Source: Pseudonocardia abyssalis | GTDB taxonomy: Bacteria; Actinomycetota; Actinomycetes; Mycobacteriales; Pseudonocardiaceae | DNA: 64,000 nucleotides | NCBI RefSeq assembly: GCF_019263705.2 | Contig: NZ_JADQDK010000001.1 | Coordinates: 3,100,001-3,164,000 of the forward strand | Reading direction: 5' to 3' | Shown: positions 1 through 64,000 of the stretch, one piece after another | How positions within the stretch are numbered: the stretch's first letter is position 1 | Layout of the letters: each line of letters starts with the position of its first letter | The notes under the pieces: generated by a model | Told to the model about the DNA's origin: nothing | What the model saw: only the letters and a program-made list of their open reading frames with translations | Database searches by the model: none | Made by a program: the position numbers and the translations under genes

Positions 1-113
1 CGTGACGTGCTCACCCGGCGGCTCGACCGCGACCACTGCCACGACGCGAGTGCCCGGTGTCGGGCCGGCCGACAGCCCCGGTCCGCCCGACACCCCCACT
101 CCAGGAGCACCCC

Positions 114-353
114 ATGTCCGAGACCACCATCGCCCGAACCCCCGCCCCCACCCGGGACGAGAACCGCCGCCGGATCGCCGACCGGCTGCTGAACTCGCTC
201 GAGGACCTCGTCCGCCGCCACCGCGCCCTCGCGCTGCACGGCAACCAGGCCGGGGAGAACATCGACCTGCACGCCGAGCTGATCGCCGCCGAGATGGCGC
301 ACGAGCTGGCCATGGCGCGCAGCGCCCTGCACCGGCACCCGCACCTCGGCTGA
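114..353 (+). CDS. Small helical hypothetical protein (79 aa)
   Basis: Short protein rich in Ala, Arg, Leu and Glu. I recognise no family. It looks like two amphipathic helices, roughly residues 13-42 and 49-74, joined by a Gly-Asn-Gln turn, with no signal peptide or membrane segment. The ATG at 114 is chosen over the GTG at 57 because an AGGAG Shine-Dalgarno lies about 7 nt upstream. It stands alone between the window edge and a convergent flavoprotein gene, and a REP-like palindrome follows its stop codon. Function unknown. Confidence 0.55.
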   Translation: MSETTIARTPAPTRDENRRRIADRLLNSLEDLVRRHRALALHGNQAGENIDLHAELIAAEMAHELAMARSALHRHPHLG

Positions 354-414
354 CCCGGCGCCGGTCGCCGCGGGCGCTCGACGAGGTGCACACCGACGGG
401 CCGCGCAGGGATCG

Positions 415-486
415 CACCGCACCGCCGTCGTGTCGACCGCACCGGCGTCGCAACAGCGGTGCGGTCCCGGCGACGACGGTGCGGTC
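415..486. repeat. REP-like nested palindrome, copy 1
   Basis: An outer arm with core ACCGCACCG (from 416) pairs with CGGTGCGGT near 477-485. An inner arm GACCGCACCG (435-444) pairs with CGGTGCGGTC (457-466). The same architecture recurs at 44640-44715 and 45677-45746. It lies between two convergent genes and could also terminate transcription. Confidence 0.6.
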
Positions 487-490
487 GGGC

Positions 491-2371
491 TCACGCCGCG
501 GCGGAGGCACCCCGTCCGGCGGGGAGGCTGCGCAGCACGGCGCGGGCGATCGCGTCGTTGTAGCGCAGGCTCTGGGCGTTCATGCCGGGCCGGGTGAACG
601 CGCCCGCCACCTTCACCGTGGTGTGCGGGCCCACCGCGAACCGTCGCGGATGCACCGCACCGTCGACGTCCACCAGCGCGCCGTCCTCGGGCCGCACCCG
701 GATCAGGCCGGTGTTGCGCAGGACGGTGCCGTCGGCGTCGATCAGGACGTCCTCGCTCACGCCGCCGCGGCGCACCAGGTCGGCGAGCAGGGGGTCGCTC
801 GTGCGCGCGGCGCTCGGGTCGGGCAGGCGCGCGTCGACGAGCGCGGTCGCGCGCACCGGTTCGGCGTCGGCGAGGGTCGCGCTGCCGGCGGCGAACGCGA
901 CCCTGCCGAGCTCATCCGGGGCGATGTCGACCCACATCCCCGCGCCCAGGAACTCGACGAACCCGGCACGCGACAACGCGAGCAGCTGACGCACCCGGAA
1001 CCCGGGCGGTCCGCTGGCCACGGAGTTGAAGAAGCTCTGCCACCACCCCATGTCCGACGCCCGCGAGCGCGCCGACAGCGATCCGGCCAGCCGCGTGGTC
1101 TCGCCGTAGACCGACAGCATCGCGACGAACGCACCGAGGTGCGCGGTGTGCCGGTCGTCGACGTGCTGGCGCAGGTCCTCCTCGATCCGCGCGCGCACCA
1201 GCGGCTGCAGGGACGCGAGATCGGGGGCGCTGAGGCCGTCGAGGGGTCGGTCGAGCGCGGCGAAGTCGATGCGGTCGACCGGGTCGGGCACGCTGTCGCG
1301 CAGCAGGGCGAGCATCGCCGGGGAGTCCCAGTCGAGCGGGGCGTAGGACTCCGCGAACTCCGCCCACGACACGGTGACCGCGTCGGGGTGGCCGAGGAAC
1401 AGCTCGTGGTACCAGCCCCAGGCGATCTCCTTGGCCATCAGCGGCCAGGCCTGCACCCGCAGGTCGACGTCACCGGCCGCGATCAGCGGGTCGACCGCGG
1501 CGGGCCCGAAGAAGCGCGGCAGCGGCGGGCGCCCGGCCCGGAGCGCGTAGTGGGTCTTGGAGTGGTAGGTCGACCCGCGCGGTGACCCGACGACCACGCG
1601 TGGCTCCTCCCCCGACGCGACATACCCGCCGTCGTCGGTGAACCTGCCGCCGCGGCCCTCGAAGAGCAGCACGACGAGGTCGACGAACGCGAGCCCCATC
1701 CCGCGCACGATCACGGTCTCACCCGGCGCGAGCACGGACAGGTCGGAGTCGGTGGTCTGCTCGGGCGGCAGGTAGCGCAGGCCGTGCTCCGCGGCGCGGG
1801 TGGCGATGGCGACCTCGTCGGCGGTCGGGGTGGCGTCGAGGTGGCCGGACGCGAGCACCACCGAGTCGACGCGCAGCGGCGGGGAGCCGTCGAGGTGCAC
1901 GATCTGCGTCTCGCCGTCCTCGGTGAGCCCGGTGGCGCGGGTGCGGTGCACGTGGGCGCGCATCCCGTCGGGCAGCCCGTCGATCACGCGCTGCAGCACC
2001 CACGCGAGGTAGGCGCTCTGCAGGCGGCGGCTGGGGAACGTGGCCGCGGTGACCGCCGCGAGCTCGTCGACCAGTTCGGGATCGACCTCGGGGCCCGTCC
2101 GGACCCAGTCCCACAGCGACGGACCGGGCACGACCGGGCCGTCGCAGACCACGGAGTCGTCGGTGAACATCGTGACGTCGGCGGCCATCGAGTTCATGGC
2201 CAGCAGCGGCGACTGCGCGTGCCGCCAGATCCGCCCGGCCCCGGCGGGGTAGGGGTCGATCAGGTGGACGTCGAGGCCCTCGGGGTGGAGTTCGGGGGCA
2301 CTCGCGGCGAGGCGCTCGAGCACCCCCGCACCACGGGGGCCGGCGCCGACGATCGCGATGGACGAGGTCAT
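491..2371 (-). CDS. FAD/NAD(P)-binding protein (NAD_binding_9 type)
   Basis: A 626-aa Rossmann-fold flavoprotein. The N-terminal dinucleotide-binding glycine motif GAGPRGAG (about residues 7-14) follows strand SIAIV, and an internal Gly-rich segment (VIVRGMGLAFVD) resembles the second nucleotide-binding region. This matches the FAD-NAD(P)-binding family (PF13454), related to lysine and ornithine N-hydroxylases but usually of unknown substrate. The ATG at 2371 is chosen over an upstream in-frame ATG because GAGGA precedes it and the Rossmann strand starts immediately. It is monocistronic, with 154 nt separating it from the upstream co-directional gene. The substrate cannot be told from sequence. 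Confidence 0.8.
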   Translation of the reverse strand: MTSSIAIVGAGPRGAGVLERLAASAPELHPEGLDVHLIDPYPAGAGRIWRHAQSPLLAMNSMAADVTMFTDDSVVCDGPVVPGPSLWDWVRTGPEVDPELVDELAAVTAATFPSRRLQSAYLAWVLQRVIDGLPDGMRAHVHRTRATGLTEDGETQIVHLDGSPPLRVDSVVLASGHLDATPTADEVAIATRAAEHGLRYLPPEQTTDSDLSVLAPGETVIVRGMGLAFVDLVVLLFEGRGGRFTDDGGYVASGEEPRVVVGSPRGSTYHSKTHYALRAGRPPLPRFFGPAAVDPLIAAGDVDLRVQAWPLMAKEIAWGWYHELFLGHPDAVTVSWAEFAESYAPLDWDSPAMLALLRDSVPDPVDRIDFAALDRPLDGLSAPDLASLQPLVRARIEEDLRQHVDDRHTAHLGAFVAMLSVYGETTRLAGSLSARSRASDMGWWQSFFNSVASGPPGFRVRQLLALSRAGFVEFLGAGMWVDIAPDELGRVAFAAGSATLADAEPVRATALVDARLPDPSAARTSDPLLADLVRRGGVSEDVLIDADGTVLRNTGLIRVRPEDGALVDVDGAVHPRRFAVGPHTTVKVAGAFTRPGMNAQSLRYNDAIARAVLRSLPAGRGASAAA

Positions 2372-2525
2372 GGGGTCCTCAGCTCGGAAGGGGGCGGACG
2401 ACGTCCGGCTCCTACAGCGCGGCACTCGTGCGGCACAGGTCGACGTGCCGCCTGCGCACGAGAGGTGTACCCATCCCCCGACCGTACGGCGGGAGGCACG
2501 GGGCGGCCAGTGGATCGGACGGCCG

Positions 2526-3254
2526 TCACGCCCCGACGGCGTCGATCAGCGCGGTCAGTGCCGCGACGACGCCGGCGTCGGGGACGTCGCGGCGGACCTC
2601 GACCATCAGCGCGCTCACCCGCGCGTCGACGCCGTACCGCGACAGGGGCACGTAGGCGCCGGAGAACGGGGTGTCCAGCGCGACGTCGGCGCCGAACGCC
2701 GTCCGCGCCGCGTCGACCAACCAGGGCGGGGTGTGGACGGGATCGGTGCCCAGGCAGATGCGTGGGCGGGGCCCGGAAGCGTGCAGCTCGTAGGGCAGGG
2801 GGGCGGTGGCGTAGGAGTGGACGTCGAGCAGCACGCAGCGCCCGGTGGCCGCGATGCGGCCGGTGACGGCCTCCTCCACCGCGGATGCCCACGGTGCGTA
2901 GAACGCGGCGAGCAGGGCCTCGCGGTGGGCCGCGTCGTCGGCCCGGATGCGCTGCCCGCGCGTGCCGTGGGTGTAGACCGCGGCCATCCCGACGGCCGCC
3001 ATCTCCTCGCGGTCGTCCGGGAAGCGCTCCACGTCGACGACGAACCGCGACACCGGGTTCACCAGCACCCACGGCGGCACCCGGGCGGCGGCGGCGGCGG
3101 ACGCGGCGACGGCGTCGGTGCGGTGGTCGGTCAGCGCGGCGATCTCGACGGCCAGAGCGGCGTCGTCGGGCAGCAGGTGGGGACGGGTCCAGGCCGGGAT
3201 CCGCGTCCCGGCGTGCGGGACGTGCAGCAGGACCGGGCTCCGGGGATCACCCAC
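2526..3254 (-). CDS. N-formylglutamate amidohydrolase family protein
   Basis: A 242-aa zinc-hydrolase-like protein of the N-formylglutamate amidohydrolase (HutG/FGase) family, which releases formate from N-formyl-glutamate or related amides. The family N-terminus VLLHVPHAG is present, with DVHSYAT and the DTPFSGAYVP segment further on. The GTG start at 3254 overlaps the end of the upstream TetR gene by 8 nt, so the two are translationally coupled as the last members of a four-gene ABC/TetR operon. No hut genes are nearby, so a role in histidine degradation is not supported. The operon instead suggests a detoxification or cell-envelope amide as substrate (inference). Confidence 0.8.
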   Translation of the reverse strand: MGDPRSPVLLHVPHAGTRIPAWTRPHLLPDDAALAVEIAALTDHRTDAVAASAAAAARVPPWVLVNPVSRFVVDVERFPDDREEMAAVGMAAVYTHGTRGQRIRADDAAHREALLAAFYAPWASAVEEAVTGRIAATGRCVLLDVHSYATAPLPYELHASGPRPRICLGTDPVHTPPWLVDAARTAFGADVALDTPFSGAYVPLSRYGVDARVSALMVEVRRDVPDAGVVAALTALIDAVGA

Positions 3255-3837
3255 GCAGCATCCGCAGCACCGCGGTCTCCAGCTCGGCCGCCGCCGCGTC
3301 GAGGTCGAACGCCGCATCGCCGAGCCATTCGGCCGCGACGGCGTCCAGCGCCCCGGAGACGATGACGGCCAGCGCGCGCGGGTCGAACGCACGGAACACC
3401 CCGGCCGCCTGCCCGTCGGCCAGGATCCCGGCGACGGCCTGCCAGCGGCTCGCCGCCGCAGGAGACCCCGGCGCCGGGGCGTCCCGGTCGGCCACCAGGC
3501 CCTCCACCAGCACCTTCATCCGCGCGGGATGGGCGCGCAGGTGCGCGAGCGAGGAGTGCAGGTAGGCCAGCAGCATCGCCTCCGGTCCGTCGGCCGCGTC
3601 GACCGCCGCACCGACGTCGGCCACGAACCCGTCGACGACGTCGGCGAACGTCGCCGCCACCACCTCGTCCTTGCTGGCGAAGTGGTAGAGCACCGACGCC
3701 TTCGAGATACCCGACCGCGCCGCGATCGCGGACAGCGACGTGCCCGCGTAGCCGCGCTCGGCGACCAGCTCGATGGTGCCGTCGATGATCTGGCGGCGGC
3801 GCGCCTGCTCGGTGAAGGTGCGGGGCCGGTCGCTCAC
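3247..3837 (-). CDS. TetR family transcriptional regulator
   Basis: A 196-aa repressor. The N-terminal helix-turn-helix covers about residues 15-60, with GYAGTSLSAIAARSGISKAS followed by LYHFASKDE, the standard TetR recognition-helix signature. An all-helical ligand and dimerisation domain follows. The GTG start lies 10 nt after the ABC permease stop, so the regulator is cotranscribed with the transporter. Two TetR-type palindromes at 5453-5488, in front of the first gene of the operon, are its probable autoregulatory sites. The inducing ligand is unknown. Confidence 0.9.
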   Translation of the reverse strand: MSDRPRTFTEQARRRQIIDGTIELVAERGYAGTSLSAIAARSGISKASVLYHFASKDEVVAATFADVVDGFVADVGAAVDAADGPEAMLLAYLHSSLAHLRAHPARMKVLVEGLVADRDAPAPGSPAAASRWQAVAGILADGQAAGVFRAFDPRALAVIVSGALDAVAAEWLGDAAFDLDAAAAELETAVLRMLRG

Positions 3838-3847
3838 GGCAGGATCT

Positions 3848-4558
3848 TCACACGTCCCGGGTGCGGAGCCGGTGCAGCGCCAGCGAGCCGAGGACCCCCA
3901 GCCAGGCCAGCAGCGACAGTGCGCCTGGCAGCGCCCCGCCCCCCTCGGCTCCCGAGATGCCGTGCAGCGCGGCGGTGGGCAGCAGCGGGACCAGTAGGTC
4001 GACACCCGGGATCCACCCCGCGACCGTCGGCGATGCGATCAGCACGAGGGCCGCGACGACCCCGCCCCCGGTGCTGCGCAGCGCCGTCGCCGCGGCCAGC
4101 GCGACCAGCGCCTGGAAGACGGGGGTGAGCGCCGACCCGGCGACCGGGCGCAGGTCGAACCCGCCGCCGAACGCGGTCCCGACCAGCACGCACAGCACCG
4201 CCGCGACGGCCGCCACCCCGGTGGCGACGACCGTCACCACCACCGCCTTGGCCACGAGCACCCGCCCGCGCCGGGGCGTCAGCAGGTGGGTCGCCTGCAC
4301 GAGCCCCGTGGCGTACTCCGACCCGGCGAACGAGGCCGCCGCGACGACCAGCACGAGCGCCGCGGCGTCGAGACCGAGCAGGGCCACGCCGAGCACTTCG
4401 GCCGGCGTCAGTTCCGCGGCGGTGGCGCCCTGCGTGACCGGGAGGCTGACGAGGAACAGCAGCGCGGTCGCGACGGCCGCGAGCACCGCCGCCCCCGCGA
4501 GGACCGGGAGCGAGCGGACGGAGGTGAACTTGATGGTCTCCGAGCGGACGGTGGTCAT
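3848..4558 (-). CDS. ABC transporter permease (ABC-2 type)
   Basis: A 236-aa integral membrane protein with about six hydrophobic segments, starting with a short cytoplasmic N-terminus (SETIKFTSVRS) typical of ABC-2/bacitracin-type permeases that drive export. It is coupled to the upstream ATPase gene by an ATGA overlap and followed after 10 nt by the TetR gene. It would form a heteromeric exporter with the ATPase. The substrate is unknown. Confidence 0.88.
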   Translation of the reverse strand: MTTVRSETIKFTSVRSLPVLAGAAVLAAVATALLFLVSLPVTQGATAAELTPAEVLGVALLGLDAAALVLVVAAASFAGSEYATGLVQATHLLTPRRGRVLVAKAVVVTVVATGVAAVAAVLCVLVGTAFGGGFDLRPVAGSALTPVFQALVALAAATALRSTGGGVVAALVLIASPTVAGWIPGVDLLVPLLPTAALHGISGAEGGGALPGALSLLAWLGVLGSLALHRLRTRDV

Positions 4559-5442
4559 GACTTCTCCGATGTGAGGGCCAGGAAGGACTCCTCCAGCCCA
4601 CTCGCCGTCACGGTGAGCGCGCCGAGGGCGATGCCGTGCCGCCGCGCGAGCCGGCCGATGTCGTCGGCGCCGACGCCGTGGCAGGCGAGCCCGTCGTCGG
4701 TGGTGGAGACCCGCGCCCCCACCCCGGTGAGGAGCGTGCCGAGCCGGTGGGTCTCCCCCGCGTCGACGGCCCGCGTGTGCACCGTGGTGGTGCGACCGCG
4801 CAGCGCGGAGACCTCGAGCGCGTCGATCAGCCGACCCTTCCCGATCACGACGACCCGCTGCGCCGTCGCCTCCATCTCGTGCAACAGGTGACTGGAGACG
4901 AACACGGTGCGGCCCTGCGCGGCGAGGTCGTGGAGCAGCGTGCGGACCCACGCGATGCCCTGGGGGTCGAGCCCGTTGAGCGGCTCGTCGAGGACGAGGA
5001 CGTCCGGGTCGCCGAGCAGCGCCCCGGCGATCCCGACGCGCTGGCGCATGCCGAGCGAGAACGTGCCGATCCGCCGCCCTGCCGCGTCCGCGACCCCGGC
5101 CAGGCCCAGCACCTCCTCCACCCGCGCCCGCGGGAGCCCGGCGGCCTCGGCCATCCAGCGCAGGTGGGCACGGGCGGTGCGGCCCGGGTGCATGCAGCGC
5201 GGGTCGAGCAGCGCCCCCACCTCCCGGGCGGGCGAGGCCAGCTCCCGGTACGGCCGGCCCGCGACCGTCGCCGTCCCGGAGGTGGGCGCGTCGAGTCCCA
5301 GCACCATCCGCATCGTCGTGGACTTCCCCGCGCCGTTGGCGCCGAGGAACCCGGTGACCGCCCCGGGTGTGACGTCGAACGTCAGGTCGTCGACGGCGGT
5401 CACCTCGCCGAAGCGCTTCGTCAGGCCGCGTACCTGGATCAT
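4555..5442 (-). CDS. ABC transporter ATP-binding protein
   Basis: A 295-aa ATPase of the drug/antibiotic-exporter subfamily. Visible motifs are Walker A GANGAGKST (34-42), signature SLGMRQR (129-135), Walker B VLVLDE (148-153) and the switch His in SSHLLHE. The roughly 80-residue C-terminal extension is usual for this subfamily. The ATG is preceded by a strong AGGAGG-type Shine-Dalgarno. It is the first gene of the operon ABC ATPase, permease, TetR, N-formylglutamate amidohydrolase. Two TetR-type palindromes flank the likely -10 element upstream. Confidence 0.92.
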   Translation of the reverse strand: MIQVRGLTKRFGEVTAVDDLTFDVTPGAVTGFLGANGAGKSTTMRMVLGLDAPTSGTATVAGRPYRELASPAREVGALLDPRCMHPGRTARAHLRWMAEAAGLPRARVEEVLGLAGVADAAGRRIGTFSLGMRQRVGIAGALLGDPDVLVLDEPLNGLDPQGIAWVRTLLHDLAAQGRTVFVSSHLLHEMEATAQRVVVIGKGRLIDALEVSALRGRTTTVHTRAVDAGETHRLGTLLTGVGARVSTTDDGLACHGVGADDIGRLARRHGIALGALTVTASGLEESFLALTSEKS

Positions 5443-5452
5443 CTCTCCTCCT

Positions 5453-5488
5453 CTGACCGATCGGTAGCTTACCTGACCGAGCGGTCAG
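5453..5488 (-). promoter_or_regulatory. Tandem TetR-type operators over the ABC operon promoter
   Basis: ACCGATCGGT (5456-5465) is a perfect palindrome. CTGACCG-AG-CGGTCAG (5473-5488) has perfect 7-nt arms. They share the half-site CTGACCG and are centred about 20 bp apart. A TAAGCT sequence (complement of 5466-5471), a good -10 for the minus-strand operon, lies between them, so bound repressor would block it. Confidence 0.65.
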
Positions 5489-5536
5489 ATGACTGGTCGG
5501 TTGACGCTCCCCGGTCCCGGTGCTGGAGTGGAGTGC

Positions 5537-5620
5537 ATGTCCGTCCGGGTCCCGTTGGTGAGCCGACGGCACGTCGACCTCGGTCGCGTGTGGTCGGCGG
5601 GGTGTCCGGGCCGCCGCTGA
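5537..5620 (+). CDS. Putative sulfur-type leader peptide upstream of SsuD-like gene (27 aa)
   Basis: A tiny ORF with a GGAG Shine-Dalgarno. Its centre reads SRRHVDLGRVWSAGC, matching the pattern R-R-x-H-V-D-L-x-R-V-x-S-x-x-C seen in short actinobacterial leader peptides in front of sulfur-metabolism genes (recalled from annotated Streptomyces genomes). The single Cys is codon 23 of 27. It ends 33 nt before the monooxygenase start. A second peptide of the same pattern precedes the OsmC gene at 6834. It probably acts in cis by ribosome stalling or attenuation on Cys or tRNA-Cys supply (inference). Confidence 0.6.
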   Translation: MSVRVPLVSRRHVDLGRVWSAGCPGRR

Positions 5621-5653
5621 CCGGCCGCCCACCCCCGCCACGGAAGGACCCCC

Positions 5654-6763
5654 ATGCCCGTCGAGTTCCTCGGCATCGGCGCCACCCACAACGGCTCCGA
5701 GACCGACGTCCGCACCGGACCCGCTTTCGACCGCGACTACACGCTCGCCCTCGCCAGGGCGCACGAGGACACCGGCTGGGACCGTGTCCTCACCGCCTAC
5801 GGCTCGGGCAGCCCCGATCCCGCACAGGCCGCCGCCCTGATCGCGTGCAACACCGACCGGCTGCAGTTGCTGCTCGCCCACCGCCCCAACGTCTCCCACC
5901 CGACGTTCGCGGCGAAGACGGTGGCCACGCTCGACCAGATCAGCGGCGGCCGGCTCACGCTGCACGTGATCACCGGCGGCAACGACCACGAGCAGCAGCG
6001 CGAGGGCGACACCCTGCCCAAGGACCAGCGCTACGCCCGCACCCGCGAGGCCATCCAGATCTACAAGAAGGCGTGGACTCAGCGCGAGCCGTTCGACTTC
6101 CACGGCGAGCACTACTCCTTCGACGACTTCGTGCTCGACGTCGAGCCGTTCCAGCAGCCGCGGCCGCAGATCTCGTTCGGCGGGTCGTCGGCCGCGGCCT
6201 ACCGGGTGGGCGCGGAGGAGGCCGACGTCTACGCGCTGTGGGGCGAGCCGCTGGCCGGCACCGCGGAGCAGATCGCGACGATCACCGACCTCGCCCGCGC
6301 CGCGGGCCGGGAGGCGCCGCGGTTCCAGGTGGCGTTCCGCCCGATCCTCGGCCGCACCGAGGAGCAGGCGTGGGAGAAGGCGTACGCCACCGTCGCCCGG
6401 ATCCAGGACCGGACGCAGGGCGGCACGTCGGCGCTCACCCGCCGCCACAAGCTCACCGACCCGGAGAACGCGGGCTCGCAGCGGCTGCTCGCCGTCGCCG
6501 CGCAGGGCGAGCGGCACGACCGGGCCCTGTGGACGGTCACCGCGCAGGCGACGGGCGGGGCCGGGAACTCCACGGCGCTCGTCGGCACTCCGGAGACGGT
6601 CGCCGCGGCCCTGCTGGACTACTACGACCTGGGCGTCCGCATCCTCTCCGCACGGGGCTACGACCTGCTGGAGGACGCGAAGGAGTTCGGCCGCGAGGTC
6701 ATCCCGCTGGTCCGCGCGGAGGTCGCGCGTCGGGACGCGCAGCTTTCGGCCGTGCCCGCCTGA
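5654..6763 (+). CDS. LLM-class flavin-dependent monooxygenase (alkanesulfonate monooxygenase-like)
   Basis: A 369-aa TIM-barrel enzyme of the bacterial luciferase-like family, closest in pattern to FMNH2-dependent alkanesulfonate monooxygenase (SsuD), which frees sulfite from organosulfonates. Typical segments are LARAHEDTGWDRVLTAYGSGSPDP, the HPTFAAKTVATLDQISGGR helix and HVITGGND. An AAGGA Shine-Dalgarno precedes the ATG. The sulfur-type leader peptide just upstream supports a role in sulfur scavenging. No ssuABC transporter or flavin reductase is adjacent, so electrons must come from elsewhere. Confidence 0.85.
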   Translation: MPVEFLGIGATHNGSETDVRTGPAFDRDYTLALARAHEDTGWDRVLTAYGSGSPDPAQAAALIACNTDRLQLLLAHRPNVSHPTFAAKTVATLDQISGGRLTLHVITGGNDHEQQREGDTLPKDQRYARTREAIQIYKKAWTQREPFDFHGEHYSFDDFVLDVEPFQQPRPQISFGGSSAAAYRVGAEEADVYALWGEPLAGTAEQIATITDLARAAGREAPRFQVAFRPILGRTEEQAWEKAYATVARIQDRTQGGTSALTRRHKLTDPENAGSQRLLAVAAQGERHDRALWTVTAQATGGAGNSTALVGTPETVAAALLDYYDLGVRILSARGYDLLEDAKEFGREVIPLVRAEVARRDAQLSAVPA

Positions 6764-6777
6764 CGGTTCACCGGACG

Positions 6778-6803
6778 TGCGCCATCCCATCGCGTGTGGC
6801 GCA
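6778..6803. terminator. Hairpin after the monooxygenase gene
   Basis: TGCGCCA (6778-6784) pairs perfectly with TGGCGCA (6797-6803) around a 12-nt loop, 15 nt after the stop codon and 31 nt before the next leader peptide. There is no U-tract. It could be a terminator or a regulator site for the next unit. Confidence 0.4.
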
Positions 6804-6833
6804 TCTCCGGTGGACCCGGTTGACTGTGCAACC

Positions 6834-6908
6834 GTGACGATCGATCCGGGTCTCGTGCGCCGCCTGCACGTCGACCTGATGCGCCTGGGTTCCTCCAGCT
6901 GTCGCTGA
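6834..6908 (+). CDS. Putative sulfur-type leader peptide upstream of OsmC gene (24 aa)
   Basis: A GTG-started ORF whose second half reads VRRLHVDLMRLGSSSCR before the stop, the same R-x-H-V-D-L-x-R...C pattern as the peptide at 5537. Cys is the second-to-last residue. No Shine-Dalgarno is visible, so translation may be leaderless. It ends 46 nt before the OsmC start. Two members of one leader family in 1.4 kb, each before a sulfur-related enzyme, argue against chance. Confidence 0.55.
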   Translation: MTIDPGLVRRLHVDLMRLGSSSCR

Positions 6909-6954
6909 TCCGGTCCGTCCCTCCCCTCATTCGCACCACCCCTGGAGCACAGCC

Positions 6955-7410
6955 ATGCCTCTCGTCAACTTCGCCGTGAGCGGTGCCGGTACCGGCGTCG
7001 CGCAGACCGTCTCCGTCAAGGGCGCCGACTACGTCATCGAGACCGACGCCTACGAGGCGTTCGGCGGGCAGGACGCCCACCCGAGCCCGCTGGCCTACAC
7101 CCTCGCCTCGCTCAGCTCGTGCAACCAGGTCACCTCGTCGATCGTGGCCCAGGAGCTCGGCATCACGATCGAGGCCGTCAGGTTCGACGTCTCGTCCGAC
7201 TTCGACCCCACCGTCATGACCACGGGCAAGGGCACCGCGGACGCCACGTTCCAGAACCTGGTCATCACCGCGGAGATCACCACCGACGCGAGCGCCGACC
7301 AGTTCGACACGCTGCGCGACGAGACCGCCCGCCGCTGCCCGGTCAGCGTGCTGTTCGCCCGCGCCGGTGTGAAGATCACCAACGACTGGACGCAGGTCAA
7401 GCCCGCCTGA
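6955..7410 (+). CDS. OsmC family protein
   Basis: A 151-aa OsmC/Ohr-superfamily protein, a thiol-dependent peroxidase fold. The two reactive cysteines sit in the expected contexts, SLSSCNQVTSS (C56) and ARRCPVSVLF (C128). The ATG follows a GGAG Shine-Dalgarno. Family members reduce organic hydroperoxides or, in some subfamilies, handle activated sulfur species. The sulfur-type leader peptide immediately upstream favours a link to cysteine or sulfur status over a general peroxide response (inference). Confidence 0.85.
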   Translation: MPLVNFAVSGAGTGVAQTVSVKGADYVIETDAYEAFGGQDAHPSPLAYTLASLSSCNQVTSSIVAQELGITIEAVRFDVSSDFDPTVMTTGKGTADATFQNLVITAEITTDASADQFDTLRDETARRCPVSVLFARAGVKITNDWTQVKPA

Positions 7411-7452
7411 TGTCTTACCCCTGAGGTCATCGAACCGCGTCGCGGTGGTCGC

Positions 7453-7458
7453 TAGCGT
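7453..7458 (+). promoter_or_regulatory. -10 element for a leaderless XRE transcript
   Basis: TAGCGT fits the actinobacterial TAnnnT -10 and ends 6 nt before the ATG at 7465, so transcription would begin at or next to the start codon. No Shine-Dalgarno is present. Confidence 0.45.
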
Positions 7459-7464
7459 CGGCCC

Positions 7465-8259
7465 ATGACCACCGCGACCACCTCGGCGTCGGCCTTCGGC
7501 TCCCTGCTCCGCGACTGGCGGCGCCGCCGTCGGCTGACCCAGCTCGACCTCGGCCTCGCCGCCGAGGTCTCCGCACGGCACCTCAGCTTCCTGGAGACCG
7601 GCCGGTCGAAGCCGAGCCGGGAGATGGTCCTGCACCTGTCGGAGGAGCTGGACGTGCCGCTGCGCGCCCGCAACGAGCTGATGACGGCCGCCGGCTACGC
7701 CCCGGCCTACACCCACCACGGCCTCGACGACGCCGAGCTGACCGAGGTCCGCGCGTCACTGCAGCGGGTGCTCGACGGGCACACGCCCTACCCCGCCGTC
7801 CTCGTCGACGGCATGTGGAACCTGTTGGCCGCCAACGTCTCCGTCGGCGTGCTCACCGAGCTGGTCGACCCGGACCTGCTCGCGGGGCCGGTCAACATCC
7901 TGCGGCTCGCCCTGCACCCGCGCGGGCTCGCACCGCACGTCGTCGACCTGCCGGAGTACGCGGCACACCTGGTCTCGCGGGTGCGGCGACAGTCGGAGCG
8001 GTCGGCGACGACGGGCCTGCGGGCGATCCTCGGCGAGGCCGTGGAGTTCTGCCGGGTCCAGGGCCTCGACCCGGCGGCCCAGCCCCGCGACCGGATCGTG
8101 CTGCCGCTGCGGCTGCGCCATCCCGACCAGGAGCTGACGTTCTTCTCCACCGTCGCCGTGCTCGGCGCCCCGCTCGACGTCACCCTCGACGAGGTCTGCA
8201 TCGAGTCGTTCTTCCCCGCCGACGCCGCGACCGCCGAGTATCTGCGGCAGCGCGCGTAA
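7465..8259 (+). CDS. XRE family regulator with MmyB-like ligand-binding domain
   Basis: A 264-aa regulator. The N-terminal HTH_XRE covers about residues 10-65 (LTQLDLGLAAEVSARHLSFLETGRSKPSREM). The C-terminal MmyB-like PAS domain (about 95-260) contains the typical VDGMWNLLAANVS and LRHPDQELTFFSTVAVLGAPLDVTLDEV segments. This family is abundant in actinomycetes, commonly sits beside an oxidoreductase gene and may sense a fatty-acid-like ligand. The nearest candidate targets are the OsmC gene upstream and the ABC transporter downstream. Confidence 0.9.
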   Translation: MTTATTSASAFGSLLRDWRRRRRLTQLDLGLAAEVSARHLSFLETGRSKPSREMVLHLSEELDVPLRARNELMTAAGYAPAYTHHGLDDAELTEVRASLQRVLDGHTPYPAVLVDGMWNLLAANVSVGVLTELVDPDLLAGPVNILRLALHPRGLAPHVVDLPEYAAHLVSRVRRQSERSATTGLRAILGEAVEFCRVQGLDPAAQPRDRIVLPLRLRHPDQELTFFSTVAVLGAPLDVTLDEVCIESFFPADAATAEYLRQRA

Positions 8260-8341
8260 CCCCCTCCCGATCATCGCCCCCGTCGTGGACCATGGAGCGT
8301 TCGGCTGCGTGGGGGTGCTCGACGATGCGGGGTACTGGGCG

Positions 8342-10234
8342 ATGACGGAACCGCTGATCGGGATCGACGACGTCACGCCCCCGCCGTGGGCCGCGGGGGC
8401 CCGTTCGGTGGCGGAGTCGGGGGTGCGGTCGATGCTCCGGGCCACGCCGCGCACGGCCGCGCAGCTGATCCGGTGGGCCTGGCGCACCTCGCCGCGTCTC
8501 ACGCTGCTGACCGGCGTCGTGCAGCTGGCGGCGGGGGCGGTCACCGCGTTCGGGCTGCTCGCCACCGCCAACGTCTTCACCTCGCTGCTCGAGCAGGGGC
8601 CGACCCCGGAGCGGGTCCTCGCCACGCTGCCCGCGCTCGGCCTGGTGGCGCTGGCGTACTCGGCGCGCGGGCTGCTCGACGCCGCGGTCGCCACCGTGCA
8701 GGCCGCGCTCGTGCCGCTCGTCGAGCAGCGGGCACAGGACGACCTGCACGCCGCGGTGCTCGCCCTGGACCTGGTGGCCTTCGACGACGCCGACTTCACC
8801 GAGCTGGTCGACCGCGTCGCCCAGCAGAGCATCGCCCGGATCCGCATGGGCGTCCGGATCACCGGTGACCTGCTCGCCTCGCTGGTCTCGATGGCCGCGG
8901 CCGTCGGCACCGCCGGGGTGCTGCACCCGTTGCTCGCGCCGGTGGTGCTGCTCGCGGCGGCGCCGCAGGCCTGGGCCAGCCTGCTCTCGGCGCGGGAGAG
9001 CTACGCGTCGTTCGTGCGGATGATCTCCCGGTGGCGGCAGCTCGACGTCACCGGTGACGTCATCACCTCCCGTGCCAACGCCGCCGAGCTGCGGGCGTTC
9101 ACCACCGAGGACGTGCTGCTCGGCGAGCACCGGCGCATCGCCGGGCAGCTCACCGCGGAGGCGGTGCGCCTGGCGCACCGCCAGACGCGTATCCAGCTGC
9201 TCGGGCGCACCCTGTCCGGCGTCGGCGCCGCGCTGGCGTACGCGCTGCTCGGCACGCTCGTCTACACCGGCGCGATCCCCCTCGCGCTGGCCGGGGCCGC
9301 CGCGCTGGCGATGCGGATGGCGTCGCAGTCGGTCTCGGCGACGGTCAACGAGAGCAACCAGCTCGTCGACTCGGGGTACTACGTCGAGCTCTACCGCGCG
9401 TGCCTCGCCGACGCCGCGACGCGGCGCCGCGCCCCCGCCGACGCCGTGCTGACCGGCGGCCCGCACGTCGTCACGCTCTCCGACGTGACGTTCCGCTACC
9501 CGGGCGCCGAGGCACCGGCCGTCGACGGGGTGAGTGTCACCGTGCGTCGCGGGGAGGTCGTCGCGCTCGTCGGGGAGAACGGGTCGGGCAAGTCGACGCT
9601 GGCCAAGCTGATGGTCGGGCTCTACGCGCCGGAGCGGGGCTCGGTGCAGTGGGACGGCGTGGAGGTCAGCCGCGCCGCCGACGCCCTGTCCCGGGTCGCC
9701 GTCGTGCTGCAGGAGCCCGTGCACTGGCCCATGTCGGCGGAGAACAACGTGCGCATCGGCCGGCTCGACCGCGCCGACCCCACCGGCTCCGCCCGCGACG
9801 ACGCCGCCCGGCACTCCGGCGCCGACGTCGTGGTCGGGTCGCTGCCCGCGGGCTGGCCGACGGTTCTGTCGACCCAGTTCCAGACCGGGCGCGACCTGTC
9901 CGGCGGGCAGTGGCAGCGCATGGCCGTGGCCCGCGGCCTCTACCGCGACGCGCCGTTCGTCGTCGCCGACGAGCCCACCGCCGCACTCGACGCCCGCGCC
10001 GAGCACGCGGTCTTCGACACCCTGCACGGGCGCACCGGGACGGGCACCGAGCGGATCACCGTGCTCGTCACCCACCGGCTCGCCAACGTCCGCTTCGCCG
10101 ACCAGATCCTGGTGCTGGAGCACGGCAGGCTGGTCGAGCACGGCCGCCACGAGGACCTCATGGCCCGGCGTGGCACGTACCACGAGCTGTTCACGCTCCA
10201 GGCGCACGCGTATGCCGATACCGTCCCGACATGA
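8342..10234 (+). CDS. ABC transporter, fused membrane and ATPase domains
   Basis: A 630-aa type-I (ABCB-like) exporter half-transporter. The N-terminal region to about residue 340 has the transmembrane helices. The nucleotide-binding domain has Walker A VGENGSGKST (about 410-419), signature LSGGQ (about 519), Walker B FVVADEPTAALD and the H-loop VTHRL. An upstream in-frame GTG (8285) would add 19 residues. The ATG at 8342 is preferred because MTEPLIG is a more usual beginning, but neither has a strong Shine-Dalgarno. The following enoyl-CoA hydratase gene overlaps by ATGA. It probably acts as a homodimer. Substrate unknown. Confidence 0.88.
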   Translation: MTEPLIGIDDVTPPPWAAGARSVAESGVRSMLRATPRTAAQLIRWAWRTSPRLTLLTGVVQLAAGAVTAFGLLATANVFTSLLEQGPTPERVLATLPALGLVALAYSARGLLDAAVATVQAALVPLVEQRAQDDLHAAVLALDLVAFDDADFTELVDRVAQQSIARIRMGVRITGDLLASLVSMAAAVGTAGVLHPLLAPVVLLAAAPQAWASLLSARESYASFVRMISRWRQLDVTGDVITSRANAAELRAFTTEDVLLGEHRRIAGQLTAEAVRLAHRQTRIQLLGRTLSGVGAALAYALLGTLVYTGAIPLALAGAAALAMRMASQSVSATVNESNQLVDSGYYVELYRACLADAATRRRAPADAVLTGGPHVVTLSDVTFRYPGAEAPAVDGVSVTVRRGEVVALVGENGSGKSTLAKLMVGLYAPERGSVQWDGVEVSRAADALSRVAVVLQEPVHWPMSAENNVRIGRLDRADPTGSARDDAARHSGADVVVGSLPAGWPTVLSTQFQTGRDLSGGQWQRMAVARGLYRDAPFVVADEPTAALDARAEHAVFDTLHGRTGTGTERITVLVTHRLANVRFADQILVLEHGRLVEHGRHEDLMARRGTYHELFTLQAHAYADTVPT

Positions 10235-11004
10235 CCTCCGAGTTGGTGCACCTCGACGTCGAGGCCGGGATCGCGACGATCACCCTGGACTCCCCCGCCA
10301 ACCGCAACGCGCTCTCGGCGCAGTTGCGCCGGGAACTACTGGCGCACCTCGACACCGCGCTGTCCGACGACGCCGCACGGGTGATCGTGCTGAGCCACAC
10401 CGGGCGGGTGTTCTGCTCCGGGATGGACCTCAAGGAGACCCGCGGCGCGGGCGTCACCGAGCAGGGGGTCAACGAGGTCCCGGCCATCCTGACGAAGGTC
10501 TGGACCTCCCCCAAGCCGGTCGTCGCCCGCGTCGCCGGCCCGGCCCGCGCGGGCGGGGTGGGCCTGGTGTCCGCGTGCGACATCGCCGTCGCCGCCGCCG
10601 ACGCCACGTTCGCGTTCAGCGAGGTCCGGATCGGCGTCGTGCCGGCCGTCATCTCGGTGACGGTGCTGCCGCGGCTGCTCCCCCGCGCCGCGCACGAGCT
10701 GTTCCTCACCGGCGAGACGTTCGACGCGGTGCGCGCCGTGACCGTCGGGCTGGTCAACTCCGCGGTTCCGGCCGACGGCCTCGACGCCGAGGTCGCCCGC
10801 TACGCGGAGATGCTGCGGCTCGGGGCACCGGGCGCACTCGCGGCGACGAAGGAGATGCTGCGCGGGGAGCGCCCGTCGTCGATGGCGGAGCAGTTCGCCA
10901 CGATGCAGGAGCTCTCCGCGGGGTTCTTCACCGGCGAGGAGGGCCAGGAGGGCATGGCGGCGTTCGCGGAGAAGCGCAAGCCCGCCTGGACGCTCACCGC
11001 CTGA
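10231..11004 (+). CDS. Enoyl-CoA hydratase/isomerase family protein
   Basis: A 257-aa crotonase-fold enzyme. The oxyanion-hole segments are FCSGMDLKE and ARAGGVGLVSACDIAVA. The catalytic glutamate positions fall within FSEVRIGVVPAVISV, where the first usual acidic position appears as Gly-Val, so hydratase activity should be checked. ATGA overlap with the ABC transporter gene indicates coupled expression. A bidirectional terminator follows. The substrate is unassigned. Confidence 0.85.
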   Translation: MTSELVHLDVEAGIATITLDSPANRNALSAQLRRELLAHLDTALSDDAARVIVLSHTGRVFCSGMDLKETRGAGVTEQGVNEVPAILTKVWTSPKPVVARVAGPARAGGVGLVSACDIAVAAADATFAFSEVRIGVVPAVISVTVLPRLLPRAAHELFLTGETFDAVRAVTVGLVNSAVPADGLDAEVARYAEMLRLGAPGALAATKEMLRGERPSSMAEQFATMQELSAGFFTGEEGQEGMAAFAEKRKPAWTLTA

Positions 11005-11014
11005 CCGGCCGCGG

Positions 11015-11078
11015 TCCGCGTACCTTCCCGCCGTCCGCGCACGCCCGGACGTGCGCGGACCGCCGGTCGGTACGCGGA
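11015..11078. terminator. Nested bidirectional terminator
   Basis: The inner stem is GTCCGCGCACG (11033-11043) with CGTGCGCGGAC (11050-11060) and a 6-nt loop. The outer stem is TCCGCGTACC (11015-11024) with GGTACGCGGA (11069-11078). It fills the gap between two convergent genes. There is no U-tract, as is usual in high-GC actinomycetes. Confidence 0.7.
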
Positions 11079-11082
11079 GCCG

Positions 11083-11655
11083 TCAGCGGGCCGCCGGGTC
11101 CCGGCCGGACGCCGCGAGCGCCTTCTCCCACGCGCTCGCCCCCTCGGGCACCGACACCTCGGCGCCGAACCAGCCGCCGTCGCGACCCATCTGCGCGATC
11201 GGCACGAGGCCGTCGAGCACCGCCTGGCCGACCTCCGGGGTCACGTCGAGCGGCTTTCCGGTGGCGACGGCGAGGTCCCAGGCGTGCAGCGCGAACTCCG
11301 CGGTCATCAGCGAGCCGATCATCGCGGCGGGCATCGGCGTCTCCGCCATGTGCGTGTCGCCGTCCCACGCCGCCGGGTCGTCCCAGGCGGTCGCGGTGGC
11401 CGCCGCCTGGGTGGCGCACGCGTGCGCCCAGTCCTTCTCGTCGAGCCCGGCCACCACCGGGGACGCGCCCTCCGTCCAGGGCACGATCTCCCGCTTCGCC
11501 GAGCGCTCCGCCAGCAGCAGCGCGGACGCGATGTGGTCGATCAGGGCGGCCACGGTGAAGTCGGGACAGGGAGTGGGGTCGCCGAAGCGTGCGGGGTCGG
11601 CGCCGCGGATCGCGGCGACGGCCAGGTCGATGGTGCCGCTCATGTCGTTCGCCAT
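11083..11655 (-). CDS. TIGR03086-type metal-binding protein (DinB/mycothiol-dependent family)
   Basis: A 190-aa four-helix-bundle protein of the maleylpyruvate isomerase/DinB superfamily, in which mycothiol serves as thiol cofactor in actinobacteria. Family features are the N-terminal PTPCPDFTVAALIDHI with the first metal-ligand His, and later EFALHAWDLAVATGKP with the third His. The ATG at 11655 is used. An internal ATG at 11643 is an alternative. It is convergent with the enoyl-CoA hydratase and divergent from the sirtuin gene. Specific substrate unknown. Confidence 0.85.
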   Translation of the reverse strand: MANDMSGTIDLAVAAIRGADPARFGDPTPCPDFTVAALIDHIASALLLAERSAKREIVPWTEGASPVVAGLDEKDWAHACATQAAATATAWDDPAAWDGDTHMAETPMPAAMIGSLMTAEFALHAWDLAVATGKPLDVTPEVGQAVLDGLVPIAQMGRDGGWFGAEVSVPEGASAWEKALAASGRDPAAR

Positions 11656-11709
11656 GTGGCCCAGCCTGCCGCGTCCCGTCGACGGCGTCTTGGACGAACG
11701 CGACACGGT

Positions 11710-11715
11710 TAGGCT
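11710..11715 (+). promoter_or_regulatory. -10 element for a leaderless sirtuin transcript
   Basis: TAGGCT followed by exactly 6 nt and the GTG at 11722. This supports the GTG rather than the internal ATG as start. Confidence 0.45.
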
Positions 11716-11721
11716 GGATCC

Positions 11722-12531
11722 GTGGACATGTTCGACGTGCTGGCCGACCGCCCGGTGGTCGCGCTCACCGGTGCGGGCCTGTCCACCGACTCCGGCATCC
11801 CCGACTACCGCGGCCCCGGATCGCCGAACCGCACGCCGATGACCTACCAGGAGTTCGTCTCCGGGGAGGACGCGCAGCGGCGCTACTGGGCGCGCAGCCA
11901 CGTCGGCTGGGCCCGGATGGCGCACGCCGCCCCGAACGCCGGGCACCGCGCACTCGCCGCGCTCGAGGACGCGGGGGTCCTGCACGGGCTGATCACCCAG
12001 AACGTCGACGGCCTGCACTCCGAGGCCGGGCACCGCGCCGTCATCGACCTGCACGGCCGCATCGACACCGTCGTCTGCCTGGGCTGCACCCGCCGCACGC
12101 CGCGGACCGCGCTGCAGGAACGGTTCGCCGCACTCAACCCCGGCTTCCTGGAGTCCGCCGCCGGCGAGATCCGGCCCGACGGCGACGCCGACCTCCACGA
12201 CGTCGCGGGCTTCGAGCTCGCCTGGTGCACCGCCTGCGGCGGCGTCCTCAAGCCCGACGTCGTGTTCTTCGGGGAGAACGTGCCCCGCGACCGCGTCACC
12301 CGCGCCTACGCACTCGTCGACGCGATGGCGCCGTCGGGCGGCGCGCTGCTCGTCGCCGGGTCCTCGCTCACCGTGATGTCCGGGCTGCGGTTCGTCCGGC
12401 ACGCGCACAAGCTCGGCGTACCCGTCGTCATCGTCAACCGGGGCACGACCCGCGGCGACGGCCTCGCCACCGTCCTCGTCGACGCCGGATGCTCCGACGT
12501 GCTGTCGGCGCTGGTGGCGGCGGCGGCGTGA
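11722..12531 (+). CDS. Sir2-family NAD-dependent protein deacylase
   Basis: A 269-aa sirtuin. Visible features are the NAD-binding GAGLSTDSGIPDYRG (17-31), QNVDGLH (93-99), catalytic His111 in DLHGRID, zinc cysteines C119/C122 and C169/C172, and the KPDVVFFGE segment. The reaction is NAD-dependent removal of acyl groups from lysines, giving nicotinamide and O-acyl-ADP-ribose. The GTG start is supported by the -10 hexamer 6 nt upstream. A GNAT acetyltransferase remnant overlaps its stop by GTGA, so this may once have been an acetylase/deacetylase pair. Confidence 0.92.
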   Translation: MDMFDVLADRPVVALTGAGLSTDSGIPDYRGPGSPNRTPMTYQEFVSGEDAQRRYWARSHVGWARMAHAAPNAGHRALAALEDAGVLHGLITQNVDGLHSEAGHRAVIDLHGRIDTVVCLGCTRRTPRTALQERFAALNPGFLESAAGEIRPDGDADLHDVAGFELAWCTACGGVLKPDVVFFGENVPRDRVTRAYALVDAMAPSGGALLVAGSSLTVMSGLRFVRHAHKLGVPVVIVNRGTTRGDGLATVLVDAGCSDVLSALVAAAA

Positions 12532-12908
12532 CCCCCACCCTCACCCCCGACCGCGTCGTCCTGCGCGAGCTCCGCCCGTCCGACGCCCCGGCACTGCACC
12601 GGTTCCGCGGCGACGCCGACGCGCGGCGGCACAACGACCCGCACCCGACCTCCCCCCGACCAGGTCGACGCCCCGATCGCGCGGCCGGCCGTCGACCGCC
12701 GGCAGCGTCCACCGGGGACTCACCCTGCGCGGCGGCGACACCGTCGTCGGGCTCCCCGGCCACCGCCACGTCGCGCTTCCGGCTGGAGGGCAGGATGCGC
12801 GAGCACTCCCGCGAGGACGGAGCGTTCCACGACGTCGCGCTCCACGCGCTGCTGCGCCTCGACCTCGGGCTCCCGCCGATCGCCGCGTGCAGGACTGTCA
12901 GCGCCTGA
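12528..12908 (+). pseudogene. GNAT acetyltransferase remnant with scrambled centre
   Basis: An open frame of 126 codons. The first 40 residues (VVLRELRPSDAPALHRF) match the N-terminus of RimJ/RimL-type acetyltransferases. Residues about 85-112 (RFRLEGRMREHSREDGAF) match the conserved C-terminus. The middle, which should hold the acetyl-CoA loop (Q/R-x-x-G-x-G/A), is Arg/Pro-rich and unrelated, and the protein is about 50 residues short. I interpret this as an internal deletion plus frame change. The GTGA overlap with the sirtuin gene is preserved. Confidence 0.6.
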
Positions 12909-13059
12909 CGAGCCGCTCCGAGAGCCGGTCGAGCGCGACGGCCACCAGCAGGCACAGCGGGAGCACGACGACGACCGCGAGGACGACCTGCAGCGGGAAC
13001 GCCAGCTGGGTGACCCACAGCTCCACCGCGTCGTACCAGTCGGCGAGTGCACGTGTCAC
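12898..13059 (-). CDS. Small single-pass membrane protein (53 aa)
   Basis: One strong transmembrane helix (residues about 17-42, QLAFPLQVVLAVVVVLPLC) is flanked by an acidic, aromatic N-terminus and a basic C-terminus (LDRLSERLVRR), so a cytoplasmic C-terminus is expected. The GTG start is supported by TACCGT 7 nt upstream on the same strand, a leaderless arrangement. It is divergent from the dehydrogenase at 13104, and its 3' end overlaps the GNAT remnant by 11 nt. Function unknown. Confidence 0.6.
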   Translation of the reverse strand: MTRALADWYDAVELWVTQLAFPLQVVLAVVVVLPLCLLVAVALDRLSERLVRR

Positions 13060-13103
13060 GCTCCACACGGTACCGACGCGCCCGCACCAGTAGGTTCGCA
13101 CCC
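13060..13103. promoter_or_regulatory. 44-bp divergent promoter with two leaderless -10 elements
   Basis: On the plus strand TAGGTT (13091-13096) lies 7 nt before the ATG at 13104. On the minus strand TACCGT lies 7 nt before the GTG at 13059. The two genes share this short region, which leaves almost no space for independent regulation. Confidence 0.45.
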
Positions 13104-14069
13104 ATGTTCGCCGTCTACGCAGCAGAGCCCAATGCCGACGCTCCGCTCTCCTCGCTCACCGTGGGTGAGCGTCCGGAGCCCGAGGCCCCCGAGGGCTGGG
13201 TCGCGGTCCGCGTCAAGGCCGCCAGCCTCAACATGCACGACATCTGGACGCTGCGCGGCGTCGGGATCAAGCCCGAGCAGTTCCCGATGATCCTCGGCTG
13301 CGACGGGGCGGGCACGCTGCCCGACGGCAGCGAGGTCGTCCTGCACTCCGTGATCGGCGACCCGGCCTGGTCCGGTGACGAGACGCTCGACCCGAAGCGC
13401 ACCCTGCTCACCGAGAAGCACCAGGGCAGCTTCGCCGACACCGTGATCGTCCCCGCCCGCAACGCCGTCCCGAAGCCCGAGGGCCTCTCGCTCGTGCAGG
13501 CCGCCTGCATGGGCACCGCGTGGCTCACCGCGTACCGCATGATCTTCACCAAGTCCGGTCTGCGTCCCGGGCAGCGGATGCTGGTGCAGGGGGCCTCCGG
13601 CGGGGTGTCCACCGCCCTGGTCCAGCTCGGCCGCGCGGCCGGGATGGAGGTCTGGGTGACCGGACGCACGGAGGAGAAGCGGGCGGTCGCCGAGCGGCTC
13701 GGCGCGCACGCGGTGTTCCCGTCCGGCGAGCGCCTGCCCGGCAAGGTCGACGCCGTCTTCGAGACCGTCGGCGAGGCCACCTGGTCGCACTCGATGCGCG
13801 CCCTCAAGCCCGGCGGCATCATCGTGATCTCCGGCTCCACCAGTGGCCCCAACCCCCCCGCCGACCTGCAGCGACTGTTCTTCCTGCAGCTGCGCGTCGT
13901 CGGATCGACGATGGGCACGCGCGAGGAACTGGCCGACATGCTGTCGTTCATCGCGAACGCCGGGATCAGCCCGGAGATCGGCCTGGAGCTGCCGATGGAG
14001 AAGGCCGCGGACGGCTTCCAGGCGATGCTCGACGGGTCCACGTCCGGCAAGATCGTGTTCACGCGCTGA
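13104..14069 (+). CDS. Zinc-binding-dehydrogenase family / quinone oxidoreductase-like protein
   Basis: A 321-aa medium-chain dehydrogenase/reductase. The GroES-like N-terminal domain is present (VRVKAASLNMHDIWTLRG; GCDGAGTLPDG). The NADPH-binding Rossmann motif GASGGVSTALVQLGRAAG begins near residue 172. The structural-zinc cysteine cluster of alcohol dehydrogenases is absent, which favours a zinc-independent quinone-oxidoreductase-like enzyme despite the family name. It is expressed from the divergent promoter. The MarR regulator starts 80 nt downstream and may control or be controlled with it. Confidence 0.85.
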   Translation: MFAVYAAEPNADAPLSSLTVGERPEPEAPEGWVAVRVKAASLNMHDIWTLRGVGIKPEQFPMILGCDGAGTLPDGSEVVLHSVIGDPAWSGDETLDPKRTLLTEKHQGSFADTVIVPARNAVPKPEGLSLVQAACMGTAWLTAYRMIFTKSGLRPGQRMLVQGASGGVSTALVQLGRAAGMEVWVTGRTEEKRAVAERLGAHAVFPSGERLPGKVDAVFETVGEATWSHSMRALKPGGIIVISGSTSGPNPPADLQRLFFLQLRVVGSTMGTREELADMLSFIANAGISPEIGLELPMEKAADGFQAMLDGSTSGKIVFTR

Positions 14070-14112
14070 TACGGGAGCACAGGGCCGAATGGAGGCTTTA
14101 TGCACACTCGGC

Positions 14113-14141
14113 TGCACGTGCACCGGAACTGGACGTACAGT
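14113..14141 (+). promoter_or_regulatory. Promoter and possible autoregulatory operator of the MarR gene
   Basis: TACAGT (14136-14141) is a TAnnnT -10 located 8 nt before the GTG at 14150. The perfect palindrome TGCACGTGCA (14113-14122) covers the -35 position and is a candidate MarR site. Confidence 0.4.
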
Positions 14142-14149
14142 CTGTCACC

Positions 14150-14635
14150 GTGTCTGAGCCACGAAGTCGTATGGCGCCGGGGACGGTGTACGCCCCGGCG
14201 CCACCAGTGACAGGTCTGGTCGAGTTGTTGGACCGGTTGGACCGTGCGGTCGCCACCGCGCTGTCCCCGGCCACGTCGGCGGAAGGGGTCAGCCGCGACG
14301 GCTGGCGGGTGCTCCTCATGCTCGCCCGCGGCGGCGGCCGGAGCATGGGCGAGATCGCCTCGCACACCGCGCTCCCGGCCCCCACGGCCACCCGTGTCGT
14401 CGACCGGCTGGTCGCCGGTCAGCTCGCGTTCCGCCGCACCGACCCGATCGACCGCCGCCGCGTGCTCGTCCATCTGGCGGGCGACGGGCGCGCGGTGGTC
14501 GAGCGGGTCTGCGGCCGGGTCGAACGCGGTGCGGGCGACGCGCTGGGGGCCTCCCACACCCCCGAGCGCGCCCAGCTCGCCGAACTCCTCGAAGCCCTCG
14601 CCACCCAGCCGCTGGCCATCCAGCGCCCCGCCTGA
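14150..14635 (+). CDS. MarR family transcriptional regulator
   Basis: A 161-aa winged-helix regulator. The recognition segment is MGEIASHTALPAPTATRVVDRLVAGQL and the wing contains RRTDPIDRRRVLVHL, the standard MarR pattern with its Asp-x-Arg motif. GTG at 14150 is preferred because of the -10 element upstream, with ATG at 14171 the alternative. Probably self-regulated through the palindrome at 14113. Ligand unknown. Confidence 0.9.
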   Translation: MSEPRSRMAPGTVYAPAPPVTGLVELLDRLDRAVATALSPATSAEGVSRDGWRVLLMLARGGGRSMGEIASHTALPAPTATRVVDRLVAGQLAFRRTDPIDRRRVLVHLAGDGRAVVERVCGRVERGAGDALGASHTPERAQLAELLEALATQPLAIQRPA

Positions 14636-14641
14636 CGCTCC

Positions 14642-15016
14642 CTACGGCACGAGTGCCCCCGCGGTGGCTGCCCCGGCCGCCGCGTAGGGGAACGCCGCCA
14701 GCACCAGCACCGCCACCCCCACGGTGAGCGCGCGGCGGAACCACGTGCCCCGCGTGGCCAGCCAGCCCGCGACGAACGCGATCGCGGGTGGCACGGCCGC
14801 GGCGTAGACGCCCGAGAGCCGCACGGCCACGGCGTCGCGCGGGCCGGCCAGGTCGAGCCCGGTGATACCGGCCACCACCAGACCCAGCACGACCACGGCG
14901 ACGAGCCCGACGAGCAGCAGCCCGAGGCGCTGCTTGGCCAGCCCCGCCAGCACCCCGACGACGAACACGGCCACGAGCACCACGGCACCCACGGCGTTCG
15001 GATCCCCGAGCGTCAC
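14642..15016 (-). CDS. Hypothetical membrane protein (124 aa)
   Basis: Four predicted transmembrane helices with short loops. The largest polar loop, about residues 55-66, contains LDLAGPRDAVAVRLSG. No family recognised. Its GTG start overlaps the stop of a 27-codon ORF upstream (GTGA), so translation is probably coupled to that ORF. It lies downstream of lepA in the same direction and is convergent with the MarR gene. Confidence 0.65.
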   Translation of the reverse strand: MTLGDPNAVGAVVLVAVFVVGVLAGLAKQRLGLLLVGLVAVVVLGLVVAGITGLDLAGPRDAVAVRLSGVYAAAVPPAIAFVAGWLATRGTWFRRALTVGVAVLVLAAFPYAAAGAATAGALVP

Positions 15017-15096
15017 GGGCGGGTGCCGTCCGGCAGCCGGGCGGGCACGACCGCGAACGGGCGACCTGTCGGGACGGGTGAGGTCATGACGTCCAT
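15013..15096 (-). CDS. Candidate 27-aa coupling peptide upstream of the membrane protein
   Basis: An ATG preceded by an AAGGAGG-type Shine-Dalgarno about 6 nt upstream, stronger than that of most genes here. It ends with a stop that overlaps the GTG of the 124-aa membrane protein. The peptide is Pro/Arg/Val-rich with no motif. It may exist to load ribosomes onto the next gene. Codon use alone cannot prove it is coding. Confidence 0.4.
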   Translation of the reverse strand: MDVMTSPVPTGRPFAVVPARLPDGTRP

Positions 15097-15140
15097 CGTC
15101 CCCTCCTTCACTCCCGAGGTACAGACGGCCGGCCCGGGTG

Positions 15141-16982
<1,842 letters not shown>

Positions 16983-17034
16983 TCACGGTTCCATTCAGCT
17001 GCGGGGTCCGTCCATGGTCCCACGCGGTAGGAGC

Positions 17035-17487
17035 TCAGTCGGCCACCCGGGTCTCCGTCGCGATCAGCGGGGACTCGTCGTCGGCCACGCCCGGCTCGAT
17101 GTCGGCCGTGCAGAACTTGCACTTCGTCGCGTCGATCGCCACGAACTCCTTGCAGTACGGGCACTCCTGGCTCCCCTGGGCCTTGAAGTTGCCCAGCCCG
17201 GCCCGCTTGAGCAGCTGCACGAGGCCGAAGAGCACGGCGGCGAGCAGCAGGAAGTTGACGACGACGGTGAGGAACGCGCCGTAGCGGATCTCCGACCCGT
17301 TGAGCGTGAACGCCAGCGCGGAGAAGTCCGGCTGCCCGAAGATCGCCGCGACGAACTGCATGATCACGTCACCGGCGAGGCTGTCGACCAGACCCGCGAA
17401 CGCGGTGCCGATGATGAAGCCCAGGGCCAGGTCCAGCATGTTGCCGCCCAGCGCGAACGCCTTGAACTCGCTCCACAGACCCTTCAC
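17035..17487 (-). CDS. mscL: Large-conductance mechanosensitive channel with C-terminal zinc ribbon
   Basis: A 150-aa MscL. The N-terminal amphipathic helix and first transmembrane helix (FALGGNMLDLALGFIIGTAF), a periplasmic loop and the second helix (about residues 70-92) are all present. The usual charged C-terminal bundle is replaced or extended by a zinc ribbon with CPYC (C109, C112) and CKFC (C123, C126). It forms a pentameric channel in the cell membrane that releases osmolytes on hypo-osmotic shock. The GTG start is preceded by a weak purine-rich Shine-Dalgarno. Confidence 0.88.
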   Translation of the reverse strand: MKGLWSEFKAFALGGNMLDLALGFIIGTAFAGLVDSLAGDVIMQFVAAIFGQPDFSALAFTLNGSEIRYGAFLTVVVNFLLLAAVLFGLVQLLKRAGLGNFKAQGSQECPYCKEFVAIDATKCKFCTADIEPGVADDESPLIATETRVAD

Positions 17488-17990
17488 GGTGCCACCCCTC
17501 TCCGCCGCCGGACCGCCCGGCGCCGCTGGAATCATGCGGCAACCGCCATACGGCGCAGTCACCTGGTCCGGTGACCAGGCCGCCACCGCCGTGCTCGCCG
17601 CACCGGCCTCGCCGGGTGCACACCTCGGAGGACGGCGAGCACGTGGACGACGGGCTCGTGTCCTTCCTCCCCGGCCGGCGCCGGAGCGCGCTCCTCGACC
17701 GGCCCTGCTCGGCACCGGACTGGACGGGCCCGCGACGAGCGCTCGATCCTCACCCGGAACCTGCTCGGAGGCACCGCCGCACACCCGTCGTAGCCCGTCG
17801 ATCACGCAGCGCACGACCTCGTCGTGGTTGAGCGGACCGCACTGTTGCATGTGCGCCTGCACGTGCGACGATGGCTGCGCCTTCCGGGGGGTGAGGCTGC
17901 CGGGAACTCGCCCCCAGAGCACGCCGGGGCCCCAGCCCGGCGTCGGCGAGCTCAGTCCCGGTCGGCCATCGATGGGGGCAGGACGCGACC
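17488..17990. other. 503-bp divergent intergenic region without a convincing gene
   Basis: The region lies between mscL (minus) and the diguanylate cyclase (plus). Short ORFs exist on both strands, but they are Arg/Pro-rich and lack conserved motifs and Shine-Dalgarno sequences. It presumably holds both promoters. I see no clear palindrome or RNA structure. Confidence 0.5.
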
Positions 17991-19802
17991 ATGACCTCTC
18001 CGGGTGTGCGACCTCCACCCGCCGCCGGGACCGGTCGCATCGAGTTCCGGGGGTGCAGCCTGATCGCCGGGGCCCCCGAGTGCGACTGCCCCACCCATGC
18101 CCACCGGCTCGACGACCAGGCTGTCGAGGCCCGCGCGCGGGGCATGTTCGTCTGGCAGCAGAAGGCCTCGCCCGCCGGTCGCGCCGCCGCCCGGCGGGGC
18201 ATCGACGGGCTGCTCGCGCACGCCCGCCGCCGCGGGCCCTCGGCGCTGGTCGCCGAGCTGCTGCGGATGGCGGTGCTGGTGCGGGTCATGGACGAGGACG
18301 CGGCCAACCTCGTCGAGATCGACGGCCTGCTGCACGCCTACAGCGAGCTCGCCGAGCTCAGCGGCGACGCGTGCTGGCTCGCCGAGGTCGCGGTCCTGCG
18401 GGCGCACCGGGCGGTCATCTTCGACCACGGCGACGCCGCCCTGCCCGACACCGCCGCGGCGCTGGCGATCCTGGCCGACGTCGCCCCTCCCCCGGCGGGC
18501 GAGCGCGGCCTCCTGCGGAACCAGCGGATGTCGCGCACGCTCAACGGCCTGCTGCTGGTGCTGCTCAAGCTGGGCGCGCACGAGCTGGCCGACGAGGTGT
18601 CGCAGCACGCAGTCGCCGTCGCGGAGTCCGGGAGCGGGCCGATCGACCGGTTGATCCATCAGCTCAACCGCGTGCGCCTGCAGCTGTCCTGGGCCCTGCG
18701 CCTGGAGCGCGGCGGTCGCGACGCCGCCGCGGCCACCCGGTTCGTCGCGGCCGCGCAGATCGCCCACGTCGCGGAGCGGCTGTGGACCGACGCCCGCGAC
18801 CGGCACGTCGGGGCCGGGCTGCCGCCCGTCGAGGACTGCATCGTCGTGGGTACCGCCTACGCGATGCAGCACCCCGGGCCCCAGCACCTCGCCCGGCTCG
18901 CCGACCTCGGCCGCCAGGCGTTCCTCCTCGACGACCGGATCCTGCTGGCGATCGCGACCGCCCGCTGCCACATGACGGCCGGACGCCCGCACGACGCCGT
19001 CCGGGCGCTGGAGCCCCTGCGCGCCGAGCTCGCCGACCGCAACGGCCCCGAGCCGCTGCTCGCGCTGGCCCTGCACCGCGAGTTCGCGAAGGTCGAGGGG
19101 GCCGCCCGCGGGGGCGTGCCGCGCTCGCCCGGCCTGGAGCACTACGTCGCCGCGCTGGAGGACGAGCTGTGGGCACTGCGCGAGGCCCGGCTGGTGGCGC
19201 TGCGCAGCCACTCCGAGCACCATCGCCTCACCCGTGAGCACGGCGCGGTCGCCGCACAGGCCCTGCAGGACCCCCTCACCGGCCTGCCCAACCGCCGCGC
19301 GCTCGACCTGCGCCTCGCCGAGGAGATCGCCGCCGCGACAAGCCAGCCGTACATCGTGGCGCTCATCGACCTCGACCGGTTCAAGGACGTCAACGACGCC
19401 CGGTCGCACGCCGCGGGCGACCGTGTCCTGCGCGCCGTCGCGTCGTGCCTGCGCACCGCGCTGCGGGCCCCCGACATGGTCGCCCGCTACGGCGGCGACG
19501 AGTTCGTCGTCGTCATGCCGGCCACGCCGCTGACGGTGGCGCGCGCCGCCCTGGTCCGGGCCGCCGAGTCCGTCGCCGGCCTGCCCGAGGACGTCGCCGC
19601 GGGCGTCACGATGTCGGTGGGCGTGGTGCGCGCCCCGCTCGACGTCGACCCCTCCGCCGCACTCGCCGGGGCCGACGCCGCGATGTACCGCGCCAAGCAC
19701 CAGGGCGGCAACTCCGTCGTGATCGGGGCGGTGCCCACCGGCGACATGCCGGCAGGGCCCGTCGAGCGCACCGGCCGGCTGCGGAAGGTCGCGTCCCTCT
19801 GA
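17991..19802 (+). CDS. Diguanylate cyclase (GGDEF) with N-terminal helical repeat domain
   Basis: A 603-aa predicted cytosolic protein. The C-terminal GGDEF domain (about 425-590) makes cyclic di-GMP from two GTP. The signature GGDEF is intact at 501-505, and the allosteric I-site RAPD sits five residues upstream, so product inhibition should operate. The N-terminal 400 residues are all-helical and TPR-like, with an unusual Cys/His-rich beginning (CDCPTHAH) that could bind metal. No membrane segment is visible. It is monocistronic, and its stop lies 3 nt from the convergent transglutaminase stop. Confidence 0.9.
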   Translation: MTSPGVRPPPAAGTGRIEFRGCSLIAGAPECDCPTHAHRLDDQAVEARARGMFVWQQKASPAGRAAARRGIDGLLAHARRRGPSALVAELLRMAVLVRVMDEDAANLVEIDGLLHAYSELAELSGDACWLAEVAVLRAHRAVIFDHGDAALPDTAAALAILADVAPPPAGERGLLRNQRMSRTLNGLLLVLLKLGAHELADEVSQHAVAVAESGSGPIDRLIHQLNRVRLQLSWALRLERGGRDAAAATRFVAAAQIAHVAERLWTDARDRHVGAGLPPVEDCIVVGTAYAMQHPGPQHLARLADLGRQAFLLDDRILLAIATARCHMTAGRPHDAVRALEPLRAELADRNGPEPLLALALHREFAKVEGAARGGVPRSPGLEHYVAALEDELWALREARLVALRSHSEHHRLTREHGAVAAQALQDPLTGLPNRRALDLRLAEEIAAATSQPYIVALIDLDRFKDVNDARSHAAGDRVLRAVASCLRTALRAPDMVARYGGDEFVVVMPATPLTVARAALVRAAESVAGLPEDVAAGVTMSVGVVRAPLDVDPSAALAGADAAMYRAKHQGGNSVVIGAVPTGDMPAGPVERTGRLRKVASL

Positions 19803-19805
19803 CCC

Positions 19806-20648
19806 TCAGGCCAGCCGCGTCATGTCCACGGTGACGTCGAGCGCCGCGGCCGTGCCGCCGGAGTAGATGCCCTTGAGCGGCGGGACGTCGGAGTAGTCGC
19901 GGCCCACCGCGACCCAGACGTGGCGGTGGGCGATCTCGATGTCGTTGGTGGGGTCGTAGCCCCACCACCCACCGGTCCACGCCTCGATCCAGGCGTGGCT
20001 CTCCCCGGTCACGGTCTGGCGGACCTCGGTCTCGGCGCGCGGCAGCAGGTACCCCGACACGTAGCGGGCGGGAATGCCCATCTCGCGCAGCAGCAGCAGC
20101 GTGAGGTGCGCGAAGTCCTGGCAGACGCCCTTGCGCGTCTCCCACGCCTCGACCGCGTTGGTGTGCACTCCGGTGGTGCCCGCCTGGTAGGTCAGGTGCT
20201 CGCGCACCCAGCGGCACGCGGCGAGCACGGCGTCGGCCGGGTCCTTGCCCCGCTTGAGCGCCTTCGCGGCGCGGCCGAGGTCGCGGTTGCGCACGACGTA
20301 GTCGGTGAACTCGAGCGTCTCGGTGAACCGGTCACGCACGGGCTCCCCGGCCAGCTCCTCCCACGTCGCCGACCGCGCGGGCGCGACGGCGTCGGCGGTC
20401 TCGACGACCGAGGTGGCGGTGACGGCGAGCTCGGTGTGCGGGGCGTGCAGGTCGAACGCGGTCACGGTGGTGCCCCAGTAGTCGGCGTAGCGGTAGGACC
20501 GCGTCGGGGGCACCGTCTCGACCCGGCTGACGATCACGTTCTGCCGGTTGTCGCTGCGCGGGGTGAGCCGCACCTCGTTGTAGGACTCGTGGACGGGGGC
20601 GGCGTAGCGGTAGCCCGTCTCGTGCACGACCCGGATGCGCCAACCCAT
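19806..20648 (-). CDS. Transglutaminase-like cysteine peptidase family protein
   Basis: A 280-aa protein. An N-terminal beta domain (YRYAAPVHESYNEVRLTPR) is followed by a transglutaminase core with an intact triad: C176 in KGVCQDFAHL, H218 in ESHAWIEAW and D232 in GYDPTND. It is the third gene of an operon with a circularly permuted ATP-grasp and an alpha-E protein, each overlapping the next by 1 nt. The same trio is Rv2411c-Rv2409c in M. tuberculosis as I recall it. The family is predicted to process amide bonds made by the ATP-grasp partner. Confidence 0.9.
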   Translation of the reverse strand: MGWRIRVVHETGYRYAAPVHESYNEVRLTPRSDNRQNVIVSRVETVPPTRSYRYADYWGTTVTAFDLHAPHTELAVTATSVVETADAVAPARSATWEELAGEPVRDRFTETLEFTDYVVRNRDLGRAAKALKRGKDPADAVLAACRWVREHLTYQAGTTGVHTNAVEAWETRKGVCQDFAHLTLLLLREMGIPARYVSGYLLPRAETEVRQTVTGESHAWIEAWTGGWWGYDPTNDIEIAHRHVWVAVGRDYSDVPPLKGIYSGGTAAALDVTVDMTRLA

Positions 20649-21592
20649 CAGGAAACCTCCGGTGCGGTCCAGGCGACCCAGGGGGCGGCGTGGAAGTACT
20701 GCAGCGACACGGCCTCGCCGACGTCGCGGATGGTCTCCTGCAGGCCCATGAGCTGGGCGGGCAGGTCGTCGAGCAGCTCCTCGGGGCGCAGGAACTCCAG
20801 CTCCGAGCGGGCCCGCCCGAGCAGGCGCAGCGCCTCCGCCTTGGCCCCGATCCGGGACGTCGGGCGGTTGTCCAGGTCGGCCAGGCAGGTCTCGGCCTGG
20901 CGCAGCGCGTGGAACACCGACCGCGGGAACAGCTTGTCCATCAGCAGGAACTGCACGACGCGCGTGGCGTCGAGGGCCCCGCGGTAGGTGCGCAGGTAGG
21001 TGTCGGCGGCGCCCGCGCTGCGCAGCACCGTGAGCCAGCCCGGCGACGACATGCGGTCCGACACCCGCGAGAGCAGCAGCCGGACGATCATGTCGACGCG
21101 CTCCACGGAGCGGCCGAGCAGGTAGAACCGCCAGCTGTCGTCGCGGCTCATCGTCGATGCGGCCAGCCCGGAGAACATCGCCGCGCGGTCCTCGACGTAG
21201 GAGAAGAAGGCGTGCGGGCCCACCCACCGGGCGTAGCGCTGCCGCTCGGGAAGGGCGTTCCAGGTGGCGTTGAGGCACTCCCACATCTCCGAGGAGACGA
21301 CCTCGCGCGCCCCGCGGGCGTTCTCCCGCGCGCTCGACACCGACGCGACGATCGACCCGGCCTGGTCGGCGGAGTAGCCGACCAGCTCGGTGAGCGACCA
21401 CGCGTCGAGCGGGTCGCCCTCCGGGGCCTCGACGCCGAGCACCGCGAGCAGCGTGCGCGCGGTGGTGTCGGCGTCGACGGTGGCGTCCTCCAGGAGCTGG
21501 TGGACCGACACGTCGAGGATGCGGGCCGTGTCGTCGGCGCGCTCGACGTAACGGCCGATCCAGTACAGCGACTCCGCGTTCCTGGCCAGCAC
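20648..21592 (-). CDS. Alpha-E domain-containing protein
   Basis: A 314-aa all-helical protein of the alpha-E (DUF403) family, beginning LARNAESLYWIGRYVERADDTARILD, its hallmark. The GTG start overlaps the stop of the ATP-grasp gene (TAGTG), and its own stop overlaps the transglutaminase ATG (TGATG), so the three proteins are probably made together and form one enzyme system. The biochemical role is unproven. It is predicted to support ATP-grasp amide-ligase activity. Confidence 0.92.
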   Translation of the reverse strand: MLARNAESLYWIGRYVERADDTARILDVSVHQLLEDATVDADTTARTLLAVLGVEAPEGDPLDAWSLTELVGYSADQAGSIVASVSSARENARGAREVVSSEMWECLNATWNALPERQRYARWVGPHAFFSYVEDRAAMFSGLAASTMSRDDSWRFYLLGRSVERVDMIVRLLLSRVSDRMSSPGWLTVLRSAGAADTYLRTYRGALDATRVVQFLLMDKLFPRSVFHALRQAETCLADLDNRPTSRIGAKAEALRLLGRARSELEFLRPEELLDDLPAQLMGLQETIRDVGEAVSLQYFHAAPWVAWTAPEVS

Positions 21593-23253
21593 TACTCGAC
21601 ACCTCCGGCCTGCTGTTGCTGTTGCTGTTGTTGCTGCTGCTGCTGGCCGATCGTCAGCTCGGGGCCGTGCTCGGCCGCGGGCGACCCGGCGGGCGCGATC
21701 GAGGCCAGGCCGCGCTGGCCCAGCTCCCGCTCGGCCTCGGGCGAGCGCTGCGCGGCGAGCACCCAGGTGTCCTTGCTGCCGCCGCCCTGGCTGGAGTTCA
21801 CGACCAGGCTGCCCTTCGGCAGCGCCACGCGCGTCAGGCCGCCGGGGAGCACGAACACGCCGTCGCCGTCGTTGACCGCGAACGGCCGCAGGTCGACGTG
21901 CCGCGGCACCAGCCGGTCGTCGACCTTCGTCGGCACCGTCGAGAGCTGCACGACGGGCTGGGCGATCCAGCCGCGCGGGTCGGCGCGGATGTCCTTGCGC
22001 GCGGCGGCGAGCTGCGCCTTGGAGGCGTTGGGGCCGAACAGGATCCCGTACCCGCCGGAGCCCTCGACGGGCTTGAGGACCAGCTCGTCGAGCCGGTCGA
22101 GCACGTGGCCGCACTCCTCGTCGAGCCAGCAGCGGAAGGTGTCGACGTTGGGCAGCAGCGGCTTCTCGCCGAGGTAGTAGGAGATCATCTCCGGGACGTA
22201 GGTGTAGACGAGCTTGTCGTCGCCCACACCGTTGCCCACCGCGTTGGCGATCACCACGTTGCCCGCGCGCGCCGCGTTCATCACGCCCGCGACGCCGAGC
22301 ACCGAGCCCGGCTTGAACTGCAGCGGGTCGAGGAACTCGTCGTCGATGCGGCGGTAGATGACGTCGACCTGCTGCTCGCCCTCGGTCGTGCGCATGTAGA
22401 CGACGTTGTCGCGGCAGAACAGGTCGCGCCCTTCGACGAGCTCGACGCCCATCTGCCGCGCGAGCAGTGAGTGCTCGAAGTAGGCCGAGTTGAACACCCC
22501 GGGGGTGAGCACGACGACCGTCGGGTCGGCCTCGTTGGCCGCGGCGGCCGAGCGCAGGGCGCGGAGCAGGTGCGTGGAGTAGTCGCCGACGGCGCGCACG
22601 CGCTGGCGGCTGAACAGGTCGGGGAACACCCGCGCCATCGTGCGGCGGTTCTCCATGACGTAGGACACCCCGGAGGGGTTGCGGAGGTTGTCCTCCAGCA
22701 CCCGGAACGTGCCGGCCTCGTCGCGGACCAGGTCGATCCCGGCGACGTGGATGCGCACACCGTTCGGCGGGTTCAGCGCGTGAGCGGCGCGGTGGTAGTG
22801 CTCGCAGCTGGTGATCAGCCGGCGCGGCAGCACCCCGTCGCGGACGATCTCGGCGTCGCCGTAGATGTCGGCGAGGAACGCCTCGAGCGCCTGGACGCGC
22901 TGCACGATCCCCTTCTGCAGCCGGCTCCACTCCCCCGCGCTGATCACGCGCGGCACGATGTCGAGCGGGAACGGGCGCTCCTGGCCGGACAGCGAGAACG
23001 TGATGCCCTGGTCGACGTAGGCGCGGTCCAGCGCCTCGGACCGGACCGCGAGGTCGGCGGCGGCGGTGGGCGCGATCGCGTCGTGCAGCGCGCGGTAGTG
23101 CGACCGCACCCGGCCGTCGGCATGGAACATCTCGTCGAACGCCCCGGCGTAGGGTCGGTCGGGCTCCAGGTAGCCGTCGAAGAGCGCAGAGCCCTCCCCG
23201 GCCGGATCCGGGCTGTCGGGCTCGCTCCGGCGACGCTCGGGTGCTCGGGTCAC
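21592..23253 (-). CDS. Circularly permuted ATP-grasp protein with polyglutamine tail
   Basis: A protein of about 553 aa from the circularly permuted ATP-grasp family, predicted to ligate amino acids or peptides using ATP. Recognisable segments are FDEMFHADGRVRSHY, NPPNGVRIHVAGIDLVRD, RVLEDNLRNPSGVSYVMENR and LVLKPVEGSGGYGILFGP. GTG at 23253 is chosen because AGGAGG sits 3 nt upstream. An ATG at 23298 would add 15 residues. The C-terminus carries 12 consecutive glutamines before AGGVE, which is unusual. First gene of the ATP-grasp/alpha-E/transglutaminase operon. Confidence 0.9.
   Translation of the reverse strand: MTRAPERRRSEPDSPDPAGEGSALFDGYLEPDRPYAGAFDEMFHADGRVRSHYRALHDAIAPTAAADLAVRSEALDRAYVDQGITFSLSGQERPFPLDIVPRVISAGEWSRLQKGIVQRVQALEAFLADIYGDAEIVRDGVLPRRLITSCEHYHRAAHALNPPNGVRIHVAGIDLVRDEAGTFRVLEDNLRNPSGVSYVMENRRTMARVFPDLFSRQRVRAVGDYSTHLLRALRSAAAANEADPTVVVLTPGVFNSAYFEHSLLARQMGVELVEGRDLFCRDNVVYMRTTEGEQQVDVIYRRIDDEFLDPLQFKPGSVLGVAGVMNAARAGNVVIANAVGNGVGDDKLVYTYVPEMISYYLGEKPLLPNVDTFRCWLDEECGHVLDRLDELVLKPVEGSGGYGILFGPNASKAQLAAARKDIRADPRGWIAQPVVQLSTVPTKVDDRLVPRHVDLRPFAVNDGDGVFVLPGGLTRVALPKGSLVVNSSQGGGSKDTWVLAAQRSPEAERELGQRGLASIAPAGSPAAEHGPELTIGQQQQQQQQQQQQAGGVE
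21610..21645 (-). repeat. CAG/CAA trinucleotide tract encoding 12 glutamines
   Basis: Twelve Gln codons in a row, 8 CAG and 4 CAA, near the end of the ATP-grasp gene. Slippage by whole codons would change tail length without breaking the frame. The mixed codons slow but do not prevent slippage. Confidence 0.85.
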
Positions 23254-23490
23254 GGTCCTCCTCGCCACCGGCCGCGGGGGGCGGCCGTCGGGCGTCATCC
23301 TCACCCACGGCGGCGCGCGAGAGCCACTGCCGCGTGCAACGGCCAGGTAACTCGGGCCGATGTCGGGTCGGCCCGCTCCCGGCTGTAGCATGGACGATCG
23401 AGTGCCCGGCGTGTTCAGTTGTGCAGATGCCGCCTGGGCAGATCCACAGCGTAGACAGACATCAGCGGCAGAGAGCTCGAGGCAAATCGC

Positions 23491-23754
23491 GTGGCGAACA
23501 TCAAGTCCCAGATCAAGCGGGTCAAGACCAACGAGAAGGCGCGTCAGCGCAACAAGTCGGTCAAGTCCGCCGTCCGCACCGCGGTGCGTCGTTTCCGCGA
23601 GGCCGCGGCCGCCGGTGAGACCGACAAGGCCGTCGAGCTGCAGCGGGCCGCCAGCAAGGCGCTGGACAAGGCCGCCAGCAAGGGCGTCATCCACAAGAAC
23701 CAGGCGGCGAACCGCAAGTCGGCGATGGCCAAGAAGGTCACCTCCGCCGCCTGA
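23491..23754 (+). CDS. rpsT: 30S ribosomal protein S20
   Basis: An 87-aa basic helical protein that binds 16S rRNA during early 30S assembly. The N-terminus [20 protein letters not shown] is typical, and the length is usual. The GTG start follows a GAG-rich purine stretch. It is divergent from the ATP-grasp operon and followed by a hairpin terminator, as in other actinobacteria where it lies beside holA. Confidence 0.98.
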
Positions 23755-23769
23755 TCCCCGCTCCTCCAC

Positions 23770-23801
23770 GAACGGCGTCGTCCTCCGGGGCGGCGCCGTT
23801 C
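23770..23801. terminator. Hairpin downstream of rpsT
   Basis: GAACGGCG (23770-23777) pairs with CGCCGTTC (23794-23801), a perfect 8-bp stem 16 nt after the stop. No U-tract. It separates convergent rpsT and holA. Confidence 0.6.
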
Positions 23802-23889
23802 CGTGCGTCCCAGGAGGGTGCCGAGAAGGTTCCGGCCGTCGCGAGCGGGGGGTGCAGGTGGTGCCCTCGCCCGAGCTGTCAGCGCGCTC

Positions 23890-24855
23890 CTAGCGGATGC
23901 CGCGGGCCGCGCACAGCAACAGGACCGCGCGCTCCAGGGCGTATGCCGGCTCCGGGGAGGCGCCCTTGACGTCGGCGTTGAGCTGCGCCGTGAGCGCCAC
24001 CGCGTCGGCGATGGCCTCGGGTCGCCACGACCGCACCGCGCCCTGGGCCCTGCGCACCTTCCACGGCGGCATCCCCAGCGCCCCGGCGAGGCGGTTCGGG
24101 TCGCCGCGGCCGGCCGACCCGACCTTCGCGAGCGTGCGCACCGCGTCGGACAGCGCGTCGGACACCAGCACCGGCGGCACGCCCAGCACGAGCGCCCAGC
24201 GCAGTGCCTCCAGCGCGCCGGCCCGGTCGCCCGCCACCACCTTGTCCGCGACGGCGAAACCGGTGGTCTCCGCCCGGCCGCGGTGGTAGCGGCGCACGGC
24301 CTTCTCGTCGACGACGCCACCGGTGTCGGCCACCAGCTGCCCCGCCGCGGAGGCGAGCTCCCGCAGGTCGGAGCCGACGGCCTCGATCAGCACGCCGACC
24401 GCGTCGGGGGCGATCTTCCCGCCGACCCGGCGGATCTCCGAACGCACGAAGTCGGCCCGCTCCTCGTGGCGGGTGACCTTGTCGCACCGGGTGACCGCGG
24501 CACCCTTCGCCTTCAGGGTGTCGACGAGGGCCTTGTTGCGCGCCCCGCCGGCGTGGGTGAGGACCAGCGTGATGCCCTCCGCGACGTCGGCCGCCTGGTC
24601 GATCACCGCCGTGGCCAGCTCCTTGCCCGCCTCGTGCGCGGAGGCGACGACCACGATGCGGGCGTCGGCGAACAACGACGGGCTCAGCGCGTCGGCCAGG
24701 TCGACCGGTGACAGCTCGGTGGCCCGGTAGCGGCGCAGCTCGGCCCCGGGCTCGGCGGCGCGGACCTCGGCCGCGACGTCCTGGACCGCGCGCTCGACCA
24801 GCAGTTCTTCCTCGCCGAGCACGAGCCGGACCGGTGCGGGAGCCACGCCCGCCAT
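23890..24855 (-). CDS. holA: DNA polymerase III subunit delta
   Basis: A 321-aa clamp-loader subunit that opens the beta clamp. The start of the AAA-like domain, VRLVLGEEELLVERAVQDV, and the C-terminal collar helices are consistent, and the length is usual. Longer in-frame starts reach 24957, but ATG 24855 places the conserved LVLGEEELL at the expected distance. It is convergent with rpsT and divergent from thrC. The neighbouring competence gene comEC is the classic partner in actinobacteria, here displaced by thrC. Confidence 0.9.
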   Translation of the reverse strand: MAGVAPAPVRLVLGEEELLVERAVQDVAAEVRAAEPGAELRRYRATELSPVDLADALSPSLFADARIVVVASAHEAGKELATAVIDQAADVAEGITLVLTHAGGARNKALVDTLKAKGAAVTRCDKVTRHEERADFVRSEIRRVGGKIAPDAVGVLIEAVGSDLRELASAAGQLVADTGGVVDEKAVRRYHRGRAETTGFAVADKVVAGDRAGALEALRWALVLGVPPVLVSDALSDAVRTLAKVGSAGRGDPNRLAGALGMPPWKVRRAQGAVRSWRPEAIADAVALTAQLNADVKGASPEPAYALERAVLLLCAARGIR

Positions 24856-24909
24856 CGTCGCGCACGGCACCGGCATCTCGTGACCCGGCTCCCACATGGC
24901 GGGCAGGAC

Positions 24910-24938
24910 TTGGGCCGGGCGTCTGCGTGTCGTAACGT
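24910..24938 (+). promoter_or_regulatory. Promoter of the thrC riboswitch transcript
   Basis: -35 TTGGGC (24910-24915), a 17-nt spacer, and -10 TAACGT (24933-24938). The predicted start near 24945 would place the SAM riboswitch at the very 5' end of the mRNA. Confidence 0.45.
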
Positions 24939-24956
24939 GACCGGCACAACTGAACA

Positions 24957-25095
24957 TGGCTCATCCAGAGGGGCAGAGGGAACGGCCCGTTGAAGCCCCG
25001 GCAACCGGCGAGACACGTACAGCGTCCGATCCATCGGACGGCGTGCTCGAACACGGTGCCAATTCCGACCCGCACGGTGCGGGGAAGATGAGGAG
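24957..25095 (+). promoter_or_regulatory. SAM-I (S-box) riboswitch controlling thrC
   Basis: The conserved S-box elements are in order: P1 strand CTCATC (24960-24965), then AGAGGGGCAGAGGGAACGG, GCCCCGGCAACC, GGTGCCAATTCCGACC, and the P1 partner GATGAG (25087-25092). The Shine-Dalgarno AGGAG (25091-25095) overlaps the 3' P1 strand, so ligand binding would hide it and block translation. No terminator is evident between the aptamer and the start codon. Confidence 0.88.
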
Positions 25096-25102
25096 TACTT
25101 CA

Positions 25103-26371
25103 ATGTCGCTGCTTGCCGACGTCACGACGCCCACGTCCTTCGACCTGGGCCCCGCACGCGCCCTGTCCTGTCGGGAGTGCGGCCACCAGATCCCGCTCGC
25201 CGCCGAGTTCGCCTGCCCCCAGTGCTTCGGGCCCCTGGAGATCGCCTACGAGTTCGGTGACGTCACCCGGGCCTCCATCGAGGCCGGCCCCCGGTCGATC
25301 TGGCGCTACCGCGGCCTGCTGCCCGTGCCGTCCACCGTGCAGGAGCACCCCAACACCGAGCCCGGCCTCACCCGCCTGATCAAGGCCGACCGCCTCGGCG
25401 CGGCGCTGGGCATCCGCAACCTGTGGGTCAAGGACGACACCGGCAACCCGACGCACTCCTTCAAGGACCGCGTCGTCGCCGTGGCGCTGGCCGCCGCCCG
25501 CGAGCTGGGCTTCACCGTCCTGTGCTGCCCCTCCACCGGCAACCTGGCCAACGCCGTGGCCGCCGCGGCCGCCCGGGCCGGCTGGGACTCCGTCGTCCTG
25601 ATCCCGAAGTCGCTCGAGCAGGCGAAGGTGCTCACCACCGCCGTGTACGACGGCACCCTGCTCGCCGTCGACGGCAACTACGACGACGTCAACCGCCTGG
25701 CCACCGAGCTCGCGGCCGAGCACGAGGACTGGGCGTTCGTCAACGTCAACGTGCGCCCGTACTACGCCGAGGGCTCCAAGACCCTGGGCTACGAGGTCGC
25801 CGAGCAGCTCGGCTGGCGCCTGCCCGAGCAGATCGTGATCCCCGTGGCGTCGGGGTCACAGCTGACGAAGGTCGACAAGGGCTTCCAGGAGTTCGGCACG
25901 CTCGGCCTGGTCGAGGCCACCCCCTACACGGTGTTCGGTGCCCAGGCCACCGGCTGCTCCCCTGTCGCGAAGGCGTTCGACGACGGCAACGACTGGATCC
26001 AGCCGGTGCGGCCCGACACCATCGCCCGCTCGCTGGCGATCGGCAACCCCGCCGACGGCCCCTACGTCCTCGACACGGTCCGCCGCACCGGCGGCGCGGT
26101 CGGCCACGTCAGCGACGAGGAGGTCGTGGAGGGCATCCGGCTGCTGGCCCGCACCGAGGGCGTCTTCGCCGAGACCGCGGGCGGGGTCACCGTGGCGACG
26201 ACCCGCAAGCTCCTCGCCGAGGGCAAGCTCGACCCCGACGCCGAGACCGTCCTGCTGATCACCGGCGACGGCCTCAAGACCCTCGACGCCGTGGCCGGCC
26301 AGATCGGCCCGACCGCCACCGTGCCCTCCACGAGCGCGGCGGTGCGCGAGGCCCTCGCCAACCGCCGCTGA
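25103..26371 (+). CDS. thrC: Threonine synthase
   Basis: A 422-aa PLP enzyme that converts O-phosphohomoserine to threonine. An N-terminal zinc ribbon (C23, C26, C38, C41) precedes the fold-type-II core. The PLP lysine is K121 in HSFKDR, and the phosphate-binding loop is STGNLAN. The length and zinc ribbon match the plant/archaeal-like class rather than the shorter mycobacterial ThrC. ATG 25103 lies 7 nt after the riboswitch-embedded Shine-Dalgarno. SAM would lower synthesis of this enzyme. Its 3' end overlaps comEC by 98 nt on the opposite strand. Confidence 0.92.
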   Translation: MSLLADVTTPTSFDLGPARALSCRECGHQIPLAAEFACPQCFGPLEIAYEFGDVTRASIEAGPRSIWRYRGLLPVPSTVQEHPNTEPGLTRLIKADRLGAALGIRNLWVKDDTGNPTHSFKDRVVAVALAAARELGFTVLCCPSTGNLANAVAAAAARAGWDSVVLIPKSLEQAKVLTTAVYDGTLLAVDGNYDDVNRLATELAAEHEDWAFVNVNVRPYYAEGSKTLGYEVAEQLGWRLPEQIVIPVASGSQLTKVDKGFQEFGTLGLVEATPYTVFGAQATGCSPVAKAFDDGNDWIQPVRPDTIARSLAIGNPADGPYVLDTVRRTGGAVGHVSDEEVVEGIRLLARTEGVFAETAGGVTVATTRKLLAEGKLDPDAETVLLITGDGLKTLDAVAGQIGPTATVPSTSAAVREALANRR

Positions 26372-28709
26372 TCCTGCGCCGGCGGGCCGGCAGCGGATCG
26401 CCCCGCCGGACCAGCTCGTCGGTACCCAGCACGGCGACGTCACCCGACTCGTCCGTGCGCGCCACCACGATCCCGGCCCGTTCCAGTCCCCCTACGAGGC
26501 CGGGGTCGGGATGGCGGTAGCTGTTGCCCAGCCCGACGCTCACCAGCACCGCGCGTGGGGACACGGCGTTGAGGAACTCGATGCTGGTGTAGCGGCTGCC
26601 GTGGTGCGGCATCTTGAGCACGTCGGCGCGCAGGTCGACGCCGGAGGACACCAGGTCGGCCTGCGCGGCGAGCTCGACGTCGCCGCTGAGCAGTACCGTG
26701 CCGGCCGGGGTGGTCGCACGCAGCACCAGTGACCCGTCGTTGACCGCGGTCCCGTCGTCGGGGTCGAGCCACGGGTCGGGATGGAGCGGTCCGAGCACGT
26801 CGACGGCCAGGCCCGGCCACTCCAGGCGTTGCCCGGCGGCCAGCGCGACGACCGGCACGCCGTACTCGGCCGCCGACTCCGCGACGGCCGCGAGCCCGCC
26901 CCGCGGGGCCTGCACCGGTCCGACCGCCACCCCACCCGCCGTGCGCCCACGCAGCGCGCCGTCGAGGCCACCGATGTGGTCGGCGTGCAGGTGGCTGAGC
27001 ACGACCAGGGCCAGGGTCCGTACCCCGAACCGGTCGAGGCAGGCGTCGACGGGCCCGGTGTCCGGCCCGGCGTCGACGAGCACCGCCCGCCCCGGCTCAC
27101 CGGTGGCCAGCACGATCGCGTCGCCCTGCCCGACGTCGCAGGCGACCAGCGCCCAGCCCGTGGGGGGCCACCCCGGCGGCACGACGCGGGTCGGCACCAG
27201 CACCAGCGCGAGCCCGAGCAGGACGGCGAGCAGCAGGGCCCGGCCGCGCGGTGCGCCCCAGAGCAGCACGAGCACGGAGAGGACGAGCGTCAGCAGCAGC
27301 CCGCCGAGGACGCCGTCGGGCCACGCCAGGGCGGCGTCCGGGACGGCGGCGGCCCGGTCGGCGACCTGCACCAGCCAGCCCGCGAACGGCCACGCCAGCC
27401 ACGCGCACACCTGCGCCGCCGCCGGGCTGACCGGCGAGACGAGCGCGGCGAGCACCCCGAGCACCGTCGCGGGCGCGACGGCCGGCACGGCGAGCAGGTT
27501 GGCCAGCACCGCGACCGGTGCGACCTGTCCGGACAATCCGGCCACGACCGGTGCAGTGAGGAGGAACGCGGCCGCAGGCACCACGAGCGCCTCCGCCGCC
27601 CACGTCGGCAGCCGCCGCCGGCGCAGAGCGGCGGCCCAGCCCGGTGCGACGAGCACGAGCGCACCGGTGGCCAGGACCGACAGCGCGAACCCCGGATCGA
27701 CGGCCAGGGCGGGATCGACCAGCAGCAGCACCAGCACCGCGACGGCGAGTGCGGGCACCGCCGAGCGGCCGCGGCCCAGTGCGAGGGCCAGCAGCACGAC
27801 CGCTCCCATCGCCGCGGCCCGCACCACGCTGGGCGAGGGCCTGGCCAGCACGACGAACCCGAGCACCGCCAGCCCACCGGCCGCAGCGGACCAGCGCGGA
27901 TCCGTGCGGAACAGGCGCGCCACGGCGAGGACCGCCCCCGCCACGATCGCGAGGTTCGCCCCGGACACCGCCGTGAGGTGGGTGAGACCGGAGGCGCGGA
28001 AGTCGTCCTCGACCTCGGTGAGCAGCCGGGTCGTGTCGCCGACCGCGAGGCCCGGCAGCAGCCCGCCGGGGGCGTCCGGGAGCGTGGCTGCGGCGTCGTG
28101 CAGCCCCGCGCGCAGCGCTCCGGCCGCGGTCTGCCACCACGGCGGGGCCGCCACGTCGGCCGGTGCGCCGCGGACCCGCAGCACCGCGACGGTGAGGTCG
28201 CTGCGCCCGGCCGGGGCGAGCAGACCCTGCGCGGTGACCGCCTGGCCGGGCAGCAGCCCCGCCCAGTCCTCGGCGGGCGCGACGAGCAGCACCCGGCCCC
28301 CGGTGTCCCAGCTGCCGCCCGTCGCCTCGGCGTGCACCAGCCCGGCCTCGACGAGCACCTGAGCGGATCCCGGGACCGCCGCCCGGATCGGCGACGGGTC
28401 GTCGGTCGTGACGACCCGGAGCGTGGCGGCCGCCCCCGCCTGCGCCGCCGCCCGCAGCGGGTGCTGGGCGACGAGCACGCCGTGCGCGGCCACCACGAGT
28501 CCGGCCGCCGCCGCGCACGCCGCGGCCGCGAGCAGCACCGACGACCGACGGCGCAGGCCGACCGCTACCGCGACGGCGGCGAGCACCGTGACCACGGTCG
28601 CCGCGACGGGGCCGATGCCCAGCCCGACCAGCACGACGGCCCACGCGGCGAGGGCGGCGGGGACCAGGCGCAGGTCGGGCGGGCGCCGGGCGGGATCCGG
28701 GGTGCTCAC
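26274..28709 (-). CDS. comEC: ComEC/Rec2 family competence protein
   Basis: An 811-aa polytopic membrane protein thought to form the channel for single-stranded DNA uptake. An N-terminal soluble domain, the competence core (LTAVSGANLAIVAGAVL; LARPSPSVVRAAAMG) and a C-terminal metallo-beta-lactamase domain with SHLHADHIGGL and MPHHGSRY are all visible. The GTG start overlaps the comEA stop. The last 33 residues, Arg/Trp/Pro-rich and unlike the family, come from reading into the complement of thrC, so the ancestral stop was probably upstream and lost. Confidence 0.9.
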   Translation of the reverse strand: MSTPDPARRPPDLRLVPAALAAWAVVLVGLGIGPVAATVVTVLAAVAVAVGLRRRSSVLLAAAACAAAAGLVVAAHGVLVAQHPLRAAAQAGAAATLRVVTTDDPSPIRAAVPGSAQVLVEAGLVHAEATGGSWDTGGRVLLVAPAEDWAGLLPGQAVTAQGLLAPAGRSDLTVAVLRVRGAPADVAAPPWWQTAAGALRAGLHDAAATLPDAPGGLLPGLAVGDTTRLLTEVEDDFRASGLTHLTAVSGANLAIVAGAVLAVARLFRTDPRWSAAAGGLAVLGFVVLARPSPSVVRAAAMGAVVLLALALGRGRSAVPALAVAVLVLLLVDPALAVDPGFALSVLATGALVLVAPGWAAALRRRRLPTWAAEALVVPAAAFLLTAPVVAGLSGQVAPVAVLANLLAVPAVAPATVLGVLAALVSPVSPAAAQVCAWLAWPFAGWLVQVADRAAAVPDAALAWPDGVLGGLLLTLVLSVLVLLWGAPRGRALLLAVLLGLALVLVPTRVVPPGWPPTGWALVACDVGQGDAIVLATGEPGRAVLVDAGPDTGPVDACLDRFGVRTLALVVLSHLHADHIGGLDGALRGRTAGGVAVGPVQAPRGGLAAVAESAAEYGVPVVALAAGQRLEWPGLAVDVLGPLHPDPWLDPDDGTAVNDGSLVLRATTPAGTVLLSGDVELAAQADLVSSGVDLRADVLKMPHHGSRYTSIEFLNAVSPRAVLVSVGLGNSYRHPDPGLVGGLERAGIVVARTDESGDVAVLGTDELVRRGDPLPARRRRISGGWRGPRAPPRSWRARWRSGRSGRPRRRGS

Positions 28710-29749
28710 ACGACCACCAGCTCGCGGAGCTGGGCGAACCGCCGCTCGCCGATGCCCTCGATCTCGCGCAGCTGCTCGACACGGGTGAAGCGCCCGTTGC
28801 GCCCGCGCCACTCCAGGATCCGCCGGGCGGTGACCGGTCCGACGCCGGGCAGGGCGTCGAGCTGGGACTCGGTGGCGGTGTTGAGGTCGATCGGGCCGCC
28901 GGTGGACGTGCCCTGCCCCGCTGCCGCGCCGGTGCCGCCGCCGGCCACCGGGGCCGCGTCCGGGGCCGGGGGTACGCCGACCGCGATCTGCTCGCCGTCG
29001 ACGACGCGGCGGGCCAGGTTGAGCGCGGACAGGTCGGTGCCGGGCAGGGCCCCGCCCGCGGCCTCGAGCGCGTCGGCGACGCGGGAGCCGCCGGGGAGCT
29101 CGATCAGGCCGGGCCGGGCGACCTTGCCCGACACGCTGAGCACCAGCGGACCCGCGGGTTCCGCCGGCTCCGTGGTGGCCGGGGCCTCGGGGGCGTCGGT
29201 GACCACGACCGCGGGGAGGGCCGCGACCGGTTCGGTGCGCGGCCGGTCCATCCACACCCCCACCGCCGCGACCACCGCGGCCAGGGCGGCGACCAGCGCC
29301 AACGCCTTCGCCCCGGGCCGGCCGGGGTCGACCCGCGCCTCGCGCCAGGCGGCCGGGACGACCGCGTCCACGATCCGCGCCCGCAGACCCGACCGGCCGG
29401 GTGGGGCCGCGACACCGCCGTCCCGCGCCGCCCACGGGGCGCCGCCGGGCAGGGGGTCGTCGACGGGCAGGGGGTCGTCGACGGGCAGGGGGTCGTCGAC
29501 GGGTACGGGCTCATCGGTGTGCAGGGGATCGCGACCCGCGCGGCCACCCGGCGACCACCGCGGCGCGGGCCCACCGGCCGGTGGGTACCGACCGGCCGGC
29601 AGCAGCGGCACCGTCGGCGGATCCTGCCCGGACCCGCCCGGGTCACGGAGCGCCGGCGGCCACGTGCCGTCCGGCGGCATGCGCTCGGGCGGGCCCGGCG
29701 CCCCGAGCGCCGAGGCGAGCCGGCCACCGGGGGGTTCGCGTCTGGCCAC
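28706..29749 (-). CDS. comEA: ComEA-like DNA-binding protein
   Basis: A 347-aa protein. A long Pro/Gly/Asp-rich cytoplasmic N-terminus carries a PVDDPL repeat. A transmembrane helix lies near residues 148-166 (ALALVAALAAVVAAVGVWM), followed by an SLBB domain (LVLSVSGKVARPGLIELPGG) and a C-terminal helix-hairpin-helix pair (LDALPGVGPVTARRIL; IEGIGERRF) that binds DNA at the cell surface. It is cotranscribed with comEC (GTGA overlap). The N-terminal extension of about 145 residues is much longer than in classic ComEA. Confidence 0.88.
   Translation of the reverse strand: MARREPPGGRLASALGAPGPPERMPPDGTWPPALRDPGGSGQDPPTVPLLPAGRYPPAGGPAPRWSPGGRAGRDPLHTDEPVPVDDPLPVDDPLPVDDPLPGGAPWAARDGGVAAPPGRSGLRARIVDAVVPAAWREARVDPGRPGAKALALVAALAAVVAAVGVWMDRPRTEPVAALPAVVVTDAPEAPATTEPAEPAGPLVLSVSGKVARPGLIELPGGSRVADALEAAGGALPGTDLSALNLARRVVDGEQIAVGVPPAPDAAPVAGGGTGAAAGQGTSTGGPIDLNTATESQLDALPGVGPVTARRILEWRGRNGRFTRVEQLREIEGIGERRFAQLRELVVV
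29450..29503. repeat. Three 18-bp tandem repeats within comEA
   Basis: Three exact copies of an 18-bp unit beginning CAGGGGGTCG at 29450, 29468 and 29486, encoding Pro-Val-Asp-Asp-Pro-Leu in the disordered N-terminus of ComEA. The length can vary in frame. Confidence 0.85.
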
Positions 29750-30263
29750 ACCCCGACGCTAGGACCCCGCGGGCCGGTCGCAGCGACGAGTTGCCCGGCT
29801 GTGGACGGCCGGCCCGCGATGTGCACAACCCGACCGGCGCACCCGCCCGTTGTCACCCCCGGCTGGCACGATGGGCACCCCCGGCATGTGCCGGCCGGAG
29901 GCGGATCCGCCGATCCCACCACCCGGACCGGACGACCCGGACCGGACGTGCTCCCCCCTCCGAGGTCGTGCCCCACACACAGCTCCGCCTCCCGGGAGAG
30001 GCCGTACCGGGGCGGCCCGACGGACACCGAGCGGCTGGACACAGGGGCTGCAGTCCGTCGCACAGGCTCCGGCCGTGCGAGCGCCCGACCCCGCCCCTCC
30101 ACAGCTGAACGGAACCGTGTCGCTGTCCGTCGGCCCCGGAACGGCAACCCGGTTCCGTTCACGCGACGCCCTCGCGGACGGCTCGCCCCCCGCCGCACCC
30201 CTCCGGCCGGTCGCCCGGGTTGCGGCCTGTGCGAGAAGTCGCTGTTCGAGAGTCGGCGGTGCG
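29750..30263. other. 514-bp intergenic region between degV and comEA
   Basis: Open frames on both strands are low-complexity Arg/Pro/Gly strings without motifs. It probably contains the comEA promoter and the end of the degV transcript. I see no clear hairpin, repeat or RNA gene. Confidence 0.5.
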
Positions 30264-31130
30264 TCAGCCGTCCCGGGGCGGGTCCTGCGGCACCACCACG
30301 ACCCCGAGCAGGCCGAGCCCGACGTGGGCCCCGATCACCGCACCGACCTCCGACACCAGCAGCCGGGCCACGGCCGGTACCCGCTCCCGCAGCCGGGCCG
30401 CCACCTCCTCTGCGCGGGCGGCGGCCCCGAGGTGGTGCACCGCGAGGTCGACGGGGCCGTCGCCGGCCGCGCGCACCGCGAGGTCGACGAGCCGCTGGGC
30501 CGCGCGGGCGGTCGTGCGCACCTTCTCCAGCGGCACGATCCGACCCTGGACGACGTGCAGCAGCGGCTTGACCGCGAGTGCGGTGCCGAGCATCGCGGCG
30601 GCGGCCCCGATGCGGCCGCCGCGGCGGAGCCGGTCGAGGGTGTCGACGGAGAAGAACACCCGGCACCGCGCGGCGACGTCGGCCGCGGCGGCCTCGACCT
30701 CGGCACCGGACCGGCCGGCCTCCGCGGCGTCGACGGCCGCCAGCACGGCGTACCCGAGGCCCATCGCGGCCGCCCGGGAGTCGACGACCCGCACCCGGTC
30801 GGGCCCGACCTCCTCGGCCGCCATCCGGGCCGCCTCCCACGTCCCGGACAGCTCCCGCGACAGGTGCACCGACACCACGGACCGCGCACCCGCGTCGAGG
30901 GCCTCGCGGTAGCAGGCGGCGAACTGGGCGGGCGTCGGGCGGGAGGTCTGCACGTCGACGCGGTGGTCGGCGAGCGCGGCGGAGAGCGTCGCGGTGTCGA
31001 TGTCGACGCCCTCACGACCGGCGCGCCCACCGAGCCGCACCTCCAGCGGCACCACGCGCACCCCGCGCGAGGCGGCGACCCCGGGTGGGAGGTAGGCGGT
31101 GGAGTCGGTCACCACGGAAACGGACACCAC
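30264..31130 (-). CDS. DegV family fatty-acid-binding protein
   Basis: A 288-aa two-domain protein. It opens SVSVVTDSTAYLPP, with later QTSRPTPAQF and a VVSVHLSRELSGTWEAA segment, all typical of DegV/FakB proteins that hold a fatty acid. The GTG start lies 6 nt after the octT stop, so it is cotranscribed with octT-gpgP-rsfS. No DegV-partner kinase (FakA) is nearby. Its place next to an octanoyltransferase makes supply of an acyl group plausible (inference). Confidence 0.9.
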   Translation of the reverse strand: MVSVSVVTDSTAYLPPGVAASRGVRVVPLEVRLGGRAGREGVDIDTATLSAALADHRVDVQTSRPTPAQFAACYREALDAGARSVVSVHLSRELSGTWEAARMAAEEVGPDRVRVVDSRAAAMGLGYAVLAAVDAAEAGRSGAEVEAAAADVAARCRVFFSVDTLDRLRRGGRIGAAAAMLGTALAVKPLLHVVQGRIVPLEKVRTTARAAQRLVDLAVRAAGDGPVDLAVHHLGAAARAEEVAARLRERVPAVARLLVSEVGAVIGAHVGLGLLGVVVVPQDPPRDG

Positions 31131-31136
31131 AGGACA

Positions 31137-31871
31137 CTAGGGCACGAGCGCGCGGACGGTCTCCGCACAGGCCCGGCCGACCGCGGCGTGCCCCGCCCAG
31201 CCCCAGTGCATGCCGTCGGGATTGCCGTGCCCGCCCAGCACATGGTCGCCGACGAGCGCGCGCAGGTCGAGCAGCGACACCCCCGCCGGTCCCGCCCACG
31301 CCCGGATCGCACGCTCGGCCGCGGGGCGGCCAGGGTGCACCGCCCCGTAGACGGCGGCGCGGTGCACCGGTGGCACCGACGCGATCACGGGGATGCCGGG
31401 CCGGATCGCCAGTACGGCCTCGCGGCAGCGGTCCAGGTAGGAGACGGTGAGGTGCGGCGGCAGCGCCACCGGCCCGCCGCCGGGCAGGGTCCGCGCGAAC
31501 GCCCGTGCGAGCCGCGGCTGCGCACGCAGGTACCCGGAGCGGACCCGGCGGCGCAGCGCCTCGGGCCGCACGACGGGGATCAGCTCCCGCAGCGCGGTCG
31601 GCAGCGGCGACGGCAGCGTGTCCATCCCGCCGATCCCGAACACCAGCGCGTCGACGTGCGGCAGCAGCGTCCAGACGTGCGGGTCGGTCGTCAGTGCGTG
31701 CCAGGCGTGGCGAGCCGTCCAGCCGATGCCGGCGACGAGGTCGGCGTGTCCGCCCAGCTCGGCGGCGGCGACGTTGGGCCACAGGCGGGGGTCGTCGGCG
31801 GGCTCGGCGCGGTCCGGGCCGTGGAAGCTCAGCGAGTCGCCGAACACCAGCAGCCGCGGACCGTCGCTCAC
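31137..31871 (-). CDS. octT: Probable diglucosylglycerate octanoyltransferase (SGNH/GDSL family)
   Basis: A 244-aa SGNH-hydrolase-fold protein. Block I is VFGDSLS with nucleophile S13. Block V DGMHWG supplies D219 and H222. Its position between gpgP and degV matches, as I recall, Rv2418c (OctT), which octanoylates diglucosylglycerate early in methylglucose-lipopolysaccharide synthesis. The GTG start overlaps the gpgP stop. Function is assigned mainly by synteny. A generic esterase cannot be excluded from sequence. Confidence 0.7.
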   Translation of the reverse strand: MSDGPRLLVFGDSLSFHGPDRAEPADDPRLWPNVAAAELGGHADLVAGIGWTARHAWHALTTDPHVWTLLPHVDALVFGIGGMDTLPSPLPTALRELIPVVRPEALRRRVRSGYLRAQPRLARAFARTLPGGGPVALPPHLTVSYLDRCREAVLAIRPGIPVIASVPPVHRAAVYGAVHPGRPAAERAIRAWAGPAGVSLLDLRALVGDHVLGGHGNPDGMHWGWAGHAAVGRACAETVRALVP

Positions 31872-32494
31872 CCCTCGGTGCCCATGTTGTAGCCGACGAG
31901 GCGCCAGCGCGGGTGGTCGGCGCGGCGGGCGAGGGCGGCCCAGCGGCAGTTGCCGATGCCCCCGATCGCGGGCCACGACTCGATCGGCATCGCGAGCAGC
32001 CCGCAGACCAGCCCGGCGATCATCCCGCCGTGCGCGACCAGCACCGCCGTCGAGGACTCGGGGCCGTCGGCCATCGAGTCGTCCAGCTCGTCGACGACGG
32101 GGGTGGTGCGGCGCACGACCTCGATCCGCGACTCTCCGCCGGGCGGCGCCCAGGACGGGTCCTGGCGCCAGGTGGCGATCGCCCCGGGCCACTTCGCCTC
32201 GATCTCCTCGACCGTGCGGCCCTGCCAGTCGCCCAGGTGCGTCTCCCGCAGCCGCGGGTCGATCTCGACGGACAGACCGCAGGCCGCCGCGACGACCCCG
32301 GCGGTGTCGGCGGCCCGGCGCAGGTCGGAGCTGATCAGACGGGCGGGCTTGAGCCGGGCGACCTCGGGGGCGACGACCTCGGCCTGCGCGAACCCCACGG
32401 CCGTGAGGCGGGAGTCGTGGTGGCCCTGCATCCGGCCGCTGGCGTTGTGGTCGGTCTGCCCGTGCCGCAGCAGCACGAGCTGACGGAGAGTCAC
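31868..32494 (-). CDS. gpgP: Histidine phosphatase, probable glucosyl-3-phosphoglycerate phosphatase
   Basis: A 208-aa phosphoglycerate-mutase-like phosphatase. Phospho-acceptor H11 lies in LRHGQTDHN, the acid E84 in LRETHLGDWQG and the second His H154 in VAHGG. In mycobacteria the gene in this position (Rv2419c, from memory) is GpgP, which makes glucosylglycerate for methylglucose lipopolysaccharide. The GTG start overlaps the rsfS stop, and its stop overlaps octT. gpgS is not in this window. Confidence 0.8.
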   Translation of the reverse strand: MTLRQLVLLRHGQTDHNASGRMQGHHDSRLTAVGFAQAEVVAPEVARLKPARLISSDLRRAADTAGVVAAACGLSVEIDPRLRETHLGDWQGRTVEEIEAKWPGAIATWRQDPSWAPPGGESRIEVVRRTTPVVDELDDSMADGPESSTAVLVAHGGMIAGLVCGLLAMPIESWPAIGGIGNCRWAALARRADHPRWRLVGYNMGTEG

Positions 32495-32877
32495 TCCGCC
32501 CCGGCCCCGGAAGGAGCGGCCGCCTCGGGGAACTCGATCCGCGGACAGTCCTTCCACAGTCGGTCGAGACCGTAGAAACCGCGCTCCTCGGTGTGCTGGA
32601 CGTGCACGACGACGTCGACGAAGTCGAGCAGCACCCAGCGGCCCTCGCGGGTGCCCTCGCGGCGCGTCGGCTTGGCGCCGTGCAGCCGCAGCTTCTCCTC
32701 GACCTCGTCGACGATCGCCTGCACCTGCCGTTCGTTGGGCGCCGAGGCGATCACGAAGCAGTCGGTGATCACGAGCTGCTCGGACACGTCGAGCACGACG
32801 ATGTCCTGGGCCAGCTTGTCCGCGGCCGCGGACACCGCCACCCGGGCCATGTCGAGCGCCTGGTCGGTGGCGGTCAT
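32491..32877 (-). CDS. rsfS: Ribosome silencing factor
   Basis: A 128-aa RsfS/Iojap protein that binds uL14 and blocks joining of ribosomal subunits in stationary phase. Recognisable segments are DIVVLDVSEQLVITDCFVIAS, RQVQAIVDEVEEKL and GRWVLLDFVDVVVHV. Usual length. ATG 32877 begins the conserved first helix. In most actinobacteria it follows nadD directly. Here a P-loop gene and a short gap separate them. Confidence 0.95.
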   Translation of the reverse strand: MTATDQALDMARVAVSAAADKLAQDIVVLDVSEQLVITDCFVIASAPNERQVQAIVDEVEEKLRLHGAKPTRREGTREGRWVLLDFVDVVVHVQHTEERGFYGLDRLWKDCPRIEFPEAAAPSGAGAE

Positions 32878-32961
32878 CGAACGCTGCCTGTCGGAGTGAG
32901 CATCCGGACAGTGTCCCAGGCGGGGCCGATGAGTCCGGACGCCGGGCGGCGTCCTACCCGC

Positions 32962-33060
32962 ATGACCGCCACCGGCCACTCCTGCGCGCACGGCGTCGAC
33001 ACCTACTACGTCGACGTCCTCGCGCCGATCGTGGAGCGGTTCCTGGCCCGTCAGACGTGA
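32962..33060 (+). CDS. Possible 32-aa orphan peptide or gene remnant
   Basis: The ATG-started frame between rsfS and the P-loop gene, on the opposite strand. It looks like a protein C-terminus ([18 protein letters not shown]) rather than random high-GC translation. No Shine-Dalgarno. Its stop lies inside the end of the P-loop gene. I cannot assign a family. It may be a remnant. Confidence 0.3.
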   Translation: MTATGHSCAHGVDTYYVDVLAPIVERFLARQT

Positions 33061-33860
33061 CCGACGAGGGCGGAGATCCGCTCCCGGAACACGCGGAGCA
33101 GCTCGTCGCGCTGCGCGACGTCGATGCCGGTGGGGCGCACCTCGTCGTGCCAGCGGTAGTCCTCCAGCCAGGTCGCGACGGGCAGCGCCTCCCAGCGCAG
33201 ACCGCCGGTGCCGACGAAGGAGCGCAGCGCGTCGATGCTCTGCGCCGTGGGCGACGAGCCGCCGGGCCCGTGCGTCTCCCGCAGTGCGGGCAGCTCGGGT
33301 GCGTAGAGGTCGCTCTTGGCCAGCGCCAGCACCAGCCAGCGAGGGCGGCGGTGCGCCGAGATCGCCATCTTGAGGTGGGTGAGGGTCTCCTCCAGCTCGG
33401 CCTGCTCCTGGAGCCGCTGCTGGGCGAGCAGGTCGTCGAGCGAGAGTGCCGCGGTGGCCGGCTCGGCGCCGTCCTCACGACGGCTGCGGAATCCGTTCGC
33501 GACGACGTGCACGACACCGACGACGGGCTCGGTGTGCAGCAACCGGGCCAGCGACGCGTAGCGGACGCCGCCCTCGCCGTGCCCGGGCACGACCCGGAAC
33601 CGGACGCCGCGGCCGCGCCACAGCGGCTGGTCGATGTGTTCCTCCTGCTCCGAGCGCGCCGCCGACGGCGTGTAGCTGCGCAGCCGCGACCGCTGCAGGT
33701 GCTGGGCCAGCACGGTCTTGCCCGACCCCGCCGCCCCCGTCACCACGACGAGCGGGAACCGCTTCCCCCGTGCCTCGGTCACGGCGCCGAGCGCGTCGCG
33801 TCCCGCCTCGGCCGCCAGCTTGGCCAGCCCGGCCGCCGTGCCGATGATCGGCTTCGTCAC
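33051..33860 (-). CDS. Predicted P-loop NTPase (GTPase-like) coupled to nadD
   Basis: A 269-aa protein. Walker A GAAGSGKT lies at 42-49, after an Ala-rich N-terminal helix and strand FPLVVV. A Walker-B-like region includes VVPGHGEGG, and [12 protein letters not shown] resembles the G4 motif of small GTPases (AKSD for NKxD). A helix-rich insert ([19 protein letters not shown]) may be a coiled coil. The GTG start overlaps the nadD stop. I do not recognise a named family. It sits between nadD and rsfS, where most genomes have nothing. Confidence 0.65.
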
Positions 33861-34453
33861 GCCGGATCCCCCTCCCGGTAGAGCCTCCGCTTCGCGATGT
33901 ACTGCACCACGCCGTCCGGTACCAGGTACCAGACAGGGTGCCCCTCCGCGACCCGGCGGCGGCAGTCGGTGGACGAGATGGCCATCGCGGGCACCTCGAC
34001 GAGACTGACGGCACCCTCGGGCAGGTGGTCGTCCTCGAGCTCGTAGCCGGGGCGGGTGACGCCGACGAAGTGCGCGAGCGCGAACAGGTCCTCGACGTCG
34101 CGCCAGGACAGGATCGCCCCGAGCGCGTCGGCGCCGGTGATGAAGAACAGCGACGCGTCGGGCATCGCGGCCCGCAGGTCGGTGAGCGTGTCCTTGGTGT
34201 AGGTGGGCCCGCCGCGGTCGATGTCGACGCGGCTCACCGAGAACCGCGGGTTCGACGCGGTGGCGACCACCGTCATCAGGTACCGCTCCTCGGCCGCGCT
34301 GACCGGCCGCGCCCCCTTCTGCCAGGGCTGCCCGGTCGGGACGAAGACGACCTCGTCCAGACCGAAGCGGTCGGCGACCTCGCTGGCGGCCACCAGGTGG
34401 CCGTGGTGGATCGGGTCGAACGTCCCACCCATCACACCGATCTTCCGCTGCAC
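33857..34453 (-). CDS. nadD: Nicotinate-nucleotide adenylyltransferase
   Basis: A 198-aa nucleotidyltransferase making nicotinate adenine dinucleotide from NaMN and ATP. It opens [17 protein letters not shown] with the (H/T)xGH active-site motif at 16-19, and ends with the [10 protein letters not shown] phosphate-binding segment. The GTG start lies 14 nt downstream of the AlkB-like gene, so nadD is probably cotranscribed from the LexA-boxed promoter as well as any internal one. Usual length. Confidence 0.95.
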
Positions 34454-34467
34454 CCGCCGAAGGGTAA

Positions 34468-35103
34468 TCAGCGCAGGTGGGCGTGACGGAACTGGATGCT
34501 GATCCGCGGGCCCGCGACCGCGCACTTCGGCACCGAGTGCTGCCAGGTGCGCTGGCACGACCCGCCCATGACCAGCAGGTCGCCCGGACCGGGGAGGTAC
34601 CCGACCGACGTCCCCCCACCACCGTGCGGCCGCAGCCGGAACGGCCGCACCGCGCCCAGCGACACGAGTGCGACGGTCGACGACGGCAGCTCTCGCGCCA
34701 CCCGGTCGCCGTGCCAGGCGACGCTGTCGGCACCGTCGCGGTAGAGGTTGACGCCGATCTGCGTGAACGCGACGCCGTACCGCTCCCCCAGCCGCGACGC
34801 CATGGCGCGCAACGGATCCGGGGCGTCGGCGGCCCCCCAGCGGTGCGTCAGCCGCGGTTCGGGGAGCACCCGGTCGTACATCCGGACCTCCCGCTGCGGG
34901 CCCCACGGCGTCGCGGCGAGCAGGTCGGCGAACAGGGGGTCGGCTCCGTGGCACCAGGCCGGCGCGTGATCGACCCACGCGCCCTCGCCCAGCTCGAGGC
35001 GGCGCAACCCGTGGAACCCGGCGTCGACCTCGGTCGCCGGCCCGTCGAGGAGCGAGGGCTGCCAGGCGAGGAGCGAGGGCTGCCAGGCGAGGTCCACGAC
35101 CAT
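34468..35103 (-). CDS. AlkB-like 2OG-Fe(II) dioxygenase
   Basis: A 211-aa oxidative DNA/RNA dealkylation enzyme. Iron ligands are H131 and D133 in WHGD and H189 in QHSVPK. 2-oxoglutarate is bound by R200 and R206 ([10 protein letters not shown]). [15 protein letters not shown] is characteristic of the AlkB family. The N-terminus carries a duplicated LAWQPSL. A LexA-type box lies just upstream with a TAGTGT -10 two bases before the ATG. A leaderless start at the GTG of codon 3 fits that promoter better. It is followed 14 nt later by nadD. Confidence 0.9.
35047..35088. repeat. 21-bp tandem duplication at the AlkB-like N-terminus
   Basis: Two exact 21-bp units (35047-35067 and 35068-35088) duplicate seven codons in frame near the start of the AlkB-like gene. 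Confidence 0.85.
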
Positions 35104-35116
35104 GACACTACCCGGA

Positions 35117-35134
35117 CTCGAACATCAGTTCGAG
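35117..35134. promoter_or_regulatory. LexA (SOS) box upstream of the AlkB-like gene
   Basis: CTCGAAC-ATCA-GTTCGAG, a perfect 7-nt inverted repeat. The core TCGAAC-N4-GTTCGA equals the actinobacterial LexA consensus. Its proximal edge is 14 nt from the ATG and it covers the -35 region of the TAGTGT -10 (complement of 35105-35110), so repression by LexA and induction by DNA damage are expected. Confidence 0.75.
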
Positions 35135-35275
35135 CATGTTCCTCCCCGCGATCTCCCGTCGTCGCACGCGTGTCGTCCCCGGGTGGGTCGACGAGTCGCA
35201 GTACGGGTGGGACCGCTCGCCGAGGAGCGCCGCGGCCGCCGCCCCGACGGGCGCCCTCGACGACCGGCACGTCCG

Positions 35276-36700
35276 CTACCGGCCGGCGAGGGTCAGGACG
35301 GTGTGGGCGACGGCGTCGGCGTTCTGGTCGAGCACCTCGACGTCCACGTTGTCGTAGGTGTCGCACGCGGCGTGGTAGCAGGGGTCGTACGCCGTGCCGG
35401 CCTCCCCGCCGTACGCCGCGGCCTGTTCCGGCGTCGTGACGCCCTCCGCCCCGGTGAACAGCCCGCCCGCCGGGATCCCGGCCTCGATGAACGGGCCGTA
35501 GTCGGAGCGGCCGTCGAAGTCGGTGCCCTCGTACGCCAGCCCGCGCCCGTCGTAGAACGCCTCGAACACGTCCTCGATCTCCGCCGAGCCGTCCGGGCCG
35601 GCGGGGGCACCCTCGGCGTCGGAGTCGTCGCCGTCGTAGACGAAGCGGACGGCGTTGGGGGAGCCCACCATGTCGAAGTTGAGGTAGGCGTCGATCCGCT
35701 CGGCCTCGGGGGCGGACAGCGTCGCCACGTAGTCGGTCGCGCCGAGCAGGCCCAGCTCCTCGGACCCCCACCAGGCGAACCGCACCGTGCGCTCGGTCGA
35801 CGCCGACGCCATCCGCTGCGCGACGGCGAGGATCGCGGCGCTGCCGCTGCCGTTGTCGTTGATGCCGGGGCCCTCGGGCACCGAGTCGAGGTGGGCGCCG
35901 ACCATCAGCACGCGCTCCCCCGTGCCGCCGCGGGTCTCGGCGAGGACGTTGGTGGAGGAGCGGGTCTCGTTGACCGTGACGGTCGAGAGGGTGACGCGGG
36001 CGTCGGCCAGCTCGTCGGCGAGCGCGGAGGTCGCCCCGACGACCGGGATCCCCACCGGGCCGGTCAGCGTGCCCTGCAGGACCGCGGAGTTCTCCGGGGT
36101 GTCGCCGGAGTTCACGATCACCACGCCGCTCGCGCCCGCGTCGACCGCATTGGCCGCCTTGTCGCCGAACGGGCACGTGCCGCGGCGCAGCAGCGCGACG
36201 GAGCCTGCGGGGAAGTCGTCGAAGTCGTCGGCCTCGCACCCGCTGGTGGACGGCCCGGCCGGCGGGAGCGCCACGTCGACGGGCACCGCGGTGCCGGTGA
36301 CGTCGCCGCTGCCGGAGAACGTCATCGTCGCGAAGTCGGTGCCGGCGGCGTACCCGCGCCCGTTGCGCGCCAGCGACTCGCTCTCCACCTGGAAGAACGG
36401 GAACTCGAAGTCCTGCGTCGTGACCGTCAGCCCGGCCGCACGGGCCTGCTCGGCGACGTAGGCGACCGACGCGTCGTACCCCGGCGTCCCCGACGCGCGG
36501 TTGCCGCCGTTCGCGTCGGCGATGTCCTGCAGCGCCCGCTGGTGGGCCCGGACGTCGTCGACGGTGACGCACTCGACCAGCGCCGCGGCGTCGGCGGGCG
36601 AGGCGTCGTCGCAGCCCGGTGCGTAGGCCACGATCGCCACCACCGACGCGACGAGTCCGACGAGTGCGACGGCGACGATCAGCTTCGTGCGGGTCCCCAT
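35276..36700 (-). CDS. M28 family aminopeptidase with PA domain, secreted
   Basis: A 474-aa exopeptidase. The N-terminal signal anchor is about residues 6-26 (LIVAVALVGLVASVVAIVAY), followed by CDD. The PA domain lies at about 130-235 and the zinc-peptidase domain follows. Metal ligands appear in VGAHLDS, GINDNGSG, SEELG, NFDMVG and CYHAACDTYDN, so both zinc sites look complete. It resembles Streptomyces aminopeptidase S and mycobacterial LpqL-type enzymes. Exported, with probable membrane attachment or release by cleavage. Separated by 46 nt from the upstream VWA gene. Confidence 0.93.
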   Translation of the reverse strand: MGTRTKLIVAVALVGLVASVVAIVAYAPGCDDASPADAAALVECVTVDDVRAHQRALQDIADANGGNRASGTPGYDASVAYVAEQARAAGLTVTTQDFEFPFFQVESESLARNGRGYAAGTDFATMTFSGSGDVTGTAVPVDVALPPAGPSTSGCEADDFDDFPAGSVALLRRGTCPFGDKAANAVDAGASGVVIVNSGDTPENSAVLQGTLTGPVGIPVVGATSALADELADARVTLSTVTVNETRSSTNVLAETRGGTGERVLMVGAHLDSVPEGPGINDNGSGSAAILAVAQRMASASTERTVRFAWWGSEELGLLGATDYVATLSAPEAERIDAYLNFDMVGSPNAVRFVYDGDDSDAEGAPAGPDGSAEIEDVFEAFYDGRGLAYEGTDFDGRSDYGPFIEAGIPAGGLFTGAEGVTTPEQAAAYGGEAGTAYDPCYHAACDTYDNVDVEVLDQNADAVAHTVLTLAGR

Positions 36701-36746
36701 GCCGGGCGACCCTGCCGACCGCCGTCGGGCCCGTCAAATCCGGGAG

Positions 36747-38186
36747 TCAGATCGGGAGGAGGGCCTCCACCACGTCGGCGAGCTGGGCGGCCGTGCGGCA
36801 CTCGTGCATCGGGATGACGTCGGCGTAGCGCAGCGCGGCGGAGTCGCCGCTGCCCCACTGCCGACGGGGTTCGGGGTTGAGCCAGTGGGCGTGCCGGGCC
36901 GCGCCGACGATGCGGCGCAGCACCGTGAGGTTGGGGTCGCGGTAGTTCGTGCGGCCGTCGCCCAGGACCAGCAGCGACGTCTTCGACGTGATCGCCTCGC
37001 CCCAGTGCTCGACGAACCCGCCGAAGGAGCTGCCGTAGTCGCTGTGGCCGTCGAACGCGACGAGCTCGGCCTCGCGCAGCACCCGCTGCATGACGCCGGA
37101 CAGCTCGGCCCCGGGCTCGAACAGGTGGGTGACCTCGTCGGCGCGCTCGACGAACGCGAACACCCGCACCTTGGAGAACTGCTCGCGCAGCGCCTGGACC
37201 AGCAGCAGCGTGAAGTGGCTGAACCCGGCGACGGAGCCGGAGACGTCGCAGAGGATCACCAGCTCGGGGCGCCCGGGACGGCGCGTGCGGTAGGCCGGGC
37301 GCATCGGCACGCCGCCGGTGGACATCGAGCGGCGCAGCGTGCGGCGCATGTCGAGCGTGCCGCGCTTGGCCGCCTTGCGCCGGACGGCGAGCCGGCTCGC
37401 GAGGCGCCGGGCCAGCGGGTGCACGGTGCGGCGCAGGGCCGTGAGCTGCTCGGCGTGGGCGGAGAGGAACTCGACCTGCTCGGTCTGCTTGGGCACCGCG
37501 GTCTTCGCCACCTGCTCGCGCCCGCGCGTCTCGGCCGTCCGCCGCCGCACCTCGTCGGTGATCATCTTGCGGAACGCGGCGATCCGGTCGCGGATCTCGC
37601 GGCGCAGCACCTCGTCGGCGAAGGTGTTCTCCTCCGCGCCGCCCGTGCGGAGCTCGTCCATGATCCGGGCCAGCAGCGTCTCCGGGGAGAGCATCCGCAG
37701 CGCCTGGTACGCCGACCAGCTCGGCTGCCCGCCCGCCCCGCGGATCCCGTTGCCCTGGGCCCCGGAGTTGCCCAGCGCGTCGACGACGGCACGGGCGAGC
37801 TCCTCGAGCGCGTCGGTATCGCCGTCGCGCAGCAGGTCGGCGAGGATGTCGCGCAGGGCGTCGACGTCGACGGGGCCGTCCTCGGCGTCGTCGACCCGCG
37901 GTACCTCGACCTCGCCGGTGCCCGCGCCGAGAGCGGCCGGGAAGTACAGCTCGAAGAGGGTGTCGAACACCTGGCGCTGCCCGGAGCGGCGCAGCAGCGC
38001 GGCCGCGAGGCCCTCGCGCAGGTGCTCGCGGTACATGAGGTCGAGCGCGCCGAGGACACGCGCGGCGTCGACGGTCTCGCCGGGCCCGACGGCCACGCCG
38101 TGCCGGCGCAGGGCCCCCACGAAGTCGACCAGGTGGCCGGGCAGGCCGTGGTCGTGGGCGATGCGGGCGGTGTCCACGACCCCCAT
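36747..38186 (-). CDS. VWA domain-containing CoxE-like protein
   Basis: A 479-aa protein. A helical N-terminal region with long Arg/Ala segments is followed by a C-terminal von Willebrand A domain whose MIDAS is DVSGSVAG (D314, S316, S318). It belongs to the CoxE-like family that works with MoxR AAA+ ATPases to insert metals or remodel complexes. The GGAGG Shine-Dalgarno favours the second of two adjacent ATGs. Its usual partner, the MoxR gene, is at 43713-44588, separated by about 5.5 kb. It is divergent from the response-regulator gene. Confidence 0.88.
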   Translation of the reverse strand: MGVVDTARIAHDHGLPGHLVDFVGALRRHGVAVGPGETVDAARVLGALDLMYREHLREGLAAALLRRSGQRQVFDTLFELYFPAALGAGTGEVEVPRVDDAEDGPVDVDALRDILADLLRDGDTDALEELARAVVDALGNSGAQGNGIRGAGGQPSWSAYQALRMLSPETLLARIMDELRTGGAEENTFADEVLRREIRDRIAAFRKMITDEVRRRTAETRGREQVAKTAVPKQTEQVEFLSAHAEQLTALRRTVHPLARRLASRLAVRRKAAKRGTLDMRRTLRRSMSTGGVPMRPAYRTRRPGRPELVILCDVSGSVAGFSHFTLLLVQALREQFSKVRVFAFVERADEVTHLFEPGAELSGVMQRVLREAELVAFDGHSDYGSSFGGFVEHWGEAITSKTSLLVLGDGRTNYRDPNLTVLRRIVGAARHAHWLNPEPRRQWGSGDSAALRYADVIPMHECRTAAQLADVVEALLPI

Positions 38187-38243
38187 CATGCCTCCTCCAC
38201 AGGATCTCCACAGCGATCCCGGGACCCCTCCACAGTTCGTCAG

Positions 38244-38249
38244 TAGGTT
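38244..38249 (+). promoter_or_regulatory. -10 element for a leaderless two-component operon
   Basis: TAGGTT ends 7 nt before the ATG at 38257. It is identical to the hexamer and spacing before the dehydrogenase at 13104. Confidence 0.45.
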
Positions 38250-38256
38250 CCCTGCC

Positions 38257-38949
38257 ATGGCTCAGCGCAGGGTTCTGGTCGTCGACGACGAGCCGACGAT
38301 CGCCGCATCGGTGGCCGCGCGGCTGCGGTCCGAGGGGTACGCGGTCGAGGTGGCGCACGACGGGCCGTCGGCGATGGCCGCGGTGGCGGCCGTCGAGCCG
38401 GACCTCGTCGTCCTCGACGTCATGCTCCCCGGCTTCGACGGCCTGGAGGTCTGCCGCCGCATCCAGGCCCGCCCCCTCTCCCGGCGCAGCCCGATCCCGG
38501 TGCTGATGCTGACCGCGCGCGACGCGGAGACCGACCTGCTCGTCGGGCTCGCCGTCGGTGCCGACGACTACCTGACGAAACCGTTCTCCATCCGCGAGCT
38601 GGCCGCGCGGGTGCACGCGCTGCTGCGCCGCGTCGACCGGGCGCAGGAGCGCGCGGAGACCCGGATCGTGCTGGGCGAGCTGGAGATCGACACCGCCACC
38701 CGGCACGTCAGCCGGGCCGGGACCGCCGCGCACCTGACGCCGCTGGAGTTCGACCTGCTCGTCCATCTGGCCGGGCAGCCGCGCACCGTCGTGACGCGGG
38801 AGGCCCTGCTCGCGAAGGTGTGGGGCTGGTCGGACGGCGCGGGCGCCCGGACCGTCGACTCGCACGTGAAGGCGCTGCGCCGCAAGCTCGGCGCGGACCT
38901 GATCCGGACCGTGCACGGCGTCGGCTACGCGTGCGAGGTGCCGGCGTGA
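38257..38949 (+). CDS. Response regulator, OmpR/PhoB family
   Basis: A 230-aa protein. The receiver domain has acidic pair D10/D11, phospho-acceptor D54 (VVLDVMLPG), T86 and K108 (LTKPF). The C-terminal winged helix includes LTPLEFDLLVHLAGQPRTVVTRE and RTVDSHVKALRRKLG. It overlaps the sensor kinase by TGATG and so forms one operon with it. Target genes are unknown. The DUF4153 membrane protein gene downstream is the first candidate. Confidence 0.95.
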   Translation: MAQRRVLVVDDEPTIAASVAARLRSEGYAVEVAHDGPSAMAAVAAVEPDLVVLDVMLPGFDGLEVCRRIQARPLSRRSPIPVLMLTARDAETDLLVGLAVGADDYLTKPFSIRELAARVHALLRRVDRAQERAETRIVLGELEIDTATRHVSRAGTAAHLTPLEFDLLVHLAGQPRTVVTREALLAKVWGWSDGAGARTVDSHVKALRRKLGADLIRTVHGVGYACEVPA

Positions 38950-39935
38950 TGCGTCCGTTGGACCCGGTGCGGTCGATCAAGCTCAAGATCAGCATCCTGC
39001 TCCTGGCGTCCGGCGGGGTGGGCCTGGCGTACCTGTGGTTCGAGTTCCGCTGGCAGCCCCCGATCTCCACGACGCTGGTGACGATCGTGCTGGTGCTGCT
39101 CACCGCGCAGGTCCTCGGCAACGGGATGACGCGCCCGGTCCGCGAGATGATCGACGCGGCGCGCGCGATGGCGTCGGGCGACTACTCCCGGCGGGTGCGG
39201 GCGACGTCGCGCGACGAGGTCGGGGAGCTCGCTGCGGCGTTCAACCGGATGGCGACCGACCTGGAGGCCGCCGACCAGCAGCGCCGCGAGCTGATCGCGA
39301 ACGTCTCCCACGAGCTGCGTACGCCGATCGCGGCGCTGCAGGCGGTGCTGGAGAACGTCGTCGACGGGGTGGCGGAGCCCGCCACGCTCGACACCGCGCT
39401 CGCGCAGACGCAGCGGCTGGGCCGGTTGGTCACCGAACTGCTCGACCTGTCGCGGATCGACGCGGGCACCCACGTGCTGCAGCGCCAGGACGGGGACCTC
39501 GAACCGCTGCTCGCCGACGCGGTCGCGGAGGCCGGGGTCACCGCACGGATGGCCGGGCGCGGGATCGCGTTCCGGATCGACGTGCCCGAGGGCACGACGG
39601 TGCACGCCGACCCGGAGCGGCTGCACCAGGTACTGGTCAACCTGCTCGACAACGCCGCGCGGCACGGCCCGCCCGGTAGCGAGGTGCACGTCAGCGGACG
39701 GCGCGAGGGAGGGGACATCGTGATCGAGGTGCGCGACGAGGGACCGGGGATCGCCCCGGAGGACCGGGAGCGGGTGTTCGGGCGGTTCACCCGCGGCGAG
39801 CGGGCCGTGGGTGGTGGGACGGGGCTGGGGCTGGCGATCGCGCGGTGGGTCGTGGACCTGCACGGGGGCCGGATCGCGGTGGCCCCCTCGACACCCGGGT
39901 GCCGCATCCGCGTGACCCTGCCGGTGCCGGCATGA
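38949..39935 (+). CDS. Sensor histidine kinase
   Basis: A 328-aa membrane kinase. Two close hydrophobic segments (about 14-25 and 42-57) with almost no extracytoplasmic loop are followed by HAMP (RPVREMIDAARAMASGDYS), HisKA with the phospho-His in ANVSHELRTP, and HATPase_c with N-box LLDNAARHG, DEGPGI and GGTGLGLAI. The tiny sensor loop suggests it reads a membrane or intracellular signal. Overlaps both the regulator and the DUF4153 gene. Confidence 0.95.
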   Translation: MRPLDPVRSIKLKISILLLASGGVGLAYLWFEFRWQPPISTTLVTIVLVLLTAQVLGNGMTRPVREMIDAARAMASGDYSRRVRATSRDEVGELAAAFNRMATDLEAADQQRRELIANVSHELRTPIAALQAVLENVVDGVAEPATLDTALAQTQRLGRLVTELLDLSRIDAGTHVLQRQDGDLEPLLADAVAEAGVTARMAGRGIAFRIDVPEGTTVHADPERLHQVLVNLLDNAARHGPPGSEVHVSGRREGGDIVIEVRDEGPGIAPEDRERVFGRFTRGERAVGGGTGLGLAIARWVVDLHGGRIAVAPSTPGCRIRVTLPVPA

Positions 39936-41404
39936 GCACGCCCGTGGACCTGACGAAGGCGCCCGCCGCACCCCCGGAGCGCCTGCTCCCACCGACCCCT
40001 CCCCTGTTCCCGGCGCGCTGGACCGGTCCGACGGCGCCCGCGCCGCGGGCGGTGCTGGGGGCCGCGGTCGCCGGAGGGGCGGGGCTCGCGGTCGCGGTGC
40101 CCGAGGACGCGGCGGGGGTCGGCTGGGTCGTCGCCGCGCTGGTGCTGGCCGCGACGACGTGGGTGGTCCGCCGTCCGCCGCACCCCGTAGACGCGGCGTG
40201 GGGGCTGCTCGCCGTGGTGCTCGCCGGGGTGGCCGCCGTCCGCGACGCGGAGTGGCTGGTCACGATCTGCCTGCTGGCGGCGTGCGCGGCGGGGTCGCTC
40301 GCCGTCGGCGGGCGCTCCTTCCGCGGCGTCGTCACCGGGGCGCTCGTGCTGCCGGTGGCGGCGCTGCGGGGGGTGCGGTGGGCCGGCCGGGGCCTGTCCG
40401 TGGCGCGCGTGAACCTGCGGATGGCACTCTCGGCCGCGGTCGGGATCGGGCTGGTCGCGGTGTTCGGGGCGCTGCTGGCCTCGGCCGACGCCGCGTTCGC
40501 CGGTCTCGTCGACGGGCTCGTGCCGGCCTGGGACGTCGACGGCGTCGCGCGGGTGCTGTGGCTGTCCGGGCTCGGCGCGGTGGGCACGGTCGGCGCCTGC
40601 TTCCTGCTCGTCGCCCCGCCCGACCCGCCGCAGCCGCGCCTCGTGCCGCCGTCGCGGCTGCGGCCTGCGGAGTGGGCGCTGCCCGTCGGGCTGCTGGTGG
40701 GGCTGTTCGCGGTGTTCGTCGCGGTGCAGTTCGCCACGCTGTTCGGTTCCGACGCCCACGTGCTCGGCACGACCGGGCTCACCTACGCCGAGTACGCCCG
40801 CAGCGGGTTCTGGCAGCTGCTCGCGGTGACGGTGCTCGCGCTCGGCGTGATCGTCCTGGGTGCGCGCTGGGCGCCGCGGCGGGCGGGGCGGCGCGGGCTC
40901 CTCGGTGCGCTCGCCGTGCTGTCGCTGGTGATCGTGGCGTCGGCGCTGAGCCGGATGTGGCTCTACCAGGAGGCCTACGGGTTCACGGTGCTGCGGCTGC
41001 TGGTGCTGGCCTGCGAGCTGTGGCTGGGGCTGGGGTTCCTGCTGGTGCTGTCCACGGTGCTGGCGCGGCGGCCCCGACGGCCGCTGCGCGGGATGGTCGT
41101 CGCCGGGGCGGTCGCGCTGGTGGCGCTGGCCGTGCTCGACCCGGAGCGGTTCGTGGCCGGGCAGAACGTGGCGCGCTACGCCGCGACCGGCCAGATCGAC
41201 GCCTCCTACCTCTCGCAGCTCTCGGCCGACGCGGTGCCGGTGCTGGACGGGCTGCCCGAGCCCCTGCGGACCTGCGCGCTCGGCCCGATCGCGGCGCGCA
41301 CGGACTCCTCCGGCGACTGGCGGTCGGCGAACCTCGGCCGGGCACGGGCCGCGGACGTGCTGGCGGGGGTCACCCCGTCGCGGGGCTGCGGGTCGCAGTA
41401 CTGA
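39932..41404 (+). CDS. DUF4153/DUF4173 family membrane protein
   Basis: A 490-aa polytopic protein with about 11-12 transmembrane helices and a C-terminal extracytoplasmic segment (LDPERFVAGQNVARYAATGQ) typical of the DUF4153/DUF4173 group, whose function is unknown. It is coupled to the kinase gene by an ATGA overlap and may be the output or sensor accessory of this system. Its 3' end overlaps the convergent TetR gene by 35 nt. Confidence 0.82.
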   Translation: MSTPVDLTKAPAAPPERLLPPTPPLFPARWTGPTAPAPRAVLGAAVAGGAGLAVAVPEDAAGVGWVVAALVLAATTWVVRRPPHPVDAAWGLLAVVLAGVAAVRDAEWLVTICLLAACAAGSLAVGGRSFRGVVTGALVLPVAALRGVRWAGRGLSVARVNLRMALSAAVGIGLVAVFGALLASADAAFAGLVDGLVPAWDVDGVARVLWLSGLGAVGTVGACFLLVAPPDPPQPRLVPPSRLRPAEWALPVGLLVGLFAVFVAVQFATLFGSDAHVLGTTGLTYAEYARSGFWQLLAVTVLALGVIVLGARWAPRRAGRRGLLGALAVLSLVIVASALSRMWLYQEAYGFTVLRLLVLACELWLGLGFLLVLSTVLARRPRRPLRGMVVAGAVALVALAVLDPERFVAGQNVARYAATGQIDASYLSQLSADAVPVLDGLPEPLRTCALGPIAARTDSSGDWRSANLGRARAADVLAGVTPSRGCGSQY

Positions 41405-42020
41405 GCACGGCGTCGGCCATCGTCCGCCCCAGCCAGGCCTCGAACCGGTCCCAGCCCCAGCCCCGCCGGCGGACGAGCCGGTCGGCGACGTCGGGGGCGG
41501 TGAGGGCCCACAGCACGGCCGCGGCGTCCTCGACGTCGAGCCCGTCGCGCAGCCCGAACCGCTGCGCGAGGTGCCCGGCCACGGCCCGCGTGCCCGCGGC
41601 CCGCTCGTCCTCGACGGTGTCGGCGAGGGCTCGCAGGTCGGCGTCGCCCGCGGTCAGCAGCACCGTGAGGACCGGCTGGGTGCGCTCGCCGATCGCGCGG
41701 GCCGCCCCGGCGTAGAGCGCCAGGCACCCGCGGCCGTCCGCGGCGGCGAGCATCGCCCGCACCGCGGGGCGCTGCGCCATCGGCACCGGCTCGTCGTCGC
41801 CGGCGAGTGCCACGTCGTAGACGGCCTTGAGCAGGGCGGGCTTCCCGCCCACCGCGTTGTAGACGGTCTGGACGCTCACCCCCGCCGCCTGCGCGACCCC
41901 CGCCAGCGTGGTGCCCGCGTAGCCGTTGCCGGTGAACGCGGTGTGCGCGGCGTCGAGGATGCGACGACGGGCCTGCGCGGTCTGCTCGGCACGCAGGGCC
42001 GTGGAGTACCGACGGGCCAC
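41370..42020 (-). CDS. TetR family transcriptional regulator
   Basis: A 216-aa regulator. The HTH is RRRILDAAHTAFTGNGYAGT with TLAGVAQAAGVSVQTVYNAVGGK. The GTG start is preceded by AGGAG at good spacing. It is divergent from the frameshifted NTF2-like gene, and the shared region contains a two-step inverted repeat (42043-42075) that is the likely operator. Overlaps DUF4153 by 35 nt at its 3' end. Confidence 0.9.
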   Translation of the reverse strand: MARRYSTALRAEQTAQARRRILDAAHTAFTGNGYAGTTLAGVAQAAGVSVQTVYNAVGGKPALLKAVYDVALAGDDEPVPMAQRPAVRAMLAAADGRGCLALYAGAARAIGERTQPVLTVLLTAGDADLRALADTVEDERAAGTRAVAGHLAQRFGLRDGLDVEDAAAVLWALTAPDVADRLVRRRGWGWDRFEAWLGRTMADAVLSTATRSPATG

Positions 42021-42042
42021 GCGAACTCCTTGCCTCTTGCGT

Positions 42043-42075
42043 GGAACTGCGTTCAAATGAATTGAAGCAGGTTCC
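42043..42075. promoter_or_regulatory. 33-bp two-step inverted repeat, TetR operator candidate
   Basis: GGAAC-N4-TTCAA-N5-TTGAA-N4-GTTCC: two nested arm pairs symmetric about one centre, between the divergent TetR and NTF2-like genes. The AT-rich core is unusual in this DNA. Confidence 0.65.
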
Positions 42076-42096
42076 ATCGTCGAACGGGGAGCGACC

Positions 42097-42605
42097 GTGA
42101 CCGGTACCGACGCTGCCGTCCGCTCGATCCACCTGATGGCCCGCGGGTCGCTGGCGGAGTTCGCGGAGGTGGTGCACCCCGACGCCGTCAACCGCGAGGC
42201 CGTCGCCGAGCCGGCGGCCTGCCGCGGCCGGGGCCCGCGGCATTCCACGCGACCGCGGAGTGGATGCGCGGGATCTTCGACGACCTGACCTGGGAGGTCC
42301 ACGAGACGGCGGTCGACGGCGACCTGGTCGTCGTGCGCACGACGATGTCCGGCCGCCAGACCGGCACGTTCGTCGGCTACGGCGCCGACGGTCGCCCGGA
42401 GCAGGCGTTCCCGGCCACCGGGCGGTCCTTCGCGACCACCCAGACGCACTGGTTCCGCGTCGCGGACGGGAAGGTCGTGGAGCACTGGGCGAACCGCGAC
42501 GACCTGGGCACCTCGCGGCAGCTCGGGTGGACGCCGCCGTCGCCGGCCTACCTCGTGCGCATGGTGCTGGCGACGCGGCGGGCCCGCCGGACGGTGAGCC
42601 CTTGA
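42097..42605 (+). pseudogene. NTF2/SnoaL-like ester cyclase family gene, frameshifted
   Basis: The N-terminal part (IHLMARGSLAEFAEVVHPDA) is in one frame from GTG 42097. The remainder (AAFHATAEWMRGIFDDLTWEVH to the C-terminus at 42605) continues one frame over, with the break near 42232-42242 in a G/C run (GGGGCCCGCGG). Restoring one base gives a protein of about 169 aa like SnoaL/ester-cyclase family proteins. It is either a recent pseudogene or a sequencing error. Divergent from, and probably controlled by, the TetR gene. Confidence 0.75.
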
Positions 42606-42637
42606 GCTGAGTGTTCGACCGTGTAACACTTAGCCGC

Positions 42638-42976
42638 ATGGCACAGTGTTTGACGGAGCTCGACGGCGTGCTCGTCGCGCTCGCCGACCCGACGCGGCGC
42701 GAGGTCGTCCGACGCCTCGGCCGCGGCCCGACGAGCGTGGGCGACCTCGCCCGCGAGTTCCCGATGACCCTGCCCTCCTTCATGAAGCACGTGCGGGTGT
42801 TGGAGACGAACGGCCTGATCAGCACGTCCAAGCACGGCCGGGTGCGCACCTGCACGCTGCGCCCCGCCCGGCTCGCGCTGCTCGACGACTGGCTCGCCGA
42901 GCAGCGCCGCATCTGGGAGGGCCGCACCGACCGGCTCGAACAGCTCGTCACCGATCCCACGGAGGAACGACGATGA
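42638..42976 (+). CDS. ArsR family transcriptional regulator
   Basis: A 112-aa winged-helix regulator of the metal-independent ArsR subgroup paired with SRPBCC proteins. ALADPTRREVVRRLGRGPTS and FPMTLPSFMKHVRVLETNGL are diagnostic. Upstream, GTGTT (42611-42615) and AACAC (42625-42629) form an inverted repeat that may be the autoregulatory site. ATGA overlap with the SRPBCC gene. Confidence 0.92.
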   Translation: MAQCLTELDGVLVALADPTRREVVRRLGRGPTSVGDLAREFPMTLPSFMKHVRVLETNGLISTSKHGRVRTCTLRPARLALLDDWLAEQRRIWEGRTDRLEQLVTDPTEERR

Positions 42977-43458
42977 ACCCCGATCTCGACCTGGCCCTGC
43001 AGCGCGTCATCCGCGCCCCGCGCGACGCCGTGTGGAGCGCGTGGACCGATCCGTCGCGGCTGGAGCGGTGGTGGATCCCGGCCCCGACGGTGTGCCGCGT
43101 CGAGCGCCTGGAGGTCCGGCCCGGCGGCGCCTTCGTGACGCGGATGAGCGAGGACGGGGAGCGGTTCGACCCGCACATGGACGCGACCTTCCTCGTCGTC
43201 GACGACGGGGAGCGGATCGTGTTCACGAACGCGATCGACAGCGCCTGGCGACCCGCCGTCCCCGCCCCCGTCCCCATGACGGCGGAGATCACGCTGGCCG
43301 ACCATCCGGACGGCACCGACTACCGGATCCTCGTGCGGCACGGCGATCCGGCCGACCGGGCACGGCACGCCGAGCTGGGGTTCGCCGAGGGCTGGGGGTC
43401 GGTCACCGGGCAGCTCGCCGCGTTCGTGGAGCGGATGGCCGTCCGGCCGGGCCGCTAG
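42973..43458 (+). CDS. SRPBCC (AHSA1-like) family protein
   Basis: A 161-aa START/Bet v1-fold ligand-binding protein. Opening ALQRVIRAPRDAVWSAWTDPSRLERWW is the AHSA1 signature. It is always found coupled to this ArsR type. The pair overlaps by ATGA here. The ligand is unknown. It may bind a small hydrophobic molecule that signals to the regulator. Confidence 0.9.
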   Translation: MNPDLDLALQRVIRAPRDAVWSAWTDPSRLERWWIPAPTVCRVERLEVRPGGAFVTRMSEDGERFDPHMDATFLVVDDGERIVFTNAIDSAWRPAVPAPVPMTAEITLADHPDGTDYRILVRHGDPADRARHAELGFAEGWGSVTGQLAAFVERMAVRPGR

Positions 43459-43461
43459 CCT
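43456..43461 (+). promoter_or_regulatory. -10 element for a leaderless 82-aa protein gene
   Basis: TAGCCT, overlapping the SRPBCC stop, ends 6 nt before the GTG at 43468. Confidence 0.4.
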
Positions 43462-43467
43462 GGTGCC

Positions 43468-43716
43468 GTGTCCGAGGTCGTGGCAGGGTCCGACGTCGTC
43501 GCGGTCGTGCTCGCCCTGGTCGCCGTCGGCGGTCCCGTGGCCGGGCTGAGGCTGCTGGCGCGCCGGGTCCGCCGCCACGGTGCCGCGGGCGGTTACTCGC
43601 TCATGGGCCCGTTCGACGAGCTGTGGCACCCGGCTGCGGTCGCCGCGCGCCTGGAGGTCCAGGTCCAGGACGAGCGACAGGAGCCGCTGCCGTCCCCCGG
43701 TGACCGGCTCGTCTAG
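43468..43716 (+). CDS. Small hypothetical membrane protein (82 aa)
   Basis: One N-terminal transmembrane helix (about residues 8-30, VVAVVLALVAVGGPVAGLRLL), an Arg-rich stop-transfer segment and a soluble tail with MGPFDELWHPAA. I recall similar FDELWHP-containing small proteins in actinomycetes but cannot name a function. The GTG start is supported by the -10 hexamer. Its TAG stop overlaps the MoxR stop on the other strand within CTAG. Confidence 0.65.
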   Translation: MSEVVAGSDVVAVVLALVAVGGPVAGLRLLARRVRRHGAAGGYSLMGPFDELWHPAAVAARLEVQVQDERQEPLPSPGDRLV

Positions 43717-44588
43717 TTCAGGCGGAGCTCGGCGGCGGCCTTCACCGTGTCGGACTGGTGCTTGAGGACCACGCCGAGGGTGGCGCGCACGGCGTCGTCG
43801 TCGAGGGTGTCGAGGCCCAGCGCGAGCAGGGTGCGGCCCCAGTCGATCGTCTCCGCGACGCTCGGGGACTTGCGCAGCTCCAGGGTCCGCAGCACGCGCA
43901 CCGTGCGGACCAGCGCGTCGACCAGCGCCTCCGTCAGCTCCGGCACCCGGGACGCGACGATGCGGCGCTCGAGGTCGGCGTCGGGGAAGTCGAGGTGCAG
44001 GAACAGGCAGCGGCGCTTGAGGGCCTCCGACAGCTCGCGCGTGGAGTTCGAGGTGAGCAGCACGAACGGCTTGCGGGTGGCGCTGATCGTGCCCATCTCC
44101 GGCACCGTGACCTGGAAGTCGGACAGCACCTCGAGCAGCAGGCCCTCGACCTCGACGTCGGCCTTGTCCATCTCGTCGATGAGCAGCACGGTGGGCTCGC
44201 TGCGCCGGATCGCCGTGAGCAGCGGGCGAGGCAGCAGGAACTCCTCGGAGAACACGTCGTCACGCGTCTCGTCCCAGGACTCCTTGCCCTGGCCCGCGGT
44301 GATCCGCAGGAGCTGCTTGGCGTGGTTCCACTCGTAGAGCGCGCGGGCCTCGTCGATGCCCTCGTAGCACTGCAGCCGCACCAGGCCCGACCCGGTGGCC
44401 TGCGCGACGGCCTTCGCCAGCTCCGTCTTGCCGACGCCCGCGGGCCCCTCGACGAGCAGCGGCTTTCCCAGGCGGTCGGCCAGGTAGACGGTGGTGGCGA
44501 CGGCCGTCGAGGCGAGGTAGCCCACTCCGGCCAGCCGCTCGGCGACGTCGGCGACGGACCCGAACAGCGGCGACTGGGGAGCACTCAC
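43713..44588 (-). CDS. MoxR family AAA+ ATPase
   Basis: A 291-aa chaperone-like ATPase. Walker A GPAGVGKT (48-55), Walker B TVLLIDEMDKAD (133 on) and sensor TSNSTRELSEALKRRCLF are present. MoxR proteins usually act with a VWA/CoxE protein. That partner is encoded at 36747-38186 in the same direction but 5.5 kb away. The GTG start is used. A REP-like palindrome lies just upstream, and an AbiEi-like gene follows further upstream on the same strand. Confidence 0.93.
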   Translation of the reverse strand: MSAPQSPLFGSVADVAERLAGVGYLASTAVATTVYLADRLGKPLLVEGPAGVGKTELAKAVAQATGSGLVRLQCYEGIDEARALYEWNHAKQLLRITAGQGKESWDETRDDVFSEEFLLPRPLLTAIRRSEPTVLLIDEMDKADVEVEGLLLEVLSDFQVTVPEMGTISATRKPFVLLTSNSTRELSEALKRRCLFLHLDFPDADLERRIVASRVPELTEALVDALVRTVRVLRTLELRKSPSVAETIDWGRTLLALGLDTLDDDAVRATLGVVLKHQSDTVKAAAELRLN

Positions 44589-44639
44589 GCGGCCATCCTG
44601 CCCTGCGCGCGGTGGATGCGCTGAGGGTGTGTGCCCCAC

Positions 44640-44715
44640 ACCGCACCGCACCACCGTTCCCCCGACCGCACCGCCGTCCCGGCAGCGGTGCGGCGGGGAG
44701 AACGGCGGTGCGGTC
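44640..44715. repeat. REP-like nested palindrome, copy 2
   Basis: Contains ACCGCACCGCACC (44640 on), GACCGCACCGCCG (44664 on), GCGGTGCGG (about 44685) and AACGGCGGTGCGGTC (44701-44715). It ends inside the stop codon of the AbiEi-like gene and precedes the MoxR gene. Confidence 0.65.
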
Positions 44716-45619
44716 AGCGTGGGAGCCGGCGCGCCACCTCCGTGAAGCCGTCGATCTCCCCCCACGTCCAGCGGGTCAGGCCCCGCAGCGCCGTGCGCAT
44801 CGCGTCCTCCCGGCGCTTCTCCGCGACCAGCACGTCCGCCGGTCGCTGCCCGGGCGCGAGCAGCCGGCCGTACTTCACCAGGCCGTCGAACTCGCCCGCC
44901 CAGCCGTGTTCGGGCCAGCCGAAGTCGGCGGTGCCGAGCACGTCACCGCCCGGCGACCGCACCTGCCTCTGCAGCACCGGGGGCGCCACCCCGGACCGGG
45001 CCATCGCCACCCGGCTGCGGGACTCCCCCGGGCTCTCGGCGCCGGGGAGGGCGAAGGCGATCGCCCGGCGGGCCGCCGGGAGGCCCGGCCACCGGGGCAT
45101 CCGCTCCAGCGCCGCGCACAGCTCCTCGCGGGTGACCAGGTGCCGGTGCAGCGCCGCGTCGAGGATGACGACGGCCTGCTCGAACCCGACGGTCCGCGCG
45201 ATGTCGGCGAGCGTGCGGGCCGGGGACGTCGCCCGGAACCCGCCGATCTCGACGACCTCGTCGGCGTCGAGCGGGGCGGTGTGGACGTGCAACCGGCCGG
45301 TCCGGACGCCGCCGGAGCGCCGGGCCCGCGTGGTGTGCACCCGGCCCAGCGCCACGTTCCAGACCGGCAGGCCGAGCAGCACCACGGCGGAGACGTGGCT
45401 GAGCACGGCGTCGGGTGCGACCCGTGGGACCGCCGCCGCCACGAGGAGGGCGTGCCGACCCTCCGGGCGCTCCAGCCGCGGATCGGCGGGGTCGGCGTAG
45501 GCCCCGCGCTGCAGCACGGCCAGCTCGCCCGCCCGGCGCAGACGGCGCAGCTCGTCGTCGGTGACGCCGGCGGCGAGCAGGCGGGGCCGCAGCAGCGGGC
45601 CGGCGATCGGGAGATCCAC
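44714..45619 (-). CDS. AbiEi-antitoxin-like / DUF559-like protein
   Basis: A 301-aa protein. The N-terminal winged helix (about 12-48) is like the AbiEi antitoxin domain (LRRLRRAGELAVLQRGAYA). The middle contains AVLSHVSAVVLLGLPVW and ATSPARTLADIAR. The C-terminal part (EFDGLVKYGRLL and later) resembles the DUF559/Vsr-like nuclease fold seen in many orphan actinobacterial relatives. No AbiEii toxin gene is adjacent, so a working toxin-antitoxin pair is not supported. REP-like palindromes flank it on both sides. Confidence 0.7.
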   Translation of the reverse strand: MDLPIAGPLLRPRLLAAGVTDDELRRLRRAGELAVLQRGAYADPADPRLERPEGRHALLVAAAVPRVAPDAVLSHVSAVVLLGLPVWNVALGRVHTTRARRSGGVRTGRLHVHTAPLDADEVVEIGGFRATSPARTLADIARTVGFEQAVVILDAALHRHLVTREELCAALERMPRWPGLPAARRAIAFALPGAESPGESRSRVAMARSGVAPPVLQRQVRSPGGDVLGTADFGWPEHGWAGEFDGLVKYGRLLAPGQRPADVLVAEKRREDAMRTALRGLTRWTWGEIDGFTEVARRLPR

Positions 45620-45676
45620 GCCGGACAGGATGCGCGGGGACGGGGGCCGCGCGAGGTCGTTCCGCGGAACTCGTGC

Positions 45677-45746
45677 ACCGCACCGCCGTCGGGGGGACCG
45701 CACCGCTGCCCGGGCGGCGGTGCGGTCCCCGCAACGGCGGTGCGGT
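45677..45746. repeat. REP-like nested palindrome, copy 3
   Basis: The outer arms ACCGCACCGCCGT (45677-45689) and ACGGCGGTGCGGT (45734-45746) are perfect over 13 bp. The inner arms GGACCGCACCGC (45695-45706) and GCGGTGCGGTCC (45717-45728) are perfect over 12 bp with a 10-nt loop. The most regular of the three copies. Confidence 0.75.
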
Positions 45747-45783
45747 GCCCGGACTGTCGGACCCCTCGTGAACTATCGACGCC

Positions 45784-47934
45784 ATGACCACCACCGAGCA
45801 GGATCTCCGCGCCCGCGCCGAAGAGGTGCTCGTGACGCTCGCCGGTCCCGACGCCCGGCTGCGCGAGGACCAGTGGACGGCGATCCACGCGCTGGTGGCG
45901 CTGCGCAAGCGGGCGCTGGTCGTGCAGCGCACCGGGTGGGGCAAGTCCGCGGTGTACTTCGTCGCCACCGCACTGCTGCGCCAGGACGGCGCGGGTGCCA
46001 CCGTCATCGTGTCGCCGCTGCTCGCGCTCATGCGCAACCAGATCGACGCCGCCGCGCGCGCCGGGATCCGCGCCGCCACGGTCAACTCGGCCAACACCGC
46101 CGACTGGGAGCGCACCTACGACGCCGTCGAGGCCGGGGAGGTCGACGTCCTACTGGTCAGCCCCGAGCGGCTCAACAACCCCGACTTCCGCGACCGCGTC
46201 CTGCCCCGGCTCACCGCGTCGGCCGGGATGCTCGTCGTCGACGAGGCCCACTGCGTGTCCGACTGGGGCCACGACTTCCGGCCCGACTACCGCCGCCTGC
46301 GCGCACTGATCGCCGAGCTGCCCGACGGCATCCCGGTGCTCGCCACCACCGCCACCGCCAACGACCGCGTGGTCGTCGACGTCACCGAGCAGCTGGGCCT
46401 GTCAGCGGGTGAGCCGCTGGTGCTGCGCGGCTCGCTCGACCGGGAGAGCCTGCGGCTGTCGGTCGTCAAGCTGCGCACGGCGGCCGACCGGCTGGGTTGG
46501 CTCGCCGCGCAGATGGACACGCTGCCCGGTGCGGGCATCGTCTACACGCTCACGATCCAGGCGGCCGAGGAGGTCGCGGAGTTCCTGCGCGAGCGCGGCC
46601 ACCCCGTCGCCTCCTACACCGGGAAGACCCCGCCCGAGGAACGCCTCGCGGCGGAGGGCGACCTGCTGGCCAACCGCGTCAAGGCCCTCGTCGCCACCTC
46701 CGCGCTGGGGATGGGGTTCGACAAGCCCGACCTCGGGTTCGTCGTCCACCTGGGCGCGCCCGCGTCGCCGGTGGCGTACTACCAGCAGATCGGCCGCGCC
46801 GGGCGCGCCGTCGACCGCGCCGAGGTGGTGTTGCTGCCCGGCCACGAGGACCAGGACATCTGGCGCTACTTCGCCTCGCTCGCCTTCCCGCCCGAGCCGG
46901 TGGTGCGCCAGACGCTGCGGGTGCTCGGGCCCGACCCGCTGTCCACCGCCGCGATCGAGACGCGCGTCGACCTCTCCCGCACCCGGCTGGAGATGCTGCT
47001 CAAGGTGCTCGACTCCGACGGCGCGGCCAAGCGCGTCAAGGGCGGGTGGGTCGCCACCGGCGAGGACTGGGTCTACGACGAGGAGCGCCACCGCCGCATC
47101 GCCGACGCCCGCAAGGCCGAGCAGCAGGCCATGCTCGGCTACCTCGACACCGACCGCTGCCGGCTCGTGTTCCTGCGCGAACAGCTCGACGACCCGGGCG
47201 CCGAGCCGTGCGGGCGCTGCGACGTCTGCGCGGGCACGGTCTGGAGCACCGACGTCGAATCCGGCGCCGCCGAGGCCGCGGCCGAGCGGATCGCGCGCCC
47301 GGGCGTCGAGGTGGCGCCGCGCAAGCAGTGGCCGTCGGGGATGAAGGACCTCGACGTCCCCGCGTCCGGCAAGATCCCGGCGGGCGAGCTCGCCGAGGCG
47401 GGCCGGGTCATCGGGCGGCTGTCCGACATCGGCTGGGGCACCCGTCTGCGGGCGCTGCTCGACCCGGAGGCGGTCCCCGACGACGAGTTCGGCCCCGACA
47501 TCGACCCCGAGACCGGCGAGCCCGTGTCCAGCACCGACCTGCCGGTGCCCAAGGACGTCCTCGACGCCGTGGTGCGCGTGCTCGCCGGGTGGGGCTGGGA
47601 GCAGCGGCCGGTCGGCGTGGTCGGGATCGGGTCTCGCACCCGCCCCCACCAGCTCGACCACCTGGCCCGGCGCATCTCCGACATCGGCCGGATCCCGCTG
47701 CTCGGCACGCTGGTGCCCGCCGGGCCGCGGCCGGAGTCGCACGCCAACTCGGCGCAGCGCCTCGCCGCGGTGTGGAACGCGTTCGAGGAGCCGTCGTTCG
47801 CGCTGCCCGACGGGCCGGTCCTGCTCGTCGACGACGTGATCGACTCCGGCTGGACGATGACGGTCGCCGCCCGCCTGCTGCGCCGGGCCGGGGCCGGGTC
47901 GGTGCTGCCCTTCGCACTGGCGCAGTCGGGCTGA
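45784..47934 (+). CDS. RecQ family helicase fused to a phosphoribosyltransferase-like domain
   Basis: A 716-aa protein. The helicase core has motif I TGWGKS (about 50-55), the DEAH motif in VVDEAHCVSDWGHDFRPDY (from about 151) and motif VI QQIGRAGRA. A RecQ-type zinc cluster follows (Cys near 459, 475, 478 and 481), then a C-terminal domain with VLLVDDVIDSGWTMT (about 679-693), the PRPP-loop pattern of type-I phosphoribosyltransferases. No HRDC domain. Unwinds 3'-5' DNA. What the C-terminal domain does is unknown. Starts 38 nt after REP copy 3. Confidence 0.9.
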   Translation: MTTTEQDLRARAEEVLVTLAGPDARLREDQWTAIHALVALRKRALVVQRTGWGKSAVYFVATALLRQDGAGATVIVSPLLALMRNQIDAAARAGIRAATVNSANTADWERTYDAVEAGEVDVLLVSPERLNNPDFRDRVLPRLTASAGMLVVDEAHCVSDWGHDFRPDYRRLRALIAELPDGIPVLATTATANDRVVVDVTEQLGLSAGEPLVLRGSLDRESLRLSVVKLRTAADRLGWLAAQMDTLPGAGIVYTLTIQAAEEVAEFLRERGHPVASYTGKTPPEERLAAEGDLLANRVKALVATSALGMGFDKPDLGFVVHLGAPASPVAYYQQIGRAGRAVDRAEVVLLPGHEDQDIWRYFASLAFPPEPVVRQTLRVLGPDPLSTAAIETRVDLSRTRLEMLLKVLDSDGAAKRVKGGWVATGEDWVYDEERHRRIADARKAEQQAMLGYLDTDRCRLVFLREQLDDPGAEPCGRCDVCAGTVWSTDVESGAAEAAAERIARPGVEVAPRKQWPSGMKDLDVPASGKIPAGELAEAGRVIGRLSDIGWGTRLRALLDPEAVPDDEFGPDIDPETGEPVSSTDLPVPKDVLDAVVRVLAGWGWEQRPVGVVGIGSRTRPHQLDHLARRISDIGRIPLLGTLVPAGPRPESHANSAQRLAAVWNAFEEPSFALPDGPVLLVDDVIDSGWTMTVAARLLRRAGAGSVLPFALAQSG

Positions 47935-47937
47935 GTC

Positions 47938-48226
47938 TCAGACCCCCGCCACCGCAGCCGCCCGCTCCAGCAGCCCGACGGCGTGCCGGTGCAGCAGCGC
48001 GCCGGTGGCCGGGTCGGCCTGCCCGGCCAGTGCGCGGGCGTGGGTGCCCTCGATGACGACGGCGAGATTGAAGCCGGGCGAGGGCGGAGAGGTCGCGGTC
48101 GCTGCGGGCCGCGTAGTGCGCAGCCAGCTCGGCGGGGGTCGGCAGGCCGCCGAGTGCGGCGAGCGCTCCCCCCGCGATCGGGTCGGGCCCGTCCGCGATG
48201 ATGGTCGACGCCCAGGTCATGGCCAC
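47938..48226 (-). pseudogene. Phosphotransferase (APH family) C-terminal remnant
   Basis: The minus strand reads LPTPAELAAHYAARSDRDLS, and after a frame change near 48075 FNLAVVIEGTHARALAGQ to HRHAVGLLERAAAVAG and a stop. This is the C-terminal quarter of acyl-CoA-dehydrogenase-linked aminoglycoside-phosphotransferase-like proteins. The catalytic HGDxxxxN and DFD parts are gone. The 5' break faces the acyl-CoA dehydrogenase remnant. Confidence 0.65.
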
Positions 48227-48380
48227 CGCCGACGGCCCGACCGAGGTGCACAGGCAGACGCTCGCCCGTCAGGTGCTGCGCGATGTCGAGCCCGGGGAGC
48301 CGCTGTTCGGGTCGGGCCACCTGCCCACCCGCACCGAGGCCGCCCGCCGCCATCTCGCCGCGCGCCTGGAGCACGAAGGT
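48222..48380 (+). pseudogene. Acyl-CoA dehydrogenase C-terminal remnant
   Basis: The plus strand encodes ADGPTEVHRQTLARQVLR and then PLFGSGHLPTRTEAARR, matching the last 50 residues of acyl-CoA dehydrogenases of the ACAD10/11-like group (pattern I-A-D-G-P-D-E-V-H-R). Everything upstream is missing. It lies head to head with the phosphotransferase remnant, its usual functional partner. Confidence 0.6.
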
Positions 48381-48412
48381 GGCGGTCCTGTAGGGGTGGC
48401 ACACTCGGGTCC

Positions 48413-48844
48413 ATGCCCGCCGACTTCCTGCTCAAGGCCATGAACACCGCCCACCGCACGCTGCTGAAGGTCACCGGTGGCCGGGTCGGGTACGACGCGA
48501 TGGGTATGCCGGTGCTGGAGCTGACGACGATCGGCCGGCGCAGCGGGACACCGCGGTCGGTGATGCTGACGGCGCCGCTGCACGAGAACGGGCACCCGGT
48601 GATCGTCGCCTCGCGCGGTGGCGACGACACCCACCCCGCCTGGTTCCTCAACCTGCGCGACCGCCCCGAGGTCGAGGTGTCGATCAAGGGCGGGCCGCGC
48701 ACGCCGATGACGGCGCGGATCGTCACGGCGCAGGAGCGGGCGCGGATGTGGCCGCAGATCGCCGGGAGGTACGCCAACTACGCGGGGTATCAGAAGCGCA
48801 CGGACCGTGAGATCCCGCTGGTGGTGCTCGAACCCCGCGCCTGA
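48413..48844 (+). CDS. F420-dependent (Ddn-like) nitroreductase family protein
   Basis: A 143-aa split-beta-barrel protein of the deazaflavin-dependent nitroreductase family. LTTIGRRSGTPRSVML and IVASRGGDDTHPAWFLNLRDRPEVEV are diagnostic. It reduces quinones or nitroaromatics with F420H2, probably at the membrane. It starts 32 nt after the acyl-CoA dehydrogenase remnant. Its last 55 nt overlap the convergent methyltransferase gene. Confidence 0.92.
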   Translation: MPADFLLKAMNTAHRTLLKVTGGRVGYDAMGMPVLELTTIGRRSGTPRSVMLTAPLHENGHPVIVASRGGDDTHPAWFLNLRDRPEVEVSIKGGPRTPMTARIVTAQERARMWPQIAGRYANYAGYQKRTDREIPLVVLEPRA

Positions 48845-50103
48845 GGCTCCAGCAGCAGGTGGGCGTGCGGGGTGCGGACGACCGCGGTCGCCGTCGGCAC
48901 CGGAGAGCCACCGGGGACGACGGTCAGCACCCAGTCCGGCCCGCCGGGCGACCCGGCCGCGGCCCACGCGTCGAGGGCGCGGTGCATGCGGTGGCCGAGC
49001 TCGGGGCCACCGGGCCCGAACACCCGCACCTCGCAGCCCGCCGGTGCTCGCCCCGGCTCGCACACAGGCTGCGGGGTCGGCACACAGGTCCGGCCCTGGG
49101 TGCGGGCCCCGGAAGGTGTGTGCGGGCCGGGGGTGACGGTCGCGAGCCCCGGTGCGGCCGCACCGGTCGGCGTCACCAGCACCGGCACCGCGGATCCCGG
49201 TCCGAGGCCGGCCGGGAGCTCCCCGTCCGGGTCGGCCAGTAGACGGCCCGCCCCCGGCTCGGTGAGCGCGAGCCAGAGGCCGAACCCGTCCCGGACGTCG
49301 GCGGGACCCAGTCCGACCGGCGAGGCGACGGTCCCCGGCGGGTCGGCGAGAGCCGCGGCGACGGCGACCGGGTCGGCGCCGGGACCGTCGGTGACCACCC
49401 ACAGGGCGCCGCCACCGGGCAGGGCCACGGGCACGTCGTCGACGGCTCCGGGTCCCCGCATCCGGATGAACCCGCAGCTGCGCAGGGAGTGGCTGCGCAG
49501 CAGGCCGTCCGGACCGAGGTCGAGAGCCGCCGACAGCTGGCTGCCGCGCACCGACAGCGGCAGCAGCAATCGCCCGCCCGGTGCGAGTTGGCCCACCCAC
49601 TCCGGCCACACGTCGTCGCTGCCGACGGTGAGCACGATCCGGTCGTACGGGGCCCCGTCGGGTTCACCCGCGACACCGTCACCGCAGCGCAGCCGCACCC
49701 CCGTGACCCCGGCCGTGGCGAGGTGGCGCCCGGCGGAGTCGACGAGGTGCGGGTCGATGTCGACCGTCGTGACCTGCCCGGACGGGCCGACGATCCGCGC
49801 GACCAGCGCCGCGTTCCACCCGGTCCCGGCTCCGATCTCCAGCACCCGCAGCCCGGCCCGCAGGTCCAGCTGCTCCAGCATGATCGCCACCATCGACGGC
49901 TGCGACGCCGAGCTGGTCGGCACCCCGTCGACGCGCTGCACGGCGACCGCGTCGTCGGCGTAGGCCGTCTCCGTCGGGGCGTCGGGGAGGAACAGGTGCC
50001 GTGGCACGGCCCGGAACGCCTCCTCGACGGCCGCGGACCGGATCCGCCCCGTCGCGACGAGACCGTCGACCAGTTCGGCGCGGGCACGGTCGACATCGGA
50101 CAC
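48790..50103 (-). CDS. PCMT-like protein-L-isoaspartate methyltransferase family protein
   Basis: A 437-aa SAM-dependent methyltransferase. The N-terminal domain resembles protein-L-isoaspartate O-methyltransferase (FRAVPRHLFLP; SSASQPSMVAIMLEQL), with SAM motif VLEIGAGTGWNAALVARIVG. A C-terminal region of about 230 residues, low in complexity around 330-370, is characteristic of actinobacterial long forms. The GTG start at 50103 is used. The 3' end overlaps the Ddn-like gene by 55 nt. The mirror repeat array begins 45 nt upstream. Confidence 0.85.
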   Translation of the reverse strand: MSDVDRARAELVDGLVATGRIRSAAVEEAFRAVPRHLFLPDAPTETAYADDAVAVQRVDGVPTSSASQPSMVAIMLEQLDLRAGLRVLEIGAGTGWNAALVARIVGPSGQVTTVDIDPHLVDSAGRHLATAGVTGVRLRCGDGVAGEPDGAPYDRIVLTVGSDDVWPEWVGQLAPGGRLLLPLSVRGSQLSAALDLGPDGLLRSHSLRSCGFIRMRGPGAVDDVPVALPGGGALWVVTDGPGADPVAVAAALADPPGTVASPVGLGPADVRDGFGLWLALTEPGAGRLLADPDGELPAGLGPGSAVPVLVTPTGAAAPGLATVTPGPHTPSGARTQGRTCVPTPQPVCEPGRAPAGCEVRVFGPGGPELGHRMHRALDAWAAAGSPGGPDWVLTVVPGGSPVPTATAVVRTPHAHLLLEPQARGSSTTSGISRSVRF

Positions 50104-50148
50104 CCACCGAGTCTGGCCGGACCCCCACCCCACCGCCAACCCGGCCCC

Positions 50149-50311
50149 GCGACTCACGGGCGGAACAACAGCGACTCGCGGGCAGGAGAACAGCGACTCG
50201 CGGGCAGGAATACAGCGACTCGCGAGGTGCACACCCGCGAGTCGCTGTATCCGCGCCCGCGAGTCGCTGTATCCGCGCCCGCGAGTCGCTGTATCCGCGC
50301 CCGCGAGTCGG
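50149..50311. repeat. Mirror array of 22-bp repeats (four direct, four inverted)
   Basis: The core GCGACTCGCG occurs at 50149 (degenerate), 50171, 50193 and 50215. Its complement CGCGAGTCGC occurs at 50236, 50258, 50280 and 50302 (degenerate), always 22 nt apart within each half. The centre is near 50230 (GGTGCACACC). The transcript could fold into one hairpin of over 70 bp. Lies between the methyltransferase start and the proB stop. Confidence 0.92.
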
Positions 50312-50317
50312 GGCGCT

Positions 50318-51430
50318 CTACAGGGGGACGAGGTCGTCGGCGTGGACGACCTCGCGGCGCTGCTCCGGGGCGAGGTCGCGGCTGCGGTGCCCGATCAGGG
50401 CGGGCAGCTCGGCGGCGTCGAACCCGACGACCCCCCGGGCCACGACGATCTCGCCGGGGCCGACGAGGTCGACCACGTCACCGGCCACGAAGTCGCCGGA
50501 GATCCCGTGGATCCCGGCGGCGAGCAGGGAGCGGCGCCGGCCGATCACCGCGGCGACCGCGCCCTCGTCGAGGTCGAGGCGCCCCCGGACGTCGGCGGCG
50601 TGGAGCAGCCAGAACCGGCGCGCCGACATCCGCCGACCCGACGGCCGGAACGCGGTGCCGACCTTCGCGCCGGCCGGGGCCAGCGCATCGGCGACGTCCT
50701 CGGCCGCGGCGAGCAGCACCGGGATCCCCGACGACGACGCCATCGCCGCCGCAGTGATCTTCGTGGCCATCCCGCCACGGCCGAGGCTGCCCTGCCCGGG
50801 CGCCGCGATCCGGACCGCACCCAGCTCGTCGGGCGCGCCGACCTCGGGGATCAGCGTGGAGTCCGCGCGGCGGGGGTCGCCGTCGTAGAGGCCGTCGACG
50901 TCGGAGAGGAGCACGAGCGCGTCGGCCCCGATGAGGTGCGCGACCAGCGCGGCGAGCCGGTCGTTGTCGCCCACGCGGATCTCGTCGGTGGCGACCGTGT
51001 CGTTCTCGTTGACCACCGGGAGCACGTCGAGCCCGAGCAACCGCTCCAGCGTGCGCTGCGCGTTGCGGTAGTGGGCGCGCCGGATCATGTCGTCGGCGGT
51101 GAGCAGCACCTGCCCGATCGCCCGGCCGTGCCGCGCGAACGACGCACCGTAGGCCTGTGCGAGCAGCAGCTGTCCGACGGCGGCGGCGGCCTGCTGGGTG
51201 GCGAGGTCGCGCGGGCGCTTCGTCAGCCCGAGCGGGGCGAGGCCCGCTGCGATGGCCCCCGACGACACCAGCACGACCTGGCTGCCGGCCGCCCGACGGG
51301 CGGCGAGGGCGTCGACCAGGGAGTCGAGCCGGGTGGGATCGAGCCCACCGGACAGCGACGTGAGCGACGACGACCCGACCTTGACGACGACCCGCCGCGC
51401 CGCGCCCACCGCCTCGCGGGCCGGACTCAC
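50318..51430 (-). CDS. proB: Glutamate 5-kinase
   Basis: A 370-aa enzyme for the first step of proline synthesis, glutamate to glutamyl-5-phosphate. The kinase domain has RVVVKVGSSSL, VLVSSGAIAAG, NENDTVATDEIRVGDNDRL and GRGGMATKI. The C-terminal PUA domain is present (about 285-365). The GTG start follows a stretch of 15-bp repeats. It lies downstream of obg in the same direction, as in mycobacteria. proA is not in the window. Confidence 0.96.
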   Translation of the reverse strand: MSPAREAVGAARRVVVKVGSSSLTSLSGGLDPTRLDSLVDALAARRAAGSQVVLVSSGAIAAGLAPLGLTKRPRDLATQQAAAAVGQLLLAQAYGASFARHGRAIGQVLLTADDMIRRAHYRNAQRTLERLLGLDVLPVVNENDTVATDEIRVGDNDRLAALVAHLIGADALVLLSDVDGLYDGDPRRADSTLIPEVGAPDELGAVRIAAPGQGSLGRGGMATKITAAAMASSSGIPVLLAAAEDVADALAPAGAKVGTAFRPSGRRMSARRFWLLHAADVRGRLDLDEGAVAAVIGRRRSLLAAGIHGISGDFVAGDVVDLVGPGEIVVARGVVGFDAAELPALIGHRSRDLAPEQRREVVHADDLVPL

Positions 51431-51445
51431 CGTGCCCCCCGGATC

Positions 51446-51490
51446 GTGCCCTGACAGGTCGTGCCCTGACAGGTCGTGCCCTGACAGGTC
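51446..51490. repeat. Three 15-bp tandem repeats between obg and proB
   Basis: The unit GTGCCCTGACAGGTC is repeated exactly at 51446, 51461 and 51476. It lies in the 115-nt gap, so it is in the proB 5' untranslated region if the genes are cotranscribed. Confidence 0.9.
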
Positions 51491-51545
51491 GTGCGCGGAA
51501 GAGGCGGCCGGAGCACGCCTTTCCGCGCACGGGCGGCGGAGCCGC

Positions 51546-53147
51546 TCACCGGGCCGAGGGCGGAGACGCCTCCGCAGGTTCGGTGTCGGGCTCGGCGGGG
51601 ACAGGGCCGGCGTCCTCCCAGACCCCCTCCTCCCACGCGTCCTCCCGGTCGAGCGCGGCGATGCGGTCGAGCTCGTCGGCCGCCTCCGCCTCGGCACGCT
51701 CCTGCGCGAGCTCCGCGTCGGTGCGGTGCAGGCGGCGCGCGTTGCGGGCCACCTTCCGCTCCGAGGCGGGGATGCGGTCGTCGGTCTCCAGGCGGCGGTC
51801 GGTGCCGCGCCCGGACATGAGCACCGCGATACCGGCCGGGGTGGTGGGCTCCCAGTCGAACGTGACGTCGCCGATCGTGACCGGCGACCCACGGTGCGCC
51901 CCGGCCCGGGCCAGCGCATCCTCGACACCGAGACGGGCGAGGCGGTCGGCGAGGTAGCCGACGGCCTCGTCGTTGTCGAAGGAGGTCTGGCGGATCCAGC
52001 GCTCCGGCCGGGCGCCGAGCACGAGGAACCCGCCCTCGATCTCCGGGTCGGGCTCGATCGTGAACCCGGAGTCGTCGACGGCGGTGGGCCGCAGCACGAT
52101 CCGGGTCGCCTCGACGACCGGCTGCGCGGCCCGGTAGGCCGCGACCTCCTCCGCCATCGCGAACGACAGCTCCCGCAGGCCGGCGTGCGACGCCGTGGAG
52201 ATCGCGAGGACGCGCCAGCCGTAGCGTTCCGTCAGGTCGGCGGCAACGATCTCGGCCATGTCGGCGGCGTCCGGGACGTCGATCTTGTTGAGCGCGATCA
52301 GCCGCGGCCGGTCGGCCAGCTCCCCGCCGAGCGCGGGCGTGTACTGCGCGAGCTCGGCCTCCAGCGCCTCGATGTCGGCGGCCGGGTCGCGGCCGGGCTC
52401 GAACGTGGCGCAGTCGACGACGTGCACGAGCACCGAGCAGCGCTCGATGTGGCGCAGGAAGTCCAGGCCGAGGCCGCGCCCCTGCGAGGCACCGGGGATG
52501 AGGCCGGGCACGTCGGCGACGGTGAAGACCTCGGCCCCCGCCGTGACGACGCCGAGCTGTGGCACCAGCGTGGTGAACGGGTAGTCGGCGATCTTCGGCC
52601 GGGCCGCGGACAGCGCCGCGACCAGCGAGGACTTACCGGCGGACGGGAACCCGACCAGTCCGACATCGGCCATGGAGCGCAGCTCCAGCACGAGGTCGCG
52701 CTGCTCGCCGGGCTCGCCGAGCAGGGCGAAGCCGGGCGCCTTGCGCGCGTTGGACGACAGCGCGGCGTTGCCCAGCCCACCCCGACCCCCCTCGGCCGCG
52801 GCGAAGCGCGTGCCGGGACCGGTGAGGTCGGCGATGATCTCACCGTCGGTGGAGAACACGACGGTGCCGTCGGGCACGAGGAGCTCGATGTCCTCGGCGT
52901 TGGCACCCATCTTGAATCCGCCCTGGCCCTGCTTGCCGTTGCGGCCGAGCGCGTGCGGGCGGTGGTGGAAGTCGAGCAGGGTGTGCACCCCGGGGTCGAC
53001 GACGAGCACGATCGACCCGCCGCGCCCCCCGTTACCGCCGTCCGGGCCGCCCAGCGGCTTGAACTTCTCGCGGTGCACCGAGGCGCAGCCGTTGCCGCCC
53101 GCCCCCGCCGTGGCGTGCAGCACCACGCGGTCCACGAACCTCGACAT
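51546..53147 (-). CDS. obg: GTPase Obg/CgtA
   Basis: A 533-aa essential GTPase for 50S assembly. The N-terminal glycine-rich Obg fold covers about 1-155. G1 GFPSAGKS (166-173), G3 DVPG (212-215) and G4 NKID (287-290) are visible. The C-terminal OCT domain is followed by an acidic tail of about 80 residues longer than in E. coli, as is common in actinobacteria. It is in the rplU-rpmA-obg-proB order, preceded by a hairpin after rpmA. Confidence 0.98.
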
Positions 53148-53166
53148 CAGCTGATTCTCCCTCGCA

Positions 53167-53209
53167 CGACGAACGGCGGACCACCCTCAAGGGCGGCCCG
53201 CCGTCGTCG
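53167..53209. terminator. Hairpin between rpmA and obg
   Basis: CGACGAACGGCGG (53167-53179) pairs with CCGCCGTCGTCG (53198-53209) with one bulged A. No U-tract. It could end or attenuate the rplU-rpmA transcript before obg. Confidence 0.6.
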
Positions 53210-53232
53210 AGATGTAACTGGTCGTGCAGACC

Positions 53233-53490
53233 TCAGACCGAGACCGGCACGATGTTGATGACCTTGCGGCCGCGGCGGTAGCCGAACTCGACGGCACCCT
53301 CGGCGAGCGCGAACAGCGTGTCGTCGCCGCCCCGACCCACGTCGACGCCGGGGTGGAACTTGGTGCCGCGCTGGCGGATCAGGATCTCGCCGGCCTTGAC
53401 GACCTGGCCGCCGAAGCGCTTGACGCCGAGATACTGGGCGTTCGAGTCGCGCCCGTTGCGGGAGCTGGACGCACCCTTCTTGTGAGCCAT
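53233..53490 (-). CDS. rpmA: 50S ribosomal protein L27
   Basis: An 85-aa basic protein reaching the peptidyl-transferase centre. [21 protein letters not shown] is canonical, without the N-terminal cleavage extension of Firmicutes. 13 nt downstream of rplU in the same operon. Confidence 0.99.
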
Positions 53491-53503
53491 GGCTGCGTCT
53501 CCC

Positions 53504-53812
53504 CTACTTCGAGATGCCGGTGATCTGCACGCGCGTCAGGGGCTGACGGTGCCCCTGGCGCTTGTGGTAGCCGGTCTTGTTCTTGAACTTGTGGATGCGG
53601 ATCTTCGGGCCCTTGGCGTGCTCGACGACCTTCGCGGCCACCGTGACACCGGCCAGCGCGTCGGCCGCGCTGGTGACGTCGTCGCCGTCCACCAGGAGCA
53701 GGGCCGGGAGGGTGATCTCGGCGCCGGGCTTCCCGTTGATCTTCTCAACGGTGACCACGTCGTCGACGGCCACCTTGTACTGCTTGCCGCCGGTCTTGAC
53801 GATCGCGTACAT
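53504..53812 (-). CDS. rplU: 50S ribosomal protein L21
   Basis: A 102-aa 23S rRNA-binding protein. It begins [14 protein letters not shown] and ends with [18 protein letters not shown] 53812 is fixed by the invariant N-terminus. It follows rne after 122 nt and precedes rpmA. Confidence 0.99.
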
Positions 53813-53934
53813 GGACGCACTGCTCCTGAAGCTCGGGGGACGAAGCGGAGAGTTTCCTCCTCGCGGGCCGCCACTCGCAGGGTTCACGGAGTGCGGCGCA
53901 GGGGTCCCAGGGTACGGAAGGGCCGGAGCGGGGG

Positions 53935-56900
53935 TCAAACCGGGTCTCCCCCGCCGGTCGAGGGGTCGGCCGAGGCGTCGACGGCGGGCGGTGGGCCCGC
54001 CGGCCGCGACGCCGCGCGCCGGGTGCGGCGCACCCGGGTGACGGCGGGGGCCGGCTCGGGCTGCGGGGGCACCGCGGCCGCTGCCGGCTCCACGACGGGG
54101 GTCGCGACAGCGGGGTCAGCGACCGTCGGGGCCGCGACCTCGGGCACGGTGAGGACCGCCGCGACCGGGGTGTCGCCCTCGGTCGCCGTGGGCGCCCCCG
54201 CGGTGCGGGTGACGCGTCCGCGGCGGCGGGCCGGGCGGGCCTGGTGACCGTTGCCGTCGCCACCGACGCCGGGGTCGACGTCGGTGAGGACGGGCTGGTC
54301 GACCGCCCGGACCCGCGCCGCCTCCCGCTCGACGACGGCCTCCTCGACGGCGTCCTCGACCCCTCCGACGACCACACCGGTCGCGTCGGGCCGGACGTCG
54401 GGGACGACCGCGGGCGCACCCACGTCGACGGCGGCGGCCGTCCCGGCGACCTCGACGGTCTCCGCGTGGCTGTGTCCGTTGCGATCGTCGCCCTGGTCGG
54501 CGGCGTGCCCGTTGCGGTCCGAGCCGTTGCGGTCCGAGCCGTTGCGCTCGGACCCGTTGCGGTCCTCGCCGTCGCGCCGGCCACGCCCCCCGCGCGTACG
54601 ACGGCCGGAGCCCTCGCCGGGACGGGCCTGGTCGCGTCCGGCGTCGGGCTGCTTCTCCGGCACCGGGTCGGCGTCGACGAGGACGCCCCGGCCACGGCAG
54701 TGCTCGCAGGTGGTGGAGAAGTGCTCCAGCAGCCCGCCACCGACCCGCTTGCGCGTCATCTGCACCAGGCCGAGCGAGGTGACCTCGGCGACCTGGTGCC
54801 TCGTGCGGTCGCGGGAGAGGCACTCGGTGAGGCGGCGCAGCACGAGGTCACGGTTGGCCTCGAGCACCATGTCGATGAAGTCGATGACGATGATGCCGCC
54901 GATGTCGCGCAGCCGGAGTTGGCGCACGATCTCCTCGGCCGACTCCAGGTTGTTGCGGGTGACCGTCTCCTCCAGGTTGCCCCCGGAGCCGGTGTACTTG
55001 CCGGTGTTGACGTCGATGACCGTCATGGCTTCGGTGCGGTCGATCACCAGCGTGCCGCCCGAGGGCAGCCACACCTTGCGGTCGAGGGCCTTGAGCAGCT
55101 GCTCGTCGATGCGGTACTCGGCGAACGCGTCCTTCGTGCCGACGTGCCGGTGCATCCGGTCGACCAGCTCGGGCGCGACGTGGCCGATGTAGTTGTGCAG
55201 CGTGTCCCAGGCGTCGTCGCCCTGGATGACGAGCTTGGAGAAGTCCTCGTTGAACTGGTCGCGCACGACCTTGATCAGCAGGTCGGGCTCCTCGTAGAGC
55301 AGCACCGGCGCCTTCGGCTTGCTCGGGCCGGTGGCCTTCGCCTTGGCGTCGATGACCTCCCACTGCGCCTGCAGGCGGCGGACGTCGCGCTCCAGCGCCT
55401 CGTGGCTGACGCCCTCGGACGCGGTGCGGATGATCACCCCTGCCTCGCTGGGGACGATCTCCTTGAGCATGTCCTTGAGCCGCTTGCGTTCGACGTCGGG
55501 CAGCTTGCGGCTGATCCCGGCCGCGCCGCCGCTCGGGACGTAGACGAGGAACCGGCCGGCCAGGCTGATCTGCGTGGTGAGCCGGGCGCCCTTGTGCCCG
55601 ACCGGGTCCTTGGTGACCTGCACCAGTACCGGGTCGCCGCTGTGCAGTGCCTGCTCGATCTTCCGGGCCTTGCCGCCGAGACCGGCGGCGTCCCAGTCGA
55701 CCTCACCGGCGTAGAGCACGGCGTTGCGGCCGCGGCCGATGTCGACGAACGCGGCCTCCATCGACGGCAGCACGTTCTGCACGCGCCCGAGGTAGATGTT
55801 GCCGACCATCGATCGGCCGGTGCCGCCGTCACGCCCGGTGCCGTCGGCGACGAAGTGCTCGACGAGGACGTCGTCCTCCAGCACCCCGATCTCGACGCGG
55901 TCGCCGCGCTCGCGGGCCACCATCACGCGGTCGACGGCCTCGCGGCGGGCCAGGAACTCGGCCTCGGACAGGATCGGGACGCGGCGGCGACCGGCGTCGC
56001 GGCCGTCGCGGCGGCGCTGGCGCTTGGCCTCCAGGCGGGTCGACCCGCGGACGCCCTGCACGCCGTCGCCGTCGGAGTCGTCCGACGACCGCTCGGAGCG
56101 CTCGCGCGGGGCGCGGATGCGGGTGACGGTGCCGGGCGGGTCGGACTCGTCGCCCGCCTCGTCGCTCGACCCGCGGCGGCGGCGCCGACGGCGGCGGCGC
56201 GAGCCGGAGCTCTCCTCGTCGCCGGACTCCTCGTCGGAACCGGACTCCGCGGCGTCGCCGTCCTCGGTGGCGGCGTCGTCACCGGGCGCGTCGGGCTCGT
56301 CGGAGTCGCCGGCCCCGGAGTCGTCGGTGCCGTCCGAGGAGTCGGTGCCGTCCGAGGAGTCGGTGCCGTCCGAGGAATCGGTGGTCTCGTCGTCGGAGTC
56401 GTCGTCGGCCCCGCGGCCACGCCCGCGGCCGCGACGCCCGCGGCGACGGCGGCGGCGCGACCCGTCGTCGTCGGAGTCGTCGGAGCCGTCGGTGTCGGGC
56501 CCGCCGGTCGGGGCCTCGGTCGCCCCCGGAGCGGTGGTGTCGGGCTCGGCGGTGACCGGCTCGACCGGTGCCGCGGCCTCGGCCGCCTCCTCGGCGGCGG
56601 GCTCCTCGACCTCGGCCGCGCGGCGGCGACCGCGGGCGGGACGGGTGGGGGCCTGGAACAGCGGCGCGGGCGGCGCGAACAGTGGGGCCAGCGGGGCGTC
56701 GGCGGACCGGGCGGAGCGCTCGGAGCCGAACGAGATGGGGAGCTCGGGGGCGGCGAGGTCGGCGGCGGCCACGGCGGCGGCCAGGTCGGAGACCGGCTCG
56801 GCCGCAGTCGCAGCGGCCGGAGCAGCGGCGGTGGGAGCAGCGGCGGTGGGAGCAGCGGCCTCGGCCGGAGCAGAGGGGGCCGCGGGGGCCGTCTCGACGG

Positions 56901-57243
56901 GAGCGGCACCGGCCGGCGCGGCGGCGCGGGTCGCCCGACGCCGCCGGGTGCGGGGTGCGGGCGCGTCGACCGGAGCGGCGTCGACCGCGGCCGGCTCCTC
57001 GACAGGAGCGGGCTCCTCGGCAGGAGCGGGCTCCTCGACGGGAGCCCCGGGCGCCGCGTCGCCCTGCAGCGCAGAGACCACCAGCTCCGCGGCCTTGCGG
57101 TCGATGCTGGACTGCGGACTGCGGGCTGCGATGTCGAGGGCGGCGAGTGCGGCCAGCACCTCCCTGCTGGTGCGTCCCAGCAGCCGGGCGAGCGCGTGCA
57201 CCCGCATCTTGTCGGGCAGTTCGGGTGTGGCGATGTCAGACAT
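53935..57243 (-). CDS. rne: Ribonuclease E/G
   Basis: An 1102-aa endoribonuclease for mRNA decay and rRNA maturation. An N-terminal Ala/Pro/Glu-rich and then Asp/Ser-rich disordered region of about 420 residues includes Arg blocks (SRRRRRR). The catalytic core follows: S1 domain ([22 protein letters not shown]), the DNase-I-like site ([16 protein letters not shown]) and zinc-link CEHCRGRGV. The C-terminus is again disordered with RNGSD repeats. Low-complexity arms on both sides of the core are the actinobacterial layout. The first 40 residues resemble an IF2_N-like domain. Confidence 0.96.
54511..54555. repeat. 15-bp tandem repeats in the rne 3' region
   Basis: The unit GTTGCGGTCCGAGCC lies at 54511 and 54526, with a variant copy at 54541. 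It encodes Arg-Asn-Gly-Ser-Asp/Glu repeats in the disordered C-terminal arm. Confidence 0.8.
56323..56376. repeat. 18-bp tandem repeats in the rne 5' region
   Basis: Three exact 18-bp units (GTCGGTGCCGTCCGAGGA) encode Ser-Ser-Asp-Gly-Thr-Asp in the acidic N-terminal arm. Confidence 0.88.
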
Positions 57244-57369
57244 CGAACTCCTTCGCCCCCGGGCGCCTCCGGTGAGGAAGGCGGCCGCTCAGGGGCCACG
57301 TACGTCTCTCCCCGCGCGGTGCGCGGGCAGCAATCCTGGTCTGCTCGACGACGTGGGCGTCCGTACCGC

Positions 57370-58146
57370 TCAGACCTGGGTGGTGACCCGGGGCGGTCCG
57401 AGCGGATCGGCGAGCTCACCCCGGTCGTCGAGCAGTCCCTGAGCCATCCTGGTCGCCTTGGGGGGCACCGGAGGCCTGAGGCCTGCGACAACGTCGAGTG
57501 CACCCAACACGTCATCGGGTCGAACGGCGGGTGTCGTCTGCCGCACGACCGCGGTCAGTATCGCACAGACTCCCCCGTCGGACGTGTGACTCGCGCGGGA
57601 GTCCGCCGCGGTCACGGTGGCCGAGGCCACCGCGGCCCGGACGTCGATCTGGCGACGGCCCGAGGGCATCACGCGGTCGAGGACCAGGGTCTCCAGGGCG
57701 AGCAGCGCCTCGACGGCCGCGCTCAGCTCGGTGACCGCCACCCCGGGCAGCTCGACGACCCAGCGGCTCGCGTCGATCCGGTCGGCCAGCGACGGGGCCT
57801 CGGCGACGACGGCGTCGAGGATGTCGATGCCGTCCGGGAGGGCCGAATCCAGCGCGCTGACCAGCGCGGACGGCTCCACGGGCGTGGTCAGGCCGACCTC
57901 GAAGTACTCGGCCTCGCTCGCCGTGCCGGTCGGGGCCGCGCCGACCCAGGACAGGCGGGGGTGCGGGCTGAAGCCGTGCGAGTGCGCGACCGGGACCCCG
58001 GCCCGGCGGACGGCCCGCTCGACGCTGCGCGCGACGTCGCGGTGCGAGAGGAACCGCAGCCGCCCACGCTTGGCGAACCGGACACGGATCCGCTGCACCG
58101 TGGGAGGGGCCGGGTTCGCCGCCTCCCCCGCCTTCACTCGGGCCAT
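57370..58146 (-). CDS. TIGR03936 family radical SAM-associated protein (DUF2344)
   Basis: A 258-aa protein. RIRVRFAKRGRLRFLSHRDVARSVERAVRRAGVP and SHGFSPHPRLS are the family hallmark. It is normally encoded immediately next to, or fused to, the TIGR03960 radical SAM protein found at 58691-60634, and upstream of rne. Here a GNAT gene separates them. The reaction is unknown, though an RNA or ribosome-related modification is suspected because of the rne/rplU neighbourhood (inference). Confidence 0.93.
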   Translation of the reverse strand: MARVKAGEAANPAPPTVQRIRVRFAKRGRLRFLSHRDVARSVERAVRRAGVPVAHSHGFSPHPRLSWVGAAPTGTASEAEYFEVGLTTPVEPSALVSALDSALPDGIDILDAVVAEAPSLADRIDASRWVVELPGVAVTELSAAVEALLALETLVLDRVMPSGRRQIDVRAAVASATVTAADSRASHTSDGGVCAILTAVVRQTTPAVRPDDVLGALDVVAGLRPPVPPKATRMAQGLLDDRGELADPLGPPRVTTQV

Positions 58147-58203
58147 CGGCCGAGGATAGGTCAGCCGCCGGCCGGCCGGCCGGGCGCGGGGAGGGTCGGG
58201 TCG

Positions 58204-58698
58204 TCAGGCCGGGACGGCCGGGTCCATGACGAGGAGCGACTCCCCGGCCGGCCCGAACCCGGCCCGCCGGTAGAACGGCGCGCTGCCCGGCGTCGGGGCG
58301 AGCACCAGCCGCCGGTATCGGCGCTCGCGGGCGTGCGCGACGGCGTGGCTGAGCAGGGCGCGCGGCACCCCGCGGTCGGCCCACGCGGCGATCACGAAGG
58401 CGTTGCCGACGTGCCCGATCGCTCCCCCGCGCGCCCCGGGCCGCGGCATGTGCGCGATCTCGACGACGTTGAGCGAGCCCACAGCGGTGAACCCGGCCCG
58501 CTCGGTGCCGACCTCGGCGAGCCAGAACGTGCGCCGCGACAGCTCCGAACGCCACCATTGCGCGAACGAGGCCTCGAACCCCGGGTCGTCGACCGGGCGG
58601 CCGGCCCGCTCCTCGAGCCACGCGCGCCGCAGCCGGGCGAGTGCGTCGAGGTCGCGCTCGTCGGCGACACGGACGGTGAAGGCGGGGCCGTCAGCCAC
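58204..58698 (-). CDS. GNAT family N-acetyltransferase
   Basis: A 164-aa acetyltransferase. The N-terminus VRVADERDLDALARLRRAWLEE and the acetyl-CoA segment FVIAAWADRGVPRALLSHAV (R-G-x-P/G-x-A form) are followed by APFYRRAGF. The ATG overlaps the radical SAM stop by 8 nt, so it is cotranscribed between two halves of a conserved radical SAM system. Substrate unknown. Confidence 0.9.
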   Translation of the reverse strand: MADGPAFTVRVADERDLDALARLRRAWLEERAGRPVDDPGFEASFAQWWRSELSRRTFWLAEVGTERAGFTAVGSLNVVEIAHMPRPGARGGAIGHVGNAFVIAAWADRGVPRALLSHAVAHARERRYRRLVLAPTPGSAPFYRRAGFGPAGESLLVMDPAVPA

Positions 58699-60634
58699 TC
58701 TGCGTCAGAGGATTGACCACGGTCAGCGGCAGCAGGGTGGTGCCGCTGGGGCCCACCTCGATGTCGGTACCCGTCGACGGGCAGACGCCGCAGTCGAAGC
58801 ACGGCGTCCACCGGCAGTCGTCCTGCTCGCGGCCGGACAGCGCGTCCTGCCAGTCGTCCCAGAGCCAGTCGCGCTCCAGGCCGGAGTCGAGGTGGTCCCA
58901 CGGCAGGATCTCGGCCTGGCCGCGCTCGCGCGTGGTGTACCAGTCGACGGATACGCCGAGAGGCTCCAGCTCGGCCGCGGCCGCGGTCATCCAGCGCTCG
59001 TAGGAGAAGTGCTCGCTCCAGCCGTCGAACCGGCCGCCCTCGCGCCACACCCGCTCGATGACGGCACCGACGCGCCGGTCGCCGCGGGCCAGCAGCCCTT
59101 CCACCAGCGACGGCTGCCCGTCGTGGTAGCGCATGCCGATGTTGCGGCCGAGCTTGCGGTCGCTGTTGACGGCGGCGCGGAGCTTGCGCAGCCGGTCGTC
59201 GACGACGTCGGGGTGGGCCTGCGCGGCCCACTGGAACGGGGTGTGCGGCTTGGGGACGAACCCGCCGATGGAGATCGTGCAGCGGACGTCGTTGCGCCCC
59301 GACGCGATGCGCCCGGCCTTGATCACGCGGTGCGCCATGCCCGCGATCTCCAGGACGTCCTCGTCCTCCTCGGTGGGCAGCCCGCACATGAAGTACAGCT
59401 TCACCTGGCGCCAGCCCTGCGCGAAGGCCTCCGAGACGGTGCGGATGAGGTCCTCCTCCGACACCATCTTGTTGATCACGCGACGGATCCGCTCGGAGCC
59501 GCCCTCGGGGGCGAACGTCAGCCCGGAGCGGCGGCCGTTGCGGCTGATCTCGTTGGCGAGGTCGATGTTGAAGGCGTCGACCCGCGTCGACGGGAGCGAC
59601 AGCGACGTGTTGGTGCCCTCGTACCGGTCGGCAAGGCCCTTGGTGATCTCGGCGATCTCGGAGTGGTCGGCCGAGCTCAGGGACAGCAGCCCGACCTCGT
59701 CGAACCCGGTGGCGCGGACGGACGCGTCGACCATCTTGCCGATGCCCTCCAGCGACCGCTCCCGCACCGGCCGGGTGATCATCCCGGCCTGGCAGAAGCG
59801 GCAGCCGCGGGTGCAGCCGCGGAAGATCTCGACCGACGCGCGCTCGTGCACGGTCTCGGCCAGCGGCACCAGCGGCGCCTTCGGGTAGGGCCACTCGTCG
59901 AGCTCGGTGGTGGTGCGCTTGGTGACGGTGCGCGGCACGCGGTCCTCGACGGGCGTGACCGACGCGATCGCGCCGTCCTCACCGTAGCCGACCTCGTACA
60001 GCGAGGGCACGTAGCAGCCGTCGGTGGCCGCGAGGCGCAGCAGCAGCTCGCGCCGTCCGCCGGGACGACCCTCGGCCTTCCACTCCCGCACGACGTCGGT
60101 GATGTCGCCGACGACCTCCTCGCCGTCGCCGATCGCCGCGACGTCGACGAAGCGCGAGATCGGCTCCGGGTTGAACGCGGCGTGCCCGCCCGCGACGACC
60201 ACGGGGTGGTCGACGGACCGGTCGGCGGCGTGCAGCGGGATGCCGGCGAGGTCGAGGGAGGTGAGCAGGTTCGTGTAGCCCAGCTCGGTGGAGAAGCTGA
60301 TGCCGAGCAGGTCGAACGCCCCGAGCGGGCGGTGGCCGTCGACGGTGAACGCGGGCACGCCGTGCTCGCGCATGAGGGCCTCGAGGTCGGGCCACACCGA
60401 GTAGCAGCGCTCGGCCAGGGCGTCGGCACGCTCGTTGAGGACCTCGTAGAGGATCTGGACGCCCTGGTTCGGCAGCCCCACCTCGTACGCGTCGGGATAC
60501 ATGAGCGCCCACCGGACGTCGGCCGCGTCCCAGTCCTTGAGCTGCGCGTTCAGCTCACCGCCCACGTACTGGACGGGCTTGGAGACGCGCGGGAGCAGCG
60601 CTTCGAGGTCAGGGAACACGGACGCGGCAGTCAC
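58691..60634 (-). CDS. TIGR03960 family B12-binding radical SAM protein
   Basis: A 647-aa protein. An N-terminal cobalamin-binding-like domain is followed by a radical SAM core with the 4Fe-4S motif CTRGCRFC near residue 270. Strands typical of the family (MYPDAYEVGLPNQGVQILYE; LTFAPEGGSERIRRVINK) are present. The C-terminus has CFDCGVC, an extra cysteine cluster. It pairs functionally with TIGR03936. GTG start used. Divergent from the methyltransferase gene at 60704. Confidence 0.94.
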   Translation of the reverse strand: MTAASVFPDLEALLPRVSKPVQYVGGELNAQLKDWDAADVRWALMYPDAYEVGLPNQGVQILYEVLNERADALAERCYSVWPDLEALMREHGVPAFTVDGHRPLGAFDLLGISFSTELGYTNLLTSLDLAGIPLHAADRSVDHPVVVAGGHAAFNPEPISRFVDVAAIGDGEEVVGDITDVVREWKAEGRPGGRRELLLRLAATDGCYVPSLYEVGYGEDGAIASVTPVEDRVPRTVTKRTTTELDEWPYPKAPLVPLAETVHERASVEIFRGCTRGCRFCQAGMITRPVRERSLEGIGKMVDASVRATGFDEVGLLSLSSADHSEIAEITKGLADRYEGTNTSLSLPSTRVDAFNIDLANEISRNGRRSGLTFAPEGGSERIRRVINKMVSEEDLIRTVSEAFAQGWRQVKLYFMCGLPTEEDEDVLEIAGMAHRVIKAGRIASGRNDVRCTISIGGFVPKPHTPFQWAAQAHPDVVDDRLRKLRAAVNSDRKLGRNIGMRYHDGQPSLVEGLLARGDRRVGAVIERVWREGGRFDGWSEHFSYERWMTAAAAELEPLGVSVDWYTTRERGQAEILPWDHLDSGLERDWLWDDWQDALSGREQDDCRWTPCFDCGVCPSTGTDIEVGPSGTTLLPLTVVNPLTQSG

Positions 60635-60703
60635 GCTGCCCCAGGGTAGCCCCCGTTCCCGACGCACACGCTCCCGCACACGCGCGGCCGCCACGGTGGC
60701 GCC

Positions 60704-61513
60704 GTGACCACAGCAACGGACCTCTCCGCCATCGGCACGAAGCACCGCGCCCTCTGGGCGTCCGGCGACTATCCGACCGTCGCCGCCGACCTCATCCCCG
60801 ACCTCGGGGCCACGCTCGTCGAGTTCGCCGGCGTCACGGCGGGACAGCGCGTCCTCGACGTCGGCGCGGGCACCGGCAACGCCGCGATCCCCGCCGCGCT
60901 GACCGGCGCGGACGTCGTCGCCTCCGACCTGACCCCGGAGCTGCTGACCGCGGGCGAGGTGATCGCCACGGCCCGCGGGGCACACCTGCAGTGGGTCGAG
61001 GCCGACGCCCACGCGCTGCCGTTCGAGACCGGCGAGTTCGACACCGTGCTGTCCTGCGTCGGTGTCATGTTCGCGCCGTTCCACGACCGGTCGGCGGCCG
61101 AGCTGCTGCGCGTGTGCCGGCCCGGCGGCACGATCGGGCTGCTCAGCTGGACGCCGGAGGGCTTCGTCGGACGCCTGTTCGCGACGATGAAGCCGTTCGC
61201 CCCCGCGCCCCCGCCCGGTGCCTCGCCCGCGCCGCTGTGGGGCGACGAGGAGCACCTCCGGGGACTGTTCGGCGACGGGGTGCGCGAGCTGCGGGCGCAG
61301 CGGCGGACCACGACGTTCGCCGTCGCCGACTCCCCGGTGGCCTTCCGCGAGTGGTGGAAGGCCAACTACGGCCCGACGATCGCGGTGTACCGCGGCCTGG
61401 ACGTCGACCGGGCCGCCGAGCTGGACGCCGCGTTCCTCCGGATGCTCGAACAGACGCGCACGGACGGTGCGTGGGAGACGGAGTATCTGCTGGTCACAGC
61501 CGTTCGGACCTGA
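60704..61513 (+). CDS. Class I SAM-dependent methyltransferase
   Basis: A 269-aa enzyme of the UbiE/Methyltransf_11 type. Motif I is VLDVGAGTGNAAIPAA, with the later FDTVLSCVGVMFAPF and RPGGTIGLLSWTPEGFVG segments. Substrate unknown. Possibly cotranscribed with the regulator gene that starts 33 nt downstream. Confidence 0.9.
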   Translation: MTTATDLSAIGTKHRALWASGDYPTVAADLIPDLGATLVEFAGVTAGQRVLDVGAGTGNAAIPAALTGADVVASDLTPELLTAGEVIATARGAHLQWVEADAHALPFETGEFDTVLSCVGVMFAPFHDRSAAELLRVCRPGGTIGLLSWTPEGFVGRLFATMKPFAPAPPPGASPAPLWGDEEHLRGLFGDGVRELRAQRRTTTFAVADSPVAFREWWKANYGPTIAVYRGLDVDRAAELDAAFLRMLEQTRTDGAWETEYLLVTAVRT

Positions 61514-61545
61514 CGGCGGCGGAGGGTTCGCGGGAGGATGGGGCC

Positions 61546-63084
61546 ATGACGGTCGTGCGGCTGCTGGGGCCGCCCCAGCTGGGGGGCGCGACGCTGCCGC
61601 GCGGCCGCAAGCCCTGGGCGCTCGTCGCACTGCTGCTGTGCTCCACCGGTCCGGTCCCGCGCAGCCGCGTGATCGACCTGCTGTTCCCCGACGCCGTCGA
61701 CCCCCAGGCGGCGCTGCGCTGGACGCTCAGCCAGGCCCGGCGCGCCCTCGGGGACGCGGTGCGCCTCGGCGGCGACCCGCTGACCTGGGACGTGGCCGAC
61801 GGCGTGCACGTCGACGTCCTCGACGTGCTCGCCGGCCGCACCCCCACCGCGTGGCCGCTCGCCGAGGCGACGCTGCCGCTGCTGGAGGGCGCCGAGCCGG
61901 ACGTGCCGGAGTTCGCGGCGTGGCTGCACGGCCGTCGCCTCGATCTCGCCGCGGCCGGGGCACGGGTGCAACGCGCGCAGCGCACCCGGTCGTTCTCCCC
62001 CGCCGGCCGGGGCGCCGTCCGCGACCTGGTCCGGGTGGGCGAGCAGGTGATGGACGCGGGCGCGGCCCGCGACGGCACCGCGATCCTCGCCGGGGCGGTG
62101 CGCCGGGCCCGGGCGCTCGGCGACGACGCCGTGCTCGCGCAGGCGCTGGCCCACTACGGCCGCGGCGTCGTGCACGCGGTCGCCAGCACCGACCGCGGCG
62201 CGGCCGCCGCCCTGCGCGAGGCCGACCGCCTCGCCACCCGGGAGGGCCTGGCCGACGTCGCCGCGCTCGCCCGTCGCGAGCTGGGGTTCGTGGCCACCGC
62301 GACCGGCGACCAGGCGGGGGCGCTGGTGCAGCTCGCCCGGGCCGACGCCGCGGCGGAGGGGCGTCCGGAGCAGGAGGCCGGGGTGGCCTACGGGCGCGGG
62401 TTCGCCCTCGTCGACACGCTCGCCTCGGGCGGGGCGGTGCGGGAGCTGGACCGGGCCGTCGCGCTCGGCGAAGCCGCCGACCGGCCCCGCGCCACCGCGG
62501 CGGCGCTCGCCATGCGCGGCCGGGCCCGGCTGCAGCGCGACGAGGACGAGCAGGCCGGGTCCGACATCGACCGGGCCCGCGCGCTCGTGGCCGAGCTCGG
62601 CTGGACCCCGATGCGCCCGTGGGTGGAGTTCCTGCACGGCGAGGTGCTGCTGCGGGCGGGCCGCGCCGCCGACGCCGCGACGGTGTTCGCCGACGCCCGC
62701 ACCCTGGCCGAGGTCCTCGACGACGCCTGCTGGGTCGCGCTCACCGGGCGCGGCCTGGCCTCGGCCCGGGCCCGGCTCGGCGACCCCGCCGGTGCCGCCG
62801 CCGCGCTGCGCTCCACCTGCGACACCCTCGTCGCCGACGCCGACGTGTGCTGCTGGATCGAGCTGCACGTGCGCGACACCCTGTGCGCGGTCACGGCGTC
62901 GTTCGACGAGCCCGCGGCCGTCGCGGAGTGCCACGTGCTGGCCGACCGCGCCGACCGGGCCGGGCTGGGCGAGTTCGCCGTCCGCGCAGCGCGGCACCGG
63001 GCCCGGCTGGGCGACCCGGACGCCGTCCGTGAGCAGCGGGCGCGGGCCGGGCGCTACGACAACCCGGCGCTGCTGCGGACCTGA
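61546..63084 (+). CDS. Winged-helix/TPR (BTAD-like) transcriptional regulator
   Basis: A 512-aa protein. The N-terminal winged helix (about 1-90: VRLLGPPQLGGATLPRGRKPWALVALLL, ALRWTLSQARRALG) resembles SARP/AfsR-type DNA-binding domains. The rest is TPR-like helical repeats. There is no NB-ARC ATPase motif, so it is shorter than AfsR. GGAGG lies 8 nt upstream of the ATG. It probably regulates the flanking methyltransferase and hydrolase genes. Confidence 0.78.
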   Translation: MTVVRLLGPPQLGGATLPRGRKPWALVALLLCSTGPVPRSRVIDLLFPDAVDPQAALRWTLSQARRALGDAVRLGGDPLTWDVADGVHVDVLDVLAGRTPTAWPLAEATLPLLEGAEPDVPEFAAWLHGRRLDLAAAGARVQRAQRTRSFSPAGRGAVRDLVRVGEQVMDAGAARDGTAILAGAVRRARALGDDAVLAQALAHYGRGVVHAVASTDRGAAAALREADRLATREGLADVAALARRELGFVATATGDQAGALVQLARADAAAEGRPEQEAGVAYGRGFALVDTLASGGAVRELDRAVALGEAADRPRATAAALAMRGRARLQRDEDEQAGSDIDRARALVAELGWTPMRPWVEFLHGEVLLRAGRAADAATVFADARTLAEVLDDACWVALTGRGLASARARLGDPAGAAAALRSTCDTLVADADVCCWIELHVRDTLCAVTASFDEPAAVAECHVLADRADRAGLGEFAVRAARHRARLGDPDAVREQRARAGRYDNPALLRT

Positions 63085-63117
63085 ACCGGCGCGGACCCGG
63101 CGTCGAACGTCCGCGCG

Positions 63118-63996
63118 ATGAACGAGCGATTCGTGCGGGTCGGGGACATCGAGCTCTGCTACGAGTCCCTGGGCGACCCCGAGCACCCCACCGTCCTGCT
63201 GATCATGGGCCTGAACCTGTCGATGGACTGGTGGCGCGACGACTTCTGTTCGGATCTCGCCGCCCGCGGCTTCCACGTCGTCCGCTTCGACAACCGCGAC
63301 GTCGGCCGCTCCACCCACGTCCGCGGCCCCGGCATCACCGCGTGGGAGTTCCTGCGCCGTCGCGCCACGCCCGTCTACACGCTCGGCGACATGGCCGACG
63401 ACGCCGCGGGCCTCATCGCACACCTCGACCCGCGGGGCGCGCACGTCGTCGGGGCGTCGCTGGGGTCGATGGTGGCGCAGGAGGTCGCGATCCGGCACCC
63501 GCACCTCACCCGCTCCCTCGTCTCGATCATGGGGCGGCCCGGTGACGGACGCACCGGCAGAGTCCACTGGACGCGCATCCCCGACTTCCTCCGCCCACCG
63601 TCGGCCGACCCCGTCGAGGCGATGGTGGCGGCGTTCCGCCGGATCGGGTCCGCCGACCGCACCGGGCAGGACGACGAGGACGTGCGCGTGACGATGCGCC
63701 GCTCCATGTCCCGGGAGGTCGGGGACGGCAGCAGCCGCCAGCTCGCGGCGTGCGTCGGCGAGCGCGACCGCACCGCCGACCTCAGCGGGCTGACCATGCC
63801 CGCACTCGTGCTGCACGGCGAGCGCGACAAGGTCATCGTGCCCTCCGGCGGGCGTGCGACCGCCGCGGCGATCCCGGGAGCCGAGCTACTCGAGGTGCCG
63901 GGGATGGGCCACGACCTGGCCCGGTGGGTGTGGCCGACGGTGATCGACGGTATCGCCCGCACCGCGGCGCGCGCTCAGGACCGGACGACGTCGTAG
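63118..63996 (+). CDS. Alpha/beta hydrolase
   Basis: A 292-aa hydrolase. The nucleophile elbow is GASLGSM (S114), acid D237 lies in LHGERDKVI and the His is H265 in PGMGHD. The oxyanion region is LIMGLNLSMDWW. It resembles esterases of the RdmC/AclR type (aclacinomycin methylesterase-like), which are widespread and rarely characterised. Begins 33 nt after the regulator gene. The TAG stop lies 4 nt before the window edge. Confidence 0.9.
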   Translation: MNERFVRVGDIELCYESLGDPEHPTVLLIMGLNLSMDWWRDDFCSDLAARGFHVVRFDNRDVGRSTHVRGPGITAWEFLRRRATPVYTLGDMADDAAGLIAHLDPRGAHVVGASLGSMVAQEVAIRHPHLTRSLVSIMGRPGDGRTGRVHWTRIPDFLRPPSADPVEAMVAAFRRIGSADRTGQDDEDVRVTMRRSMSREVGDGSSRQLAACVGERDRTADLSGLTMPALVLHGERDKVIVPSGGRATAAAIPGAELLEVPGMGHDLARWVWPTVIDGIARTAARAQDRTTS

Positions 63997-64000
63997 GTCA

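Follow-up and report, generated by a model that had tools for sequence, protein, structure and literature searches.

Putative leader peptides with a conserved HVDL core and a preferred codon 12 upstream of sulfur-linked genes in Pseudonocardia

Leader peptides and target genes of the window

The window, a 64,000 nucleotide stretch of the Pseudonocardia abyssalis genome, contains three short ORFs whose products share a peptide core centred on HVDL, each followed on its own strand by a longer gene. Codons of the leaders are numbered with the H of HVDL as codon 1. The features are as follows (coordinates within the window):

491..2371, minus strand: target 3, FAD/NAD(P)-binding protein (PF13454)
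2412..2474, minus strand: leader peptide 3, 20 aa, ATG start, MGTPLVRRRHVDLCRTSAAL followed by the stop codon
2414-2412, minus strand: codon 12 of leader 3, the stop codon UAG
2481..2486, minus strand: TACGGT, a -10-like sequence 6 nt before the ATG of leader 3
5501..5529, plus strand: predicted promoter of leader 1, TTGACG (5501-5506), 17-nt spacer and TGGAGT (5524-5529), 7 nt to the ATG
5537..5620, plus strand: leader peptide 1, 27 aa, ATG start, MSVRVPLVSRRHVDLGRVWSAGCPGRR
5603-5605, plus strand: codon 12 of leader 1, UGU
5654..6763, plus strand: target 1, LLM-class (SsuD-like) monooxygenase (PF00296)
6820..6825, plus strand: TTGACT, a possible off-consensus -10 element suggested by relatives
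6834..6908, plus strand: leader peptide 2, 24 aa, GTG start, VTIDPGLVRRLHVDLMRLGSSSCR
6900-6902, plus strand: codon 12 of leader 2, UGU
6955..7410, plus strand: target 2, OsmC-family protein (PF02566, above cut-off)

Three matches to R-x-H[VIL]D[LF]-x-R are present in the window, whereas 200 dinucleotide shuffles of its sequence contain 0.005 on average. Two of these ORFs, of 27 and 24 aa, had been described in an earlier note made from the sequence alone, and both are found where it placed them, with a conserved core before sulfur-linked genes; the pair is joined by a third leader at 2412-2474 on the minus strand, which that note had missed. The core RRxHVDL that it gave is real in its HVDL part, but the register of RRx differs between the two peptides (SRRHVDL vs RRLHVDL). 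Aligned on HVDL, leaders 1 and 2 have L-5, V-4, R-2, H1, V2, D3, L4, R6, S9 and C12 in common, which corrects the core to L-V-x-R-x-H-V-D-L-x-R-x-x-S-x-x-C. The gap between leader end and target is 33 nt for leader 1, 46 nt for leader 2 and 40 nt for leader 3.

The best NCBIfam models for target 1 are those of alkanesulfonate monooxygenase, with 219 and 215 bits that lie below the respective cut-offs of 510 and 518, and target 2 scores 66.4 bits against the NCBIfam model OsmC_like_Se, under its cut-off of 95. An in-frame TGA in the OsmC matches of two relatives (L018 and L022) raised the question of selenocysteine, which was rejected; the TGA of L018 is an ordinary C-terminal stop codon. Two putative regulators are encoded nearby, a TetR-like ORF named from its sequence (3247-4005, minus strand) and, directly after osmC, a MmyB-like HTH regulator (PF17765, 7465-8259) before which no leader was noticed.

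Start signals

The -35/-10 spacing of the predicted leader 1 promoter is also visible in an alignment of relatives. The earlier note had described one of its two ORFs as led by a Shine-Dalgarno (SD) sequence and the other as leaderless, a distinction that is not supported, since the supposed SD, GGAGTGGAG, sits at the expected -10 position and is probably the -10 region; from their promoter-like spacing both leaders look leaderless. Inspection by eye finds TGGAGT and variants of it 6-7 nt before the start of most ssu leaders, and TTGACT or TTCACT 6-8 nt before the GTG start of the osm leaders in most relatives. Across 261 leaders with 557 start candidates, TANNNT is located 12 or 13 nt before an in-frame ATG or GTG 80 times, compared to no more than 10 times at each of the remaining offsets from 7 to 29. 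At offsets 11-14 it is present in 84 of the 261 leaders, including all 20 of the FAD type, none of the nine osm leaders and none of the 18 ssu leaders; the hexamers of the osm and ssu leaders described above deviate from the consensus but have a similar spacing. SD-like tetramers are slightly enriched at offset 12 (25 vs about 7 to 14 elsewhere), so that some of the leaders may have an SD.

Just upstream of the leader 1 promoter, in the gap to a divergent ABC transporter gene, lie inverted repeats (5449-5492) with 17-nt arms that are 88% complementary; their inner part, CTGACCG/CGGTCAG, is perfect over 7 nt and operator-like.

Relation to known leader peptides

The leaders are of a known kind, the putative leader peptides of actinobacteria, and are related to the cysteine-responsive leaderless uORFs of mycobacteria. 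As the earlier note states, similar peptides are annotated as putative leader peptides in actinomycetes, the NCBIfam model being NF042934 (cis_reg_atten, cut-off 27 bits). As isolated peptides leader 2 scores 27.5 and leader 1 scores 24.3 bits; in a search of the genome leader 3 exceeds the cut-off with 30.8 bits and is the second-best match of the whole genome, with leaders 1 and 2 below it at 22.3 and 22.7 bits. Leaders 1 and 2 miss the cut-off of 45 bits of NF042936, the Ms4527A-family Cys-rich leader, with 35.9 and 16.4 bits. Both models share the core of the window leaders at the same position, but they stop at or just after the Cys, whose codon they leave unspecified, and this Cys is missing from those leaders that have a stop codon at codon 12.

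Leaderless polycysteine uORFs of mycobacteria reportedly act as cysteine-responsive attenuators. Like these, leaders 1 and 2 are short ORFs directly before a sulfur- or cysteine-linked gene, and they may likewise be leaderless; the mycobacterial leaders fetched for comparison have R-x-x-VDL-C-R in common. The mycobacterial leaders contain runs of Cys codons, whereas leaders 1 and 2 have a single Cys after the core, encoded by UGU at codon 12, and leader 3 has none there and one at position 5; adjacent Cys codons occur in 13 of the 187 leaders collected below. In its available text, Shell 2015 (PMC4633059) proposes cysteine-rich leaderless uORFs before cysA2 and other genes and discusses translational coupling by leaderless uORFs. 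A further Cys-codon uORF and attenuator candidate is uORFC-8-2 upstream of cysS in Rhodobacterales (PMC8632094), which differs in having two tandem Cys codons, a dominance of UGC and an intrinsic terminator; the available part of that paper mentions no HVDL-type peptide.

The working principle may be compared, with no claim of homology, to that of the ligand-sensing arrest peptides TnaC and SpeFL, where according to the available text of PMC8429421 a conserved nascent peptide in the exit tunnel slows the A-site step, the A-site codon of TnaC being a stop codon. Asp16 of TnaC is located 8 residues before the last residue, Pro24, and Asp3 of the leaders 8 residues before residue 11. Unlike TnaC and SpeFL, most leaders of the present family have a sense codon in the corresponding A site. 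As a sequence pattern, a conserved peptide at a fixed distance from a putative arrest codon is found in 179 of 187 leaders, which have UGU, UGC or a stop at codon 12.

Distribution

A search upstream of orthologues in the genus, own genome included, found leaders at most loci of all three target genes, with several copies per genome, in agreement with the earlier note's picture of conserved leaders before sulfur-linked genes. At 19 of 20 osmC loci an HxDL-core leader is present in the 450 nt upstream, L029 being the one without. Among the ssuD-like loci (83-100% identity) 23 of 28 have a leader, some with HVDF, YLDL or WLDL cores; the five without (L049, L052, L053, L055 and L056) are joined by the distant paralogues L059 and L060. 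The FAD-protein gene is preceded by a leader at 23 of 30 loci, comprising 21 with a clean core, L109 (HVDN) and L112. Several genomes thus lack the leader before the same ssuD-like or FAD-protein gene.

All 60 genomes of the genus that were searched, own included, contain a NF042934 match (E<=0.001). Across the phylum a match (E<=1e-4) was found in at least 16 of 296 genomes, all of the same class as P. abyssalis, a lower bound since the scoring in many genomes covered a fraction of the candidates. Elsewhere in the P. abyssalis genome leaders are located before a sulfite/nitrite reductase gene (L001), a DUF4395 and rhodanese pair (L003), a second LLM monooxygenase (L005) and an acyl-CoA-dehydrogenase-like gene (L008). 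The latter two, at 3721627 and 3722910, form a pair 1.28 kb apart in the same layout as leaders 1 and 2. Three other profile matches of this genome (L004, L009 and L010) were discarded as no convincing leader is present at these loci.

Of 200 genomes of the order, with that of P. abyssalis counted among them, 11 contain an osmC gene at E<=1e-30. Outside the genus, eight of nine osmC loci have no leader within 450 nt and one does (L329); a general osmC-leader link was therefore dropped, and the link is mostly a trait of the genus. In five relatives (L064, L067, L151, L207 and L209) two leaders occur on opposite strands of one short locus before divergent genes. Further targets, named from the appearance of their sequences (L127, L157, L173, L179, L190 and L205), resemble a cystine/dicarboxylate symporter, a CysO-like sulfur carrier, an ABC substrate-binding protein, an O-acetylhomoserine sulfhydrylase and an ABC permease.

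Selection on the peptide

For codons 1-6, dN/dS (NG86) is 0.16 in the ssu leaders (21 sequences), 0.46 in osm (9), 0.09 in FAD (27) and 0.13 in sir (23), and for codons 7-11 the values are 0.23, 1.34, 0.33 and 0.34, respectively. Shifting the frame in either direction gives 1.2 to 3.7 for codons -7 to 11. Part of the core is imposed by the regular expression used to collect the leaders, which makes codons 7-11 and the contrast between frames the safer evidence. The comparison of synonymous and non-synonymous change that the earlier note had asked for thus reveals selection at the protein level in the leader frame, with the exception of codons 7-11 of the osmC leaders, where no constraint was detected in nine sequences. 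Synonymous variety is present within the core: in 126 leaders (136 candidates minus 10 matches in other frames, for example in sulfurtransferase genes) Arg -2 is encoded by CGC 61, CGT 26, CGG 21, CGA 14 and AGG 4 times, and Asp3 by GAC 101 and GAT 25 times.

Codon 12

In the set of 187 leaders, codon 12 reads UGU 144 times, UGC 4 times, UGA 19 times and UAG 12 times (31 stops); the other 8 include one leader that ends at codon 11. These leaders were collected partly via orthologues and partly by an HMM that favours Cys at position 12, though not its codon. With the mycobacterial family left out, Cys12 is encoded by UGU 141 and UGC 3 times as opposed to UGU 11 and UGC 109 times for Cys at all other positions; background usage in the 32 long ORFs of the window is UGU 16 and UGC 125. 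Bacteria generally contain a single tRNA-Cys(GCA), which decodes UGU by wobble.

A separate scan of GTDB genome contigs employed a degenerate pattern that ends at codon 6 and returned at least 120 loci. The matches listed number 121 and include 90 short ORFs with a start codon. Of these ORFs 86 are new, and their codon 12 is UGU in 75, UGC in 4 and another codon in 7, a count that still includes L222, L236, L252 and L219; among the same listed matches none of the 86 has a stop at codon 12, and none of 29 long ORFs has a Cys there. Cys at other positions of the listed leaders is encoded by UGC 38 and UGU 30 times, a high share of UGU that arises because the set holds mycobacterial and rhodococcal leaders with Cys runs. 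For a cluster analysis, 4 duplicates were removed from the 90 short ORFs together with the four loci named above, of which three are not leader-like and one is cut by the locus end. In clusters formed at 80% identity UGU occupies codon 12 in 65 of 74, and among GC-rich cluster representatives Cys12 is UGU 57 and UGC 2 times, with UGU 13 and UGC 22 for other Cys. The third base is T in 57 of 62 at codon 12, compared to 3 to 8 (of 47 to 66) at codons 9, 10, 11, 13 and 14.

Where Cys12 is missing, 31 of 42 leaders end exactly at codon 12; leaders with Cys12 end anywhere from codon 13 to 21. The stop is found in 24 of 27 leaders of the FAD gene, before another LLM gene (L153-L155), before one ssuD-like gene (L058) and before Ecm4-like genes of a Streptomyces-like genus (L124, L151 and L152), both of the last names being those of this analysis. 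As UAG and UGA both occur within the FAD group and within the Ecm4-like group, the stop itself is conserved. The earlier note's ribosome stalling at the Cys codons is accordingly incomplete, because leader 3 and 30 other leaders have a stop at this position. Among the 31 stop-12 leaders 24 have Cys5 and six have no Cys after the core, and the same is true of two further leaders without a stop at codon 12 (both L057), which brings the leaders with no Cys after the core to 8 of 187. Other Ecm4-like leaders are loose at codon 12, with GGG, AGG or UGC. The distance from the core to codon 12 is nearly constant and that from leader stop to target start varies from 25 to 135 nt, a combination that points to the exit tunnel and not to mRNA geometry.

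A fixed putative pause position at codon 12 seems to be new within the known leader type. In the literature on cysteine leader peptides nothing was found on codon 12 or a UGU bias in this family, and neither 'HVDL' together with 'leader peptide' nor 'Ms4527A' was found in the literature searched, coverage in both cases being that of papers outside subscription.

RNA pairing with the target

Folding was predicted for 112 of the 187 leader-target pairs, which passed filters on target length, SD score, RNA length and duplicates. Predicted access to the target SD is 0.307 as opposed to 0.337 with shuffled leaders (p=0.019, 112 pairs), and masking 30 nt around codon 12 raises it by 0.063 compared to 0.016 in shuffles (p=0.001, 112 pairs). 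For the window the corresponding values are +0.19 vs 0.06 for leader 1, +0.04 vs 0.04 for leader 2 and +0.06 vs 0.04 for leader 3. The folding predictions therefore weakly favour translational attenuation by SD access, not at every locus and with a small effect at the level of the group. Predicted SD access does not respond to the replacement of UGU by UGC (80 leaders, p=0.44), so RNA pairing offers no explanation for UGU. With this result, and no Rfam match at E<=1 in window positions 1800-7500, RNA structure was rejected as the main cause of UGU or of the conserved core.

Proposed mechanism and alternatives

It is proposed, with slightly more confidence than doubt, that the leaders regulate sulfur-acquisition and thiol-linked genes in cis, as leaderless leader-peptide attenuators; the nascent RR-HVDL-x-R peptide would act together with a slow codon 12 to pause the ribosome. 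The ribosome would start at the 5' end of the mRNA, synthesise the L-[VT]-x-R-x-H-V-D-L-x-R nascent peptide and pause with codon 12 in the A site, at which point R6 to L-5 would lie about 5 to 15 residues behind the P-site residue. Codon 12 would be kinetically slow, being the wobble-decoded and rare Cys codon UGU in most leaders and a stop codon in a minority that includes leader 3. A shortage of Cys-tRNA would prolong the pause in the UGU type; in the stop type the delay would come from slow termination. Once parked, the ribosome would alter downstream expression, most likely by blocking the pairing of leader RNA with the ribosome-binding site of the target, or alternatively through an effect on premature termination. 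The R-HVDL core may itself act as an arrest motif, for which the fixed spacing to codon 12 and the leaders that keep the core without a Cys provide indirect support. Several observations count against this explanation: 8 of 187 leaders follow neither codon 12 rule and the Ecm4-like leaders are loose there, codons 7-11 of osmC leaders are unconstrained, the effect on predicted SD access is small, being absent for leader 2 and nearly so for leader 3, Cys5 is present in 24 of 31 stop-12 leaders, no stop-12 leader is found among the 86 listed in the scan, and in several genomes the same gene is not preceded by a leader.

Plain cysteine-starvation attenuation is a possible, if rather unlikely, explanation. 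The ribosome would stall at a single Cys codon when Cys-tRNA is low, UGU being slow and the core uninvolved, and the stop-12 leaders would sense via Cys5 or Cys8 or represent decay. Cys occupies codon 12 in 148 of 187 leaders, the stop-12 leaders with Cys5 agree with such sensing, and mycobacterial relatives have Cys runs and are reportedly cysteine-responsive attenuators; however, this leaves the conservation of the core at the protein level and its fixed distance to codon 12 unexplained, and Cys is absent after the core from eight leaders, of which six stop at codon 12. In another reading the leader senses nothing and merely delivers leaderless-initiating ribosomes to the target by translational coupling or reinitiation, as is discussed for leaderless uORFs in the available text of Shell 2015 (PMC4633059). 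The leaderless-type start signals and the short gaps to some targets (25 to 45 nt, ssuD-like gene) are compatible with this, but other gaps reach 135 nt and coupling needs neither a conserved peptide nor a fixed codon 12, which makes it very improbable.

That the conserved core is an RNA element, either a pairing partner or a protein-binding site, is hardly credible: leader RNA is predicted to pair with the target SD to a slightly greater extent than shuffled sequences, yet synonymous change is frequent at Arg -2 and Asp3, dN/dS is low in the leader frame only, and Rfam yields no match in the region searched. Least probable of all is that the peptides are small proteins acting in trans. Conservation of amino acids and several copies per genome would suit such a role, but a finished peptide gives no reason for the choice of UGU over UGC or for a stop at one position, each copy precedes a gene of its own, and beyond the core the termini vary from one target group to another.

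The preferred reading of nascent-chain attenuators can be extended, tentatively, to a portable arrest module of actinomycetes, L-x-x-R-x-H-V-D-L-x-R, which would function as part of the nascent chain while codon 12 occupies the A site. It would cause elongation arrest at UGU or termination arrest at a stop codon, at many sulfur loci it would respond either to the supply of cysteine or to a sulfur metabolite present in the exit tunnel, and it would remain functional in leaders devoid of cysteine.

Biological significance

If the proposed mechanism is true, a loosely annotated family of putative leader peptides would become a defined sensor with a fixed pause codon, and there would be an arrest peptide in which one register accepts sense and stop codons alike. 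The use of the synonymous choice between UGU and UGC as a sensor would parallel serine-codon sensing in sinR, where, as far as the available text of PMC3862929 describes it, synonymous serine codons respond differently to starvation, with the difference that sensing in sinR takes place inside a normal gene and without a leader peptide. It would also link osmC, the FAD/NAD(P)-binding protein and the Ecm4-like genes, as named in this analysis, to the sulfur regulon of actinomycetes.
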